From the NCBI GenBank assembly GCA_014084085.1, contig NPFB01000083.1:36569-100568 (forward strand): DNA of 64,000 nt. The letters are read 5' to 3'. Within the stretch, counting starts at the first letter, position 1. Each line of letters begins with the position of its first letter. A program made the position numbers and the translations under genes. The notes under the pieces are model-generated. The model saw only the letters and a program-made list of their open reading frames with translations, was not told the DNA's origin and searched no databases. Positions 1 through 64,000 of the stretch are shown piece after piece. This DNA comes from Hondaea fermentalgiana (lineage: Eukaryota > Sar > Bigyra > Thraustochytrida > Thraustochytriidae).

Positions 1-1035
1 CCTGGGCCTGTCACCTTTGTCGGAGACGAGTACATGGCGGTGCGGCCCCTGGGTGACCTGGTCGACGCGCTGCGCCAATTGGGTGTCGAGGTCGACTGCC
101 CCACGGGCTGCCCACCGCTCACTATCAAGGGGAACGGGTCTCTGGCCGGTGGCAAAGTCACCATGAATGGCAGCAAAAGCAGCCAATACTTTAGCGCGCT
201 CATGCTCATGGGCGGCTGCGCCAAGGGTCCCATCGAGATCCAGGTCGAGGGCACGCTCGTGTCGCTTCCGTACGTCAAGATGACCATGCAAATGGTCGAA
301 GACTTTGGAGGCAAGATCGTGCACCACGAAGACAAGAATTCCTTCACCGTTCAGGTCCGCGAGCCCGTGGCAAGCAGCGACGCCATCAAGGTCTATGTCA
401 TTGAGCCAGACGCGTCGACTGCCAGCTACCCGTTCGCTCTCGCTGCAGCCACGGGTTCGAAGATCGAGGTCCCGGCCATTAACGAGAAGTCAATCCAGGG
501 AGACTTTGGTTTTGTGCATGTGCTGGAGAAAATGGGTTGCACCGTCTCGACGAGCGCCGAGGGCACGACGCTGCAAGGCCCGCCTCGGGGCGAGCTGGAG
601 GGCATCGAGATTGACATGCACCACATCTCCGACACAGTCATGTCGCTGGCCGCCATCGCGCCGCTGTGCAAGGGCCCGGTGAAGATCACTAATGTGGCCA
701 ACATCCGCATCAAGGAGACGGACCGTCTTGAGGCCACTGTGAACGAGCTCAAGCGACTGGGTCAGGACGTGGAGAACGGTGACGACTGGCTTGAGATCAA
801 GCCGGGCAAGCCTGTGCAGCCTTGCTCCATCGAGTGCTATGGCGATCACCGCATGGCCATGAGCTTTGGCATTCTCGGCAAGGCTGTGCCCGGCATTACA
901 ATTACTGATTCCGAGTGCACGGCCAAGACGTACCCGGAATTCTTCAAGGACCTCGACGCTCTTTGCGCCGAGGTTGACCCTGACACTGCTTGCGCCGACG
1001 TTCCGGATCCCAAGCGCGCAAAAACCGATGCCTAA
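1..1035 (+). CDS. 3-phosphoshikimate 1-carboxyvinyltransferase (EPSP synthase), 5' truncated by window edge
   Basis: The frame is open from base 1 (first residues PGPVTFVGDEYMAVRPL), so the start lies upstream; the ATG at 34 is internal. EPSP synthase joins phosphoenolpyruvate to shikimate-3-phosphate in aromatic amino-acid synthesis. Visible family signatures are the RPLGDLVDAL segment, SKSSQYFSALM (substrate-binding SSQ), EPDASTASYPFALAA, the SDTVMSLAA segment with the catalytic Asp, RIKETDRLEA with the catalytic Glu, and YGDHRMAMSFGI. About 344 residues are present of the roughly 440 usual, so about 100 are missing, including the N-terminal glyphosate/PEP loop. The protein ends soon after the EPSPS fold with a short DPKRAKTDA tail. 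In fungal AROM the kinase, dehydratase and dehydrogenase domains follow EPSPS; here none does. Whether other shikimate domains are fused upstream cannot be seen. Confidence 0.93.
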   Translation, partial: PGPVTFVGDEYMAVRPLGDLVDALRQLGVEVDCPTGCPPLTIKGNGSLAGGKVTMNGSKSSQYFSALMLMGGCAKGPIEIQVEGTLVSLPYVKMTMQMVEDFGGKIVHHEDKNSFTVQVREPVASSDAIKVYVIEPDASTASYPFALAAATGSKIEVPAINEKSIQGDFGFVHVLEKMGCTVSTSAEGTTLQGPPRGELEGIEIDMHHISDTVMSLAAIAPLCKGPVKITNVANIRIKETDRLEATVNELKRLGQDVENGDDWLEIKPGKPVQPCSIECYGDHRMAMSFGILGKAVPGITITDSECTAKTYPEFFKDLDALCAEVDPDTACADVPDPKRAKTDA

Positions 1036-1567
1036 CGTGCGAGCTTTTTATCATCATCAGAGTAGTAGTAAAAACAAACAGTGAAACGAGCTACTTGGCT
1101 GGCTGGCTGGCTGGCTGGCCGGCCTGGCTAATGACACCAAGCTGATTGCCCCCTTCCTAGAGTTCCTTGTATGCTACTCCTGCAGGCAGCTACCCGTTCT
1201 TTTCCCCCCGAGCAGAGACTTCGTGCCCCACGGAGGGTGGGTTGCGTTCTGGAGAGAACCGGATTGCGTTCTGCACTCTCTCCCCCTCTCTCTCTCCTTG
1301 TCTACGGCGTGTTCGAGCGTGCCTCGCCGTTAGGTTTTTTCCATCGTCGACAGAAGCGCAACTAAAGTCACCGTCAAACCAGCGCGTGGGCGCGCAAGAC
1401 ACGAGCAAGGAAGGGTTGCCTGCGCGTGCGGAGAGGGACGCTCGAGGCGGCGCGACTTGCGGCAAGAGGAGGCGAGGCGTACGCGACCGCACCTCGCGAA
1501 CGCGCAGTGGACGACATTGGACGCAAGAGGCGAGCATCGAGGATCTGGGAGGAACAGCAACGCGAGG
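1036..1567. other. Intergenic, EPSPS to BRCT gene
   Basis: A (TGGC)6 microsatellite sits at about 1096-1119, just past the EPSPS stop. The rest is a GC-rich leader with a pyrimidine-rich stretch near 1280-1300. I see no gene or RNA in it. Confidence 0.6.
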
Positions 1568-3844
1568 ATGGCACGGCGCGCGCGACGAAGCGGCGCGAGG
1601 AACGTGGTGATTGCGTGCTCGCAAGATGTGCGCGAGACGCTTGAGACCGTGGCGCCAACCGTTCCGGTGAAAGCGACGCTCGTTCCTGGAGAAGACAGGA
1701 CCTTTTTCGCCGCTGGTGACCCGTGCGACGTCTTGGTCGTGCAGAGTGCCTCCACCGGCGAGGGCGAAGACGCAGGAACACGACCTGCCATCGTGCTGGC
1801 ACTCTTACGCAATGTGCCCGTGGTGTCTTTAGATTGGGCAATGAAATCTGTCGAGGCTGGGAACTGGCTCATTCCATCAACTATCTCATCAGACGACAAC
1901 GACGAGGACAGCAAGGACGTGCAAGACAAAGCCAAGACCGAAACAGCCTCAGCCGTGTCAGTGATCGAGAGCGCTTCTATATTTGATCGCCAAGTTCGCG
2001 AGCGTGTCAGCCGCGGAGATGCGCTTCGAGGCTTACGTGTTGGGGTGAGTGGAAATTTGCCAAGCAAGGACCGCCAACTCGTGCAGCAGCTCGTCGAGCG
2101 TGCGGGCGGATCTTATGTTGCTGATGACCAGGAAAATGTCGACGTTCTTATTGTTGAACCTTCCTCGCGCAAAGAAGCTGGCAAAGGCGCCGACGAGGCA
2201 GCAAAGGCTGCAGCCGCGTCTGCGGCGGAGAGAATTCAGTGCGTCGGAGTCCAGGTTCTCCTGTCCTGGATTCTGGCAGGAAAACGACCGACCGCTCACC
2301 TCACCCCGGCAAAGACCTCGCGTCGTCGCGCGTCGAGGGGCAAAGCGCTTACACCGACCGTTCCTGCCGAGACCGCCAGCTCCACATCGAGTTCTCCGTC
2401 CGCGACACCAGCACCTCCCGCGCCAACGCCGACCCGAACGACAGCAAAGACGCCCTCAACAGCGACTCGGGCCACCAACAAGTCGAAAACACCGAGCAAA
2501 TCACCAGCAACGCCCGCCACCCAAAAGAAAAAGAACAAGCCTGCAGCGAAGAGCGCCCGCAAGACGACAGCGACCCCGCGTCAGGAAAGCAAAGTCGATG
2601 ACGATGACAAGAGCAAGGGTGACACGCAAGCTACAATCGTCATTGCTGCATCCGGACTTCAGCCGGATGAACGTGACGTCGTGGTCAAGGCAATTGCTCA
2701 CGTACCTGGCGCCCGCATGGTCAAGGACTCTGATACCTTTGCTGACGCAGCCACCCATATCGTCGTGCCGACGCTACGATCACCTTTGCGCACCGTCAAG
2801 GTCGCGAACGGGATTGCGCGAGGCGCCTGGGTTCTAGAAGCAAGCTGGGTCTATGCTTCGATCGAGGCCGGCGCCTGGGTTCCGGAAGCAGATCACGAGG
2901 CCTCGGATCGCTTTCCAGGCTGTAAAACAACCAGGCTTTTGCACCAAGATGCCGAAAATGGCGCCACTCTTCTGAATGGCGTCAACATTTACGTAGATGG
3001 CGCTCAAGAGCCCCCAACACCCGTTATTTCGCACTTGTTGCGCTCAAGTGGCGCCACTCTCGTCAAGGACGCCTCCAAGGCCAGCGTTCGCGTTTGCGGC
3101 GCCAATGCGCTCAAGTCTCTCGAGGAAGAGTCAGCCTCAGGATCGCAACAGCTTGTCGTCAGGGAGCGCTGGGTGTTTGACAGTTTACAAGCTGGCGTCT
3201 TTGACTTGACGGCTGCCGCTGCGGCAAACAATTCCTCTGACACAAAGCCAACGTCTCCTTCCGAGTCGGCCGAGGCCAAGACGCCTTCGAAGAGGTCGAG
3301 GGCTACCGCTGCGAAAACTCCAAAGACGACGAAAGCTAGCGCTACAAAGGCCAAAGCCAAAAGGAGCCCGAAAACACCGGCGGCAAGCGCGAAAAAGTCA
3401 GTCACCAAACCGGCCGTGTTGCCAGAGCGGACCACGCCCACAAGGTCCAACTCGCGGGCGGCCGCGCCAACAGCGACGGTCTCGCGAACTGGGATTACGT
3501 CAAAGTCCGCGTTGCCCACGACGGTGACAGAGGAGACAAAGAAACGCACCCCCACGAGGTCCAGTCCACGAGCGGCCTCGCAAAAGACGGCCTCAAAAAC
3601 CGAGAAAAAGATCAAAGGCTCCTCCGGCGCAGGACGAAGCAAACGCCCCATCACTAGCATTGACGATGTCATGGCGGAGACGCCTCCCAAGAAAGCGCGC
3701 GCCGCCTCTGCGCGCAGGAAAACGCCACCTCGAAGCGCTCGAGCCGCGCAAAGTCTCCGCATGGCCCTCTACGATGCCGGAAGCAGCGACGAGGAGGACG
3801 AGAGGGAACCAGACGCAGACTTTGCCTCGTCCCCCGACATTTGA
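1568..3844 (+). CDS. Multi-BRCT domain protein with Lys/Thr/Pro-rich linkers
   Basis: I chose the ATG at 1568 (MARRARRSGARNVVIACS), giving 758 residues; an in-frame upstream codon at 1457 would add a basic, non-conserved leader. Four BRCT-like segments can be seen: about residues 11-105 (VPVVSLDWAMKSVEAGNWL), 150-242 (GLRVGVSGNLPSKDRQLV ... VQVLLSWILAGK), 353-440 (THIVVPTLRSPLRTVKVA then WVLEASWVYASIEAGAWV) and 460-540 (WVFDSLQAGVFDL). The third resembles microcephalin/TopBP1-type BRCTs. Linkers at about 250-350 and 560-740 are rich in TPxK and KT motifs, as in chromatin-binding tails, and the C-terminus is acidic (SSDEEDEREPD). BRCT proteins bind phosphorylated partners in DNA-damage signalling. 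The exact orthologue is not clear. A nuclear, chromatin-associated repair role is inference. Confidence 0.8.
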   Translation: MARRARRSGARNVVIACSQDVRETLETVAPTVPVKATLVPGEDRTFFAAGDPCDVLVVQSASTGEGEDAGTRPAIVLALLRNVPVVSLDWAMKSVEAGNWLIPSTISSDDNDEDSKDVQDKAKTETASAVSVIESASIFDRQVRERVSRGDALRGLRVGVSGNLPSKDRQLVQQLVERAGGSYVADDQENVDVLIVEPSSRKEAGKGADEAAKAAAASAAERIQCVGVQVLLSWILAGKRPTAHLTPAKTSRRRASRGKALTPTVPAETASSTSSSPSATPAPPAPTPTRTTAKTPSTATRATNKSKTPSKSPATPATQKKKNKPAAKSARKTTATPRQESKVDDDDKSKGDTQATIVIAASGLQPDERDVVVKAIAHVPGARMVKDSDTFADAATHIVVPTLRSPLRTVKVANGIARGAWVLEASWVYASIEAGAWVPEADHEASDRFPGCKTTRLLHQDAENGATLLNGVNIYVDGAQEPPTPVISHLLRSSGATLVKDASKASVRVCGANALKSLEEESASGSQQLVVRERWVFDSLQAGVFDLTAAAAANNSSDTKPTSPSESAEAKTPSKRSRATAAKTPKTTKASATKAKAKRSPKTPAASAKKSVTKPAVLPERTTPTRSNSRAAAPTATVSRTGITSKSALPTTVTEETKKRTPTRSSPRAASQKTASKTEKKIKGSSGAGRSKRPITSIDDVMAETPPKKARAASARRKTPPRSARAAQSLRMALYDAGSSDEEDEREPDADFASSPDI

Positions 3845-4292
3845 TAACGAAAACGAGAAAGATTTTCTTGCTTCTTGGCCTTGATTCTTCTTGTCTTCAA
3901 CCAGCATCATCGCTGGCTGTGTGCGCGCGAACATGCGCGACCAGCCAGCTGCAGCTTTTGAAATAACAAAGGCATAGGATCACACACACGCCCAGGCTTC
4001 CTTCCACTCAACTCACTGTCAACTCATTCACATGTAATGAGGTGAAGAAAGCCAGGTCAAGTTCGACCTGTCGGACGCCAAGCCTGGGCAAGTCGGACTG
4101 GGCTCCAGCAGGCGAGCAAGCCACGAAGCGACGAAGAGGCAACCAACAGCAAACCCAAAGGCAGCAAGCGGCGGCAGCACGGGTCGAGGAGCCGAGCCTC
4201 GCGTCCTCGCGACAAAGCGCAACGCAGCGGTCAAGAAGACAGGCAGACCGACAGACCAAGAGGAACCCTCAGGAAGGGGGGAGAGAGAGAGG
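3845..4292. other. Intergenic, BRCT gene to enoyl-CoA isomerase gene
   Basis: This holds the BRCT-gene 3' UTR and the promoter/leader of the next gene, with a GGGGGGAGAGAGAGAGG run just before the next ATG. No further gene is supported. Confidence 0.5.
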
Positions 4293-5174
4293 ATGTCCGT
4301 CATCCAGCTCTATCGCGACGATGGCTCGACCGTCGACTACAAGCTGACCTCGTTCACGGTGGAGGTCAAGGAGAAGGGCGTGGCCGTGGTATCGAACGCG
4401 ACGCCCAAGTCTCTCCATGCTCTCACGACCGCTTTCAGGACGGAAATGTTCTTCATTCTGGAGCACTGCAAGCGCTGCGATGACATCAAGGTGCTCATCT
4501 GGACCGCACAAGGTGATAGGGCGTTCTCGAGTGGCGCCTCCTTCAAGGCCGGCGTCTCGATCGACGTCGACCCCGCCATCATGAAGGAGTACAGCCGCCG
4601 TGGCATGTCACCCAATCTCGCCACGGACATGGCTCTCGTGCGCGAGACCAAGGCCTTTTTCGATTTCCCCAAGCCGATCATTGGCGCCATCAATGGCATG
4701 GCCGTGGGCGGAGGCGCAAATATTGCGCTCTTTTACTTTGACTGTGTCATTGCGAGCGAACAGGCCAAATTCACGTATCCGTTTGTGAGCATTGGACTCA
4801 CTCCGGAGCTCGGCAGCTCCCTCATGCTGCCCTTTTTCGCGGGCCCGCACCGCGCCAAGGAGGTCATCCTCACTGGCGACTGGTTTTCGGCGCAGGACGC
4901 TCGGGATTGGGGCCTTCTCAACTATGTCGTCCCGCACAAGGACCTCATGTCTCGTGCCATGGAGATGGCGCTCAAGCTGGCAGCTCAGCCTGCGAACCAG
5001 CTCATGCTGAGCAAGCGGATTCTCAACCACCACCTCGGCAGCTTTATCGACGAGCACTTGAACCTTGAGAACACAACGATTCTCGCTTCTCGCGACGCCT
5101 TTGGTGGTGCCGAGCTCTTTGCGCAGCTCGCGAGCCGCGTTGCTGCGAAAAAGGGCAACAAGAGCAAGCTGTGA
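4293..5174 (+). CDS. Peroxisomal enoyl-CoA delta-isomerase/hydratase (crotonase fold) with PTS1
   Basis: 293 residues, a normal length for the crotonase family. The N-terminal half carries the CoA/oxyanion-hole segments FSSGASF (about 78-84) and INGMAVGGGANIAL (about 133-146). It then has SIGLTPELGSS, in which Glu172 sits where enoyl-CoA isomerases of the ECI2/PECI type keep their catalytic acid. The usual second hydratase Glu is not obvious, which favours isomerase over hydratase. The protein ends in SKL, a canonical type-1 peroxisomal targeting signal. The likely role is shifting or hydrating double bonds of unsaturated fatty acyl-CoA during peroxisomal beta-oxidation. ATG 4293 is the first in frame after a purine-rich leader. 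Assignment within the crotonase family is by motif only. Confidence 0.85.
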   Translation: MSVIQLYRDDGSTVDYKLTSFTVEVKEKGVAVVSNATPKSLHALTTAFRTEMFFILEHCKRCDDIKVLIWTAQGDRAFSSGASFKAGVSIDVDPAIMKEYSRRGMSPNLATDMALVRETKAFFDFPKPIIGAINGMAVGGGANIALFYFDCVIASEQAKFTYPFVSIGLTPELGSSLMLPFFAGPHRAKEVILTGDWFSAQDARDWGLLNYVVPHKDLMSRAMEMALKLAAQPANQLMLSKRILNHHLGSFIDEHLNLENTTILASRDAFGGAELFAQLASRVAAKKGNKSKL

Positions 5175-5767
5175 TGAAGCACACTGCGCACGAAAGAAAT
5201 GAGGAAAGGAAAAAAGGCCGGGATGCTGATTGATCGGGTGGTTGGGTGGGTACGGAATCAAGAACATCTGCTCACGCTATCGTCTTTGGACCCCCTCCTT
5301 TTTCTTTTTCTTTTTCCAAAGCTAAGAATCAAATTTATTGTTATACTGCGCTGCTGTACGTTTGTTGTCATCAGTGGACATCCTCTTCTTCTTCTTCCTT
5401 TATTTGCAAAAGAGTTTCAAGGCCCTCAACGCTTTTTCCGGAGGATTCTGCGCTGATTCAGAAATCAAGCGCGTGATTTTCTGTTTGAATGAAAAAGGTC
5501 ATGGGCCGCCGTGCACGTGCTCACGCGCAACCCCCTTCTTCCCTTTGGAAAAAAAAGAGGCCCAACGCACCAATAGACCTCTTTCTTCAAGCACTGGCTG
5601 GCGGGCGTCGGGACTGGCAATTCCGCATACTCCACCCAAAGAAAGCAAACTCGAAGGCTCGGCGCGCGCACAGAGCTTGTCGCGCGTAGACCCAGAAGCG
5701 AAGAGGTGGCGCGCCGGTCCGTTGCGTGGCACAGCCCCCGCGCGACGCGCAAAAGACGAGAGCGACG
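5175..5767. other. Intergenic, enoyl-CoA isomerase gene to L1-like gene
   Basis: The first 250 bases are AT-rich with a CTTTTTCTTTTTC tract near 5300 (3' UTR-like). The remainder is the GC-rich leader of the next gene. Frames that are open on the opposite strand here have low-complexity products and are not supported. Confidence 0.5.
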
Positions 5768-7039
5768 ATGGCCAAGGTGTCCGCACCCAAGTCTGTGGAG
5801 GCCGCCAAGATGGCAGGTCTCCCCGTGAAGAACAAGAGCAAGGGCGCTGGCAAGCGCGCCGCGCCGACGCCCAAGGTTGAGCGCAAGAAGCGCGCTGAAG
5901 AAGCCGAAGCCGCCAAGACGGCCAAGGCCGACAAGAAAATCGAAAAGAAGACGGAGAGTTCTCACGAGGAACGCCTCGCGCAGGCCTCCGAAAAGGTAAA
6001 CCCAGACCAGGTCCTCCGCGCGGCGCAGGCCCTCTCCAAGCACGTCAAGCTGCACCGGAAAAAGGTTCGCGAAGAGCGCAAGAAACGCGACCTGCTCGAT
6101 GACGACGACGAAGACGACGGTCCCCTCGATGACAAGGACCTCGAGGCCTCGTACGATTCCAAGGACATTGTGTTTGTGAACTTTGCACTCAAGCGCGCCG
6201 CGCCCGGCACCAAGCTCAGCTATAAGATGCACAAGATTCCTATTCGGCACCCGATGTCCAAGCTTGGATCTGACCGCGACATTTGCGTGTTTGTCAAGGA
6301 CAAGGCTGAGGCCGAAAAGCTTTTCGAGTCCAACCCTATTCCTGGCGTCAAGAAGATCATCAGTCTGCAGCAGGTGCGCACGCAGTACTCGCGCTTCCAG
6401 GCCCGCCGCGACCTCGCCGCCATGTACGATAGCTTCCTGGCCGACGACCGCATTATTTGTATGCTGCCCACCGCCCTGGGCAAGCGTTCCTTCTACAACA
6501 CCTCGAAGCGCCCGACCCCGATTAACCTGGTGACCAAAGGCGCCGTTGCGGGCACGCTTTCTGGCCGTGCAGAGCGATCTCTTGCGAGTGCCTACTTTTC
6601 CTTCCAGGGAACGCTCACGAGTGTGCGAACTGCGCTCATCAAGATGGACCCGGAAATGATCTCTGACAATATTATGGACGTCATTGCCGGCTCCGTGCCG
6701 CGTCTCCCTGGCGGCTGGGACAACCTGCTTAGCATTCACATTAAGACCGGCAACAGCGCCGCGCTGCCCGTGTATGCCACCACGCCGGACTCGACCGCCA
6801 GCGAGGCTACTGCGCCTGCAGCAACCCCAGACAAGTCGAAGAAGAAGCGCAAGGCGTCCGAGGCCGAGGCCGAGGTCGAGGCCGAGGGCGCTGCAACGTC
6901 CGCCAAGGACGATGACAAGGAGGCCGCTGCAGTGCGCACCCCGGCAAAGTCTGCCAAGAAGAAGCCTGCCGCCAAGTCGACCACAAAGAAGCCTGTCGCC
7001 TCCGCGAAGAAGTCCACCAAGAAGGCACGCAAGGCCTAA
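5768..7039 (+). CDS. Ribosomal protein L1-fold ribosome biogenesis factor (RSL1D1/Utp30/Cic1-like)
   Basis: The start is taken at ATG 5768 (MAKVSAPKSVEAAKMAG; 423 residues) rather than an in-frame codon 42 bases upstream. A basic N-terminal tail with an acidic patch (LLDDDDEDDGPLDD) precedes the L1-fold core from about residue 130 to 335: DIVFVNFALKRAAPGT, IPIRHPM, DICVFVKDKAEAEKLF, GVKKIISLQQVRTQY, FDSFLADDRIICMLPTALGK-like strands (here YDSFLADDRIICMLP), and a GDPTSVRTALIK-like helix near the end. A long Lys/Ala/Pro C-terminal tail of histone-H1 flavour follows (AKKSTKKARKA). Eukaryotic L1-fold paralogues with such tails act in the nucleolus in pre-rRNA processing. This is not cytosolic uL1, which is about 215 residues and lacks both tails. 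Confidence 0.75.
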   Translation: MAKVSAPKSVEAAKMAGLPVKNKSKGAGKRAAPTPKVERKKRAEEAEAAKTAKADKKIEKKTESSHEERLAQASEKVNPDQVLRAAQALSKHVKLHRKKVREERKKRDLLDDDDEDDGPLDDKDLEASYDSKDIVFVNFALKRAAPGTKLSYKMHKIPIRHPMSKLGSDRDICVFVKDKAEAEKLFESNPIPGVKKIISLQQVRTQYSRFQARRDLAAMYDSFLADDRIICMLPTALGKRSFYNTSKRPTPINLVTKGAVAGTLSGRAERSLASAYFSFQGTLTSVRTALIKMDPEMISDNIMDVIAGSVPRLPGGWDNLLSIHIKTGNSAALPVYATTPDSTASEATAPAATPDKSKKKRKASEAEAEVEAEGAATSAKDDDKEAAAVRTPAKSAKKKPAAKSTTKKPVASAKKSTKKARKA

Positions 7040-8482
7040 GTTGCTCTGCTGTGCTCTGCTGTGCTCTGGTCCGCTCGACGCTGCGTCCCTCTTTTATGTT
7101 CTGCCCTCATCGAGCGAGCGAGCTCGGTCCCCTGGCCTCGCTCGCCGCACGACCTTTGGGGTAGATGAATACTCTAGCCGTTTAATCTTCTTGTCACAGA
7201 AAACATCGGTACAAGCATGATTGAAAGAACAATACAATCGATCGTCCGCTGCCGGCAACACTCTCGTTGTTCGTCTTGTCTTGTCTTGTCTTGTCTTGTC
7301 TTGGGTGCGGTCCGTCTGTCTGGAAGCGCCTGCGATCGAAAAAGAAAATCACTCTTGACTCCGGTGACTCTTCGCTTGCGCGCCCTCTCCACGCTCCCTC
7401 CCGCCCTCACTCACGGTCTCTCCCAAGTCTGGCTTGGCTTGGCTTGCCTTGCCTTGGCTTGCCTCGCCCCGCCTCGCAGTGCCGCCGGCGGCATTTGTGC
7501 ACGCGACTCCTTCCTCCAGAGCCCCTCGTCACGCGTACGCCGCGCCCAGCCAAGCCGCGCCCGCGCCGCTGTGCATCGCATTGCAATCGCTGTGCACCGC
7601 ATTACATTCACGTCACAACACTCATTCATCTCACACGCGCGGGACCAACGGAGCGGCGCGGCCACGCAAATGGCACGCACTTGCCTTGCCTTGCCTTGCC
7701 TTGCCTTGCCTTGCCTCGCCTCGACATGCCGCGCGTGTCGCCTCGCCGTGCCGTGCCCTTTGCGTGGTCTCGCGTGCAGTTAGTTTTTCCTCGCGGTGAT
7801 GCGCACGGCGCCGCCTTCGTCCATTTCTGCTGCCCCGGCCTGGTGTACACGTGCACGCTGTCTATGCTTGCAATGGCAAGAGCGTCTGCAATAACAAGAG
7901 CGTCTGCAATGAAGAGCTCGGCGAGGCATTGAGCCAAGAAGAAGGAGAAGGAGAGGGAGGGGGAGAAGGAGCAGGGGGAGCAGAGCGGCATCGACAGCGC
8001 GCAGAGCCGCGCGCTCCAGTCCGATTCGGCCCGTCCGCCCGCCCGCGCGAGAGGCCGCGGCAGGCGCAGGCAGGCAGGCAGGCAGGCAGGCGGCGAGGCG
8101 GCGAGCGAGCGAGCGAGAGGCGAGAGGCGAGAGAGCAGGGAGACCGAGGCGGGATTAGATTAGATTGGCTAGCGAGCTCGCGAGCTCGCACGGCGCGTAG
8201 GACCGAAGACGCGGAGCGAAGACGGGCGGCCTCGAGCGCGCGAGGCGAGACGAGACGCGCCCTGCGCGATTCCCTGAGGGCCTCGCGCGCCCCTCGCACG
8301 CGTTGGCGAAAGGGCCAGCGGACTTGCCCGCGTCGCGAGCGAGGTCCTGGACGTTCACTGCTCGCAAGTTTTTTCTTGCTCGCGCGCTTCGTGCGCACGT
8401 TGGTTGCAGTCGCCGCTCCTGTCGCGGGAGCAGCACACCTGAAGGGGCTCGCTAGCGCGGGGCAGAGGAAAACCCGGGCGTC
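7040..8482. other. Long intergenic region with pentanucleotide and tetranucleotide microsatellites
   Basis: It contains (GTCTT)6 at 7273-7302, an interrupted GGCTT/GCCTT tract near 7430-7465, (TTGCC)7 at 7681-7715 and (CAGG)6 at 8067-8091. A GAGC/GAGA-rich leader follows, before the carrier gene. Open frames on both strands through 7.2-8.5 kb read as repeats (ACLAL, SLPSLPC types) and show no family resemblance. No RNA gene was recognised. Confidence 0.6.
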
Positions 8483-10210
8483 ATGGTGCAGCTGAAAAGA
8501 CCGGACCATGAGGCTGCACAAAACGCGGTCCACGTGGAAAAGAAGCTCAGAGACCTTTTCAATGCACTCGACAAAAACGGGGATGGCCAGGTTCGCCTCG
8601 AAGTGGCCATCCGGCTCATCAGGTCGATCCTTGGTACCGACGAACTCGACGAGGAGGCTCTTCGCAGACTTTGCCCAAAACAAATGTGCGCCCAAAAGAT
8701 AAGGTATGGTGACTTCCGCGAGCTCATCCAAGTCGCAGGAGCCTGGGTGGTGCTCAGAGATGTGGACAGGACCCACTTTGAACGACGTTGGACGTCGATC
8801 ACGGACCCTGAAAACAACTACACCATTGACTTCCCGCTTCGCAGAAGAGGGTCCACCGCTCCCGGGTCAGGCGATCCACTCTTGGACGCCAATAACCTCC
8901 AAGACGACCCCGAGTATAGCAGAGCCATGTTCTCCGATCGCGTGCAGCGTCTTCGCCTCGTTGAGCCTGACATCCGATCTCACATTTCTAAACGTATTCT
9001 TGCCCACGTCGACGAGGCCAGACCTCTGGCAGAGGAACTCAAGCGTCACATTACCTCGCACAACCACACGCCAGGTGAAGGCGCCGACCCAAGGTCTTCT
9101 TCGATCACTCCCTCAAGACCGGACGAAACCTCTCCGTCGATATCTTCCGCCTCCTCGACCGCACAAGCTGCGGCGTATCGACAGCAGATGCAGTCCTTGG
9201 CGCAGCTGCCGTCTCGACCGGATTCCGAGAGAATGAGTCAAGCCGCAGAAACCGCCGCAAAAGAAATCAAGTCGGAAGTCAGCGACGCCATCGAAGCCTC
9301 GAAACCATTCGCAGAGTCGGCACTCGACGTCGTCAAGTCGTTGGGCGCAGGTGCCATCGCTGGTGCCACGGCGAAAACCGTCATTGCACCTCTCGACCGC
9401 ACAAAGATCATCTTTCAGACCACGGACCGCAAATTCTCTGTTCGGGCCGCTGCCTTGGAAATGAGTCGCATCGTGCGCGAAGACGGCGTTCGTGGCCTCT
9501 GGCGCGGCCACAGCGCCACTCTTTCACGCGTTGCGCCCTATGCTGCGTTGCAGTTTGTCTCATTTGACACCTTCAAAGGTTTGTTGCTGCGAGAGGAAGA
9601 CACGCATCTTACGCCGGTTCGTCGCCTCTTGGCTGGTAGTCTTGCAGGAGCTACATCGGTGTGCGCCACGTATCCACTCGATCTCTTGCGCGCGCGTATG
9701 GCGGTCCAGTCAAAGGCCCATGGCGGCATGCGCCACAATTTTCGAGTCATCCTCCAGAACGAGGGCGTCTCTGGCATGTACAGGGGCCTCGGCCCAACTC
9801 TTTTTGGTATTGTGCCCTACGCTGGTCTTGCCTTCGGCACCTTTGAAACTTTGAAGATTATGGTCTCGCAGCACTATGGCTCAGAAACCGTCACGGCCGG
9901 ACAGCGTCTCGTGTGCGGCGCCTTGGCTGGCTTTATTGCGCAGTCACTCACGTACCCTCTCGATATCGTGCGCCGCCGGATGCAGACCGACGGCATGCAG
10001 CAAATCAAGAATCCGGGCGTTCCTACACAGCGCCAGTACCATTCGATCCTTCAGACTCTGCACAAGGTTGCGCGAACCGAGGGCGTTGTTGGCGGTCTCT
10101 TCAAAGGCCTCAGCATGAACTGGGTCAAGGGTCCAATCTCGCACGGGATCAGTTTTACAACTTTTGATATCATGAAGCGACACTTTGACGTGCAGCCTGC
10201 GCGCAAATAA
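8483..10210 (+). CDS. Mitochondrial carrier (SLC25A42/CoA-transporter-like) with N-terminal EF-hand region
   Basis: 575 residues, nearly twice a plain carrier. Residues 285-575 hold three mitochondrial-carrier repeats with signatures PLDRTK (303-308), PLDLLR (398-403) and PLDIVR (492-497). The first repeat (AKTVIAPLDRTKIIFQ ... LWRGHSATLSRVAPYAALQF) is close to SLC25A42, the CoA/ADP/PAP carrier, and to the related ATP-Mg/Pi carriers. The N-terminal 280 residues start with one EF-hand-like loop, DKNGDGQVRLEV (30-41). It has Asp1, Asn3 and Asp5, but Val in place of the bidentate Glu at position 12, so calcium binding may be weak. A degenerate second EF-hand and a Ser/Thr-rich linker follow. The EF-hand architecture is typical of calcium-regulated SCaMC and aralar carriers, while the carrier half looks CoA-transporter-like. 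Inner mitochondrial membrane location is inferred from the family. Confidence 0.88.
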   Translation: MVQLKRPDHEAAQNAVHVEKKLRDLFNALDKNGDGQVRLEVAIRLIRSILGTDELDEEALRRLCPKQMCAQKIRYGDFRELIQVAGAWVVLRDVDRTHFERRWTSITDPENNYTIDFPLRRRGSTAPGSGDPLLDANNLQDDPEYSRAMFSDRVQRLRLVEPDIRSHISKRILAHVDEARPLAEELKRHITSHNHTPGEGADPRSSSITPSRPDETSPSISSASSTAQAAAYRQQMQSLAQLPSRPDSERMSQAAETAAKEIKSEVSDAIEASKPFAESALDVVKSLGAGAIAGATAKTVIAPLDRTKIIFQTTDRKFSVRAAALEMSRIVREDGVRGLWRGHSATLSRVAPYAALQFVSFDTFKGLLLREEDTHLTPVRRLLAGSLAGATSVCATYPLDLLRARMAVQSKAHGGMRHNFRVILQNEGVSGMYRGLGPTLFGIVPYAGLAFGTFETLKIMVSQHYGSETVTAGQRLVCGALAGFIAQSLTYPLDIVRRRMQTDGMQQIKNPGVPTQRQYHSILQTLHKVARTEGVVGGLFKGLSMNWVKGPISHGISFTTFDIMKRHFDVQPARK

Positions 10211-10645
10211 AAAGGAGAAAGGAGTCCTACATCGAGCAGACGATTTCTATTCCGTGTTGTTTATGTGTATGTCTCTGTTCATCTTCGCGCGCACTGCAAC
10301 CGCTTCGCGTCCCCTAATTTCCGTCCCGCATGACAATTTCTTCGCCTGCAGCTTCTCTCCGCTCAAGTCTCGTCTCGTGTCGGTTCGTCACGTTCCGTCA
10401 TGTTACGTCGCGTCGCGTTGCGTCGCATCACGTCACGTCGTTATGTTCCGTAAAATGTAGCACTACTAAGTAATTCACCCTATTCATCTCTGAGAGAAAA
10501 AGTAAAACCGTTCTGTCGTCCATGATCTCTTTTTTCAGTCTCGTTCAATGGTCCCATTTTTGTTCTAATCTTTGGGGGAAGAAGAAATGGACAAAATCGT
10601 GATTTACAGCATACTACTTTTAAATTAAAATCCACAGCCCCCCTA
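10211..10645. other. Convergent intergenic region, carrier gene / PH-like gene
   Basis: 3' UTR space between two convergent genes. A degenerate CGTCR pentamer array (CGTCACGTTCCGTCATGTTACGTCG type) lies at about 10375-10445. No gene is seen. Confidence 0.5.
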
Positions 10646-12736
10646 CTACTTGTTGTCAAGAAAACCGCCCGTCGCCTCCCCCGAGGCACGAAGGTTCTCA
10701 TTATTGCTACCGATCCCATTAAAGTATTCATTATCACCATCATCACCATCAAAATCATCATCATCATCATCATCATCATCGAAATCCGCAGCATCACCGG
10801 CCTCACTGAGGGCCGCCGAGCCGTCGCTTTCGGTCTCGCTATCCGCATCGTCGGCAGGGATCTCGCCGCGTGCACGGGCCACCGCCCAATGAAATGCTGA
10901 GAGCCAATCCTTGCGCTGCGCGTTCAGAAGACGCTCCCTGTGCTGCGGATTCATGTCTTTCGGATAGCCTGGGATCTCCAAATTTAGCGTGTAATCCGCC
11001 CACACGAGGGAAAAACATGCGCCCACCGATTCCTTGTTGCCAGATCGGTGAAAACCTGGCGTTTTATGGCCATGCTCAATGCGCTCAACCCGAGCAAGCT
11101 TGAGCTCAGTCCTTTCGACCTTTTTCAAGTCCAGCTTGGCATAAAAGACATTCTGGAGCTGCGCATCGCAGTACACGAGGCGCAAATGAGGCTTTCCGCG
11201 TCGCCCATGCTTGAGAAAAATTGCCCCACGCGTGAGACGCTCCTTGTGGTGCTCATGCTCGACGCGTTGCAGTTTCTTGCGATGCCGTGCCTCGTTTGCT
11301 TTCTTTTGCTCTGCAAGGCGTTGCGCAGAAAGTTTCACACGCCGAGAAAGTTGCAGAGTCTGCTGTTGCAGCTTTTTCACCTCACGCTCTCGAGCCTCGA
11401 GTGCCCGTTCTTTGTCTACAATTGCCTGTGCAAGATGCATTTCCCGTTTGCGGTGGCCCCTTTCGGATTTTGCAAGCCGTTTTTCCCAATGCTCCTCTCT
11501 CTCCTTTGCTGCTGCAGCAGCAGCAGCAGTAGCTTCTGCGCTAGCGGCGGCTCGAAGAGGTGCTGCCCGGCCAGTCTGACGCTCTGCTGCGCCTCGTTTC
11601 TGGCTCGTGGAGTTGTTTTGGGTAACGGAGCTTCTGCCAATACCCCTAGCCGAAGCCTCGGCATCGTCTTGAGCGGGATCTTGGTCTGATGTTGCTGCTG
11701 CTGCTGCTGTTGCTTGCGCCTCTGTCTGCGCTGTACGAAACGAGTCGACTCCTTTCGAATGCAGGAAGTCAAAGGGGGCGCGAAGAATGGCAAGATTATC
11801 ATCATCATCATGATCATTTTCATGTTCATGCTCAGATTGTTCATGCATAAACGCGTGAATGCTGCCCCCGGCTCCTCGAGATGCACTGTCAGAACGTGCG
11901 TCCAGAGATTCGTCAAGGGAGCCGCTGTGGGCACTCCGCACCGTCGCACGCGATGAAGTGTCCCTGTTTGATTGATTTGTAAGCGGAATGTGCGTCGTAA
12001 AGCGATAGGCTCGCTTCCGATCAATAAATGGTTCGAGGTGGTCCTCGCCGTCCATACCATCTTGCGCTACGATATCTGTGCCTGGTGATCGAGTATGTCT
12101 GAACCACTTTAGATACTTTCCGCTTCGTGCAGAAGACGTTTGGCCCCTTGCCTTGGACGGAAGGCCGCCAAGACCTTCCATGCGCGCACCTACAGCTTGT
12201 CGCTGAAGTTGTGAAATTGGCGCAGAAGATGGAACAGAAGCATAGAGAATGTGGTCTTCATTACGCTCCCCCGAGCGTGCAAGCGAAGCCTCCAATTTGC
12301 GATCAAACTCAAGAATCTGAGACGTCGCAGCGTCGATATCCTCGTTTCCCTGAATAGCATTGCCATTGCGCTCGGAGACCACAGGCACAGATGAAGATGG
12401 TCTTCTTGAAGCATAGCTTGCTGAAGGGGGCGCAAGTGCAAGATTGGGAGTTCTTGTATCATGGCGAGATGATCTTGCGCTGCTCCTTTTCAGGTTGTCA
12501 TTGCTGGGCCTCGGTCTCCTCGTTTTAGATTTGGTTCCGGTCTTTATCGAATACGAGGTTGCGTCCGAGGCGTGGTCGGCCAAGAACTGCAAGTCTACGG
12601 AGCCGCTTCGATGGACTTTGGCTCGCGTGGGCCCCACCTGGATTTCCACGCTCTCCGCGTCGCTATCTGCCTCGTCGTCCACGTCGCTGTCGACAAAGGC
12701 TCTGGCACCAGCTCGTCGTAAGGCGCTGCGCCGCAT
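10646..12736 (-). CDS. Coiled-coil protein with C-terminal PH-like domain
   Basis: The ATG at 12736 (MRRSALRRAGARAFVDSD) gives 696 residues; a GTG three codons upstream is less likely. The first 400 residues are low complexity, Ser/Arg/Asp-rich and probably disordered. A charged coiled coil (about 405-500; KEREEHWEKRLAKSERG, EAREREVKKLQQQTLQ) leads into a PH-like fold at about 505-640: GAIFLKHGRRGKPHLRLV, KLARVERIEHGHKT, GACFSLVWADYTLNLE, RKDWLSAFHWAV. This resembles the PH domains of phospholipase C-type and plant/protist signalling proteins, which bind phosphoinositides. The C-terminus is acidic, with a run of nine Asp encoded by an (ATC)n repeat at about 10750-10780 that is likely length-variable. 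Function beyond possible membrane or phosphoinositide binding is unknown. Confidence 0.65.
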   Translation of the reverse strand: MRRSALRRAGARAFVDSDVDDEADSDAESVEIQVGPTRAKVHRSGSVDLQFLADHASDATSYSIKTGTKSKTRRPRPSNDNLKRSSARSSRHDTRTPNLALAPPSASYASRRPSSSVPVVSERNGNAIQGNEDIDAATSQILEFDRKLEASLARSGERNEDHILYASVPSSAPISQLQRQAVGARMEGLGGLPSKARGQTSSARSGKYLKWFRHTRSPGTDIVAQDGMDGEDHLEPFIDRKRAYRFTTHIPLTNQSNRDTSSRATVRSAHSGSLDESLDARSDSASRGAGGSIHAFMHEQSEHEHENDHDDDDNLAILRAPFDFLHSKGVDSFRTAQTEAQATAAAAATSDQDPAQDDAEASARGIGRSSVTQNNSTSQKRGAAERQTGRAAPLRAAASAEATAAAAAAAKEREEHWEKRLAKSERGHRKREMHLAQAIVDKERALEAREREVKKLQQQTLQLSRRVKLSAQRLAEQKKANEARHRKKLQRVEHEHHKERLTRGAIFLKHGRRGKPHLRLVYCDAQLQNVFYAKLDLKKVERTELKLARVERIEHGHKTPGFHRSGNKESVGACFSLVWADYTLNLEIPGYPKDMNPQHRERLLNAQRKDWLSAFHWAVARARGEIPADDADSETESDGSAALSEAGDAADFDDDDDDDDDFDGDDGDNEYFNGIGSNNENLRASGEATGGFLDNK

Positions 12737-13451
12737 CTCGTGCACTCTTTTTGCAGAAGAGCTATCGCTACTAACCTAAGAAAACCAACACCCGGGCCTG
12801 CCAGCGAGCCAGCCACCCAGCTTGTCAAGCTGGCTCGGGCGAGGTTTGACGTACGCTCAAGCACGAGCTACAAAGAAGTCCGCAGGCAAAAAGACTGCAC
12901 GCACGCATGCCACCTCGCAGGACCACATTGGGTGCGTGGCATAAAAAACCAAAATGGAGACGAGGAAGATGAGGAGCGAAACGGCGTTCCGACTTTGTTC
13001 GAAAATTGTTCCACCGCAACGCATTTTGCGATCATGAAGTGGGCCGCCAAAAATACACACGAACGACCGACGCTGCAGTGATTTCTCAGCGCGCTGCAGG
13101 AGGACGCCATTCGGTGGCGGAGCAAAAGAGACGTGCCTCCAAGAGAGAGAAACAAAAAGCATTATCAACTCGAACGTCTAGGCCTAGGAGTTGCGAGGGA
13201 GGAATCAGCGGTCCCAGGTTCTTTGTTTGTTCCCTGATGGTTCCGCAAAACTAACGCATGTTTCTCGCACGCGATGTGTCGCAAGCTAGACAGAAGCGAG
13301 ACGCGAGACGCGAACGGCGAGAAGAGGATCACGATCGGCAGGCACACGGCATCTGGCTGACACACACAAGGGCGCGGGGTCACCGAAGTGAGCGCCAGCC
13401 TGAAGCGACTGATCAAGGGGGCAGAAAAAGGGCAAAGAAACCGAAAACGAA
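12737..13451. other. Divergent intergenic region, PH-like gene / RIIa gene
   Basis: Shared upstream region of two divergent genes. Short open frames here have no recognisable products. Nothing else is supported. Confidence 0.5.
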
Positions 13452-13748
13452 ATGGCGGACCAGCAAAACGGCGCCTCTGCGCTCACGCCAGAGCAGCAGG
13501 AAATGCTCAACGAAAAGAAGGTCATGCTGCGTCTCGAGAACGAGCAGTATCTGCGGGACCACCCCGAGCTCAAGGGCATGCTCAACAAATTCTTTCTCAA
13601 GGTTCTTAATGAGCGGCCTGATGACATTGAGAGCTTTGCAGCAAAATACTTTACGGATTCCGCCTCGTACGAGGCCGCGGGCGTCAAACCCAACGCAACG
13701 CGCAAACAATCCGGGGGTGACATGCCTAATCCTGAAATGGACGCATAA
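13452..13748 (+). CDS. RIIa-domain protein (RIIAD1-like), probably ciliary
   Basis: 98 residues. An N-terminal Glu/Gln-rich helix (TPEQQEMLNEKKVMLRLENE) leads into QYLRDHPELKGMLNKFF, LKVLNERPDDIESFAAKYF and TDSASY. The pattern 'YLxxHPEL ... F ... RPxDIxxFAAxYFTD' is the dimerization/docking fold of the PKA regulatory subunit, as found in RIIAD1, ROPN1 and radial-spoke proteins. Length and order match RIIAD1 best. Such proteins bind amphipathic helices of AKAP-like partners in cilia and flagella, so its presence suggests the organism has a flagellated stage (inference). The start is the first ATG in frame, in a good context (AACGAAATGG). Confidence 0.85.
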   Translation: MADQQNGASALTPEQQEMLNEKKVMLRLENEQYLRDHPELKGMLNKFFLKVLNERPDDIESFAAKYFTDSASYEAAGVKPNATRKQSGGDMPNPEMDA

Positions 13749-14143
13749 GCGCAGCAAAGCACCTACTCTATCTTCCGCTCGCGGAATTTATCATTTTTGT
13801 TCCCTCTATACATTGATGTGCTCCTTTTGATTGATTGAATGATTGGACTGATCTGTTGATTGCCTCACGATTCGTGTCAACGCTGACGGGAAGGTCTTAC
13901 GTGGGTAAAAGTAGGCAGTATGCAGGGAGTCTCTTTCTTTAGTGGGAATAAAGCTTCGTGTGAGGTCTTGGCTTCGAATGGTTGGGTACAGTATTGTATG
14001 AATGGTGTTATCTTGATTGACATGGTCAAGAAACATCGTAGATTTTCCAAGGGCGAATATGCGCTTCGCCAGAAGGGTTGTTATCGCTGTCGCTGCTGCC
14101 TATGCAGACTGTGAGGCGGAGACGTCTTATAAGCATCATCTTA
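13749..14143. other. Convergent intergenic region, RIIa gene / cyclase gene
   Basis: AT-richer than its surroundings, with a TTGATTGATTGAATGATTGG stretch at about 13825. It looks like two 3' UTRs back to back. No gene is seen. Confidence 0.5.
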
Positions 14144-17100
14144 TTACTGATCGACAGAAAGAAAATAAGTCTGCTGAGGTGGAGAGATCGGCGAAAGATC
14201 AATGACCTCTCGAGGTTCAATCCGGAAGAGGCCCTTCGCGCTTGGCCGCGCCATAAGCGCGTCAACTGTGGCTTGTGAAATGTGGACGCGCCCAGGCTTA
14301 CCCTTGGCTTCCATCATGTTGGCGAGAGAAACGCTGTCCCCGAAAATATGGTAGCGAGGGTCTTTGTAACCGACCACGCCTGCGATCGCCGAGCCAACAT
14401 GAATTCCAATGCGAATCTGAATGTCGGGCACGGGAATATCCTCCGATAGCGATGCGTCACTCTGATCGCGCAACACATGAATTTCCTCTTGTTCATCATC
14501 ATCGTCCTTGTCAGCGACTTCAGGAGGGGACGCGCTCACTAATGCCTTGGCCAAATGATCCCCGTTGCTGCTAGCAACGCTATCAATGGACTTGATACGC
14601 GCGCGTTCCTGCATGATCTCGCTGCGAGTACTGTGCAATCTTTCAAAATTACTTGTCGTCGAAAGAATCCTTTTCTCGCGCGTCGCCGCGCGACGTTTCT
14701 CGTCACGCTCGCGTAAAAGAATGTTATGGGCGACTTGCCGCAAGTCGGTAATAGAGTTCATCATCTCCACTGAGGCGCGCGCTACGCGCTCCGTGTGGTC
14801 CTCAGACGGCTCGGGACAGCCGCCCACGACAAAGTAGGCGTCGCCAATGATTTCCACCTTGTAAAGTCCATACTTCTCGCTGATCGTGTCAAATCTTGTG
14901 TACATTGCATTAAGAAAGTCCGTGAGAGACAACGGGGAAATGTTGCTGGAAAACTTTGTGAAACCGACCATGTCTGTAAAGAGAATGGTCACATTATCGA
15001 AATTATCGACAATGCGGCTTTGCTCGCCATTCATGAGCTTTGGCACAATGCTTTGCGGGAGCAACTGCGAGAGAAGCTGCGTCGTCTGGCTCTGCTGTTG
15101 GTGCAGCTTGATGCTTTGGTCCATGATAAGCCGACTCTGGCAAAAGTCCTGGAAGAGAAAGAGGTCTTGCAGCGCAACACACCACGTTTGCAGAGCAATT
15201 GTTGCAAACAGGTAGACCACGTGACTCGCAACATCCTCGCCGGTGAGCATGGCCTCGGTCTCATAGTCGCCCGTCGTTTTGCTTTCCGCAATGTATCGAT
15301 AGTACTTTTTATCTGCAGAGGGATTGTGAAATGCTTCTTGCGCATAGAGAACTCCCTCCGCCGCGAATGAAGCGATAGTGGTCACCAGGATACGATGCGA
15401 GAGCGGTATGAGCTGCTGGTGGAAGAGAAATGTGACAATGACCATTAGAAAGGACGGATTTGGGAAGGTCATCATTACATTGAAGTACCCGATGCACCCG
15501 CACACCATGAGAAACGCGACTTCGAGGACGAGCGCAATATATGTGGTGTCCCATTCGAGCCGTAGCATTGCCTGCAGAGTCCCGCTTAACGCGAGGACTG
15601 CAGCGGTCACTGTAATAAGCATGAGATATTCGGCCCGTTCAAAGGTACTGGACGTGGTCGTCGCGTCCGTGTCCGATGTGACACTGTTTGTTTGATTTGA
15701 TGCAGCATCTTCGTCTCCGTTCCGAGTGTTGAGTGTGAAGAAGAGCACAAGTTCTGCGATCAAGGCCACGGGAATAATGAAAAGCAGAAAGCTTGTAAAG
15801 CGCTGAATAGTCATGCGCCCGCGCTGCTGCTGTGCAAACTCAAACTCGGGGGAACCTTGGGAAAACATGCGCGAAATTGTGCTGCAAAATCCGCCCCGCT
15901 TGAAAAACGCAGCAGCCCCACTTCGCTCAAAATCAATCTCTGCGTGATACTCGGCAGCATAAGAGTCGACGCTGAGAGCCTGAGCCCGGATGTAACTCTT
16001 CATGCGCTCTTCTTCCTTTTCGAGACCCGCGGAGCGTTCCTTTGCGCTGCTGATGCTCGGCGCCAGCTGGACTGAATTATTGTCATCTTTTGGGGTCGCG
16101 ACAAGAGAAGAGTCCGACGAGACCTTTTCGGGGGAAGGAGCCACCTTGGAGCGACGGGTTGACCCTCGTAGCGAGGCGAACCCGTTCGTTGACCATGTGT
16201 TGAACAGCGAATTGTGATTCGTCGCAATATGTTCCATCATCTCGGACTTGTTGTTCACGAGCATGTTCTGCTCGAAAGCGTCGAGAGTGTCGCGACGGCT
16301 CAAAAGAAAATATGTGTCCATGTTTCCCTTGCCTTTCACAAATATGCTTCCACGATGCTCGAGAATGAATTTCTTGGCGAGAAGCTTGTGCGTGGACGAT
16401 GAAATTTGAATGCGGCCTCGAGGACAGGTTGATTCCATGCGGGAAGCGGTATTCACGGGGTCTCCAAACAGCTTAAATCGAGGGCTGTGCTGACCGACAA
16501 CGCCAGCAACCACGCTTCCTGTGTTGAGACCGATGCGAATCTCCACGTCCTGCGTCATTGTTGGAATAATGCGGCGAAGCGCTCGATTGATTTCTGGCAT
16601 GAGCGACATAAACTCAATCGCAAGCTCCGCGACATCCTCCGCGTGCCTTCGAGAACGCTGCGGGCAGCCGCCCACAACCATGTAGACCTCGGCAATGGTC
16701 TCTACCTTGTAAACATCGTAGTTTTCGAGCGCAGAGTCGAAAACAGAAAATATGGTGTTGAGGATGTCGACGAGTTCCTCACGGGTCTGGCGGGACGAGA
16801 TTGCGCTAAAGTCACACACTTCCACAAACATAACCGTCACTGAGCTGAACTTCTCTGCGATGCGTACAGGTGCCTCTGTGTCGTCGCGTTCCTGCAGAAT
16901 TTCGGCAATGACGTCGGGGAGCATACTTCGTAAAAGGTTTCGCGTTTTGGCCGTCTCCTTTTCCACGGCCCCTGTCCGCAGCAAGAGAACGTGCTGGCTT
17001 ATAATGGCACGTCGTTGATTGAGCTCGCGGTGATAGGTGACATATGTGAGGAAGAACTGCGCTGCTAACGTGGTACCCACCAGAATCAATATAGTTTGAA

Positions 17101-17689
17101 GTGAGAGACTGGTGTTGCCGGCAGCATAGGCCTGCCTCCAAACGATAAAAGCCACAGCCGTGTAGGCCAGATTCATCAACGATACAACAATTGTGCTGTG
17201 TAATAAGGTCATTGGTGTGCTGGTGAAGAGAACGATGCTAAGAAGCACCGGGTTCATGTTGCTCAAGTTTGCTTCCTGGACTTTGGACCAGATGATGCCG
17301 ATGCCAAAACTCATGAATGCTATCCCGAGAATCAGTTGAGCATGTCGGACGTAGAATCTCGACGATATCAAAATAAACGCCACGGGCAAGAGTACCGAAA
17401 GGGCAGTATAGAACGAGAGCGGGTCTCCAAGCAAGACTGTTAAACATAAGAAGAAGATCCACGCGCATAGACAAAGCACCTTGAGTATTGGTCGGAAGCG
17501 GATCGCGCTAAGGCGCAAGAACTCTGTTTCCAACATGGCGCAAGTCACTGGATCGCCCACGAACCGGAGCCAAGGCTGGCTCACCTCGACCCGTGCCACA
17601 TGTTGCCGAAGATGTTTGAAGTTTCGTTTCAATTCGGCCCTCTGCTCGGCCTTAACTTTGGAGGCTTGTCGTTTGAGATGGCCAGGCAT
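14144..17689 (-). CDS. Twelve-transmembrane nucleotidyl cyclase with two class III catalytic domains
   Basis: 1181 residues laid out as six TM helices (about 68-217), cyclase domain 1 (283-440), a linker, six TM helices (630-840) and cyclase domain 2 (898-1178). This is the topology of animal membrane adenylyl cyclases. Domain 1 keeps the transition-state Asn413 and Arg417 (PVNTASRMES), but both metal-binding Asp are Glu (FVEVCDF, Glu290; TIAEVYM, Glu334). Domain 2 keeps both metal Asp (FTDMVGF, Asp906; IIGDAYF, Asp950), but Asn and Arg are Ser1121 and Met1125 (SVSLANMM). A dimer would therefore have one competent composite site, with the two roles in the opposite order to mammalian C1/C2. 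The base-recognition pair in domain 1 is Glu330/Lys406, neither the Lys/Asp of adenylyl nor the Glu/Cys of guanylyl cyclases, so cAMP versus cGMP is undecided. Domain 2 has a charged insert at about 985-1085. Confidence 0.92.
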   Translation of the reverse strand: MPGHLKRQASKVKAEQRAELKRNFKHLRQHVARVEVSQPWLRFVGDPVTCAMLETEFLRLSAIRFRPILKVLCLCAWIFFLCLTVLLGDPLSFYTALSVLLPVAFILISSRFYVRHAQLILGIAFMSFGIGIIWSKVQEANLSNMNPVLLSIVLFTSTPMTLLHSTIVVSLMNLAYTAVAFIVWRQAYAAGNTSLSLQTILILVGTTLAAQFFLTYVTYHRELNQRRAIISQHVLLLRTGAVEKETAKTRNLLRSMLPDVIAEILQERDDTEAPVRIAEKFSSVTVMFVEVCDFSAISSRQTREELVDILNTIFSVFDSALENYDVYKVETIAEVYMVVGGCPQRSRRHAEDVAELAIEFMSLMPEINRALRRIIPTMTQDVEIRIGLNTGSVVAGVVGQHSPRFKLFGDPVNTASRMESTCPRGRIQISSSTHKLLAKKFILEHRGSIFVKGKGNMDTYFLLSRRDTLDAFEQNMLVNNKSEMMEHIATNHNSLFNTWSTNGFASLRGSTRRSKVAPSPEKVSSDSSLVATPKDDNNSVQLAPSISSAKERSAGLEKEEERMKSYIRAQALSVDSYAAEYHAEIDFERSGAAAFFKRGGFCSTISRMFSQGSPEFEFAQQQRGRMTIQRFTSFLLFIIPVALIAELVLFFTLNTRNGDEDAASNQTNSVTSDTDATTTSSTFERAEYLMLITVTAAVLALSGTLQAMLRLEWDTTYIALVLEVAFLMVCGCIGYFNVMMTFPNPSFLMVIVTFLFHQQLIPLSHRILVTTIASFAAEGVLYAQEAFHNPSADKKYYRYIAESKTTGDYETEAMLTGEDVASHVVYLFATIALQTWCVALQDLFLFQDFCQSRLIMDQSIKLHQQQSQTTQLLSQLLPQSIVPKLMNGEQSRIVDNFDNVTILFTDMVGFTKFSSNISPLSLTDFLNAMYTRFDTISEKYGLYKVEIIGDAYFVVGGCPEPSEDHTERVARASVEMMNSITDLRQVAHNILLRERDEKRRAATREKRILSTTSNFERLHSTRSEIMQERARIKSIDSVASSNGDHLAKALVSASPPEVADKDDDDEQEEIHVLRDQSDASLSEDIPVPDIQIRIGIHVGSAIAGVVGYKDPRYHIFGDSVSLANMMEAKGKPGRVHISQATVDALMARPSAKGLFRIEPREVIDLSPISPPQQTYFLSVDQ

Positions 17690-18572
17690 TTTATCAACAG
17701 CTTCTTGGCGTCTTTGCTGTTCGTAGGAGCCTCGTTGAACTTGTATTCGTCGTCGTCCCTGTTGTTGTTGTTGGTTTTTGTTGTTGTTGTTGTTTCACGC
17801 GCAGCTTTCGCACGTCTCTCGCGTGCCTCTTTCGTGAAGCGCGCAGCTTGTAAGCTAAACGAGTCACCTAGCCAGCTAGCCAGCCAGCCAGCCAGCCAGC
17901 TAACTTGGCTAGCTAGCCAGCCAGCCTGCGTGCTGGTCTACGCGTCTGCTTGCCTGCGTGCCAGCCGGCGCGCCGCACCCGAGCGGGCGAGCGTACAAGC
18001 GGCTGTAGCACAGAAAAAAGAACTAGCCTCGTGTCGCCACCAAAAGAAGCCGCCGGACAGGAGCGAGCAAGCGCGCAGTCGCTCGCAAGCGGAAGAGGTA
18101 GATAGGTGGGTGGGTGTACCTGTCCGTACCTCTCATCTAATTGATGTGAAAGCTCGCAGTTGCTCCGTCCAGGACGCAGGTTGGTAAGCGACTCTGACAG
18201 TCTGCGCCCAATCATACTTTTACTATTTTACGTAGGTAATACCTAAGACCTTCCTCCCCGGCGCCGCGCAGGTGAGTCAACGGACATCTGCCTTTCACCC
18301 ACGTCGATGGTGTTTTCTTTGCAATGAAACCAAGTAGTCCTAGGCCTAGCTTTTTTGTTTTAGCAAAATGAAACATTGGTTTGCGCTGACAGTGATTTCA
18401 GCGCAGCTCGCTTTTCTTCCTGTCCATCCGCCCGTACGTGGACCCGCCCATCCGTCCGCGACCTGATGCGTGAAGGAAAGATGGAACCAGGCCCTACATT
18501 AGACCTAGGAAATCTGATTGACACGGGACAGGCGCAAGCTAAAGGGCTCTACTATCATAAAAAGCGAAAAGG
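17690..18572. other. Upstream region of cyclase gene, repeat-rich
   Basis: It contains interrupted (TTG)n at about 17758-17795 and an AGCC/CCAG tract with GCTAGC palindromes at about 17868-17925. The rest is unremarkable promoter and 3' UTR DNA between two minus-strand genes. No gene is supported. Confidence 0.5.
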
Positions 18573-20018
18573 TCAGGCGGCGATGAGGAGGGCGAACTCA
18601 GACGCCTTGGAGCCACCGCAACTCGCCGGACAGACAAATATGAGGATGGTGGCAAAATCAATCTCGACCTCGGCCACAGAGTGACGCCACTCCCAAAGAC
18701 TCGCGGGTAAGAATTGCATCTCGAACACGCGAGCTTCACCACAATTCTCGCAGACGGGAATTTTTGACAAGTCTGTTACCTTGCGCGGAAGAAGCGCATC
18801 GCCGCCATACGCATAGCGCAAACACTGCGCCGGAGCTGCAGCAATATAGTCATCGAAGGCCTCCCGGAGGACCACTTCCTCGGTCTCGTCTTCTTCGTCT
18901 TCGTCTTCGTCCTCAGCATTTACTGCACAGCCAGACTTGGTGGACTTGGCATTGCGTGCGCCTTGCTTTGCTTGACTTGTTGTGCCCAATCCAGCCTCTC
19001 CATCGTCTGCCTCTTGCTCTGCCTCATACCGCGCAAGCAGCGCTCGTGCATGATCGAGCGCAGACTCTTTCGAACTTGAATAACTTGACTGCCATTCGTA
19101 CTCGTCCATGACGTCCAAAATGACACTCGCCAGCGCATCCTCTTTGGAGAGAGCAACCTTCGGGCACGTTTGCCGAGCCGCTGAAGCGTCAACAGCTGAC
19201 GATGATCCTCCTCCTCCTGCTGCTGCTGCTGCTGTTGCCAATGACGACGTCTTTTTCGTTGTATCAGGATTAACATCAGCATCAGCAAGTGCACGCGCTT
19301 CCTGCGCGGCTGCACGAGAGTCGTCTCGCTTTTGAAGGAGGCTCTCGAGATCATCGAGACTCGATGCCTCGAGCGAGCTTTCTTCGCCCCACGCAAAGGT
19401 CTTTTTCTGCTTGGTATCCTTTTTCTTTTTACTCTTTTTCTTGCCCTTCGCAGAGTTTGCCTTTTGAGCCTGAAGCATCATAGCCTCGAAATCAGCTTCC
19501 AGGTCTTCTACCGTGTTTTCTGAGATTGGAGTTTCCTTGGACGTCTCATTGATCTCTTTTAGGAGCGACGTCGTCGAGTCTAACAAGCTGGCGCTCGAGG
19601 CGCTTGGACGCTCTCCCTCCGGTTGCAATTTCAGAGACGCGCCGCAGTTCTGCACGCGTAGAACGACGACATCGGGTTTCGTGCAGGCCTTGGTGTTGCA
19701 CAGAAAGACTGCCAGGATTCTCGCGAGGTCCTCGGCCACAGGCGCGTACACCTGCGCAAAGAAGACGAGCGTTGCGCTGCACGCACTGCAGGACCCCGGC
19801 GTCACTTGCAGGTCCCCTCCACGTCCTGCTTCTCCTCCTCGAGCCGCCTCGGGTTGGTGGTCCCCAGGCGCATTCCCGTCTTGTGCGAATAGAACGCTGC
19901 ACGCCTCGAGCCAGGGCGCGCCGCCGATCTTGCTGGCGAAGGGGTCTCGCGAGCGGACCGGCGCGCCAGGGCCCGCGCCCGAGGCCGCGTGCCGCGGGAC
20001 GCCCAGGAAGGCCGCCAT
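18573..20018 (-). CDS. PDCD2/PDCD2L-type protein (Tsr4-like 40S assembly factor)
   Basis: 481 residues from ATG 20018 to TGA 18573. The N-terminal part has SKIGGAPWLEA, a Cys pair CSACSATL, then FFAQVYAPVAEDLARILAVF and CNTKACTK, the split zinc-binding N-domain of PDCD2 proteins. A low-complexity acidic/Lys middle (about 165-340) precedes the C-terminal PDCD2_C block: QCLRYAYGGDALLPRK, IPVCENCGEARVFEMQFLP and a hydrophobic IDFATILIFVCPASC. PDCD2 and yeast Tsr4 are chaperones that escort ribosomal protein uS5 (Rps2) into the small subunit. The start fits the family, which begins shortly before the G-G-x-P-W motif. The gene is divergent from the rhomboid gene. Confidence 0.88.
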   Translation of the reverse strand: MAAFLGVPRHAASGAGPGAPVRSRDPFASKIGGAPWLEACSVLFAQDGNAPGDHQPEAARGGEAGRGGDLQVTPGSCSACSATLVFFAQVYAPVAEDLARILAVFLCNTKACTKPDVVVLRVQNCGASLKLQPEGERPSASSASLLDSTTSLLKEINETSKETPISENTVEDLEADFEAMMLQAQKANSAKGKKKSKKKKDTKQKKTFAWGEESSLEASSLDDLESLLQKRDDSRAAAQEARALADADVNPDTTKKTSSLATAAAAAGGGGSSSAVDASAARQTCPKVALSKEDALASVILDVMDEYEWQSSYSSSKESALDHARALLARYEAEQEADDGEAGLGTTSQAKQGARNAKSTKSGCAVNAEDEDEDEEDETEEVVLREAFDDYIAAAPAQCLRYAYGGDALLPRKVTDLSKIPVCENCGEARVFEMQFLPASLWEWRHSVAEVEIDFATILIFVCPASCGGSKASEFALLIAA

Positions 20019-20595
20019 CGCGTTTTATTTTGCGCTTCTGCACGCCCGTGTTCTCGCGGCGTCCCCATCGCAGCTCTTCTTCTTCTTCTTCTTCTTTCTT
20101 TTCTTCTTCGTAAACCGAAGGTGCGTGCTCTTCTTCGTCAAGATGCTCTCGAACACGGTATGAGGCGACGCGGCGTGGCTCCAACGAAGTTGCTCTGCTT
20201 CTGCAGAGGATTGCTCTCCGTCGAGACGATCTCACGTGCTTGCCCAGCTTGCTCAGCTTGCCATGGTTGCTTTTTTAGCCGCTTGCTTGCTTGCTCTTGG
20301 CTGTTCTCATCAGGCTTCGTCATCAGGGCACTCCTATTCTTCATCATCAAGGCGCTATTCTTCATCATCAAGACGCCATTCTTCATCATCAAGACGCCGC
20401 TCTTCATCATCGAGACGCTATTCTTTAGGATCAAGATACTGTTCTTCACCATCAAGACATAGTTCTGGATCATCAAGACGCTTTTCACCATAATCAAGGT
20501 GCAGTTCTTGAAGATCAACACGCTTTCCTTGCTCACCACTTCGCTCCTCTTCATCATCAAGGTGCAGTTCTGGATCATCAAGACGCTCTCCATCG
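20019..20595. other. Divergent intergenic region with trinucleotide and 21-bp repeats
   Basis: (TTC)n at about 20078-20109 is followed by a unique stretch and then the 21-bp array described separately (20334-20628). No independent gene is supported. Confidence 0.5.
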
Positions 20596-20628
20596 ATGAT
20601 CAAGACGCTCTTCTTCACCACCCTTGCT
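20334..20628. repeat. Degenerate 21-bp minisatellite, about 14 units
   Basis: Units start at 20334, 20355, 20376, 20397, 20418, 20439, 20460, 20481, 20502, 20523, 20544, 20565 and 20586; the last is 22 bp. The consensus is close to CTATTCTTCATCATCAAGAC plus one G. The first four units differ by few bases and later ones are more diverged. In one plus frame a unit reads LFFIIKT; on the minus strand it reads as LMMKNGV-type heptads. The array runs into the start of the rhomboid gene. Confidence 0.9.
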
Positions 20629-21630
20629 CGAGCAGGACTCCTTCCTCGTGGGACGCGGCGGCCTGCTGCACGTTGCACGGCGAGCAAATTCAAGCCAGGT
20701 TCGCGCGCGGGCGCGGCGGGCGGGCGGGCGGGNNNNNNNNNNNNNNNNNNNNNNNNNNNNNNNNNNNNNNNNNNNNNNNNNNNNNNNNNNNNNNNNNNNN
20801 NNNNNNNNNNNNNNNNNNNNNNNNNNNNNNNNGGCGGGCTGGGGCTGGCGGCGCGGGACGCCGCTGGCCTGCGCAAGGGCGTCGAGACCTTGCGCGCGGG
20901 CCCGCCGACGCCGGTGCTAGGGGGCGCCGGGTGGCTTCGAGGCGGCTTGACGCCGGCCAGGGCCACGGCGACGAGGCCGCAGCTTGCGCCGCTGTCGAGG
21001 TCTTTCTTCGGGGGCTCGCGTGGCGCGCTGCAGGATGAAGGCAACCTCATCGTTGGGCTCATCGGCGCCAACGCAGCCGTTTTCGTCATGTGGAAGACGC
21101 TCAACCCGTTCTTTATGTATCAGCACTTTACGTGCACGCCCGACGGCGTCTTTCGCTCGGCGCGACTCCACACGCTGCTTACGTGCACGTTCTCACATAC
21201 CGACATCTGGCACCTTCTCGTGAACATGATGGGCCTGTATTATTTTGGGGCCGGGATGCTTGCGTACGTTGGTCCACGCGCCTTTTTGACAATGTACTTT
21301 GGCTCCGCGATTGCATCCTCTCTCGCGCAAATCACGCAATCCTACTACGAGCGTCGTCGTACTGTGCTTCTCGGTGCCTCGGGCGCCGTCAATTGTTGCG
21401 TCATGTTCAACGTGCTCATGAATCCGCGAAGCACAGTTCTTATCTATGGCGTCATTCCCGTTCCCCTGGCTATCTTTGGTATCTTCATCATGTTCCAAGA
21501 CGTCTTTGGCGCGGTCAGCTCGGCGCCTGTCGCCGGAACTACGCGCATTGGTTACACAAGCCATCTCACTGGTGCTGCCTTTGGAGCGCTCTGCTTTTTG
21601 ATCACTCGCGGCAGGAGTAGAAGGTTTTGA
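20596..21630 (+). CDS. Rhomboid-family intramembrane serine protease, probably mitochondrial (PARL/Pcp1-like), interrupted by an assembly gap
   Basis: The downstream part is secure. After the gap come a basic segment, NLIVGLIGANAAVFVMW (TM1), HTLLTCTFSHTDIWHLLVN with the rhomboid H-xxxx-HLxxNM pattern, GPRAFLTMYFGSAI, LLGASGAVNCC with the catalytic Ser codon at 21379-21381, and YTSHLTGAAFGAL with the catalytic His at 21562-21564. The upstream part is uncertain. The 100-N gap at 20733-20832 has conventional length, so its real size and frame are unknown. The candidate start at 20596 (MIKTLFFTTLARAGLL, then Arg-rich) would make a plausible mitochondrial presequence, but it overlaps the 21-bp minisatellite. 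Mitochondrial location is inferred from similarity to the PARL group and the Arg-rich leader. Confidence 0.82.
   Translation: MIKTLFFTTLARAGLLPRGTRRPAARCTASKFKPGSRAGAAGGRAXXXXXXXXXXXXXXXXXXXXXXXXXXXXXXXXXXGGLGLAARDAAGLRKGVETLRAGPPTPVLGGAGWLRGGLTPARATATRPQLAPLSRSFFGGSRGALQDEGNLIVGLIGANAAVFVMWKTLNPFFMYQHFTCTPDGVFRSARLHTLLTCTFSHTDIWHLLVNMMGLYYFGAGMLAYVGPRAFLTMYFGSAIASSLAQITQSYYERRRTVLLGASGAVNCCVMFNVLMNPRSTVLIYGVIPVPLAIFGIFIMFQDVFGAVSSAPVAGTTRIGYTSHLTGAAFGALCFLITRGRSRRF
20733..20832. other. Assembly gap of 100 N
   Basis: Exactly 100 N, the conventional placeholder for a gap of unknown length. It is flanked on the left by a GGCGGGCGGGCGGGCGG run and on the right by GGCGGGCTGGGGCTGG, so very GC-rich sequence probably broke the assembly. 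Confidence 0.99.
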
Positions 21631-22362
21631 CCATCGGTGGCGCTACGTTAGAAGGAATGACCTGATGACCCTAGCCTCTTGTAATTCGCTAACGGAGAGA
21701 AACTATGATTCTGATTGTGGCACGATCGCCAATAAACGAACGTGACGATCTGAAGTGGCCTGACCTGCTGGTGAGATTTGTTCTCTCGCGTTTTGACTCG
21801 AGTCGCCTGTTGGCCTAACCTAGTTTCTCTACATTTTGTGCTCTTATACAGTACTAACTTTTTGATCTTGTGCTCGTCAAAGGTTGTTTTTGGACGAAAA
21901 AGCAAACGCTGCACATGTCTATACGTTCGTGCATCTGTCCCTTTGTTTGGCGATGCGTCCCTATTCCAAACGCGACAAGCACAGTCTTGGCGTCGATCGA
22001 CTGATGTGGTCGGTCACCATCTCCAAAACGAAGATACAACAACAACAACAACAACAACGTCTCGTGCGCGAGTACGCCGCCGCATCTGTCCCTTTGTTTG
22101 GCGATGCGTCCCTATTCTAAACGCGACAAGCACAGTCTTGGCGTCGATCGACTGATGTGGTCGGTCACCATCTCCAAAACGAAGATACAACAACAACAAC
22201 AACAACGTCTCGTGCGCGAGTGCGCGGCGGCGTAGCGCAGGAGAGCGCGGCGCCGCTCGCACGTGGCGGACAGACACGCAGATCTAGCAAAGGTCGTTGC
22301 GCGTTGTTGAAGGTAAAAGCGTGCGGGCCTCGAAGAAAAAGAAGTCGTAGTAGTCGTAAAAC
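21631..22362. other. Intergenic, rhomboid to EXO70, with a tandem duplication
   Basis: AT-richer at first (3' UTR-like), then the roughly 150-bp tandem duplication described separately, then the EXO70 leader. No gene is seen. Confidence 0.5.
21931..22232. repeat. Tandem duplication of about 151 bp upstream of EXO70
   Basis: Copy 1 runs from 21931 and copy 2 from 22082, each beginning GCATCTGTCCCTTTGTTTGG. They are nearly identical; one difference is C versus T in CCTATTCCAAACG/CCTATTCTAAACG. The other is an internal (CAA)n of 7 versus 6 units. Near-identity implies a recent event. It ends about 130 bp before the EXO70 start. Confidence 0.93.
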
Positions 22363-25233
22363 ATGACGAGCGCCAATGGGAACGGCGTCGCCAGCTCGAG
22401 CGCCAGCGCTGCGACAGCGACAGCCAAAGACGAAGTGGAGGCGCGACTGCTGGCAAGCATCGAAGTGATCACGAAGGGTCTTCAGAGCAGCGCCGCCAAC
22501 ACAAGCGAGATGGTCGGAGCCCTCAGCGACTTTGAGGAGCGCGTTAACAAGCTCGAGAGTGCCGTGCAGCCAATCCATGCGCTTACCGCCAAGCTCACCG
22601 CGGCGCAGAGAAACATTAATGCGACACTGACCAACTTCGAAAAAGTACACCTTCACTTTCGTGCCAACGATGAGGTGCGGGGCATTCTGCAGCGATCAGC
22701 GCTCATCAAGTCTGACGAAAAGGGCGAGCGTGAACAGTATTATCGCGCGTTGCAACGCCTGTGCGAGGCGAGAACCTTCATCGAGAGGCACCCAGAGTTT
22801 ATGTCGAGTGCTTCGCACTTTAATCAGCTCGACACCATGAGGCAATTTGCGACTGACTCCATGTGCATCGAATTCGAAGTCTCCCTCGAACGCTATGCGG
22901 CTTCATCCGATGATTACGTGGGTCCTCACATCGATGAAGACTACCAAGGCGAAGACGCACTTGTCATGCACGAAGCGCTGCCCACCAGCGTGGGAAAACG
23001 TTTACGCGAGATCGTTCAGTGTCTGGTAGACTGCGGCTTGGAAAGTATCTTCACGGACGCGTATGCTCGGAGTCGCGGGCGGACGGTCAGCGATGCGCTT
23101 GACCAGCTCGCGGCTTCTGTTTGGGGAAATGACGAAGGCGCACTAGGCGGTTCAAGTCAGAAGCTTCGCGATAGCTCGCGTCTACACCTCACTGTGCGTA
23201 CGACGCCAAGCGTTCACACCTCAGCCTTTGCGTCGCCAAATCCATCGGCGCAAACGCTGCCCGCACAAGTGCACGCGTCCACACCGGCGCCCGTAAGTTT
23301 GCCCTCGCAAACGCAACAACAACGCCAAGCACAGCAACAGCAGCAGCAGCAGATCAAGAGCCCAGCAACCGATCGGAGTGGATCCGTCGCCCAACCGAGC
23401 ATCTCTGGCGCATCCATTTCGGCACAGAGTGCCCAGCAAGCTCTTAGCCCCGCAAGCTTGGCACCAAGTACCTTCGAAGACGACAGCGCCAGCGATGCTG
23501 GCCATCCTTCGACAAAGAGCGTGAAAGTCAGCAAGTCGAAGCGGTGGAAGGATAAGATTCTGGGTCGCTCCCGGCGTGCCTCGAAGAAAACAGAAGGCCC
23601 TTCGCCGCAAGTGCCACCATTGAGCGTTAAGCCGCCTGCTCCAATGCCGCGAACAGATCGGGCCACTACGCCAGGAGCAGTGGGCTCGGAGCCAAGCCCA
23701 GCTGCGTCAAGCAGTGACCGCGGCCTACCTGAGCCCCCGCTTCTCACGTCACAATCATCGGCTGCGGGCCTACGGGCAATTCTTCAGCACCAGCAACAGC
23801 AACCATCGACGCCGCACTCCGCCTCTTTCCGTTCGGAACATCAAGGTGCGTCCGGAGACATGCACAGCTCGAGTATGACTTCGCACAAATCGGCTGCGCA
23901 TTTGAAAAAGTATATGCGGGGGGAGCACGGCATGATCGAGCTGCTGGATCTCGCATCGTATGCGCTCGAGGCCGAGCTAGCCATTGCCATTCGAGCGCTT
24001 CCTCGAGGAAGGACGGGCCGTCGACTTTTTCTGGACGGCATGGTCGGCCCTTGCGAGCGTCTTGCTCGCATCGGCATGAAGGACGCGCTCGAGTACACCC
24101 ACAAAACGTACGCTGCATCGGAGGCCATTTTCGCTGCCGTGGACGTACTGGAAAAAATTGAGGACCTTCGACCTAGATTTTATGACATCCTTGCCCCCGG
24201 GGCCATTTCTTACCTTGCAGAGGACGCACGCGAACCCGGGTCGCCGCGCAAGCGCAGCGAGAGCGCCGATCGCTCTCCAACAAACCGAGATGCGGCAACG
24301 AGCCGTCGCAGCGAGAATGCACTTCCACAAGAGGCATGGAGCCAATTTAACCTGCTCGGCAAGTCATGGCGCTCTGACGCTGTGCAAAGCCTTCCACGCG
24401 CGTACAATGCTCTTTTGCAGCCCATCGACAAAATACCAGACTCAGCCTCGGTTCATCCTGCCAGTACCCGCGTTTTGTCTTTTGCACGGCGTCTCTGTGA
24501 ATATCGACGAGTGGTACAGTCGCTTCTAACCCCTGACGGGGATGAGACGAACCAGGAGATCCAGGAACGCGAGTTTTGTGTCAACATTGAGCAGCTCTTT
24601 GATAACTTTGCCAAGGTTCTCTTTAAGGCCAGCAGCGGCCGCAGTGAGGCCGGATCGGCGTCTGTATCCGCGCTTTTTCTGGTCAACAACATGCACTTTG
24701 TCGTGTCGGGCGCCTCGAGAGAAAAAGGATATTTGGGCGATCTCATGGAGTCCTCGGAGGTGCTGCAAGCGCAACGCCAGGACCTTGAAAAATCCAAGGA
24801 CATCTATCTGGCTGCTGTGACGGCCCCCCTCAAGGGGGTCCTCTCGTCTCCGGATCCGCTTGCGGAAATCACCCCCGACGCTACGAATCCTCCTTCTGAG
24901 CAAAAGAAGCTCATTGTAGACTTTTGTTCTGCCTGGCAGCTGTGGCTCGATACCATTCAGCAGTCGCAGTGTGCGTTGGAAGTGCCCAACTTTGAGCTTC
25001 GTACGGAGCTTCGATTTCGTGTGCGATCTGCTCTGCTCGAGACGTACAAGAAAGGCTATCAACGTCTCGAGTCGAGCGCATATGTGCAGCGCAAGGGACT
25101 GTCCAACTTTCTTGCGTACTCACCCGACATTTTCTCAACAATGTTGTCGCAATTCTTTGAGGTTTCTGAGGCGGCCTCAGACCCTCGAGCGATGGGTTCC
25201 TTTGCCCTACGTTCTGGCAAGAGCCTCGTCTAA
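22363..25233 (+). CDS. EXO70: Exocyst complex subunit EXO70
   Basis: 956 residues, longer than the usual 650-750 because of a Ser/Pro/Gln-rich insert at about residues 270-510. The N-terminal coiled coil (LSDFEERVNKLESAVQPI) and the block HLHFRANDEVRGILQR, then EFMSSASHFNQLDTMR, match EXO70 N-domains. After the insert come the helical rods: LLDLASYALEAELAI, LPRAYNALLQPIDKIP, EFCVNIEQLFDNFAK, SALFLVNNMHFVVSG, then the basic C-terminal end (LETYKKGYQRLESSAY, KGLSNFLAYSP) that binds PI(4,5)P2 in other species. EXO70 marks sites of exocytosis at the plasma membrane. The (CAG)n encoding Gln at about 23325-23350 may vary in length. Start: first ATG after an in-frame leader. Confidence 0.92.
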   Translation: MTSANGNGVASSSASAATATAKDEVEARLLASIEVITKGLQSSAANTSEMVGALSDFEERVNKLESAVQPIHALTAKLTAAQRNINATLTNFEKVHLHFRANDEVRGILQRSALIKSDEKGEREQYYRALQRLCEARTFIERHPEFMSSASHFNQLDTMRQFATDSMCIEFEVSLERYAASSDDYVGPHIDEDYQGEDALVMHEALPTSVGKRLREIVQCLVDCGLESIFTDAYARSRGRTVSDALDQLAASVWGNDEGALGGSSQKLRDSSRLHLTVRTTPSVHTSAFASPNPSAQTLPAQVHASTPAPVSLPSQTQQQRQAQQQQQQQIKSPATDRSGSVAQPSISGASISAQSAQQALSPASLAPSTFEDDSASDAGHPSTKSVKVSKSKRWKDKILGRSRRASKKTEGPSPQVPPLSVKPPAPMPRTDRATTPGAVGSEPSPAASSSDRGLPEPPLLTSQSSAAGLRAILQHQQQQPSTPHSASFRSEHQGASGDMHSSSMTSHKSAAHLKKYMRGEHGMIELLDLASYALEAELAIAIRALPRGRTGRRLFLDGMVGPCERLARIGMKDALEYTHKTYAASEAIFAAVDVLEKIEDLRPRFYDILAPGAISYLAEDAREPGSPRKRSESADRSPTNRDAATSRRSENALPQEAWSQFNLLGKSWRSDAVQSLPRAYNALLQPIDKIPDSASVHPASTRVLSFARRLCEYRRVVQSLLTPDGDETNQEIQEREFCVNIEQLFDNFAKVLFKASSGRSEAGSASVSALFLVNNMHFVVSGASREKGYLGDLMESSEVLQAQRQDLEKSKDIYLAAVTAPLKGVLSSPDPLAEITPDATNPPSEQKKLIVDFCSAWQLWLDTIQQSQCALEVPNFELRTELRFRVRSALLETYKKGYQRLESSAYVQRKGLSNFLAYSPDIFSTMLSQFFEVSEAASDPRAMGSFALRSGKSLV

Positions 25234-25276
25234 GTCTCTAGCTCAGTCCGACTAAAATGTCGGGGCAGCTTTCTTT

Positions 25277-25310
25277 CATCCATCCATCCATCCATCCATT
25301 TATCCATCCA
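25277..25310. repeat. (CATC)n microsatellite in the EXO70/CCZ1 convergent gap
   Basis: CATC repeated about five times from 25277, then interrupted copies (TTATCCATCCATC). It lies in the 167-bp gap between two 3' ends. Confidence 0.85.
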
Positions 25311-25400
25311 TCTATCAATCAAGCTAGGCCTATGTAAAGTACTACTCACTCGATTTCTCACTCGTTTGTGAAAGGTAAGAGAATCGGCTCGCTGCCGCTA

Positions 25401-27659
25401 TCACAGCAGGATCGAGTGCAGCGCACCCTCACGAAGCGCTCGTGCGCGTTGATTTACATACTCAAAGGAGTGCTTGGGGTCAACCATAAGATACACTTGG
25501 CGCGTCCCCGACTTGATGGATGCAAGCCAACAGCTGCTCTGCTGTTGGTAGCTATTCGGCCGCACGAATTGAATAATGAGCATGCGCTCGGTTGCTTCCG
25601 TGGAAAACTCGCGGCGGGCATTGTTGATAGCCGTAAGTAAATTGGACGTGAATAAAAGACCAAGATCGTGATTCGATGGAAAGGCTCCAGCACCAGGACC
25701 TTGAACTTTGGACAGCCAAGCGTCAGCGATGCTGACGACGCTGCTGCCCTCATTAATATACAAGTATTGCTCCTCGGGCTCACCGGTCGTCGACGTGGCT
25801 GACATGGTCGAAAGGAATGTGCGACCACGTCCCTGTCCCCGAGCTGCTTGTGAGAACGAGAGTTGGTCTTGGTGCGAACCTATTGCCGACGGCGATGACG
25901 CCGCAGATCCCCGAGACCAGCCCAGGAGTGTTGACGCCGATGGCCCACCCGCTGACCCGGATCGCTCTTCATTCTCGCTTCCTTTGATGCTTACAACCCC
26001 TAAGCCATCAAGAAACTGAGTGTTATTGTTATTTGCCGAGGACCCTGACCAGGGCGAAGGCGAGTTGGGGGACGACGCGGCGAGCGAAGGAGACATTGGC
26101 TCGCTGTTGCGCTTACTTGAGAGACCACTTGGGGGTGAACCTTGGCCAACCCAAGCTTGGGGTTCGGCTTCCATATCTCGTACCAGTACACAGACGAGTG
26201 TGGACAATTCAGAATGCAGAAAGCCCTCCAGATTACCAGCAAGCTCGAGCAGCTGGGGCGTGCTCCATTCCGTTGCATTCTTTGGGTCGGTGCTGGGAAG
26301 CAAGACCAGCGCAATCATTCGGTCCATGCCATAGACAGCCACGCGCTGAAAGACTCCCTCACTGGAATTGAAGAGCGCAGGGAAGTAGAGCTCGGTTGTG
26401 TCCTCTGGACGCGAGTGCTCGTTTGACTCGCTGGCGCTTCCCATGCGCAGAAAGCCAGGGGACAAGGGGTATGCGTGGCGATCTGCAAGACTGGCGGCGA
26501 TAGCACCTTCGTCGCCATTCGCAGAAGCGAGACGGCCGTCTTGAATACGTGAGCGCCCGTTGCTGCCATCAGATGCAGAGTGCGGAGATTCGGCGCGCTC
26601 GCAAAGAATTATGTCGAGAAGCGCATGCATGCTCCGCAGCATGTCCATGGGAAGCGAGCTCCACACAATCTCACCGGCATGCAAGAGCGCGCACGACTGC
26701 ACAGAGGAAGGGAATGTACCCTGTAGACGGTCCATGAGGAGCTGCACTGACACCATGACGTCTTTTTCGACGGTTGCAAAGGGCAGGGCACAGTCTTCAT
26801 AGAGAAGATGTAGACGCGTAAAATCAACTTGAGAAAGAAAGGCAGGCAAAAACGATGCAAGCATCTCGCGAGCCTTGTCTGCCGTCGATTGCGCCAGCAT
26901 GGATGCAAGACTGTCTTCGTTGTCCTCGCGTTCCCGCAAGAGCTTTTCCTGCTCAGGGTCCGGATTCAGATCGCCTTCATCGACGAGTTCTTGCAGCTGA
27001 CGTGTCTTGCGCAAGATCTTGCGCAGCGTCTTGAGACGCATAGGGATGTCTTCTTGTACGTGTTCAGGCCAGAGAAGACCTTGAATTGTCCCGTGATACA
27101 GCAAAAAGAGTTTGTACATGCGGTCGAGCAAGGCTCGCAAAACGTGAACGCTTGGGTCTGCGGTCTCGACGATGCGTGAGTCGCTGACGTTAGAGTCTCC
27201 ATGGGAGGGATGGGATTTGGACGCGCGACGACGCATCGAAGCATTGGAAACGTTGCGCCGAAAGGGAAGCTTGCCGATGGGTGAGCGTTTGCTGCTACTC
27301 GCCACCGCAGGGGACCTGTACAGATAGGTCGCAAACGAAGAGCTTGTGAGGCCCACGAGCTCGTCCTCTTTCATGTCGCCGAGCCGTGTCCTGCAACACA
27401 CCACAATCCATGTGTCTGGCTCACATTCCAGCATGGCGTACGCGTGGTTATCAAGAAAGACAGCCTCGCACGGATCGTCGGCATCAAAGCTTCTGCACAG
27501 GTCAATGAAGGCCTCGCACATGCTCAGCCGCTCGAGCTGTTCCTCGAGGGCATCGCCGCACGTCGACGAGTAAAAGAGAAGCTTTTCTGTGCGCTCTGAC
27601 ACGGTCGCGGCTTCGTCCGTGGACCCGATCTTGCGGTTGAACACAAAGAGAGCCTCCAT
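25401..27659 (-). CDS. CCZ1: Vacuolar fusion protein CCZ1 homologue (Rab7 GEF subunit)
   Basis: The ATG at 27659 (MEALFVFNRKIG) starts directly at the first longin strand, as expected for CCZ1, giving 752 residues; an upstream in-frame TTG leader is Arg-rich and not conserved. The opening FVFNRKIG, EKLLFYSS, SMCEAFIDLCRSF and DTWIVVCCR are the CCZ1 pattern (family form: F-x-x-NP-x-LG, ILFY, VGLCEAI, F-WMVMVV). Later, LRALLDRMYKLFLLYHGTI and LHLLYEDCALPFATVEKD continue longin-type folds. The central 430-700 region is Ser-rich and low complexity. With MON1, CCZ1 forms the nucleotide exchange factor that loads Rab7 on late endosomes and vacuoles. MON1 is not in this window. Confidence 0.85.
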   Translation of the reverse strand: MEALFVFNRKIGSTDEAATVSERTEKLLFYSSTCGDALEEQLERLSMCEAFIDLCRSFDADDPCEAVFLDNHAYAMLECEPDTWIVVCCRTRLGDMKEDELVGLTSSSFATYLYRSPAVASSSKRSPIGKLPFRRNVSNASMRRRASKSHPSHGDSNVSDSRIVETADPSVHVLRALLDRMYKLFLLYHGTIQGLLWPEHVQEDIPMRLKTLRKILRKTRQLQELVDEGDLNPDPEQEKLLREREDNEDSLASMLAQSTADKAREMLASFLPAFLSQVDFTRLHLLYEDCALPFATVEKDVMVSVQLLMDRLQGTFPSSVQSCALLHAGEIVWSSLPMDMLRSMHALLDIILCERAESPHSASDGSNGRSRIQDGRLASANGDEGAIAASLADRHAYPLSPGFLRMGSASESNEHSRPEDTTELYFPALFNSSEGVFQRVAVYGMDRMIALVLLPSTDPKNATEWSTPQLLELAGNLEGFLHSELSTLVCVLVRDMEAEPQAWVGQGSPPSGLSSKRNSEPMSPSLAASSPNSPSPWSGSSANNNNTQFLDGLGVVSIKGSENEERSGSAGGPSASTLLGWSRGSAASSPSAIGSHQDQLSFSQAARGQGRGRTFLSTMSATSTTGEPEEQYLYINEGSSVVSIADAWLSKVQGPGAGAFPSNHDLGLLFTSNLLTAINNARREFSTEATERMLIIQFVRPNSYQQQSSCWLASIKSGTRQVYLMVDPKHSFEYVNQRARALREGALHSILL

Positions 27660-28026
27660 GGCAGTTGCTGTTTGCTGCGCTGTGATGAAGCCGCCGCTTG
27701 GCGCAGTCACGCCGCGAGTCGCCTCGAGGTCTGCTACGAGTGCTCTTGCAGCAGCAAGCCGCCACCGCCGCCGCCGCCGCCGCTGCTGCGGCAATCGCTA
27801 CTGCCGAGAGTCAAAGTCGTTTTGCCAGCCGCGGTAGGATATACCACTATTGGTCAGCACACACACACAAGCACTCTATACACGATGAGGTTGAACGCTA
27901 GGTTGTGTTGCAATGTGCGAACTCCATGATGCAAATCTATACACGATGAGGTTATATATTGACGAACGCTAGGTTGTGTTGCAATGTGCGAACTCCAAGA
28001 TGCAAATCTACTAACAAAGCCTTGGC
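27660..28026. other. Intergenic, CCZ1 upstream / reductase downstream, with a short duplication
   Basis: A (GCC)n run at about 27763-27785 lies just upstream of CCZ1. An imperfect tandem duplication follows at 27877-28009. No gene is seen. Confidence 0.5.
27877..28009. repeat. Imperfect tandem duplication, about 61 bp
   Basis: TATACACGATGAGGTT begins at 27877 and again at 27938. The second copy carries an extra 10 bases (ATATATTGAC) before GAACGCTAGGTTGTGTTGC and differs by a single A/T near its end. Confidence 0.9.
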
Positions 28027-29727
28027 CTAGAGACCAAAACCTTCGCGGTGAAAGTGCACAGTAACGCCTTGAGAGCGTGAGACCGCAGAGATGGCCTGCA
28101 TGAAAGCCCTGTCCATGGACACTGGACCGCAGCACAGCGCAGCGACGAGCGAACCGGGAGCCAGACTCGCCATGAGGTCCGCGGCACTTTCACTAAAGTT
28201 TGGTCGACCTTTGGACACCTCAAGGTCTTGCGATTGGTCGACGAGAGATTGTGCGCCATCCTGAGCGGCCTTTACGACCCGCTCCATTGTCACAGGTTGC
28301 AATGGCTGCACAGCAGATGCATCCGTAAGGTGTACGCGCGTTTGGGCGTACTCACCGGCAGCAGAGATGTCGTTCAGGACTGGTTGAAACTCTTCCGCGA
28401 GACTTGCGTCACTTGTCGTAAAGATAAAGAGACCAGGCACACTCGACAATGTATCGGCCTCGATCAATTCTTCAAAGACTGGAAGCAGGGGAGTGATCCC
28501 GATACCTCCTGCGGCAAAAATATAGGCATCGTAGTCGCCCAGGGAGAGCGGAAGTTCGAGAGCGCCATAAGGGCCGTCTACGAAACAGCGTTGGCTCACC
28601 AAGGCTTCGCCAAGAGACAGTGCCGCCCGCGTCCAGTTTCCCGCATTCGCGGGGGCGCGAGAGTACACTGTCAGTGCTGCAGGAGGATCTGCATCCGGAT
28701 TCGTAGCATGTCTTCGTTGCAAAGCCTTAGATTTGCAGACGCTAAAAGGGTGCATCTGCCATCGCGAAAGCGCAGGCACGTTAATAGACACCCACGAGGT
28801 GGCAGGGAACCTGGAGAGGCCAAGCACCAAGATCCCATCGCGCGGCAAAGGTTCCATGTCGATGCAAAGAGTGTCGTTTCCGATTGCGCGGACGCCTGCA
28901 ATGCGCCATGGGAGGCGTCGCGCGTGTCTTGCGCGCCACAATTTATCGCCAAAAAGCAGAACAAAGGGTACGCACGCAAAAAGGAGAAACTGGTCCGCTT
29001 CGTGGTGAAAGCAAAGGCCGGCAACAAAGAGCGGGACGCAGAAAATATGCGCACGATAAAAGAGTCGAAAACACCCTCGGCGAACGGGCTCGAGACTCAA
29101 CGCCCAGAGCACAAGAAGCGGGACGAGGGCCAAAGTTCCGGCAAGATTCTTGGACTTGTAAAACTTTTCATTCCATACGTCCATCGAGATCCACACATTG
29201 TAATACCCAAGACCATGCAAGACGGACCCAATGACGACCAAATGACCCGACCATCTGTGCCACTTGGCAAGACGCTCGATTGAAAGACCAAAGAGTGCGT
29301 ATAGCGGCTTGCGACAGACGAGCAAAAAGTTAATGGCCGTAAGCATGTGCAGGGCAGTGCCTAGGTGCCGCCCGGCCTTGGCGAGCCGGTACGAGAGCCT
29401 GTCGCAGAACGGTTTGCGCGAGTTCGCCTCGCAGTAGGACTGCGAAAGCCACGGCAGCGAATCCTTGGCGATGAGCGAAACCAAGGCGCCGATTGCGAGT
29501 GCAGCGACGAAGATCTGCCCAAATGTCAGCTCGCGCGCTTCCCACGGCAGCCACGAGACCCCCACGAGCGGCCGCACGCCCATGCGCACACGCCAAGGCG
29601 AGCCTCTGCGACGCCGAGCGGGGGGTTTCGGCATGGCGGACGCCGTCGAGGCGCCCAGCGTCCTCAGCTCCACGCCAGCCCCGCCGCCCCCCTCGGCGTG
29701 GTCGTCTTCATCGCTCGCGCGAAGCAT
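28027..29727 (-). CDS. Ferric reductase / NADPH-oxidase-like transmembrane flavocytochrome
   Basis: 566 residues. After a short Arg/Pro-rich N-terminus come the membrane helices (GQIFVAALAIGALVSL, LHMLTAINFLLVCRKP, WSGHLVVIGSVLHGLGYY, LVPLLVLWAL, YRAHIFCVPLFVAGLCFHH, FLLFACVPFVLLFG). Paired His residues (HRWSGH, LHGLGYY, RAHIF, CFHH) suit two haems. The cytosolic half has WQMHPFSVCKS (HPFS, FAD binding), FVDGPYGAL, FAAGGIGITPLLPVFEEL (NADPH binding GxGxTP) and a C-terminal CCGPVSMDRAF. This is the FRE/NOX family: electrons move from NADPH via FAD and haem to Fe3+ or O2. There is no EF-hand, so it is closer to ferric-chelate reductases or minimal NOX. Which acceptor is used cannot be told from sequence. 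Confidence 0.88.
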   Translation of the reverse strand: MLRASDEDDHAEGGGGAGVELRTLGASTASAMPKPPARRRRGSPWRVRMGVRPLVGVSWLPWEARELTFGQIFVAALAIGALVSLIAKDSLPWLSQSYCEANSRKPFCDRLSYRLAKAGRHLGTALHMLTAINFLLVCRKPLYALFGLSIERLAKWHRWSGHLVVIGSVLHGLGYYNVWISMDVWNEKFYKSKNLAGTLALVPLLVLWALSLEPVRRGCFRLFYRAHIFCVPLFVAGLCFHHEADQFLLFACVPFVLLFGDKLWRARHARRLPWRIAGVRAIGNDTLCIDMEPLPRDGILVLGLSRFPATSWVSINVPALSRWQMHPFSVCKSKALQRRHATNPDADPPAALTVYSRAPANAGNWTRAALSLGEALVSQRCFVDGPYGALELPLSLGDYDAYIFAAGGIGITPLLPVFEELIEADTLSSVPGLFIFTTSDASLAEEFQPVLNDISAAGEYAQTRVHLTDASAVQPLQPVTMERVVKAAQDGAQSLVDQSQDLEVSKGRPNFSESAADLMASLAPGSLVAALCCGPVSMDRAFMQAISAVSRSQGVTVHFHREGFGL

Positions 29728-30038
29728 CTTCTCGCCCGCGCCGCCGCGAATTTGGTTTCCACTTTGCTTACTCTCGCGCGGTGAGGTAGCCGGTAATCAA
29801 CTCGCCGGTCATCATTGATCATCGTCATTTTCTTCTTCTTCATTATCGACCGCCCGCGGACGCAGGGCATGCCGAGCTTTGCAGAATTTCGGCCACCACG
29901 CCGACCTGCGCCAAGGCAAGAAACGGAGAGGAAAGGAAAGAAAAGGAATGGAAATGAAAGGGAAGGACCTGAAAACAACCACAAGAAGGCCGAGAAGGGC
30001 TGGAAGCGAAGATGATCATCAGAAAAATAGGTTTTAGG
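29728..30038. other. Short intergenic region upstream of the reductase gene
   Basis: Promoter of the reductase gene and 3' UTR of the VWA gene, with a GAGAGGAAAGGAAAGAAAAGG purine tract at about 29925-29970. No gene is seen. Confidence 0.5.
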
Positions 30039-33000
30039 CTATGCGACAGCGGCAAGGTCTCGGACTGCGGCGCGCACGTACGCGAGAATTTCAGTGTCAG
30101 AATTGACGAGTGGGAGACCGATCGAGGTAAGATCTGCGGACATTCGCGCCGCAGTGACGTCGGGGTCGCCGGCGAGAACGGCCATCAAATGCAGCTTCTT
30201 GTGCCAATGTGGAAGACGCTGATTGGTCGAGCTTGCGGAGGCGAGATCCGCAAGACGGCCCTCGCGGCCCGTCAGATACACGAGAACCAGTCTGCAGTCA
30301 CTTGCCTGAGCAGGGTCGTCACATATCTCCTTTGCGCGCAAGAGGAGTGGACTTGCGCAGCGATACAAGGTACTTTCGGCGAGCTCGAGTGGCTTGCTTT
30401 CCAGCGTTTCGAGCAGGGTTTCTAGCGCTGTGGCGTTGCCCCCAACGAGCAGTTTTTGCACGCCGGCAAAGCAACTTGCCACGTACACAGATACGACGGC
30501 CTTGTCGCCAAACTCTGAAAACTTGGCTTGCGCGGAGCGAATCAATTGCAAATGTTCCTGACGGTCCTCCGCGCTCACTGTATCGTCCAGCATGAAAACA
30601 AGATGTGCTGGTCCTGTCTCCACAGTCGGTGGTGTCGTTGGCGCCATGGTGGGCTTCGCTGTTCCTTGCGCGAGCAGAGGGGCAATTTGATTTGTAAAGC
30701 TGGAAGATCCCCAAGCATCGAGTATCGCCAGGTTCTCTGCGGCGGGACTCGAGACAATTCCGCCTTGGTAAATGAAGCATCTTCCCTCTTGGCAAAATTC
30801 GTAGTCAGCTCGCAGCGTTCCAGCAAAGTACGCCTTATTGACCACATTTTCGTCAGTACGTGCGGGTCCAGCGGCCACTACAACACGAACTCCGTCACGA
30901 TGCAACGCGCGAGCCTCGAATGGGACGGAACGCGCAAGGTAGCGCGCATTGTTTTGGTCGCGGGAATAGCGCGCAAGCCAGTGCATTGACATGGCCGGAT
31001 TGGACGCAGTCAAAATCACGAGAACCTGTTCATTCGAGTCCTTTTTCGGACTCTTCGCAAGGGCGAGTCGAGCGCTTCGTAAAGCTTCTCCGAGCGCGGA
31101 AACCTGCTCGGACGCGCAGCATGTGTAATTGTCGAGAATGCTAGCGATCCCCAGGAGTCTTTCCTGGGAACCCCGCGATGCCAGAGAAAGTACGTTTTCT
31201 TCTCGCACAAGATCGTCAAAGAACATGAGACCGAACTGACTCCCTTGTGCGGCGCTGATGCTGCGCGCCAATTGAAAGAGCATCCGTGCGACATCCGCGC
31301 GAAACTTTCCTGCGTCCATACTCCCTGAAGAATCCACAATGACCATGAGATCTCGTGGTCCGCCTCCAAGGACTTGCGAGGGCGGCAAATCAAGCAAAAG
31401 TTCATTGACAAGGTCTTGCGCTGATTTCGTGCTCGTTGCGGGTGTCGTTTTCTTGCCATCCTCTTCTTCCTTGTCTTGATCGTCATCATCCTCACCTTTG
31501 AACAGGACGTAGTCAGGATAGTGCAGTGACGGTGGTGTGCGTTTCGCTTCACAAAGCATGGAGCGCAATGCTCCACCTGCGAGAAGGTCTTCGAGCGCAA
31601 GGGCTCCGGGGCCATGACCAAGGAATTTGACAAAGGTCTCAGTAGGCTCAGAGGCAATTGGGACCTTTTGTTCGTAGCACTTGTCTTTGAAGGCTGCGCA
31701 AACGGTCCTTGTTAGAGCTGTCTCGGTAAAGTAATCTGAATCAGGATCAGCGCCGTCTCGACTAGGAACGCCGATAAAAGCGAGGGTTGCCTCTGTGTCG
31801 CTCTTGAGAATCCACGCGGACGCAGGAACCTGCTTTGTAACATATGCCGCATGGTCAAGCCTTCTTTCCTCCAGAAATGCATAGTCGCTCTCGAGACGAA
31901 GGTTTTGACGAGGCTTGCCATCTCCAATGTAAAGAACAAAAGGACGATTGCCAGGGGTGGCGCGAACGTCGAGATCTTCTGCAATCTTCTCAAAGGCAAA
32001 TGCGAGAGGCGAACAGCACGCAAAGGTGAGATCCTGCTGTTCCCGAAGACCCGCAATGGCTTGGCGAATCTCGTCCACGTCTCGGGTTTCCAAGGGTAGG
32101 ATCTCGACCAACTCCTGTCCGAGAGCGACAAGTCGCGTTTGCGCCGTTGCTTCTGCTTGTTGCACCATGACCAGAGCCTCCTCTGCAATGTCAAGCATGG
32201 TGCTGTAGAAAACGCGAGGGTCAATGGAAGAGCTGGCGTCAAGCAAGACCACCAGATCGCGTGCCTCATCTCCACAAGTCTCCACGGACGATGCCGTCGA
32301 CGATGCTGCTGAAGAAACTGCCGATGAGGGAGCCTCAACATCGCGCGTAATACGTCCCGCGGCTGATCTTACGACATCAGTCTCTTGGGTACGACGAAAT
32401 CTGCGCTGCTTAGTGTTTGTTTGGTCAAGATCTTCCGAAGTGGTCTCTTCGTCGCTGGAAGAATAGTCACCACTTTCTTCTGCCTCGTCGTCGGTATAAA
32501 CTTCGCCACCTGAGTAGTCGCCATCTCCGTCTTCGTCGTCACCCTCTTCACGCTCTGCGTCTTGTATCTGGCAAAGGCGGTCAAGGACGACCTCTGCGAG
32601 ACTTGTAGGCTGCTTCCAATCAGGCAGATCGACGTTGGTAGAATGCGTCGTGTCGGGAAGGCTGGGAATGATCGTAAAGAGCTCGTGCGGGGAAGAAACG
32701 ATCGGAAAGGCCTCCTTTGCGGTCGTAAAGCAATCTTGCCCAACGCAATAGGACTCGACGTTGCCGAGCACCCATTCTTGGTCTGCTGGGAGGCCTTCTT
32801 TGGTCGATTGTCCCACGAACATCAAGTCGATACCAAACTGCTTGACCTCGTCTGCGATACGAGGGACAACAGACATGCGATAGGCGTCGACAGACTGATC
32901 CGGAGTGAGCCAATCCTTGCCTGCGTATTCTTCAAAGGCTTCGTTCGGGTAGACGCGGCCGTCGCTAATGATAATAACGAGCTCTTCTGCATCTGGAGTC

Positions 33001-33545
33001 TCTGCGTCCTCATTATCCGTGGCGTCGTCATCCGTATGAGCATCAATGAGAATTGTTCTCGCAGCCTCGAGCGCTTCCGCAAGAGGGGAGCAGCAGCCTT
33101 GGCCAAGCGTTTCGTCTTCGAGCAAGCTTTGCTGTACTTCGTTGGCCCAATCTTGCATTGCGTATGAACTGAGCGGAATGCGCTCTACAACATCCCTACC
33201 AAAGGTGACAAGGCTCATTCTGCTCGCGGCATTTCTCAGCAATGCGCACCCGAGCTTTTGCACAAAGCGTAGTCCGTCTGTATACATCCATTTTCGCGAA
33301 AGACTGTTGCTAGTGTCCATCACAACGACTGTATTACGTATCGTACCGCCAGGCTCACAGCTTGGCATGATGACGTCGTTGCACATGGTCGCGAGTGCAT
33401 GACTGGAAAGAGGCGCAGGAGTGGCAAAGTCCTGGGCGCTGGTATCATCGTCAACGTCCCAGTTTTGCACGCCACTAGCAGCTTGAGCTGGTATGAGTGC
33501 AAGCGCCGTGACGCCGAGCGTCGCGAGCAACGCATGTGCGCGCAT
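30039..33545 (-). CDS. Secreted protein with tandem von Willebrand factor A domains
   Basis: ATG 33545 gives MRAHALLATLGVTALALIPA, a good signal peptide; an upstream in-frame TTG would bury it. The product is 1168 residues. At least three VWA domains are clear from metal-ion (MIDAS) motifs: DTSNSLS (residue 77), DASSSID (436) and DSSGSMD (third domain). A fourth, DDTVSAED, is degenerate. The first two share CCSPLAEALE/CCSPLAFAFE at the same place, and the third has CCASEQVSALGEAL, so the array arose by internal duplication of one Cys-containing unit. An acidic linker (about 330-380) separates the first and second. No transmembrane anchor is obvious. VWA proteins bind ligands or matrix outside the cell; the ligand is unknown. 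'SDGR', 'GDGK' and 'LTGRE' strands support the Rossmann-like fold. Confidence 0.82.
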   Translation of the reverse strand: MRAHALLATLGVTALALIPAQAASGVQNWDVDDDTSAQDFATPAPLSSHALATMCNDVIMPSCEPGGTIRNTVVVMDTSNSLSRKWMYTDGLRFVQKLGCALLRNAASRMSLVTFGRDVVERIPLSSYAMQDWANEVQQSLLEDETLGQGCCSPLAEALEAARTILIDAHTDDDATDNEDAETPDAEELVIIISDGRVYPNEAFEEYAGKDWLTPDQSVDAYRMSVVPRIADEVKQFGIDLMFVGQSTKEGLPADQEWVLGNVESYCVGQDCFTTAKEAFPIVSSPHELFTIIPSLPDTTHSTNVDLPDWKQPTSLAEVVLDRLCQIQDAEREEGDDEDGDGDYSGGEVYTDDEAEESGDYSSSDEETTSEDLDQTNTKQRRFRRTQETDVVRSAAGRITRDVEAPSSAVSSAASSTASSVETCGDEARDLVVLLDASSSIDPRVFYSTMLDIAEEALVMVQQAEATAQTRLVALGQELVEILPLETRDVDEIRQAIAGLREQQDLTFACCSPLAFAFEKIAEDLDVRATPGNRPFVLYIGDGKPRQNLRLESDYAFLEERRLDHAAYVTKQVPASAWILKSDTEATLAFIGVPSRDGADPDSDYFTETALTRTVCAAFKDKCYEQKVPIASEPTETFVKFLGHGPGALALEDLLAGGALRSMLCEAKRTPPSLHYPDYVLFKGEDDDDQDKEEEDGKKTTPATSTKSAQDLVNELLLDLPPSQVLGGGPRDLMVIVDSSGSMDAGKFRADVARMLFQLARSISAAQGSQFGLMFFDDLVREENVLSLASRGSQERLLGIASILDNYTCCASEQVSALGEALRSARLALAKSPKKDSNEQVLVILTASNPAMSMHWLARYSRDQNNARYLARSVPFEARALHRDGVRVVVAAGPARTDENVVNKAYFAGTLRADYEFCQEGRCFIYQGGIVSSPAAENLAILDAWGSSSFTNQIAPLLAQGTAKPTMAPTTPPTVETGPAHLVFMLDDTVSAEDRQEHLQLIRSAQAKFSEFGDKAVVSVYVASCFAGVQKLLVGGNATALETLLETLESKPLELAESTLYRCASPLLLRAKEICDDPAQASDCRLVLVYLTGREGRLADLASASSTNQRLPHWHKKLHLMAVLAGDPDVTAARMSADLTSIGLPLVNSDTEILAYVRAAVRDLAAVA

Positions 33546-34745
33546 TCGCTGCGGACTTTTTGTGCGATAGGTTGCCGCGCTTGCCAAATTCTGAGATTTC
33601 CAATGAATGGTATAGCCTGTCCAAGTAAGGTTAGGCGAAGTGGTTTCAAGTGAGGTTGGACGAAGCGGGTTAGCTCAGTTTGGACGATGCCATCCGCCCC
33701 TGCTTGCCCGCCTCGCCAAAGGGATTACACTTCTTTTGATGTTGCCTGGGCTCACCCTGGGCTCACCAAGACTGCTCAGCCCCGATGTTGCGTCTTTCCC
33801 TACGCTTTGATCGTCCTTTGTCTCTCCGATGTTTCTTCACCACGCTGTGCTCTCCCCTCTTCTCCCTTTTCCCCCATCCCTCTCTCCCTCCACTCCCCGC
33901 GGACACCCTTTCCCTTTCCTTCCTGGCCGACAACTCCTGAGAGCGCTGTTGTGCCCCCTCTCTCCCTCTCCCTCTCTCTCCCCACCTATGTTGCCGTTGC
34001 ACGCCGCGGCGCGGCGCACCCATGTTCCAATCCTTCCACGTGCTCCAGAAGAGGAAGCAAAGTGTCGAAGATGCAGGTGCGCACACGCGCTCGCGCGCGT
34101 GGCAAGTGCAGAATGGCGGCGCGCAAGTGCGCAATGGCAGAGCGCAAGTGCAGATTGGCCGCAAAACGCAGTGCGAGCACCCGCCCACCTGGCAGCCAGG
34201 TGGTACGCGGCGCGGCAGTCCTCGAATCCAAGGTAGGTTAGTGCCGCGCGACGCGACGCGACGCGACGCGAGCGAGCGCGAGCGAGCGCGAGCTCGACCG
34301 GGTCCGCGCGCGCCGGCAGGGAGCGTCGCTGCCGCGCCCCGCCGCTTCCCTGCGCCGCCCCGCGGTGCGCCTGGCGCACCTCGCGCGGGGACAGCTCGAA
34401 CGACCGGGTGCGCGGGATTTTCATTTACATACATGGACAGCGGCACCGCTGTCGGCTCCGCGGGGGAGGAGAAGGAGAGAAGGAAACCGCGCTCGAGACT
34501 GGCGGCCACGCAGCGGTGCACCGTGGGGAGAGTGGGATGGCGCGTGTCGCAGGAAGCGAGGCATGGAGCTTTGCGCGAAAGTCTTGCGCGCTTTGGCGTA
34601 GGAATGGGCGAGGAGTGATGCTCGGATCTTGTGCACTGACAGAGCTGATCTTGCTTTCCTTGTTTTCACGAATACGCATTCTACCGTCAAAGGTGCCTCT
34701 ACTTTTCCAGAAACACGCAAAGACAAAAGACGCAGTAGTTGATCT
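33546..34745. other. Divergent intergenic region, VWA gene / nucleotidyltransferase gene
   Basis: It has a pyrimidine-rich tract (33840-33990), three imperfect copies of a 20-21 bp GCGCAAGTGCRSAATGGC-type unit at about 34108-34170, and (GCGAC)n then GAGC repeats at 34246-34290. Open frames on both strands are Arg/Pro/Ala-rich and not credible. A GGTTAGCTCAGTTTGG string at 33669 is discussed under rejected items. Confidence 0.5.
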
Positions 34746-35390
34746 TTGAGAAAGGAAAACATGGGCAGGGTCGTCGCTGTTTCCGGTTTCTTTGACCCGC
34801 TCCACCATGGTCACATTGATTACCTGAAGAAGGCCAAGGCTCTCGCCAACGAGGGTGACGGCGAAGGCACCCTCTGGGTGATTGTCAACAGCGACTCGCA
34901 GGCTGCAGATAAGAAGGGCAAGGCCTTTATGCCTGCTGCCGAGCGTGTCAAGATGGTCCGCGCACTCCGCTGCGTTGATGCCGCCATGGAGGCCCCGGAT
35001 GCGGACTCGACCGTCGTCAAGGGCATTGAGGCCATCTCCCCCGATGTCTTTGCCATTGGCCTTGACGAAGGCCCCGACTACATGAAGGAAGAGCGCGAGG
35101 CATGCCGCCGTCGTAAGTTTGATTTCTCACCCTTTTCGAGAGATGTGGCGAAGGTTTCATTTTCTCCTACACGCGTCTCTCTCTCATCACGAATTTGTCC
35201 CGTCCACTAACGATGCCGAATCGAATCGAATCGAATCGAATCAATTGGAATGAAATGAAAAATCAACGCAGTCAACATTGAGGTCGTCATGCCCCTGGGC
35301 GCCCGCGTGCAGAGCTCCTCGTGGCTCATCGAGCGCGCAGCCTTGGCTGCTGCCAAGAAGAAGGAGGCTGAGGTGTCGAAGCAAGGATAA
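34746..35390 (+). CDS. Cytidylyltransferase-like nucleotidyltransferase, two exons
   Basis: Exon 1 is 34746-35112 and exon 2 is 35272-35390. Joined, they give 161 residues: ...CRR then LNIEVVMPLGAR and a SKQG ending. The N-terminus has FDPLHHGHIDYLKKAK, the HxGH motif of the cytidylyl/adenylyltransferase superfamily. It continues with LWVIVNSD, KGKAFMPAAERVKMVRALR and DVFAIGLDEGPD. Size and layout are like the small RfaE-C/TagD-type enzymes (glycerol-3-phosphate cytidylyltransferase, heptose-phosphate adenylyltransferase) that activate phosphorylated sugars or alcohols. The substrate cannot be assigned. Reading through without splicing replaces the conserved strand with FDFSPFSRDVAKVSF and a premature stop, so splicing is well supported. 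The stop lies 57 bp from the end of convergent TRAPPC10. Confidence 0.85.
35113..35271 (+). other. Intron of nucleotidyltransferase gene (159 bp)
   Basis: The donor is GTAAGT at 35113 and the acceptor CAG ends at 35271. Exon 1 ends with one base of a codon and exon 2 supplies two (CTC, Leu), keeping frame to TAA at 35388. A (TCGAA)4 repeat lies at 35221-35240 near the 3' end. Confidence 0.88.
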
Positions 35391-35447
35391 ATTGAAATGT
35401 TACTGCCCTTTTTAGAGTTATTCTTGCTCCCCATCTTGCGAAACCTA

Positions 35448-38400
35448 TTATGTGGCGTCGGAAACGCGGACAAAAGACCGCGGGCCGCCCTCTGCCGACT
35501 CGAAATTGAGAATTTCTAGCACAGGAAAGGCGAGCTCGCCCGCTTGCAACGGAATGAATTCGCACATGACCGTGTCCCCAGACTCAAGGTCGATGTGTCC
35601 TCGCTCTGTACCCACTAACATCCACTTGGTCGGATCAAATGCGAGCAAGAACTCAACAACCAGTGAATCTGATGATGCTGCATCATCTCCGGCAGCAGGG
35701 TCTGAAGGCGATGCAGAACCCGGTCTCCGCAGGCGGCGCGAGGCATGCCGATTGCGCAGGGGACTCGTCGAAACGTTGATGAGGTCAGTAGACTCTGCAA
35801 AAATGCTCTCGACACGGACAGTCTTGTCAGCCTGCGGCCGGCCCAGCTTGTACACAAAGGTGGCCGTCGAACCGAGGTGCACAGTGTCGGTGTTGGTGCA
35901 TGTTGACTTGACGGAGAGGCAGCGGCGATCCAGCTCTTGACGAAGCGCCACAGTCCGCGTGAAGATGCCTCCACTGTCCGTCGTTGCGCCCTCGGCTGGA
36001 CTGTAGTGCGTCGAGAAGCAGAGTCGGTGGATTGCCGACGGCTCCATTTGAGGAAGTGGCTTTGTACTAAAGGTAAGATGGGCCTCGTGTCCTGCTGCAA
36101 TCACATCCGGCGCATCACGCGCGCTTACGCGCTCGAGAGAGGGCTGGTCTGCTTCTTCCGCAAGCGTGAGCTTTGCGTTGTCCAACATTGCAGCGTAGGG
36201 TAGATTGTTGCGCAGGGTAAGCTGGAACCAAATTCGGCCCGCACGAAAGCGAACGCATTGAGAAATCTCGAACGGTGCACCATAGCGTAGCGAGACCGTC
36301 TCTATCTGATCCAGAGCAACCTCGTGGTGCTCGCCCCGCGCGTCGACTTGATCGAGCCGCGCCTGAAGGTCGACCTTGAGATCCCACGAGGCAATGAGCG
36401 ACGAATCGTTTTGCCTGAGTCCTTTGCGGCGGAGGATTTGTACGTCGGCACGATTCGGTTGGAGCAAGCAATCGACTTCTTTCGAGTGTTTCGACGCAAC
36501 GCGAACAGAGAACTTGATAGTTTTCGTCACGTAACCCCCCGTGCCAGCTTCGCCCTTGGACCCAAGCTCGTCGGCACCAAAGTCGACAACCTCGCTTTCT
36601 GCAGAAGTGCCTTTGTTTTCTTTCGCTTGCGAAGTGAGTCGCAATGGCAAGTTCGCGGCGTTGTTGCTCCCAAAGTCAAGTTTGGCCCGCACGCCGGCGA
36701 GACGAGGGTATCGCACAAAGTCAGATTTGCGTAACCGCAATTCGACCTCGACAGGTTTGTCAGGCACGCCGTCAAGTGAGACAAAGCCGCCAATGGGTTG
36801 CACAACCTCGACCAAAAACAGCGACGGCATTCTCTGGAGCTCGATGCGTGTCGTTTCCTGAAAAGATGCACTCGGCAAGCCTGAGAGGTTGAAAGAACCC
36901 GGGTCAAGGGGAAACACCATTCGCAGTTTGTCCCGCTGGAAGACGACGCGGTCCACCTCGTACGTTCCCGGTGTCAAAAGTCGTCCTTCGGCATCAACGG
37001 CTGGCGCCACAAGAGCAACGTCTTGCTGTCCCGGCTTGATCTCGACGTCAGTGGCGTCAAAATAGTGTACGCGACGTTGATTTTTCTTCCAGCCCCCGGA
37101 CGGGGTCGAGTCAAAGTTACTCATGCGACTGCTGATACTCACGCGGCGGAGGGCCGCTGCGTCAACGCGTATCGGCTTGAAGGACTCGAACTTGAGAGCC
37201 TCGTCCATGGTGGCAGAATTTTCACCCTCGAATGCCACAGATGGGCGAATGAGACTCTCATCTTCGTGCGTGTGCCAGAAACCAGCTTCGTTTTCGTCCT
37301 CGTCCTCAGATCCGCCATCTTCCTCCTCTGTATTGAATTCGGTATCGGGCGACGCTGTGGCGTCCGAGTCGGAGACTGATTCGACACCATCCTGCAAGGG
37401 CGCTGCCGCGTTTCTTCTTCTGGGAAGATTGTTGTCTTGTGGGCTCGGCAGACCGGCAGCTTCAGATGAACGATAACGCACCATAGTATGCACATCGATG
37501 GGGTTTCCTCGTGCAATCTGGACACGCAGCGAAGATCGTGGCGGCAAGCGCTTAATACGTAGATAGATGCGTGAAAAGTGCATGGTGCTGGGAAAGACAC
37601 TGTCGACGCGCAGCTCGAGATTGAGAACTTCTCCGCATCGCTGCGAGAGAAGAGTGTTCTGTCGCGAGCCGCGCGGGGTGAGCGGCCTTTTGGACGAGGG
37701 CGACAAGAGTGGGCCTTCGTCCATTTCAGACCGCCGCACGTGCCACGCAAGCAGGTTGTAGCGAAGACCTGGGACGCGCAGCTCTCGCTCGAGGCGGCCT
37801 GCTCCCGTAAGAGCAAGCTCAAGCGCAGCCTTGCGCTGGGCCTGACGAGCATCAAACATGGAAAGAACCCGCAAGGCATGCTTGACAGTGGCCTCGGCGT
37901 CGCGGCGCGCATTTTGTACGTGCGCGGAGAGAATACCATGCTCGGCACGCAGCACTGGCCATGGGCGAATCATCCCGACCTGCTCTTCGTTGTCCTCGAT
38001 CTCGTAAACGACCTGCTGCGCGTCGTGAAGCCGACCCAGCGAGATCCACAGAGCGGCGGAACGCAAATGAATTCGAAAGGCACAACGATGGCGCCGCGCA
38101 AGCCTCTGGTACGCCGCACGACACGACATGAGGTGAGCGTAGAACTCCACTCCAATAGGTTGCTTTGTTAGCGCGTAGAGAAGTCCCGCAGGAAGCCAAG
38201 CGGCGAGACTTGCGTCAGGAAGCGTGGTTGCAGCAGAGGACGCCGTCACCGTGGACAAGAAGCCAGGTAAACGCTGAATCCACTTGAGAGACGACCATAC
38301 GCGTCGTGGGAGGGCACTGTCTTCAAGGTTCGCAGTCGAGGAATCCTTTGACGCGCCGCGCACTTCGGCAACGAGGTGCTCGAAGCTGGATTGCGCAAAT

Positions 38401-40529
38401 GCAACGAGCTCGCTCTGATACAGAAAGACTTCGGGTCCCGTGTCAGGTTCTCCTGCGACGCCGGCGCGCGCCGCATGTCCGGCAGACACGAGTTCGAGGC
38501 ACGCAGTAATTGTCCAGCAAAAGGCGATGATGCGCCCCGCGCTTCGATCCGGCTGCGCGCCCTCGGCTGAGGAGTCCGAGTCGCGATCCCATTTGTCGCA
38601 GGCATGCAGGAGGTCGCGCCCAAAGGTCGATACAAAGTGAAGGCCGCGTCGCAGTGCCTCGTCGGGACGATTTACAGCAAAGAGCAAGAGCGTCGATCGC
38701 ATGAAAAGGTAGAGTCGGATCTCCAAAATTGACACTGCGCTCTTGTAGATATGCTCGCGGTACGGCTTGCGATGTGCGTCAAGTAGAATGCACGGAATAG
38801 GTGGCAAGTGTGCGCGTCTACTGCGCGTATCGCGAGGTGCAGACTGACCCGAGACGGAGGGGTCCGAGACGAAGTCATCATCGTCCTGATCGAAATCATC
38901 TGAAAACATCGTCTTTGCACTAGCAGGCGCAGAGCTCAACTTTGGCGGCGCGCTTTCGGGTGTGGACGGTGTGGTGCTCTCGGTGCTGGCGCCGCCCTTT
39001 CGTTCGAGATGCTTTTTGTCGACCGCCGAGACGGGCGTTCCTTTGTAAACGGATCGTTCCGCGAGTGAATCGGCGCGGCGCTTGCGGCTTTCGATCCGTG
39101 CCGCGCCGTTAGATCCAAAACAAAGCGAGACGACAAGGCGACGCGCCAGGCGCGCAGCTACAACCTTGCTCTGTCCCATGAGCTGTGTTGCGCCGTCTGG
39201 CCCTAGCGGCTGATCTGTTTCCTGAGGCGTGATCGCACTTGCCTCCGTGCTCGACGCTGAAGCGCCCGAAGGTCGTGCCGTTTGCGCAGGATGAGGGTTT
39301 TCCTGGAGTGGTGCAGGTGCCCCGACATGTCGACCAAAGAGCAAAAGGCGAAGCATCTGGGTGCGATAGAGGTCAATGTGAAGGTTATTGGTCGCTCTCT
39401 TGGGCTCCAGATCACCTTCAATAATGTTGTCGAATTGCATGGACATACTATCGAGCACGCGCAAAGCATCATAGTTTTGTCCAATCTGAAGCCATGTAAA
39501 GGCGAGATTTCCTTTGACAATGAGGTAGGTGCAGTAGTTCCACCCAGGAGCATCGACCTGACCTTCTAATTTGAGGACCTGATCCTCGAATTTGCGGCAG
39601 CGCAGCTCAAATGCGCTTGAAAGATAACGAAAGATGAGGCCCATTAGTTCCGTCCACTCGCCGTCTCCGGTGGCGGCCATGGCGGTCGCGCCCTGGCCCT
39701 CGCTGCCTTGCTCAGGTCCGGTGCCACCACCCTTGCTGCTCGCTTGTCCGCCGTTGGATCCTTTTCCACCGGCGTGTGCGGCTGCGGCACCACTGACAAA
39801 TTCGTTTTGGAACACGGAGATGCGCGCACAGCGTTCCTCCTTGCCTCCTTCGTTGACGTCGAGACGAACGCGCTCAAAAACACGTTTGGCAGCGACAGTG
39901 GCCTTGTCAACATCTGCGACGCGGTGGAGTTGAGGCACAAAAATGACGAGAAACTCGGTCTTTGAGATGCCATTGGAGACGTGTCGTAGTTCGTCTTTCC
40001 AGGCGAGCAGGCGCTGACGGATTGCCGCCTTGTACTCGTCAAGGTTATTGCACGTGAGCACGTAGAGATGCAGATATGGGATCTTGTACGCGTCGAGAGG
40101 GGACGAGGCATGGTATGTAAGATACCGGTGCTGCGGATCTATGATTTCCACTTGAATGTTGCGCAGGGTTCTCCCTCCCCACGGGTACTCTACGGCTTTG
40201 AAGCGGCGCATGAACTCGGTTTCAATCGTTTTCCAAAGATTGTCTGGGTCGTGAACACAAATGGATGCGCGGGCGACCCCGGAGAGCGCGTTGGGGATGA
40301 CATAGACGTTTCTACTTTTCATGGCCTGCGCCCATCTGCGCACGCCGCATTCTTCGGGCTCCTCGTCGTCCTCGGACGACGCGACGGCATCGGCGTCGGC
40401 GGGTTTGTTGGAGTCGCTCCGCGAGGGTGGCCATGCTTCGCACGTCTCTGTGCCAAGGGCTCCGTGCAAGGCAAAGAGAGCGGCAGCACCGCTCTGCGCC
40501 TCTGCACGCGCCTCGCGAGCATCCACCAT
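35448..40529 (-). CDS. TRAPPC10: TRAPP II complex subunit TRAPPC10 (Trs130-like)
   Basis: 1693 residues, longer than the usual 1100-1260. The N-terminal block SICVHDPDNLWKTIETEF, YLTYHASSPLDAYKIPYLHL, YVLTCNNLDEYKAAIRQRLL and TEFLVIFVPQ is the TRAPPC10/Trs130 pattern (family form: dP-x-LW-x-x-l, PFLHIY, Y-K-x-x-x-k-x-x-l). VFERVRLDVNEGGKEERC and FFEL-type RKFEDQVLKLEG follow. Helical repeats run through the middle, and the C-terminal third (about 1170-1690) is beta-rich, as expected for the Ig-like sandwich region (ARVRVESIFAESTDLIN-type strands). Extra length comes from Ser/Gly-rich inserts (about 240-285 and 440-590). TRAPP II activates Rab11/Rab1-type GTPases at the trans-Golgi. Low-complexity inserts reduce certainty on exact domain limits. 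Confidence 0.8.
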   Translation of the reverse strand: MVDAREARAEAQSGAAALFALHGALGTETCEAWPPSRSDSNKPADADAVASSEDDEEPEECGVRRWAQAMKSRNVYVIPNALSGVARASICVHDPDNLWKTIETEFMRRFKAVEYPWGGRTLRNIQVEIIDPQHRYLTYHASSPLDAYKIPYLHLYVLTCNNLDEYKAAIRQRLLAWKDELRHVSNGISKTEFLVIFVPQLHRVADVDKATVAAKRVFERVRLDVNEGGKEERCARISVFQNEFVSGAAAAHAGGKGSNGGQASSKGGGTGPEQGSEGQGATAMAATGDGEWTELMGLIFRYLSSAFELRCRKFEDQVLKLEGQVDAPGWNYCTYLIVKGNLAFTWLQIGQNYDALRVLDSMSMQFDNIIEGDLEPKRATNNLHIDLYRTQMLRLLLFGRHVGAPAPLQENPHPAQTARPSGASASSTEASAITPQETDQPLGPDGATQLMGQSKVVAARLARRLVVSLCFGSNGAARIESRKRRADSLAERSVYKGTPVSAVDKKHLERKGGASTESTTPSTPESAPPKLSSAPASAKTMFSDDFDQDDDDFVSDPSVSGQSAPRDTRSRRAHLPPIPCILLDAHRKPYREHIYKSAVSILEIRLYLFMRSTLLLFAVNRPDEALRRGLHFVSTFGRDLLHACDKWDRDSDSSAEGAQPDRSAGRIIAFCWTITACLELVSAGHAARAGVAGEPDTGPEVFLYQSELVAFAQSSFEHLVAEVRGASKDSSTANLEDSALPRRVWSSLKWIQRLPGFLSTVTASSAATTLPDASLAAWLPAGLLYALTKQPIGVEFYAHLMSCRAAYQRLARRHRCAFRIHLRSAALWISLGRLHDAQQVVYEIEDNEEQVGMIRPWPVLRAEHGILSAHVQNARRDAEATVKHALRVLSMFDARQAQRKAALELALTGAGRLERELRVPGLRYNLLAWHVRRSEMDEGPLLSPSSKRPLTPRGSRQNTLLSQRCGEVLNLELRVDSVFPSTMHFSRIYLRIKRLPPRSSLRVQIARGNPIDVHTMVRYRSSEAAGLPSPQDNNLPRRRNAAAPLQDGVESVSDSDATASPDTEFNTEEEDGGSEDEDENEAGFWHTHEDESLIRPSVAFEGENSATMDEALKFESFKPIRVDAAALRRVSISSRMSNFDSTPSGGWKKNQRRVHYFDATDVEIKPGQQDVALVAPAVDAEGRLLTPGTYEVDRVVFQRDKLRMVFPLDPGSFNLSGLPSASFQETTRIELQRMPSLFLVEVVQPIGGFVSLDGVPDKPVEVELRLRKSDFVRYPRLAGVRAKLDFGSNNAANLPLRLTSQAKENKGTSAESEVVDFGADELGSKGEAGTGGYVTKTIKFSVRVASKHSKEVDCLLQPNRADVQILRRKGLRQNDSSLIASWDLKVDLQARLDQVDARGEHHEVALDQIETVSLRYGAPFEISQCVRFRAGRIWFQLTLRNNLPYAAMLDNAKLTLAEEADQPSLERVSARDAPDVIAAGHEAHLTFSTKPLPQMEPSAIHRLCFSTHYSPAEGATTDSGGIFTRTVALRQELDRRCLSVKSTCTNTDTVHLGSTATFVYKLGRPQADKTVRVESIFAESTDLINVSTSPLRNRHASRRLRRPGSASPSDPAAGDDAASSDSLVVEFLLAFDPTKWMLVGTERGHIDLESGDTVMCEFIPLQAGELAFPVLEILNFESAEGGPRSFVRVSDAT

Positions 40530-42105
40530 TGCGTCTGCGCGGTATCGACTGAGTTTTGCGAGTTTGCTTGATGTGAAAGCAAGCTTGATACCACAAAGAA
40601 AGATAGATCAGGCGAGATCAGGATAAAAAAAAAAGAAAAAAAAAAAAGAAAGAAGAGGATCCGTCATGACTCATGATCTACGATCACCCAAGGTCGATCG
40701 GGTCGAGAGAAGCCAATCACGAGAAAGAATCAAGGGGAACCGAGTCACAGTGATGAACAGGTTTTAGCACGCGCGAGACGTGGAGACAGGTTCACTTTTT
40801 TACCATGATGGTGGCCGGAGTTGGGAATCAAATCTCACATCCATGGCCTTCAAAGTCGAACGTACGTTGAGCATTTTCACGCTCACACTCAAAGTTGTTC
40901 TACGCTCGGAACATCGTGGCGCGAACGAGTGTGCCTTAAATCAGCAAAAGCGCAGGCCGACATTCGCCGCCAAAATTTCAAATCTCTCACAGCTCGTGCG
41001 TGATAGCAAATCAGATGAGTACACCCTTACCGCTTTGTCAACAACCACGTCCTATCCTACGCTTCAAATGACTTTCCAGGGACTGACTGTGATGTGAGCC
41101 CCACATGCGAGCGACTGCGAACTTCAAGGCCCAGGAGTCCTCGTTATTTAAAAAAAAAAAAAAAACTCACTTGACCCGCAGAATCCTTCTCTCTTTCATT
41201 CAAGCAAGGGTTTTGTGGTGGTAGTATATAACCTACCTCTGGCCGCGTTCAACGCCATTGCCGTTTCCCACTCGCATGGTGACCACGGAATAACCACCAC
41301 TCCCAAAGCGGAGGCGGCCCTTCGTCCCACTGCTCTGGTATTCTCCCCAAAAAAAACAAGGTTCGCTCGCCCGCGGCTCGACGCACAGCGCTCGCTCGCC
41401 TGCAGAAGCGACTCCCAGTGGGTGTCCCCTGAAACGTAACCGTCATCTGGAGCGCGTGCGCTCTTGAAATGAAGTGGCGGCCTCCTTCCTCGCTCGCCAG
41501 CGTACATGCTGCACCTGGCTGGTGGCGTTCTCTCTGCCCGCCGCCGCGGTCGCGTCACCGACCGTAGGCCGCGGCTTCTTTCTCCCCTCGCCCGCGTTCT
41601 CCCCGTCCCCAACCGCACATCGCCAGCCCGCCCGCCCGCCCCAAGCAAGAAGCAAGAAGCAAGCAAGCAAGCAAGCAAGCAAGGCAGCCAGAAAGAAAGA
41701 GTCCCGCGCCGTGCTCTGCTCTCCCTCGCACCTCCCTCCCCAGCCTCGCGCCCCCTCGCCTCTCCTCCCGACGCGTCGCGACCGCCCGACCCGGAACCGC
41801 GCCGCCGCACCCGGCCGCGCTGGCGCAGGCAGGCAGGCCAGGCCAGGCCAGGCGGGCGCGGCCGGGTGCTCGGTCCCGCGGCGAGCGAAACGTGCGCGAG
41901 GGGCGATCGATTCGAGCCTCCCTTCCCTCCTTCCTTCCCTCCTCCCTCCCTTCCCTCCTGGTTACCTGCTGGTCCCTCTCCCCTCTCTTGTTGGCCGGCC
42001 AGCCCAGCCGCGTCTCTCTCCCGCGCCAGAACCGCAACGCGGCCGCGGCGTGCCGGTGCCAGAGCGGGAGCGGGAGGGAGCGAGCGAGCGAGCGAGCGCG
42101 GCGCG
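40530..42105. other. Divergent intergenic region, TRAPPC10 / kinesin
   Basis: Homopolymer A tracts lie at 40625-40647 and about 41150-41165, (AAGC)n at about 41658-41682 and (GAGC)n at about 42078-42097. The last 600 bases are an extremely GC-rich leader. Long open frames on both strands here arise from GC-rich low complexity and are not supported. Confidence 0.55.
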
Positions 42106-45100
42106 ATGGAGAGGCCGCCGCTGACGCCGCTCGCGCAGCGGGCGGGGAGGTAAGTGGGGCGCGGAGCGAGCGCGGAGAGAGGACGCCACGGCGCGCCCGA
42201 GGAGCGAATACTGACGATGCCGTCTTCCGCGAGACAGCGCCCGGAGCAGCGTCGCGTCCGGCAGCTACGAATGCAAGACGATGCCGCGACCCTCGTCGCG
42301 AGGGTCGATGAGCTCGACGACCTCGGCGTCCAAGCCGCCCCCGCGGTCCGCGACCAAGTACAGAACGCCTCAAAAGTACAAGACCTGGAACCCGCGGTCC
42401 GCCGGGAAAGGGTCGACGCCGTCCGGCCTCAGCAGTGCTTGGAAACTCGACCGCACAGCAGCGCTGCGCAGGAGCAGCAGCGTCAGCTCCGTAGGCAGCG
42501 CACGCAGAATGCCCCCCGGCGAAGGGCCGAGCGTGCGCGTCATGGTGCGCGTGCGTCCCTCGGACGAGAGGGACAATTGCGTCGAGGTCCTCGAGAGGCC
42601 AGACGACGACGAAACAGAGTCCAAAAGCGACATGGACAGCGTCGACGGCAATGTCGGCAAGCCGAAACGCGCCAGCATTCGTGTGGGTGGCGCCGGAGGG
42701 CAAATGTTCACCTTTGACCGCGTCTTTCACGGCGAGGAAGACCAAGAGGCCGTTTTCCGTGACGCCGGCCGACCGATCGCCGACAGTGCGCTCAAGGGCT
42801 ACAACGCGTCCATCTTTGCGTACGGGCAAACAGGAAGTGGCAAGACCTTTACGATGCAAGGCATGAAGAACAGCCGCGGTCTCATTCCGCGCATGCTCGA
42901 ATACTGCTTTGTCAACCTTGAGCGGCTCAAGGCCGAAGGAACAGCCGTCGTGGTGCACTGCTCGTACCTTGAGATTTACAACGAAAACGTCTATGATCTC
43001 CTCGACTTTGACTCCCACGCCAAGAGCAATCAGCCCGGGTTCGTCCTGCCGTCCAAGTCCGTGCGCGAGGACACGCGCAAGGGCGTCTTTGTGGAAAACG
43101 CCGTCGAACAAAGCCTCGGGTCCGTTCAGGATGCCTTTGACCTCATTGCGCGCGGCACCGAGCTCCGCCACGTTGGCGCCACGAAAATGAATCGCGAGTC
43201 GAGCCGCTCGCACTCGATTTTCACGCTATCGATCGAGATCAAGTCCCTTGCCGATGAGGCCACAGGGACGATGGAAATCACGCGCAATTCCCGCATCAAC
43301 TTGGTTGATCTTGCGGGCTCCGAGCGCCAACGCATGACCAAGAGCTCGGGTAGCCGGCTGAATGAGGCGAAACACATTAACAAGTCGCTTTCCGCGCTCG
43401 GCAACGTCATTTCTGCTCTCGTGGAGCAGGGTAAAGGTCGCGTCTTTCACATTCCGCATCGCGACAGTGTGCTCACCTACCTTTTACGCGACTCGCTTGG
43501 TGGCAACACGCGGACGTCCATCATTGCGACGATCAGCCCGGACGCAAGCAATTTTCAGGACACACTCTCGACGCTGCAATTCGGACAACGCGCCAAACGC
43601 ATTCGCAATGTTGTCAAGGCAAACACGACCATGAGCTCGGACGTGTCCGTGCTGCAGAGGGAGGTGCGCCGACTTCGAGACGAGCTCGATCGTGCAAAGC
43701 GTCTTGCCGCCGAGTCCGTGCCAGACATGATTACCAGCGGCACCGACGCGCCGGCCGCGGGCGGCGCGGATGACGCTGGTAATGTGTCCCCCACCCTGAC
43801 CACGGCTGAGACGATTGAAAAGCAACAGCAGCTGCTGCAAGAGGCTCGCGAGGCGCTGACCGAGAATGCAGACTTCCAGCGCGTCGAGGCGAATGTGCTC
43901 AAGCGCGAGGGTTTCGACGCCGCCGAGGCGACTGGACAGCAGATCCTGCGACAGCGCATCGCACACCTTGAAGAGGTCCTCTTGCAGATCCTCAAGGAGC
44001 TCGCCGGCGGGCGCGACAAAGCCAAACTCCTCGGCAGCGAGATTCGCGAGCGCATTGAGACGGAGCAGGTCCTGCGAGACGACATTGAGGCCAAAAAACT
44101 ACTCTTGCAGCTTCTCGAGCAAAAGCTCAAGGCCGCAGAAGCAGCTGACCCGGAGTGGTTCCAAAACGAGGAAAGCGTCTTACGAGAGGTAAAGGACACC
44201 TCGAGCGAGCTCGTTCTTCAAGCTCAGGTCGCGCAAGTCAAAGCGGAGAATGCCTCGCTTGCGACCATGCTCAAGACGAGAACGTCGAGCGCAGAGGCTC
44301 ACAACATTGAGCGCCGTCTTTGCAGCATGCAAATGCAGCTCGAAGCTGTTCTCGATGATAAAAAGGGCCTCGAGAGCATTGTAAAGCGTCTGGGCGACGA
44401 GAACAAGTCGCTTCGTGAGGAACTCAAACGCGAGACGGAGCGCGCGGACGCGAATGAGACTAGCTCGAGCTCGCGCAATGTTTCCTTTGCGACGAATGGC
44501 TTGCGCAGCCCAAGTGCGCGTGGCGCGACCACGGAGGACGACCAGAGCTTTGACAGCGCGAGTCAGGACCTTATTGTCGCTCTGGAAGCCGAGCTTAAGC
44601 AAGCAATTGAACGCGCCGACAAGCTTGAGCAGGAAGTATTTTTGGAAATGGAGCGCAAGGCCGAAGGCGATGCCGAGCGTGAGCGCATCCAGCGCGTGCT
44701 GGACTCGATGCGAGTCAAAAGGTCGGGAAGCCGCCGAGCGTCCACTGGCAATTTCACTGGCGCGGGCGAGTCTTCGAGAACGTACAGTACTACGGAAACC
44801 GGCAGCAGTGGGGACGACACCACCTCGTCTTCGCCTTCGGCTGTGTCACGTGCCATTGTCAAGGTGGCCGCGGAGGCGCATCGTTCGGCACGCGAACTGA
44901 CCAATGCTGCTGCCCGGGACGATGGCAAACTTGTCGAGGAGAATGCGCAATCGACAGCGGAAACCTTGGTACGTCAGCGCCTGCTGACGCAGCTAAGCGA
45001 TGCACGAAAGCAACTCAAGGAGTCAGAAAAGGCGAACCGGCGTCTTCAGGTTCAGCTCGAGCGCGAGATTATTGCCGCGCGGAAGCAAAAGCAAAAGCTC

Positions 45101-46069
45101 CGCAAGTCGATCTCCGAAAAGGACACCTCTCTCGGAACGGAGCAGCAGCGCGTTGTGGATCGCGAGGCAAAGTATCAGATGCTCAAGGAAAAGCACGAGC
45201 GGACCCTTTGCACGAATAAAGAGCTGCAAGAGGCCGTTGAAATGGCCAACTCGTTTGCAGACTACAAGACGAAGCAGCTCGAGAGTGCCCTCAAGGAGCT
45301 TGAGCTTTTCAAGCAAAAGCAAGCCATGGTGACACGCACGCCAAACCGTCTGACAGACGATTTCGGTGCACACCACAAGCGTGGGTCGACGAGTAGCTCA
45401 ATGACGAAGCAGTCGCGTGATTCGTCGCAGACCGTGCGTCTGTCAACCTTTGAGGATGACGCCACAACACAGCGAACGACCCGCAAGAGTAGCATGAGCG
45501 TGCTTGGTATTACACCGCGGAGCAGCTCCGCTTCCGACTCAGATTCGCAAATTCCTGCGCCAGGGATTCGGCGCTCGTCCTCGTTTAATCCCGATCGCGA
45601 AAGCATTGCGCTCACGCCAAAGCGATCCGTGGCAGAGTTTTTTCCAATGTCTACGGAAGCGACGCCAGTGCCTCCAACTCCGCCTGCAAGCACGGACGCT
45701 GCAGGCTCGGCCACCCCACAGATTGCCGCCTCGGCTACGCCGCGACAGCCGCCCAAGTCTGCGGTGCCAACGTCTGCATCATCTTCTGTGGCAAAGCTTG
45801 GCCGTTCGGGTCGACGGAGATCCTCTGGCATTCTCACGCCCAAATCCCTTCGGGAGAGAGCGAGGGGCGTCAATGCTGAGAACGATCGTCAGTCGAGCAA
45901 TCTTGGAAGCGGCGCCAAGGCAACGCCAACTCCTTCTTCTTCCTCTTCTTCTTCTTCTTCTTCCTCAGCGACCTCTTCTGGATCAAAAAAGACACCGAAC
46001 GCCAATCAAACGCCTCCCACATCCGCATTCCGTTTCGCGAATCTCTTGCGCTTTTCTTCGTCACGGTAG
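42106..46069 (+). CDS. Kinesin motor protein, kinesin-12-like, with probable small first exon
   Basis: Proposed exons 42106-42149 and 42238-46069 give 1291 residues. If the intron is wrong, translation could start at ATG 42281 (1262 residues). The motor spans about residues 112-480: VRVMVRVRP, IFAYGQTGSGKTFTM (P-loop about 211-218), NRESSRSHSIF (switch I), LVDLAGSERQ (switch II), KHINKSLSALGNVI and LLRDSLGGNTRT. The neck continues into long coiled coils (about 480-1060). The tail is Ser/Pro-rich with a poly-Ser run encoded by (TTC)n at about 45940-45965. N-terminal motor placement and the NFQDTLSTLQFGQRAKRIRN neck entry resemble kinesin-12 (KIF15/PAKRP/POK), which act in spindle bipolarity or division-plane control. 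Family-level naming is tentative; kinesin identity is certain. Confidence 0.93.
42150..42237 (+). other. Probable intron near the kinesin 5' end (88 bp)
   Basis: The donor is AG|GTAAGT at 42150 and CAG| at 42235-42237 the acceptor. A 44-base upstream exon from ATG 42106 (MERPPLTPLAQRAG) ends with two codon bases, and exon 2 supplies the third in the kinesin frame. A TGA at 42212-42214 closes that frame otherwise. Splicing is consistent but not proven. Confidence 0.6.
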
Positions 46070-46425
46070 GTGACGGAGACTCAATCTTTTGCTGTAGAGC
46101 TATAGCCTAATTCCTACAATCCACGTACCATCCCTTTCCATTCACAGAAAATACAACTAGGTTCTCCTGGGGAGAGAGAGACAGACAGAGAGAAAACACT
46201 TCAGTCGCTGGGTGGGTATACGTTGTGAAAGTTTGATTCTCGGTGAAACGTCACGTGTTCTTGTTTTTCGAAAAATCACATGCAAGAAACGAATGGCGGA
46301 AGGTCTTTTTAAGAACGTCTCTCTGTCAATGACACATGAACAAGAATTAGCTTCGGATTGCAAAAGGTGTCCTGGTGAGAATATTATTCGTAAATTGGTC
46401 TCATACAAAAGCCGTGTTCTCACTG
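46070..46425. other. Convergent intergenic region, kinesin / SET gene
   Basis: AT-richer 3' UTR-like DNA with a GAGAGAGAGACAGACAGAGAG tract at about 46171-46190. No gene is seen. Confidence 0.5.
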
Positions 46426-47940
46426 TTATAATGACAACTCCGCCAAACGTTTCTCTAGAGCGATTTTGTGTGTCGAAATAATGCGTTGACGCGTATCGGC
46501 GAAATTTCTGGCCATATGCAGACGCGTGCTCTTGGCTGGCACTGCTCGGTCTGCGTGCGTTTCTACTGAGACGGGCGGAGGAGGAATGGGAGGCTGGCGC
46601 GGCACAAAGCCGCCCGACTCTGACATCGAAGATGATCCTTGCTGCAAGCCACCAAGTCGCCCAAGAAAATTTTCGAGAGCACGACGTTCCAAGTCGAGTG
46701 AGATGGGCTCGAGCGCAGCTGCGCGCAGAGCCTGCAGTTCCCTCATGTCCTTGGTACACCATACGCGGAAAAACGCCAATAAACGCTCGTCTACGCCTGC
46801 GCGCAAATATAAGTAAGCAAACTCACTGTCTGGGTACTGCGAGATGACCGAGACCTTGGCGCGCAAAAACTCATCTTTGATCCTTTGAGGAGAGAGCGCC
46901 GCCCAGGGTAAAGGAATGCTAGTGTGTTCCCACGGATTGTCTGAAAGGACAAAGCCGTACGTGAGCAAGAGCTCGCGATTGGTGCGGCGTCCGTACGAAT
47001 TGTAGAGCATGTCGCCAGGGCCAAGGTCGCGATCCGCAACCATGAGAAAAGAGTCAGGTTCGAACTCGGCAGCATCCGCGCGAGTCGGGTGATGGTTGAG
47101 CATGTCTGCAAAAGGAATCAGAACCGGGAGAGCGCTATCGACGGACCGACGGTCCAGAAATGTGCGCGATTCGACATTCCAAAAGGCCCAGCGATAGAGA
47201 GCGGGCGTCAGCCTTTTTGCAAAATCTGCAAGCTGTGCATGTTCATCCTTTTCTTGTGCAAGAAAAGCACAAAGTAGGTCTTGAAGCTGAGAAAGCTGCC
47301 AACGTACGTCGGCGCGCGCTCCGGCAGCGAGCCGAGCCGTGGCCGGGTCGTTGAGAGCTGCTAGCTCTGTATCTGTCCATGCGTCAATGAAGTCAGCAAA
47401 GTCGGACTCTTTGGGAAGACTGTCAAGATATGGTTTCCAAGTTGACCGGTCTTCTAGCATGCGCTCATATGCGAGCCAGACGGTAAGCACTCGTGCCGGC
47501 TCTGACAGGGGTGCTTTGTTTTGATATTGCGTCAAGAATCTGCCAAGAATCTCATGTTCTCGAGCCACATTGACGGACACAATCAGACTTCCCGGAATCT
47601 TGAAGATGGTGTCATAGGCATCAATCTTGCCACTTGTGGCCACGCCGCGCATCCCCGTCGCCTTGTCACGCACAGGCCACTGCACCTTGCTCAGCTCGCA
47701 ACCGCGCCGCTCGAGCCATGCCAAGAAGCTTTTCGTCTCGTCAGTGGCTTGCAACGCTTGCCGAGTTTTCGTGGCTTCCGAAGCCAGGGAACCCGGCGCT
47801 CTTTCGGGGACGTCTGAAGCGGGCAACGCTTGGGCACTCCCCGCGCTCGACAGTGCGTGCTTGCCTGGCGCGGCGCCGTCGCTCTTCATGATGATGGTTC
47901 GCACCCATTGGAGTCTTGCTTGGAAGACACACACTCTCAT
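46426..47940 (-). CDS. SET-domain lysine methyltransferase of the Rubisco-LSMT/SETD3/SETD6 type
   Basis: The first ATG, at 47940 (MRVCVFQARLQWVRTII), gives 504 residues; ATG 47889 (MKSDGAAPG) is an alternative start 17 codons in. The split SET domain reads FLAWLERRGCEL, GVATSGKIDAYDTIFKIP (start of SET-N), then an iSET helical insert (FADFIDAWTDTELAAL), then the core VLIPFADMLNHHPTRADA (ADMLNH) and GDMLYNSYGRRTNRELLLTYGFV (NSYG, LLxxYGF). The C-terminal helices fit the Rubisco-LSMT substrate-binding domain. The family methylates Lys (or His in SETD3) on Rubisco, aldolase, actin, histones or ribosomal proteins. The substrate here is unknown. It lies 133 bp downstream of the TARBP1 gene on the same strand. 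Confidence 0.88.
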   Translation of the reverse strand: MRVCVFQARLQWVRTIIMKSDGAAPGKHALSSAGSAQALPASDVPERAPGSLASEATKTRQALQATDETKSFLAWLERRGCELSKVQWPVRDKATGMRGVATSGKIDAYDTIFKIPGSLIVSVNVAREHEILGRFLTQYQNKAPLSEPARVLTVWLAYERMLEDRSTWKPYLDSLPKESDFADFIDAWTDTELAALNDPATARLAAGARADVRWQLSQLQDLLCAFLAQEKDEHAQLADFAKRLTPALYRWAFWNVESRTFLDRRSVDSALPVLIPFADMLNHHPTRADAAEFEPDSFLMVADRDLGPGDMLYNSYGRRTNRELLLTYGFVLSDNPWEHTSIPLPWAALSPQRIKDEFLRAKVSVISQYPDSEFAYLYLRAGVDERLLAFFRVWCTKDMRELQALRAAALEPISLDLERRALENFLGRLGGLQQGSSSMSESGGFVPRQPPIPPPPVSVETHADRAVPAKSTRLHMARNFADTRQRIISTHKIALEKRLAELSL

Positions 47941-48073
47941 TGTTATGATGGATGCGAATGCCCGGCTCACCAAAGAACCACGCCCCAAGAGCTACATTTC
48001 CAAGGTGAATGTCACAGCAACAGCATGGTGGCCTACATCATCGAAAGAATAGCCATAGATTAATCAATCAACA

Positions 48074-51000
48074 TCATTTTACGTTGGGTGTGGCGAGTGC
48101 GACCTGGCGCACGAACTCCCAGGCGGCAGCAGCACCAGCAATATGAGGAAGCATGGAGGGTCCCCGGCCATAAGATGGAATGGCGACATTATCGTCGAGC
48201 AGTTCGGCCACGGCCGGATCCATTCCAGAGGGCTCATCAGCGATGACAAGAACGGAGCGCGGAGAAAAGCTATAATCTCCCAAGCACGTCAAATCGTTAT
48301 TGCCTTGGTGCAGACCGACGAGACGAGCACCTTGTGCACGCTCTTGCGCGAGGAAACCGGGCAACTGGAGACGAGAGACGGCTTCGATGGGCATCCAGAG
48401 GCCCGCAGACAGCGTGACGGCCTTGAAGGTGTCGAGACGCAAAATGTCCAAACTGTGGACGATAATCTTGGACACTGCAAAAACCTCGCAGGTGCGGACG
48501 AGCGCAGCAATGCTTGGCAAGTTGTTTTCGAGCAGTGTACACACCACCACGAGCCCACTCGCGCCGGTGCGAGGCTTGTTGGACTGCGCAGACTTGCGCA
48601 AGAGCTGGCGAGGAAAAACTGCATTTGCGCCCGCCGCGCATACATTGGAGAGTCCGAGCATCTCGTTCCATGCGTTTGGATTGATTTTCGCCTGGATGTT
48701 GAGAGCTGCAGCGTCATCTTCATTTGCTTGCGCAGCATCGTCCTCAAAGTGACGCTTAGTCTCATCTTCGGTAACTTCACGATATCCAATGGGTCGAGAG
48801 GTTGGTTTGGTGGCAGTATTGTCGAAAAAGTTTTCTTCAAAATCAACCGTGATACGCATCGAAGTCGCCACGAGAATCTGATCGCCCGTGGCGGTGAATT
48901 CGAGCATGTCGCGATGATAATGAAAGGAGGCAGCCTCTGATGGATTGAGGGGCAAGAGGGTTTTGTCGAGAAGCTCTTGCGCCAGCGTGTCGAGCTCGCG
49001 TGCGCTAGCGGCGAGCGTCTTTGCAGTAGCGTCCCATGTTGCAAGACTGGGCGCGCAGCGACGTAGAACCCAGTGGGCCAGAGACCGCGTAACGACCCGA
49101 GGTCGGGTCGCCCAGGGCAAAATAAGAACGGCAAGCCGGCGATGGGCATCGGTGATGCCGTCCCATGCAGAGTCTAGCTCCTTGACGACGAGAGCAGTGA
49201 TTACCATTTTGGACGTAACGCTTGTATTGCGCGAACAGGCCACATCGCCCAGCGAAGCGTACAGCTCGGGCAGGCAGGTCTCGGGTGCATTTTTAACGAG
49301 TGCGGTGACCGCGAGCTCAAAATAGCAGCGGTGAAAATAGGCGAGACGTTCGTCATTGCTCATAATGTGCAACAGTGTTGCACAAAAGTGAGCGGCCTTT
49401 ACAGGGTCGGCAACGCGGCAGGATGCCGCAGCAACGGCCTGCACGATTCTGAATTTTTGCAGAAATTGAGGAGAAAAGGCATGATTGTACTGTCCACCGT
49501 TGAGTGGACTCGTTTGCAGCTGCTCGAGCGCGAGATCAACAAAGGCCGCGCACCATGCAGGCGAGGCACGATCTTCGATAAAGGCCAAGACGTGGTGGCG
49601 CGAGACGGCAAGCGGATGGGTGAGATAACCATGCACATGGAGAAGCGTCTGATCTCCTCGGGTCCATGACTCGGGCGAAACGAATTCCATCAGTGCTGAA
49701 GAGGTCGAGACTGTCTTGTCAATCGCCGAAAGATGCTCGATGGCCTGGGCGCAAAAAGGAAGAGCGAGGTCAGGATCTTCCCAAAAGGCATTGCCAAAGA
49801 CTTGCGCTGCGAGAGGATGCGCATTGGCACGGAGCATGGCGTTCCATAATCTTGGAATGACATTTGTGCTCATGGCCTGCGCACGAAAACACGCCGGTTG
49901 GAAAACAGCTTGGCAAAAGGTGAGAATGAGCGCCGGACTTCGCACAGCAGAGACTTCAAGGGCCGCTTCAAGTGCCTGCACGAGGACATCCGGATCAGAC
50001 ATGCCAGTCGGAAGTTGTCCCTCGAGGCGGTGCAGACTGGAACCAAGCACACGGTAGCATGCTGGCAGACACGAGTGGTGCGACTTGACCGTGCCGTCCA
50101 GAGCAGCAATGGCCAGTCGACTTGCGAGTGACGTGTTCATTTCGTTTGCGTCTTGAATCAGTGCGTCAAGGCACTCCCAAAAGGCAGCTTGCGCTCGGCG
50201 TTTGAGGAGAGCGGCCAAATCACCCCCTTTGCGATCGACCTGTAGACTGGCCTCCTGATCGAGAAGAACAGAAATGAAGCGCTCTGCTTCGGCGCCAAGC
50301 GGTCGCCACGGGCCAATGAGAGCGTGGATGATGAGAACTGCTTTGCTTACTTGCATGGCGTTTTCCTCGTCTGCGTTGGCAACCTGCGTAGAAAGCCACT
50401 TCATGGCAAGATCTTGCAGGGGGAGCGTCGTGGCGTTCGGGACCATGTTTTGACTGACGAGTCCTTTGATTGCATCGAGAGCAGCGAGCAAGGTACGAGC
50501 ACCCTTGGCATCAGTCACCTTGGCTAGCTGGGCGCACCACATGATGAGATCGCTTGCGATGGCAATGCCATCGACGACGAGATCTGGGCGCACGGCAGTC
50601 AAGGCGCAAGCGTTGGCCTTGCCCTCGACAGATGCATAGGGATTGGCGTAAACGCTGCAAAGAGTTTCGTGCAAAGCTTTTTGAATTGTATCAAGAGAGC
50701 TGGGCGACTGGCTCAAGAGGGTGCAAACGAGACCTGCTCGTTCCCCATTGAGTAAAAGCTTGGCCGAGCTGCTGTTTGATGTGTCTTCACCATGTAAGAA
50801 AGCTGTAAGTTGGCGTGCAGCGGCGCTGCAGAATTCCTGTGTGTTTTGGTGTTTCAGTTGTCCCCCGAAGAAAATATTTTGAAAAAAGTCACGTTAGTTC
50901 CAAGGTGTGCGTCATTGTGTACAGTATTTTGTTTTTGCTTTTTCTTCCCGGGTTTGCAAGCACGCGCGTGCGGTCAGCTTAGATTTTGCATCACTAGACC

Positions 51001-52794
51001 TGCAACCAAAGTCAAGAAAGATCCGTCGGTGACAGGAATTGTCAAAAGTATCTGTTGCGCGCGCAGACGATCTCGCGACTGCGAAAGCGCTCTGCGCACA
51101 GCCCTCATTCCGCACGATTTTGCTATTTGTGTGCGTGTGTGTTGTTTGCCACCACTATTTGTGTCGCCGACTTTGATGACGATGAAATAAAGAAAAAAAA
51201 GAAGGCAAGAAAGTAAGAAAGAAGAACGTACCATGGAGGAGGCGGCCCAATGGGCTAGGCGAAGCATGGATGCTTCGGATGCTTGCCAGATTTCAAGCAT
51301 TTGGAGAAGGGTAGCACAGGCGAGCTGATGGGGCAAGGCATGTTTGACGAGCGCATCGATAAGATGGTCGTGCGCCAGGCGGAGACGACCGAGCATGCCA
51401 AGACCACCAAGTCCGCCAAAGCTGGCGGTAATGAATTCGCGCAATGCGTGAACTTGTGCATCTGCGAACCACCCCGGTGGCCCCTCGAGCGATGCGATGG
51501 CCTTTGCAAGCACTACAATAAAGGACGGATTGAGTGGCCCTTCCATGTCAGGAAGTTTGGAGAGCAAGGCCTTTTTGCGGGCCTCATTCGTTCCGGCCCA
51601 CGAGCGAAGTAGGCAAATTGTAGGTGTTTCCACGTCGCGAAGGGGACCCGTCTTTCCAGAACTATCATCAAGTACAACGGACTTGTAAAGCTCTTTGAGA
51701 CGTAGCGCTGGGATGATGACATTAAGCACGAATGAGTCTGAAAAAGTAGCGGCCGTCTCGTTGTTGACGTCTTCTGTCAGAAAGGTGGTGAGCACATACT
51801 TTGCGATGGCGCTATTTTCGTGCGTCGTGGCAAGATGGAAGAGGAGCTCAATCCAGGGCCAGCGGCTCTCGTTGGCGTCTTGCAAGAGACGACGCGCGAT
51901 GCGCCACACGGCCTGCACATGGTGAACGTCGCGCTCTCTAACGCCAGCGTAGACGCGTAAAAAGTTGGCCCACCATGTCTTGTCTGTGTCTTCCGCATCC
52001 ATGGCGGCAATGAGCCGCTCCAAGATAAATCGGCAGCGGCGCTGATGCTCGGCTGAGGACGTTGGGCCGAGTCCGGAGTGGACCTGATCCCAAATCGTCT
52101 TGTCGCCGAGGAGTGGCGCTGCGCTGCAGACACCAAGGACGCCAACGAGCGTGGCAAGATTGTGGCGCGCCGCGTGAAGCAGTCGTGACTGGTGCTCGGT
52201 GTCGGCAAAATGCACAACGCGAGGAAGCAGTGCATCCAAGACGGCTTGTTGGACCGCTGGATGGGCCTCGAGGGTCGGTGCATCGAGGAGGCCAACACAA
52301 AGGTCCATCATTTGGGCGAGGAGATCTGGCGAGGAGGCGAGATCCCTAGGGCGCGCATCCAGGAGCATGGCGAGTGCCACGAGGTTGGCAGGGTCAGTGT
52401 TCCGCGAGGGCAGGCGTAGCGGCGAGGGCTCAATTCGAGTCATGACAGGGCGGAGACTTGACATGGCAAAACTCCAGTCGTCGGCGCTAAGTGGGCTCTC
52501 GGGCACCATGAAGCAGCGCATCATGATGGTCAAGGCATCTTGAAAATACTTGACATCTGAGACACTGTCTTCCAAGGCGACCAATGTTAACGCCGCGACC
52601 TCTGCTGGATTGTCATTTTCGAGCGCTGCGTCGTACTCGTCGTCGTTGTCAAGATGTAGTAGCGCCACGATCTCCTCGAGACTCGAGATGCTCCGTTCTG
52701 GGCTCAGGTCTGCGAGAAGACGCGCCCCACTGACGGCGGTGGCAAGGTCTGTGGCGACCTTTGCCGCACGAAGCGCCTCGCAGGCCGTCTGCAT
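48074..52794 (-). CDS. TARBP1/Trm3-type tRNA 2'-O-ribose methyltransferase homologue, two exons
   Basis: Exons 52794-51232 and 50836-48074 (minus strand) give 1441 residues. Exon 1 and most of exon 2 form alpha-helical (armadillo-like) repeats without close motifs. The last 160 residues are a SpoU/SPOUT domain: LVVVCTLLENNLPSIAALVRTCEVF, VSKIIVHSLDILRLDT and VTLSAGLWMPIEAVS, close to TARBP1/Trm3, which make Gm18 in tRNA. The motif-1 Arg is kept. The knot motifs are altered: the usual NEREG is ADEPSG (Glu kept), and the usual SLN-V/H is SMLPH. AdoMet binding or catalysis may be changed. ATG 52794 is the first in frame; a TTG six codons earlier is ignored. No upstream ATG precedes the in-frame stop. 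Confidence 0.82.
50837..51231 (-). other. Intron of the TARBP1-like gene (395 bp)
   Basis: On the minus strand exon 1 ends ...WAASSM at 51232, followed by donor GTACGT. The acceptor ACACACAG ends at 50837, and exon 2 resumes EFCSAAARQLTAFLHGED in frame from 50836. Both junctions are phase 0, and the frame then runs uninterrupted to TGA 48074. Reading into the intron gives a hydrophobic stretch that mimics a membrane anchor. Confidence 0.82.
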
Positions 52795-53130
52795 CGCGCA
52801 AGCACGTGGCAATTTTGGCCTAGCCGAGTTGTGGCGCTCCAGGTGCCGAGCGGCTGGTCCTCGGTTTCCTTGAGGAACAAGGATTTGCTAGCTTTGCGTC
52901 GAGCGCGAAGCCCTGGATCTTGAAGTTTTTACTTGAGTCTTCCTTTTGGGCGAGCCGCCGCCGCCGCCTCTCGAGTCGGAGCTCGCTGCCGGCAATCAAT
53001 CAATCCATCAATCAATCGGCTGCCCAACGAAGGTGAGGGGAAGGCGCGGTGGTGGTGGCAGTGGTGGTCGTCGTCGTCCAGCTCGTCGTCACCGTCGTCG
53101 TCGTCGTCGAGCCGTAGCGTCGGCAAGAGG
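52795..53130. other. Divergent intergenic region, TARBP1-like / BUD31-like
   Basis: Shared upstream region. (ATCA)n-like repeats lie at about 52996-53016 and (GTC)n at about 53065-53112. No gene is seen; the in-frame extension upstream of the BUD31 ATG is Ser/Trp low complexity. Confidence 0.5.
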
Positions 53131-54012
53131 ATGAGCAAGTGGGGGCGACGCAAGGCGAGGCCTCCTCCGGGGTTTGAGGACGTGGAGCCCACGCTTACGG
53201 CGCTCGAGGATGAGCAACGGCAACGCATGGAGGAGGAGGTGGCGGGCATGAGCAAGGCAGAGATTTTGTGGCCTGTGCACCAGATTAATTGGCAAAAGTC
53301 AAGGTACATTTACAAGCTGTATTACAAGTACGAGCGCATCTCCAAGGCAGTGTATGACTATTGTCTGGACCAAAAGCTCGTCGACAAGGCCCTCATTGCC
53401 AAATGGAAAAAGCCCGGCTACGAAAGACTGTGCTCCACGTATGTAATCAACCCGCGAAACTACCCGTACGGCACCACGGCAGCCTGTCGAGTTCCCTTGA
53501 GCCAGCGCAAACAGGGAAGCTCGATGCGGGACGCCACGACCGGTTGCCGTGGATGCGCTTCGGGCGCTGAAGGGTATTCGAACATTTTCGGCAACAAATA
53601 TGGTCAGGATCTGGCCAAATTACAGATTTTGCGCGAGCGCTTCGAAGCGAAACAGGACGCTATCGAAGCAAACGCCAAAAGGTCGGCCCAAGACGATGCG
53701 CTTGATGCCGTTAGCAAGAGCCGTCCCACGTGGGCTTCAGAAACACAGTCCAAGGTTCTCGAGCTGGAAAACGACAAGGATGTAGATGATGATGGGACGC
53801 CAGATGACGCGGATGACACTGGAAAATTGGATAATGAGAACGAGGTGGCGACGTCCGTAGAAAAAGAGGGTGTTTCAAGCGTAATAGAACAAGAAGAGCC
53901 AACCGCAAACGTTGCGAAACAAGATGCAAAAGATCAGGAAGAGGGCAAAGCCGTGGAAGAAGAAGAAGAAGAAGAAAACGCAAGTGCTTTGAAGCGTCGC
54001 AAGGTTGAATGA
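53131..54012 (+). CDS. BUD31: BUD31/G10-like spliceosomal protein, divergent, with long C-terminal tail
   Basis: ATG 53131 gives MSKWGRRKARPPPGFEDVEP, matching the BUD31 start (basic, then PP-x-G-x-x-x-x-EPTL); 293 residues in all. The core to about residue 148 follows BUD31: EILWPVHQINWQKSRYIYKL, YKYERISKAVYDYCLDQ, DKALIAKWKKPGYERLC, YGTTAACRVP and GCRGC. The family is about 144 residues and has nine conserved Cys forming zinc clusters. Here only four align (one in ERLC, one in AACRVP and two in GCRGC); the rest are Ser, Val, Ala or lost. A tail of about 145 residues, Lys/Glu/Asp-rich and ending KRRKVE, is extra. BUD31 is a core component of the catalytic spliceosome. A second, canonical copy may exist elsewhere in the genome. 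Confidence 0.82.
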   Translation: MSKWGRRKARPPPGFEDVEPTLTALEDEQRQRMEEEVAGMSKAEILWPVHQINWQKSRYIYKLYYKYERISKAVYDYCLDQKLVDKALIAKWKKPGYERLCSTYVINPRNYPYGTTAACRVPLSQRKQGSSMRDATTGCRGCASGAEGYSNIFGNKYGQDLAKLQILRERFEAKQDAIEANAKRSAQDDALDAVSKSRPTWASETQSKVLELENDKDVDDDGTPDDADDTGKLDNENEVATSVEKEGVSSVIEQEEPTANVAKQDAKDQEEGKAVEEEEEEENASALKRRKVE

Positions 54013-54155
54013 AGCAAAATGTTCGAGAGAGGAGGATAAGGTAGTGCGCATCTGGCAAGCCTTCTTTCCATCGTGTCATATCTTGCATCGACCCACAAGG
54101 GGGACGTGTGAGACGTAAAGAAGAGTGTAATTTCCGTTTGATAAATCTATTCTTG

Positions 54156-56369
54156 TCATTTAACGCGAGATACGATGGGGGCCAAGGCCATGCACTGCAC
54201 GAGCATGGTCCGAAGGCCTGCAAGATCCTCTGCCTCGACGCCCTTGAGCAAATCGTTGCGATCGTGAGCAATCTCCACCTCTTCAAGCGCAGCAATGAGA
54301 GTGGCTGCGTGAGCAGCAGAAAGTTGGGGACGCCGCTGTGACTCAAAAAAGACCTTTTTCAATAACGGGACGCAAAAGGATCGAGGTACAAGATTTGCAG
54401 CAAAGGCATCAGCAAGCTGTGCCGTTGCTTGCGAGTACGCACTTGCCAAAATTTCGTCATTTTGATCCGCCTCATCGACGTGTGCATTGACGTTGGCTCG
54501 AGCAGCGCGAATGGTCTCGTGAACGGCACGGTAGCGCGCAAGAAAGGCGAGAGCATCGGCCTTGAGCGTCTGCGTGAGCTGAGCGCTCGCCGCCAAATGG
54601 TCTACCAGAGCATCGAGAACGTCGAGACGCGAAACGGCAAAAAGTCGCGCAAGCATGCGCTCGGCAAGCTCCTGCTCGCCATAGGTTGATGCCCACACGA
54701 GCGCATTTGACAAGCCCTGCAACCCATTGTCGAGACCACCGCGGAAACGCCACCAATGCATGATGCGCTGACGAGCAAGCGAAGAGGCACTGAGGCCCAT
54801 CATTTGGCAGCCCTTGGCAAGACGGTGGCAAAATCGATCGGATACGGGACGTTGCAAGTCCACAACGGCTTGCATGTGCAACAGACCGAGCGGTAGCTCC
54901 ACGCCAGGTGGAACTTGCACCTTGCGCGTGAGCGCGCTAAGATACGAGGCGGTCAGACGCCAGGCGCCAGGGGCCAGGGCCGCGCGGTCGCTTTGCTGGC
55001 CGCCAAGACCTAGACTTGCAGCATATTCGAGCACAAAGAACTCGCGAAGATCAACCTCGAGATCGCCAAGCAAAAAGTCGTCCGTCTGCAAAAATCCCGA
55101 AGCCTCAATCGATGCTGGGTCCATGACGGTCTCAAGCGCACCACAACGCGCGAGAAGTTCCGCGAGATGCGCAGTGACCCATCGATCACCCACAGTGCTA
55201 TGGAGCTGCTGGAGAATCCCTGGTGCATCGAGATTGACGACGGTGAGCAAAAGATGAACGCGAGCATCGACCTCGAGGTCGAGGGCGTCGATACTTTGCT
55301 TGACCAAGGCACCGAGCTCTTGTTTGCGCGCTGCCGTCACATGATACTGGAGAAAGCACGCCACGAGATGGTACCAGGAATCCTTTTCGGCATCAATCCT
55401 GCGAAGCGTAACTTCGACGTTGCCGAGAATGAGTTGAAGAAAATCTTGCAATTCGGGTCCCACCTGAGCCACCGCAGCGGCATAGTCCCTTGCAAAGACC
55501 TGCATGGCTTCCCGCCAGCGCATCCACCGCGCCTTGAAGTCAATCATACTGTCAGGATCGGCTCCCATTTCCGCGCTCCTCCAAAGCTCATAATCGGCAT
55601 CGCGCACAACGTCACCTTCCTCATCATTGAGTCCTCTTCCCGAGACGGCTCGCCGAGGCATGGCCAAGAGTAAAGCGCGGAGCTCATCGAGCATGGCGAG
55701 AAGCGCATCATCGGCAGCGCTGTGCACACTATCCGGCTCAAGGAGACGCAAACACCGCCACGCCGCGAGAAGATCGCCGCGGATGGCACAAGAAAAGACT
55801 TCTTTCCAGTAGTATCCAGATTCGATCCCGCGATTCTTGACGTCAAGCTCGCCAGTGGGATCTCTCCACGGACCATGCTGTGCAACCCACGATACGAAAT
55901 CACTCGCTACAAGGGGCTCTGGGTCGAGGATGAGAAGCTCTGTGAGGTGCCATGCGGCAGCGGCGTCCTTCATGCGCTCGAGATAGCCCGCCCGAGGGTC
56001 ATCCTGGCGCTTGTCTACTGCTGCCTCGAGCGTCTGCACCGCACGATCCAGCTCGCTGCGCAGGTTTCGACTGCACGCAAGCACGTCGGCCCCGGCGTCT
56101 TGAAGCGCGACAAATTCGCGTTGACCGGCGGCCACAAGTCGCCGCATCTGCGCGGGTGTCTGGTCCCATGAAATAACGTGCACAGTGTCGGGTTTCTCGA
56201 CGCGATGCTCATTCTCTACGCGTTCCTCCGCGAGGCCGGCTTTCGCGCGGGCCTTCCCCTCCTCGCGCTGCGCCGGCGTCAGCCGCCCTCGGACTTGCGT
56301 CTTGAAGACCACGAGCTCGTCGCCACGGCCCCATCGGAAGCCCACCAGTCCGCGCGGCCGCCGCTCCAT
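54156..56369 (-). CDS. NUP85: Nucleoporin NUP85 homologue (Nup107-160 / Y-complex)
   Basis: ATG 56369 (MERRPRGLVGFRWG) gives 737 residues, in the range of NUP85; an in-frame TTG 87 codons upstream is rejected. Diagnostic stretches match the family in order. They are YYWKEVFSCAIRGDLLAAW, FKARWMRWREAMQVF, LQLILGNVEVTLRRID then DSWYHLVACFLQYH, WVTAHLAELLARCGAL and DLREFFVLEYAASLGLGG. QRIMHWWRFRGGLDNGLQ lies further on, before VWASTYGEQELAERMLARLF. The protein is alpha-solenoid throughout. NUP85 sits in the scaffold Y-complex of the nuclear pore with SEH1 and NUP43. No partner gene is in the window. It is convergent with the BUD31-like gene, 143 bp away. Confidence 0.87.
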   Translation of the reverse strand: MERRPRGLVGFRWGRGDELVVFKTQVRGRLTPAQREEGKARAKAGLAEERVENEHRVEKPDTVHVISWDQTPAQMRRLVAAGQREFVALQDAGADVLACSRNLRSELDRAVQTLEAAVDKRQDDPRAGYLERMKDAAAAWHLTELLILDPEPLVASDFVSWVAQHGPWRDPTGELDVKNRGIESGYYWKEVFSCAIRGDLLAAWRCLRLLEPDSVHSAADDALLAMLDELRALLLAMPRRAVSGRGLNDEEGDVVRDADYELWRSAEMGADPDSMIDFKARWMRWREAMQVFARDYAAAVAQVGPELQDFLQLILGNVEVTLRRIDAEKDSWYHLVACFLQYHVTAARKQELGALVKQSIDALDLEVDARVHLLLTVVNLDAPGILQQLHSTVGDRWVTAHLAELLARCGALETVMDPASIEASGFLQTDDFLLGDLEVDLREFFVLEYAASLGLGGQQSDRAALAPGAWRLTASYLSALTRKVQVPPGVELPLGLLHMQAVVDLQRPVSDRFCHRLAKGCQMMGLSASSLARQRIMHWWRFRGGLDNGLQGLSNALVWASTYGEQELAERMLARLFAVSRLDVLDALVDHLAASAQLTQTLKADALAFLARYRAVHETIRAARANVNAHVDEADQNDEILASAYSQATAQLADAFAANLVPRSFCVPLLKKVFFESQRRPQLSAAHAATLIAALEEVEIAHDRNDLLKGVEAEDLAGLRTMLVQCMALAPIVSRVK

Positions 56370-57100
56370 TGCTTGCACCGCACCTCCGTGGCGCGGCCTC
56401 GTCTCGCGAGCCCTGGCGCGCGCGCTTTCTCCTCCCGGACGAAGGCGCTCTCGCGCTGCGCCGCGTGAGCGATCAGCTTGAAAGATTGATTGCAAGCGAT
56501 GATTGTAGGCAGGCAGGCAGCTAGGCAAGGCCAAAATCAAAGGCGCGCCGTTAGGGCGCAAGGCGGCATCATGATTGATTGTGAGACCATGCGGCGCGCG
56601 GATCGATGGAGGGCAATGAAGCAGTGTCAACGAGACGAGGCGAGGCGCAGGACCCTTCTCGTTTGCTGCGGAGACGGGGTCGAGGCGCCAGAAATGTCAA
56701 CTAGTACATTGACATTATCGAAATTTTCAGAGAGAATCGCAAATAAAAGAACATGCGCGCGTCTTCACCGATCAGCTACAAATCGAATTTATGATCCAGC
56801 GCGACAACAGAAGAGCGATCTTCGTAGTGGTGTGATGGCAACACCTCCGAGCTCGTGCTCATTCCTAACCGGCAACCGACCAAGCAATAATGTGGAAACC
56901 AAACCCCTGATGGCGGTTTGCCATGATGCGATCAAGTCGAGCGAGCACGATGCGACGCAAAAAGGGACAAGAGGAGACTGGGTTTTTCAGATACAAGGCT
57001 CCATTGCGCTGAAGGGCGGCTTGAATTGCAGGAATGCTGTTGAAGAGGCTGCGTTTTTCAGATGTTGACAAAAGAGTTAGCGGAGTCAATTTACATGCAA
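56370..57100. other. Intergenic, upstream of NUP85
   Basis: This is the NUP85 leader, then GC-poor DNA. A minus-strand frame near 56865-57089 (NSIPAIQAALQRNGALYLKN) could be a worn C-terminal piece of the adjacent leucine-rich-repeat pseudogene. No intact gene is seen. Confidence 0.4.
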
Positions 57101-57595
57101 ATAGTGTGGCCTCAGAACTTGCTCCAGCTTGAGCAGCGATTTGTTCCCATCGAAGAGGGTTGACAGCTCCTCGACGCCCTTAGTCTTGATTTTAGTTTCC
57201 CAGAGACTTTGTTTGCATATGAAAGAAAGCAACAACACTGTTAGCGGCATTGGCGTGCGTGTGCCCGTACTGGTCAGTTCACCATACTCAACAATCTTGC
57301 TTCCAACTTACTTTAGCGTGTGCAGCGACTCACTGTCGCGAGTGCATCTGCCAGTGCTGAGGCGCCCGCTGAGCAGATTTCATCCGTTCCCAGGCTGTAT
57401 ACCGCATTTACATGTTAGTGTTCCCTCGCTGCTGGTCGAGCCATTCGAGGCATTGTCATCTTCCCACTCGGGCCGCCGCTCACTAGGCCTACAACACGCG
57501 CAGCGTTCTTTTTTTGTGAGCGCTGTCGCCAGTGCCGTCGCCCCCTCTGAGCTGATCTTGTTGCGCACAATACTGCGCGAGACAAAATCCGTTGC
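57100..57595 (-). pseudogene. Broken leucine-rich-repeat (ribonuclease-inhibitor type) gene
   Basis: Minus-strand frames between 57595 and 57100 contain at least four LRR units of the NxIxxEGAxALAxAL type in order: VRNKISSEGATALATAL (about 57575-57520), EICSAGASALADALAT (about 57385-57330), SKIVEYGE (about 57300-57275) and KIKTKGVEELSTLFDGNKSL (about 57195-57135). They lie in different frames and are separated by stops (a TGA after QPGNG, a TAA after SLHTLK), so the gene is dead. The unit length and sequence are like the NLRC3-type LRR proteins common in protist genomes. No intact parental copy is in the window. Confidence 0.7.
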
Positions 57596-57772
57596 GTCAA
57601 TGTGCGCGTCCTCTGGATAGGTTAGGTCTTCTCAATGACCTTGAAGAAACTTCTCTGGTGTGACTCGGAGGTCAGTAACTTTTAGATTTTTTCTCACTTT
57701 CATAGTGGTAAAGATCATTGTAGTAGGCTATAGGCCCTTTGCACTGGCAACCCCCTGGAAGAACATTGTCGT

Positions 57773-57813
57773 CAATCACCGCTGACCAAAGTCCAATCAC
57801 CGCTGACCAAAGT
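57773..57813. repeat. 21-bp direct repeat just upstream of the GREB1-like gene
   Basis: CAATCACCGCTGACCAAAGT occurs at 57773 and again at 57794, separated by a single C. It ends 38 bases before the ATG at 57851 and could be a regulatory duplication or a slip-strand event. Confidence 0.9.
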
Positions 57814-57850
57814 TATCCAAGTCGTTGAGCTGCCCTGAGATGGACAACCC

Positions 57851-60800
57851 ATGACAATCCAGAACTTCAACTTGCTGTTGCGCGCGGAGGTGGAGTCTTG
57901 GTTGCAAGAATACGCGAACGCCATGGCGAGCGGGGGCGCGAAGGCGCAGGAGGACGGCTCCAGCCGGCCTCTTGTGCTCGTGCTCAACGCGAGCCCGGCA
58001 ACAAGCTTCGAAGAAGAGGTCGGGAATAGTCCAGAGGCTTTGATTGCGCTTCAAGAGAAGGTCGATTTCGAGGCGCTCTCGCAACTTTTACGGATCTGGT
58101 GGATTCCGAGCGCGGAGGAAGACGATTTGACGGAGATCGGGCTGGACGACGTTGCTGGTCTCAAGAGAAAGTACTCGAGTGTACAAGGCCTGGAGCTCTT
58201 TGCGCTTTGCCTCAGCGCCTTGATGAGCGATCCTGCATCTACATTGCTACAATGTGAATCTGATCATCAAAGAGCTCGGATCAGTGCATCTCCTGACAAC
58301 GAATATGTCGCGACAGCTCTCAGAGATCTTGCAGCAAAGTCGCTCTCAGCTCCAAGCCGGCACTCTTTACCACCGCTTCGACAGCTTGCAAAAATGGCTC
58401 CTCGTTTTATCGAATTAAAAGACTCTGATGATTTGCAAAGTCAACTGCAGGCAGAATTGTTGCGAACGAATACGCCCGAAATTCGCATTATACTGTTACG
58501 CGATGCGGACAGCGCTTCTACGCAGAGTGTTCTGCTCGTGTTCACATCCGAAACTGCTCAAAAAGTTTGTGGGCTTCTTGAATCAAGTCAAAGTAGCCAG
58601 GAAGAGGAGAACATCAATGACGAAGCTGACGACGATACAGAAATTGATGGCGACGAACCATTCGATCGGCCTGTACAAATCGTCTTTGTCGTAAACAGCT
58701 CAAATGAAGAAGTGAATGGTCAGGAAGGAACCATCGAGCTCATTCGGCCTTGCTTCGAGATCAATCTGGAACGGCGTCAGATACTTGCGGAGAACCTGCT
58801 CACTCCCGAAGACGCACACGCAGAGAGAGCGTGGGAACAAGTGACTCGCGAGATTGCAAGCTTTGGCTTGCCTCTTGTGGAAGACTTTCGCGAGCATATC
58901 TCAATGAAGCTTGACGAAGAACGTGACAACGACCTTGACGGCGATGACGAAAAACCGTCGCTGATGCGTGCCATGTTGCACGTTAAGAGCGATGCCTTTC
59001 AGGAGCAGCGCGCGCTTTGTCAGCAGATCGGTACGCCACAGCCTGATGTTGCGCATCCTGAGCAACGCGAGGTCGCCGAAGAGATTTTCCGCAAAGCCGA
59101 GCAGGTCCTCTTTGGTCAAATAGACGCAGACTGGACGTCCAAGTTCAACAGCGTCTCCTTCGTCGTGCTTACACCAAACTTCAACTCCCTGCAGTCGCAG
59201 ACTGCAGACAGAGTCACACGCGCAAAGCTCGAGGGCGGACGCGTGCTCAAGCACACCAAGGTGCCGCATGCGGCTATGGACGCGCATCAAAAGTGGATGA
59301 AAGAGGAGGTCAAGAACCCAAAGACTCTCTTTGTCATCATCGCTGACGAGTGTCACTTTGCGCCGACGAAAGATGGCGCGCACGACTGGCTTCTCAATAA
59401 CCCAGCGCTGAATGGTGAGAATGTGCTTCGCTTGCTTGTATCTGCAACGCCGCAGAACGTACTTTCTAAGGCTTCACGGGTTGCTAATAGTAACATCGTT
59501 CGCTGGTTCAAACCGGCCTCGATGTACCGCAGCATGGACTACTACGTCGAGACGGCGACGTGGGCGGTACCGAGTTACGTACGGCCGCTGAGACTCGCTG
59601 TCAATAGAAAGATTTATGATGTAGACCCACGTGTGACCACGCATGAAGGTTACGCATACCGATATCCGATGCACGACTACAAAGCGTTCTGCAGAGTCTT
59701 CAATCGCAGGGTGCAGAAGGAGCTAGGCTCGAGCTTGGAAAACGAACTGATTTCGGTTCAAAGTGGCAAGGAGCATTTGCTGCTGGTCGTTCCTTGTGAT
59801 GTTGACCTCGACTTTGACGACAACTTCGACAAGAAGACGGGCTTGCTGTACTGGCTCGGTTTCGGAAAAGATCGCATACGCATTCAAACGGCGCGTCAGA
59901 CGGCAATGGGTGATGGACGCAAACAGTACTACAGAGTAGGCGCATTGGGTATCTCACTCTTTTGCGATACAGCCGAATACAACGAGGTCGTGGACTGTCT
60001 TCCACGTCGAAGGCAGCGTGTACTCAAAGATGAGGCCTTTGATATCGTACGTGGACTCGCAAACAGGTCGTTTGGCAAGCGAGGCGCCCCCAAGCGTAAG
60101 CAAAAGGGAATCAAGGTGGCCGAATCAACTCCTCTCTATGATGGTCACATCATCATGGCAGACTACCTTCTCTCGCTCACATATCTTGCGGTGTATCGGG
60201 TTGACCATGACAATCTCTGGAACAGAGACTTGAGCCGCAAAGATATTTTCGCACCACTAGGGAAAAACGATGTCAAGGGACTTGCCCTTGACGATGAGAA
60301 GCTCAAGGCCTTTGCTCTTCATCTTGGCTTTGCAGATCGAGTATGGCCGAGTGTTGCCCACGAAACAGAGAAAGAAGTGGGGTGCTTCAAGATCGCTGAT
60401 GGCGTTGAGGAACCCTCCGTTCAATACCTTCTCAAGATTCTCCTCGAAGCGACCGTAAGATCAGCATGGTCTGAATTGAGCAACCTGGACGTGGCCGGAT
60501 GGAAGACCCTCACGAGACGGCTCAACACAGAATGGGTCGAAGAAGCAAAGAGTCTTGCAATAGCAGAAAATCATGATACGCCTGCGCATTGGCGATTCGC
60601 TTGGCAGTATGTCATCTCTGAGAAGCTGGAACGCAACCGCGAAGATCGCACGAACTTGCAAGGCAACACATCCCAGTCGTGGTACAACGAGACCGATCGT
60701 CTCTTGCACGACCTGCTCGACGTCCATCCCAAGTACAGAACAGGACGCATGGCTGTCATTCGCGTCTACGAGACGGACGAGAACCTCTCGATACAAGATT

Positions 60801-63800
60801 GTCTCCGCAGCGCACTGAAAAAGCTAGGGCTCACTAGTCACGACCACGGCGGCCTTCTTAGCGTTGTTGCAGACGTTGGTGGCAGCGATGGAAAGAAGAA
60901 GCGCACGTCTGAGGGCAAGGTGGTGCAGAAGGTTGCCCGACGCGCGACAAGTCTTTTCACCCAGCTCGAGACATGGACGCTGACACGTGACCTGCGGCAT
61001 CCTTCCAAACAGGATGTGGCGGCAACTGAGCGCGAGACCATTGTTGACCGCGTGAACAAGTCTTTTGCCGAAGCGCAGGCTCAAGATGCTGAGGCACGGA
61101 AACATCTCGGAGAAGCGCCTCGTTCTTCACCTTCTAAAGCTGTCCAGAAAACAGCCAAGTACGAGGACCTGGAGAACCTGCCCACGATCGTGATTCTGTG
61201 CGAGAAGGGGCGCATGGGTGACACCTTTCCGCATTCGTTTCGCTTCCTTGACATCCGTCTGCGCTCATCGAAGACGTACTCGACGTTTGTACAAGAGTTC
61301 GGTCGCGTCTGCCGCTACCCAGGCCTCGACTCCAGCAGTGCAGTCACCTTTGAGGTCTCTGAGGAAGAGGAGGGCTGGACGGCGCTTGAACAACAGCTCG
61401 AGCGATTCTTCAAGGATCCTGAAGTGAGAAGGTATTTTGCCAAAGGCGGGAGCTATGCCGTTATGGACCCGGGCAATGAGGTGCGTTTTCACGCCGACTC
61501 GGATTTGCAGCTGAAGTCCGGGTTCCGTACGGCCTTGAGGAATGTCGATGATGGACGGGCACGATTCGGCAGGTGGACAGCAAAGCGCTACGTGCATGTG
61601 CTCCCGACGGTGCTGATGAACGCAGAGAGATACAACGCGCAGCTACAAAAGGCAATCGAGCACAAGTATCATGATGCGGAAGGACGTCAGCGCATTGATC
61701 AGTGCATTCCTGGTCCACTTGATCTATACTTGTCTTCTGGGCCGAGACGCGCTGCCGTAGCATCTCGTCCTCGAGTTGAAACCATTGAAGAAGAGAAAGT
61801 CGTCATCAATCCGATGCATGACATTGATGCTTACCGATCAAGAAGTGCACAAACGAGTCGGCAGATTATTCATTACGATAGCGGGCACAGTGGTGGTGAA
61901 GATCCACGCCGTCTCTTGCTCATGGCGCAGTGCCAGCAGGGCAAGACCGGGACATATCTACATTTCTTGCGTTTACTCAAGGAGCGCGTGGAGCTTGCGA
62001 TTCCAAGCCCTCCTAATGCGCTTCCGCTGGTTCCGCGGGCAGAGTGGACTCTGCCGCACTGGAGGAACCTCATTGTCAGCTCTCAATCGCCCGGCTTTCC
62101 AGCACTTAGGAGCTCCTACGCAATGCCTAAAAAGGGCCAATACCACGTAAGTGTTTTGCAACAACGCACGCTTGCGCTCATGATTGCGAGTGAGAATGGA
62201 TCTGGCTGGTATGAAGCATACCTGAACTACTTGCTTGACGAAGATGGCGAGGCTATTGATTCGAGGGCAGGTCTTGACAAGATTGAAGTGCTAGGTAGGA
62301 CAGTCGAAGGGCTCGGTGCTCCTTTTGATGGTTCTCAGTGTACAAATTCTCAACTCGCATTTGACTGTGTCAGCTTCGACGGTCGGTTTTCTTCTGACGA
62401 AGGAGATACTCTCGCCAAATCGTTTCTCCAAAACGGCACAGCTCAGCTTGGTGAACTTCTAACAAAGCACGCAGCAATCAACCTGCCTACAGGCACATCG
62501 TTGGGACATCGGGTACGCATTGCACGTGAGCACGTTCAACGTCAGCTCTGGGATGCCGCGTGTCGTCGCGGAAGCATGGATCAGCTTGAATTCGGCGGTG
62601 CAGACAGCTTTACGCGGTCAATGCAAGCAGCGAATGCGTATGAGAGCGTCGCTGCTCGATCCACATCGTCAAGCTTCACCGGAAAGTACCACCGCAAACA
62701 ATATGTGGTCACAGACGTCAAGCTTGCAGACGAGGGTGTCTGCTTGTCTGCACCCTATGCTGGTTTCCATGGCCTGAATCTCAAAGCAGATGGTCGCAAC
62801 ATGCAGATTAAGGTCGGGCAGCGCAAGCTCCTAAATGTGAGTCTATCCTCGGAGAAGCGAACCATGAGAACGTTGGACGATGCCACATCCGTTCGTTGGG
62901 TATTCGTGCCCTCGTACAACCGTGCTGGCGTTGCGCTTGTGGACTACGAAAAGGCGATACCCAGAGACGATAGCGGCAAGCCAACGGTCGTGTGCATCGT
63001 GGTCCGGAGTGGCAAGCAATTCGATGACTACGTAGCGGCGTATGGATCCGCTCATCTTATCCTCGGTCTTCCGGCATCGATGGCGTCCAAGACTTCGGAA
63101 GGATCTCGCGTCTTCGCAGAACGAGGTGGCATCGGATATGCTCGGCTGTTCATCCAGCTTGCGGCGCATCAGCTCGGCCTTCCCTGGGTCTGGATCCTCG
63201 ACGACAATGTCGATGTCTGCTATGAGCGAAAGCTTGAGGAGAAAGTCCCGGTAAATGCACTGAGGGCTCGCCCAGATACGTGCACGTTCTCAACGGTTAT
63301 GACAGGCGTCGAGAGTATTGTGCACAACGAGGATGAAGAACTCACCCAAGCGCACCAGCAGAAACGTCTGGAGAAGTGGAAGCCCAATGGGCCCGTGCTT
63401 CGGAAAAAACCAGCTCCCGAAGCGAGCCATCAAAACGCACGTACCAAAGAGGAGCTGACAGGAGGTGCAGATCAGTACGGACTGATTGGGATCCGTCGTG
63501 ACCCCCGGGCCCGTCAAACAGAGTCCGAGCATCCGTTCATGGTCACGTATTCGGTGTACTCGTTCATCTACTTGAATGTCACGAGCACTGTGAACGCCGG
63601 GGTCTTTTTTCCGGTCAAGACGTTTTGGGAAGACGTGGAGTTCAATCACCTGGTTGATGAGGCTGGCTTGATTTGCCTCAAGGTGAATCGCTTCTTTCAT
63701 CACAAAAAGAACCTCAAACTGAATGCGAGAAAGATTAGAGAACGGTCTGCTGCGTTGTCGCCATGCTTTACGGAACTTGCGGAGGCGCTGGATCATTTTG

Positions 63801-64000
63801 GCAATTTGAATGGTGGTCTGAGACCGGCGTCGCTCTGGTCGAAATTGGCGCCAGACTGTTTCGATCAAGACAAGCTATGGGCTGCGGAGTTCCGGAATCG
63901 AATCTCTGGCGGAGCAGATGCGAGGCCCTTAAATGCCCTGCTTACGGTCTTCTTGGAGGCTTCCTCAGAGGGTGCATATAATCGAATCGTGGTGCGAACG
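57851..64000 (+). CDS. GREB1-like giant protein: circularly permuted SF2 helicase plus TAGT-type glycosyltransferase, 3' end beyond window
   Basis: One uninterrupted frame from ATG 57851 (MTIQNFNLLLRAEVESW; in-frame stop TGA at 57836) to the last base: 2050 codons with no stop. N-terminal 430 residues: unknown, with acidic linkers near 251-272 and 350-365. Helicase motifs: Ia LTPNFNSLQSQ (440-450), II ADECH (DECH 499-502), III SATP (531-534), a candidate V region CEKGRMGDTFP (1117-1127), and VI QEFGRVCRY (1148-1156; Gly-Arg and second Arg present). The Walker A, MAQCQQGKTGTYL (Lys1365), comes after motif VI, i.e. circular permutation. Residues about 1678-1990 form a GT-A-like domain: WVFVPSYNRAGVALVDYE, GGIGYARLFIQLAA, VWILDDNVD (DDN 1784-1786) and WEDVEFN. 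This order matches GREB1/TAGT proteins; TAGT relates to the base-J glucosyltransferase. Nuclear nucleic-acid-linked glycosylation is inference. The far C-terminus is not visible. Confidence 0.85.
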   Translation, partial: MTIQNFNLLLRAEVESWLQEYANAMASGGAKAQEDGSSRPLVLVLNASPATSFEEEVGNSPEALIALQEKVDFEALSQLLRIWWIPSAEEDDLTEIGLDDVAGLKRKYSSVQGLELFALCLSALMSDPASTLLQCESDHQRARISASPDNEYVATALRDLAAKSLSAPSRHSLPPLRQLAKMAPRFIELKDSDDLQSQLQAELLRTNTPEIRIILLRDADSASTQSVLLVFTSETAQKVCGLLESSQSSQEEENINDEADDDTEIDGDEPFDRPVQIVFVVNSSNEEVNGQEGTIELIRPCFEINLERRQILAENLLTPEDAHAERAWEQVTREIASFGLPLVEDFREHISMKLDEERDNDLDGDDEKPSLMRAMLHVKSDAFQEQRALCQQIGTPQPDVAHPEQREVAEEIFRKAEQVLFGQIDADWTSKFNSVSFVVLTPNFNSLQSQTADRVTRAKLEGGRVLKHTKVPHAAMDAHQKWMKEEVKNPKTLFVIIADECHFAPTKDGAHDWLLNNPALNGENVLRLLVSATPQNVLSKASRVANSNIVRWFKPASMYRSMDYYVETATWAVPSYVRPLRLAVNRKIYDVDPRVTTHEGYAYRYPMHDYKAFCRVFNRRVQKELGSSLENELISVQSGKEHLLLVVPCDVDLDFDDNFDKKTGLLYWLGFGKDRIRIQTARQTAMGDGRKQYYRVGALGISLFCDTAEYNEVVDCLPRRRQRVLKDEAFDIVRGLANRSFGKRGAPKRKQKGIKVAESTPLYDGHIIMADYLLSLTYLAVYRVDHDNLWNRDLSRKDIFAPLGKNDVKGLALDDEKLKAFALHLGFADRVWPSVAHETEKEVGCFKIADGVEEPSVQYLLKILLEATVRSAWSELSNLDVAGWKTLTRRLNTEWVEEAKSLAIAENHDTPAHWRFAWQYVISEKLERNREDRTNLQGNTSQSWYNETDRLLHDLLDVHPKYRTGRMAVIRVYETDENLSIQDCLRSALKKLGLTSHDHGGLLSVVADVGGSDGKKKRTSEGKVVQKVARRATSLFTQLETWTLTRDLRHPSKQDVAATERETIVDRVNKSFAEAQAQDAEARKHLGEAPRSSPSKAVQKTAKYEDLENLPTIVILCEKGRMGDTFPHSFRFLDIRLRSSKTYSTFVQEFGRVCRYPGLDSSSAVTFEVSEEEEGWTALEQQLERFFKDPEVRRYFAKGGSYAVMDPGNEVRFHADSDLQLKSGFRTALRNVDDGRARFGRWTAKRYVHVLPTVLMNAERYNAQLQKAIEHKYHDAEGRQRIDQCIPGPLDLYLSSGPRRAAVASRPRVETIEEEKVVINPMHDIDAYRSRSAQTSRQIIHYDSGHSGGEDPRRLLLMAQCQQGKTGTYLHFLRLLKERVELAIPSPPNALPLVPRAEWTLPHWRNLIVSSQSPGFPALRSSYAMPKKGQYHVSVLQQRTLALMIASENGSGWYEAYLNYLLDEDGEAIDSRAGLDKIEVLGRTVEGLGAPFDGSQCTNSQLAFDCVSFDGRFSSDEGDTLAKSFLQNGTAQLGELLTKHAAINLPTGTSLGHRVRIAREHVQRQLWDAACRRGSMDQLEFGGADSFTRSMQAANAYESVAARSTSSSFTGKYHRKQYVVTDVKLADEGVCLSAPYAGFHGLNLKADGRNMQIKVGQRKLLNVSLSSEKRTMRTLDDATSVRWVFVPSYNRAGVALVDYEKAIPRDDSGKPTVVCIVVRSGKQFDDYVAAYGSAHLILGLPASMASKTSEGSRVFAERGGIGYARLFIQLAAHQLGLPWVWILDDNVDVCYERKLEEKVPVNALRARPDTCTFSTVMTGVESIVHNEDEELTQAHQQKRLEKWKPNGPVLRKKPAPEASHQNARTKEELTGGADQYGLIGIRRDPRARQTESEHPFMVTYSVYSFIYLNVTSTVNAGVFFPVKTFWEDVEFNHLVDEAGLICLKVNRFFHHKKNLKLNARKIRERSAALSPCFTELAEALDHFGNLNGGLRPASLWSKLAPDCFDQDKLWAAEFRNRISGGADARPLNALLTVFLEASSEGAYNRIVVRT

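Follow-up and report, generated by a model that had tools for sequence, protein, structure and literature searches.

GREB1-like proteins of the thraustochytrid Hondaea fermentalgiana: a circularly permuted SF2 helicase domain joined to a TAGT-family glycosyltransferase domain

The GREB1-like gene at the contig end

The window, that is, the whole stretch of 64,000 nucleotides that was analysed, corresponds to positions 36569-100568 of contig C220 (100568 bases) of Hondaea fermentalgiana, a marine, single-celled thraustochytrid that is kin to the brown algae. It ends in a GREB1-like gene on the + strand (57851..64000), a single frame that runs from its first ATG at 57851 for 2050 codons without a stop, as the first-pass annotation had noted. 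The contig itself stops at the last base of the window, and thus the gene is truncated in the assembly. The public model of this gene is faulty and already bears the name "GREB1-like protein"; the human breast-cancer cofactor GREB1 has an identical domain layout. The annotation as GREB1-like is already known and not new, and the Hondaea genes are new members of a known family. Public Hondaea gene models of this family skip or fuse parts of the genes, concealing catalytic residues.

Translation probably begins at Met25 (57923) rather than at residue 1. This assignment derives from a copy on contig C89, in which the region matching window residues 1-697 carries one TAG. The frame downstream of this stop has 2530 codons, or 2524 from its first ATG, which places the TAG 7 codons ahead of the ATG; residue 1 of the C89 protein aligns with window residue 25, and the TAG falls in the part matching residues 1-24. 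Homology to the C89 copy starts in a stretch recovered by blastn just ahead of the frame (57787..57850, +), and the upstream region 52001-57786 gave no blastn match to that copy at E 1e-5.

The helicase and transferase domains

The window protein matches only two Pfam domains, cpSF2-GREB1 and TAGT, and a search of NCBIfam returned no match. The first domain (PF20692; residues 400-1385, 59048..62005, +) matches at E 3.7e-113 and 380 bits against a cut-off of 26.2. It opens with an HPEQ helix resembling a Q-motif, followed by the motif Ia-like TPNFNSLQSQT (residues 441-451, 59171..59203, +). Motif conservation was counted in an alignment of 104 rows. Walker B, or motif II, reads DECH (residues 499-502, 59345..59356, +) in 95 rows, the others being gapped (6), partly gapped (1), DECE (1) or DEAH (1), and motif III, SAT (residues 531-533, with SATP at 531; 59441..59449, +), is likewise kept in 95, with 6 rows gapped and 3 deviating. 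GRMGDTF, in the second RecA-like half (residues 1120-1126, 61208..61228, +), and motif VI with its arginine finger, QEFGRVCR (residues 1148-1155, 61292..61315, +; pattern QE-[FLI]-GR-x-CR), occur in 104/104 rows. Walker A, or motif I, GKTG (residues 1364-1367, 61940..61951, +; 103/104), is displaced to a position C-terminal of motif VI.

When the P-loop piece was returned to its ordinary place, the score against ResIII, a model of conventional SF2 helicases, rose from 13.6 to 27.2 bits, whereas six shuffled controls gave 12.7-13.5 bits with no doubling. Because the score doubled only with the P-loop moved back, circular permutation is supported, and the window protein appears to be a circularly permuted SF2 helicase whose P-loop lies C-terminal to motif VI. 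A Foldseek search with the helicase model gave nothing at E <= 0.001, so that the case for the helicase depends on sequence. When relatives of known structure were sought by sequence, only weak matches were obtained, and the profile gave one ankyrin-type protein, MIB1 (0.0033).

The second domain is a TAGT GT-A glycosyltransferase of about residues 1676-1960 (62876..63730, +), matched by PF20691 at residues 1684-1798 (E 1.3e-10, 42 bits, cut-off 27.5). PSYNRA (62909..62926, +; PSYNRAG at 1687) lies at strand 1 of the GT-A fold and is kept only among close relatives, the site reading PSHDDP in most other aligned rows. It is followed in the alignment by GGIGYAR (63125..63145, +) and by the DXD-like DDN (residues 1784-1786, with LDDN at 1783; 63200..63208, +), found in 99/104 rows, with three gapped, one DDD and one DDY. 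The putative catalytic acidic motif WEDVEF (residues 1926-1931, 63626..63643, +) retains WED in 98/104 rows; four are gapped, one is partly gapped and one reads WEN. The structure model of this region is a GT-A fold with the DXD-like motif (mean pLDDT 64.2), and its GT-A matches include the protein glycosyltransferases POMGNT and LH3.

The first-pass annotation had proposed a GREB1/TAGT identity, a GT-A domain in the C-terminal third and, overall, a protist protein that fuses a helicase to a base-J-type glycosyltransferase. The profile matches and the modelled GT-A fold agree with this proposal, and together with the P-loop move-back they support a GREB1-type protein in which the SF2 helicase is circularly permuted and its partner is a GT-A domain of the TAGT family. 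The motifs that it named stand in the sequence in the order it gave: DECH, SATP, GRMGDTF, QEFGRVCR, GKTG, PSYNRAG, LDDN, WEDVEF.

Further copies in the genome

The assembly holds four additional copies, one on C89 and three in tandem on C221, each a single open frame of 2524-3048 residues with an extra tail; the C89 protein (2524 aa) extends past the point where the window gene is cut. The window and C89 copies are 83% identical overall, with dN 0.098 and dS 0.266, a ratio of about 0.37, which indicates purifying selection between copies. Judged from its sequence, the window frame is beyond chance, being open over 6.15 kb, with two domains above curated cut-offs and this uninterrupted copy.

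Both PF20692 and PF20691 match above cut-off in 5/5 copies, and the Walker A Lys, the DExH and the arginine finger are kept in all of them. The claim of seemingly intact motifs in a unicellular homologue therefore holds for the helicase in 5/5 copies and for the transferase in 4/5, the exception being C221b, whose transferase is degenerate with a changed site. By their sequences, most copies thus seem capable of acting as enzymes. The C221b copy would fit a catalytically dead scaffold, the role that reviews assume for GREB1, but the catalytic motifs are kept in 4/5 of the Hondaea copies and in nearly all 104 rows, and we consider such a scaffold improbable.

The tails of the copies are unlike one another. 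A Pfam scan of the C89, C221b and C221c tails gave no family at the limits used, and a Med10 match in the C221a tail (25.2 bits, cut-off 23.3) was judged spurious, as no single stretch passes.

Such amplification, with changing tails and gene-limited copying, might be expected of a fast-duplicating self/non-self or selfish-DNA system, whose proteins would mark or recognise foreign DNA. Consistent with it are the three tandem copies on C221, the homology between C220 and C89 that is confined to the gene, the variation of the tails by copy, the LRR genes that sit divergently beside two C221 copies, the grouping of the Hondaea genes in one clade and the several copies per coral species. On the other hand, no transposase was recognised by eye in the flanking frames inspected, those of the C89 and C221 copies, where C89:73000-82600 includes 4113 bases read as N, and the copies are under purifying selection. 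Moreover, none of 66 pattern matches in viral contigs was confirmed, and tblastn against phages gave no match at E up to 1, both in searches from which records very near the genome of the window were possibly left out; on these results we reject an origin from viruses or phages. The self/non-self or selfish-DNA explanation seems unlikely.

In the tree the five Hondaea genes group together in a single clade, with no other member among the sequences included, which comprised neither vertebrate GREB1 nor trypanosome JGT, and the ancestral role suggested by the first-pass annotation finds no support there.

Proposed function and comparison with known systems

We infer that the gene product is probably a large, ATP-driven chromatin glycosyltransferase, with a predicted nuclear location. 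The circularly permuted SF2 ATPase would engage, or move along, nucleic acid, and the attached TAGT-family GT-A domain would transfer a sugar from a nucleotide-sugar donor. The target may be a hydroxylated base in nucleic acid, which we put forward tentatively, and Ser/Thr of a chromatin protein is a candidate of the same tentative standing; the remaining share belongs to other targets or to no catalysis.

The base J glucosyltransferase is counted among the TAGT members, and modification of oxidised DNA bases had been suggested for the window gene. In a base-J-like pathway, TAGT would glycosylate a hydroxymethyl-pyrimidine made by a 2OG/Fe dioxygenase, perhaps the divergent TET/JBP-like protein FCC1311_083812 or a dioxygenase-like gene close to the C221 cluster. 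A profile search of the assembly found no TET/JBP dioxygenase above the curated cut-off of 34.9. One sub-threshold Tet_JBP match (19.5 bits) lies in a 641-aa open frame at C19:200477, whose family (19 members, itself included) keeps HxD in 19/19, the distal His in 18/19 and the Arg in 18/19, and of 10 members scanned, among them this frame, 4 give sub-threshold Tet_JBP matches. In addition, roughly 1.2 kb separate the 3′ end of the C221 cluster from the end of a dioxygenase-like gene pair. The pair is weakly identified, however, one gene having a PhyH match of 18.7 bits (cut-off 22) and the other having no Pfam match and no His of HxD, and a genome search with one of them recovered only this pair, with none near C89 or in the window. 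For the two dioxygenase candidates no relative of known structure was found. The single PF00145 methylase match in the assembly carries a CFT motif typical of DNMT2 and looks like that enzyme, which counts against such a pathway. Because no TET/JBP match exceeds the cut-off and one relative is sub-threshold, a base-J-like role on DNA is unproved, and we regard it as possible but rather doubtful. It is a long shot that the DNA of thraustochytrids contains a glycosylated base made by an ATP-driven enzyme, the helicase travelling along DNA and TAGT glucosylating bases that a non-canonical dioxygenase (divergent TET/JBP-like or PhyH-like) has hydroxylated; if true, a base-J-like pathway would exist in stramenopiles and DNA glycosylation would be the likely ancestral activity of GREB1.

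Alternatively, the helicase might tether the enzyme to chromatin and TAGT might add sugar to a chromatin protein, in the way reported for GREB1 of vertebrates acting on estrogen receptor alpha. Steroid receptors are not known from thraustochytrids, which speaks against this reading. The near-invariance of the ATPase motifs (103-104/104 for GKTG, GRMGDTF and motif VI) suggests a role beyond tethering. In favor of a protein target are the matches to POMGNT and LH3, the lack of a TET/JBP match over cut-off, and the O-GlcNAcylation of ER-alpha by GREB1 reported in PMC10908778, citing Shin 2021. On balance, a protein O-glycosyltransferase is conceivable but falls short of probable.

GREB1 itself is described in the literature in two ways, as bearing a domain of DNA-glycosylating enzymes and as an O-GlcNAc transferase acting on protein. 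With several copies in which every motif is retained and one natural variant of the transferase site, a protist such as Hondaea offers a test bed free of steroid-receptor biology. In the CC-licensed PMC literature, GREB1 was not found together with protist or Ectocarpus.

JGT of kinetoplastids is a GT-A enzyme, according to PMC9472816, as the window transferase is predicted to be; set against the published description of JGT, the window transferase differs in being part of a fusion with an SF2 helicase and in having no TET/JBP partner over cut-off. Animal GREB1/GREB1L share with the window protein the two Pfam domains, their order and the permuted motif order, as seen in the aligned coral GREB1-like proteins; the comparison was with coral rather than vertebrate sequences, as no hit in the relative searches was named vertebrate GREB1 and most were nameless. 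The window protein differs in its protist origin, in the tails and in its intact motifs, the GREB1 helicase being inactive according to reviews. Other relatives occur in brown algae as well as corals, the latter with several copies per species, and in four relatives scanned with Pfam the extra domains were HMG box and ResIII only. The brown-algal GREB1-like proteins of Pylaiella and Ectocarpus have both domains and are 28-29% identical in alignments that cover 64-95% of the query. They differ in that an HMG box closes one of the Ectocarpus proteins, and Hondaea in turn is set apart by its tandem copies and by tails of another kind.

Domains, start and public models of the window gene

The open frame that the first-pass annotation had described, running from 57851 on the plus strand to the window edge, is present, with 2050 codons and zero stops, and its assignment to the GREB1 type holds, because two Pfam families exceed their curated cut-offs in the translated protein. 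These were the only families matched by hmmscan against Pfam-A (E up to 1): the circularly permuted SF2 helicase cpSF2-GREB1 (PF20692) at residues 400-1385 (profile 2-711 of 716; 380 bits, E 3.7e-113) and the GT-A glycosyltransferase TAGT (PF20691) at residues 1684-1798 (42 bits, E 1.3e-10); NCBIfam gave zero matches. By its domains, this is a GREB1-type protein in a protist. The window corresponds to C220:36569-100568, and contig C220 stops at that last base; the gene is therefore truncated by the assembly. As to its start, a second copy, on contig C89, has a stop within the part matching window residues 1-24 and encodes a protein beginning at the residue matching Met25, which makes Met25 (57923) the likelier start.

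A search with the window protein returned 99 proteins, the top three from Hondaea fermentalgiana (Stramenopiles, Labyrinthulomycetes, Thraustochytrida) and all named "GREB1-like protein"; the gene is therefore already public under that name. One of these records, P0002 (2441 aa), shows 100% identity to the window protein in the best local alignment, which covers 63% of the query. Compared with the open frame, however, P0002 is a faulty model. It omits in-frame pieces (window residues about 139-257 and 1433-1560), its residues 134-1272 match window residues 258-1432 at 97%, and inside WEDVEF it switches to a second paralogous copy, thus lacking the end of this motif and fusing two copies (an 81% match between its residues 1641-2226 and residues 848-1389 of the window protein). 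The GREB1-type label is thus already in public data, attached to wrong gene models. P0002 and another Hondaea record, P0004, suggest further GREB1-like copies in the public assembly, for which longer contigs are given, 105452 and 107721 bases versus 100568 and 99810 in the assembly analysed here.

The Hondaea gene family and its motifs

The analysed assembly (36.0 Mb, 238 contigs) contains five genes with matches to PF20692 as well as PF20691: the window gene, C89 and three on contig C221 (C221a, C221b and C221c), in tandem on the minus strand. From the ATG used, C89 encodes 2524 aa and the other three 3048, 2572 and 2813 aa, all in single open frames. According to our own Nei-Gojobori script, the window and C89 proteins (83% identity) differ by dN 0.098 and dS 0.266, while the C221 copies, with 51-55% identity to the window protein, have dN 0.40-0.45 and saturated synonymous sites. 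Homology between the window gene and C89 starts about 60 bases 5' of 57851; as the flank further 5' gave zero matches at E 1e-5, the duplication looks confined to the gene.

Motifs were compared in 104 sequences, the five genes plus 99 of 101 other GREB1-like proteins; the faulty P0002 and P0004 were excluded, and C89 is counted twice because P0003 is its public model. GRMGDTF and QE-x-GR-x-CR occur in 104/104 and GKTG in 103/104, followed by DDN (99/104; 3 gapped, one DDD, one DDY), WED (98/104; 4 gapped, 1 partly gapped, one WEN), DECH (95/104; 6 gapped, 1 partly gapped, 2 deviating) and SAT (95/104; 6 gapped, 3 deviating). Two motifs of the first-pass annotation are more restricted: PSYNRA and the HH after WEDVEF are each found in 5 rows; 57 rows have PSHDDP at the PSYNRA position. 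The helicase motifs, proposed to be intact, are so without exception in the five Hondaea genes, and the transferase motifs are indeed intact in the window copy, as they are in C89, C221c and C221a (GGIGFAR replacing GGIGYAR). C221b carries PSFDRA, GPYGFAR, DDD and WEN, and its transferase is therefore probably impaired. Four of the five copies look catalytically intact.

Tails, neighbours and the base J question

The four other copies end in long tails, outside the window sequence. A module of about 75-85 residues occurs three times in the C89 tail and, in more distant form, five times in that of C221a; the C221c tail contains one such module and a Cys/His-rich stretch, and that of C221b a Cys/His-rich stretch. 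Pfam gave zero families for the C89, C221b and C221c tails and a doubtful Med10 match for C221a; the module common to three tails has no family name. Used as a query, the C89 tail matched its own gene, C221a and two fragments directly downstream of the C89 gene.

The C221 cluster lies beside two divergently oriented LRR genes (C221:190960 onwards, LRR_6 48.8 bits; 210468-212477, 22.6 bits, just below the 23.4 cut-off). About 1.2 kb beyond the 3' end of its last GREB1-like gene are two tandem dioxygenase-like genes with 44% identity: the first (C221:176342-177913) has zero Pfam matches and lacks the His of HxD, and the second (C221:178436-180232) keeps HxD and matches PhyH at 18.7 bits versus a cut-off of 22. 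As a query, the second matched only this pair in the genome. Among the neighbours in the window, those scanned are unremarkable: Nup85, BUD31, a SpoU methylase, a BRCT protein and a double-cyclase protein. The SpoU methylase frame and the frame upstream of it (48074-52812, minus strand) resemble two parts of a single TARBP1-like gene, and at 20596-21630 undetermined bases form a run within a frame that appears rhomboid-like.

For Tet_JBP, a six-frame search of the assembly, which may miss intron-split genes, found zero matches above the cut-off and one below it (19.5 bits versus 34.9), the 2OG oxygenase gene FCC1311_083812 (C19:200051-200938). Its family, itself counted, keeps HxD in 19/19, the distal His in 18/19 and the Arg in 18/19. 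Ten members were scanned: four, itself counted, match Tet_JBP below the cut-off, three match other 2OG oxygenase families below the cut-off and three neither. The 19 collected members have zero precomputed Pfam domains. The single PF00145 gene of the assembly carries a CFT motif, typical of the tRNA methylase DNMT2. Given these results, a substrate route for a base J-like pathway would be possible.

Distribution and relation to known systems

The 99 protein matches include 3 named from Hondaea, 3 from brown algae (Pylaiella, Ectocarpus) and 11 from stony corals (Acropora, Stylophora, Oculina, Montipora), the corals having several proteins per species, several of which contain ankyrin repeats. 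An HMG box is found in one Ectocarpus protein, and one stony-coral GREB1-like protein has an OTU domain. A tree was built from 32 of the 104 alignment rows. The five Hondaea genes group together in it (100/100), and so, in a separate clade, do the three brown algal proteins (100/100), the deeper order being unsafe because of long branches. On this tree, the Hondaea set is a lineage-specific expansion and no proof of ancestry.

DDN and WED are kept in those named coral proteins that were aligned, whereas metazoan homologues of the base J glucosyltransferase JGT were predicted to be inactive, according to a review (PMC11065753). The Hondaea GREB1-like genes make a good test system for GREB1-type chemistry; they do not amount to a new type of system.
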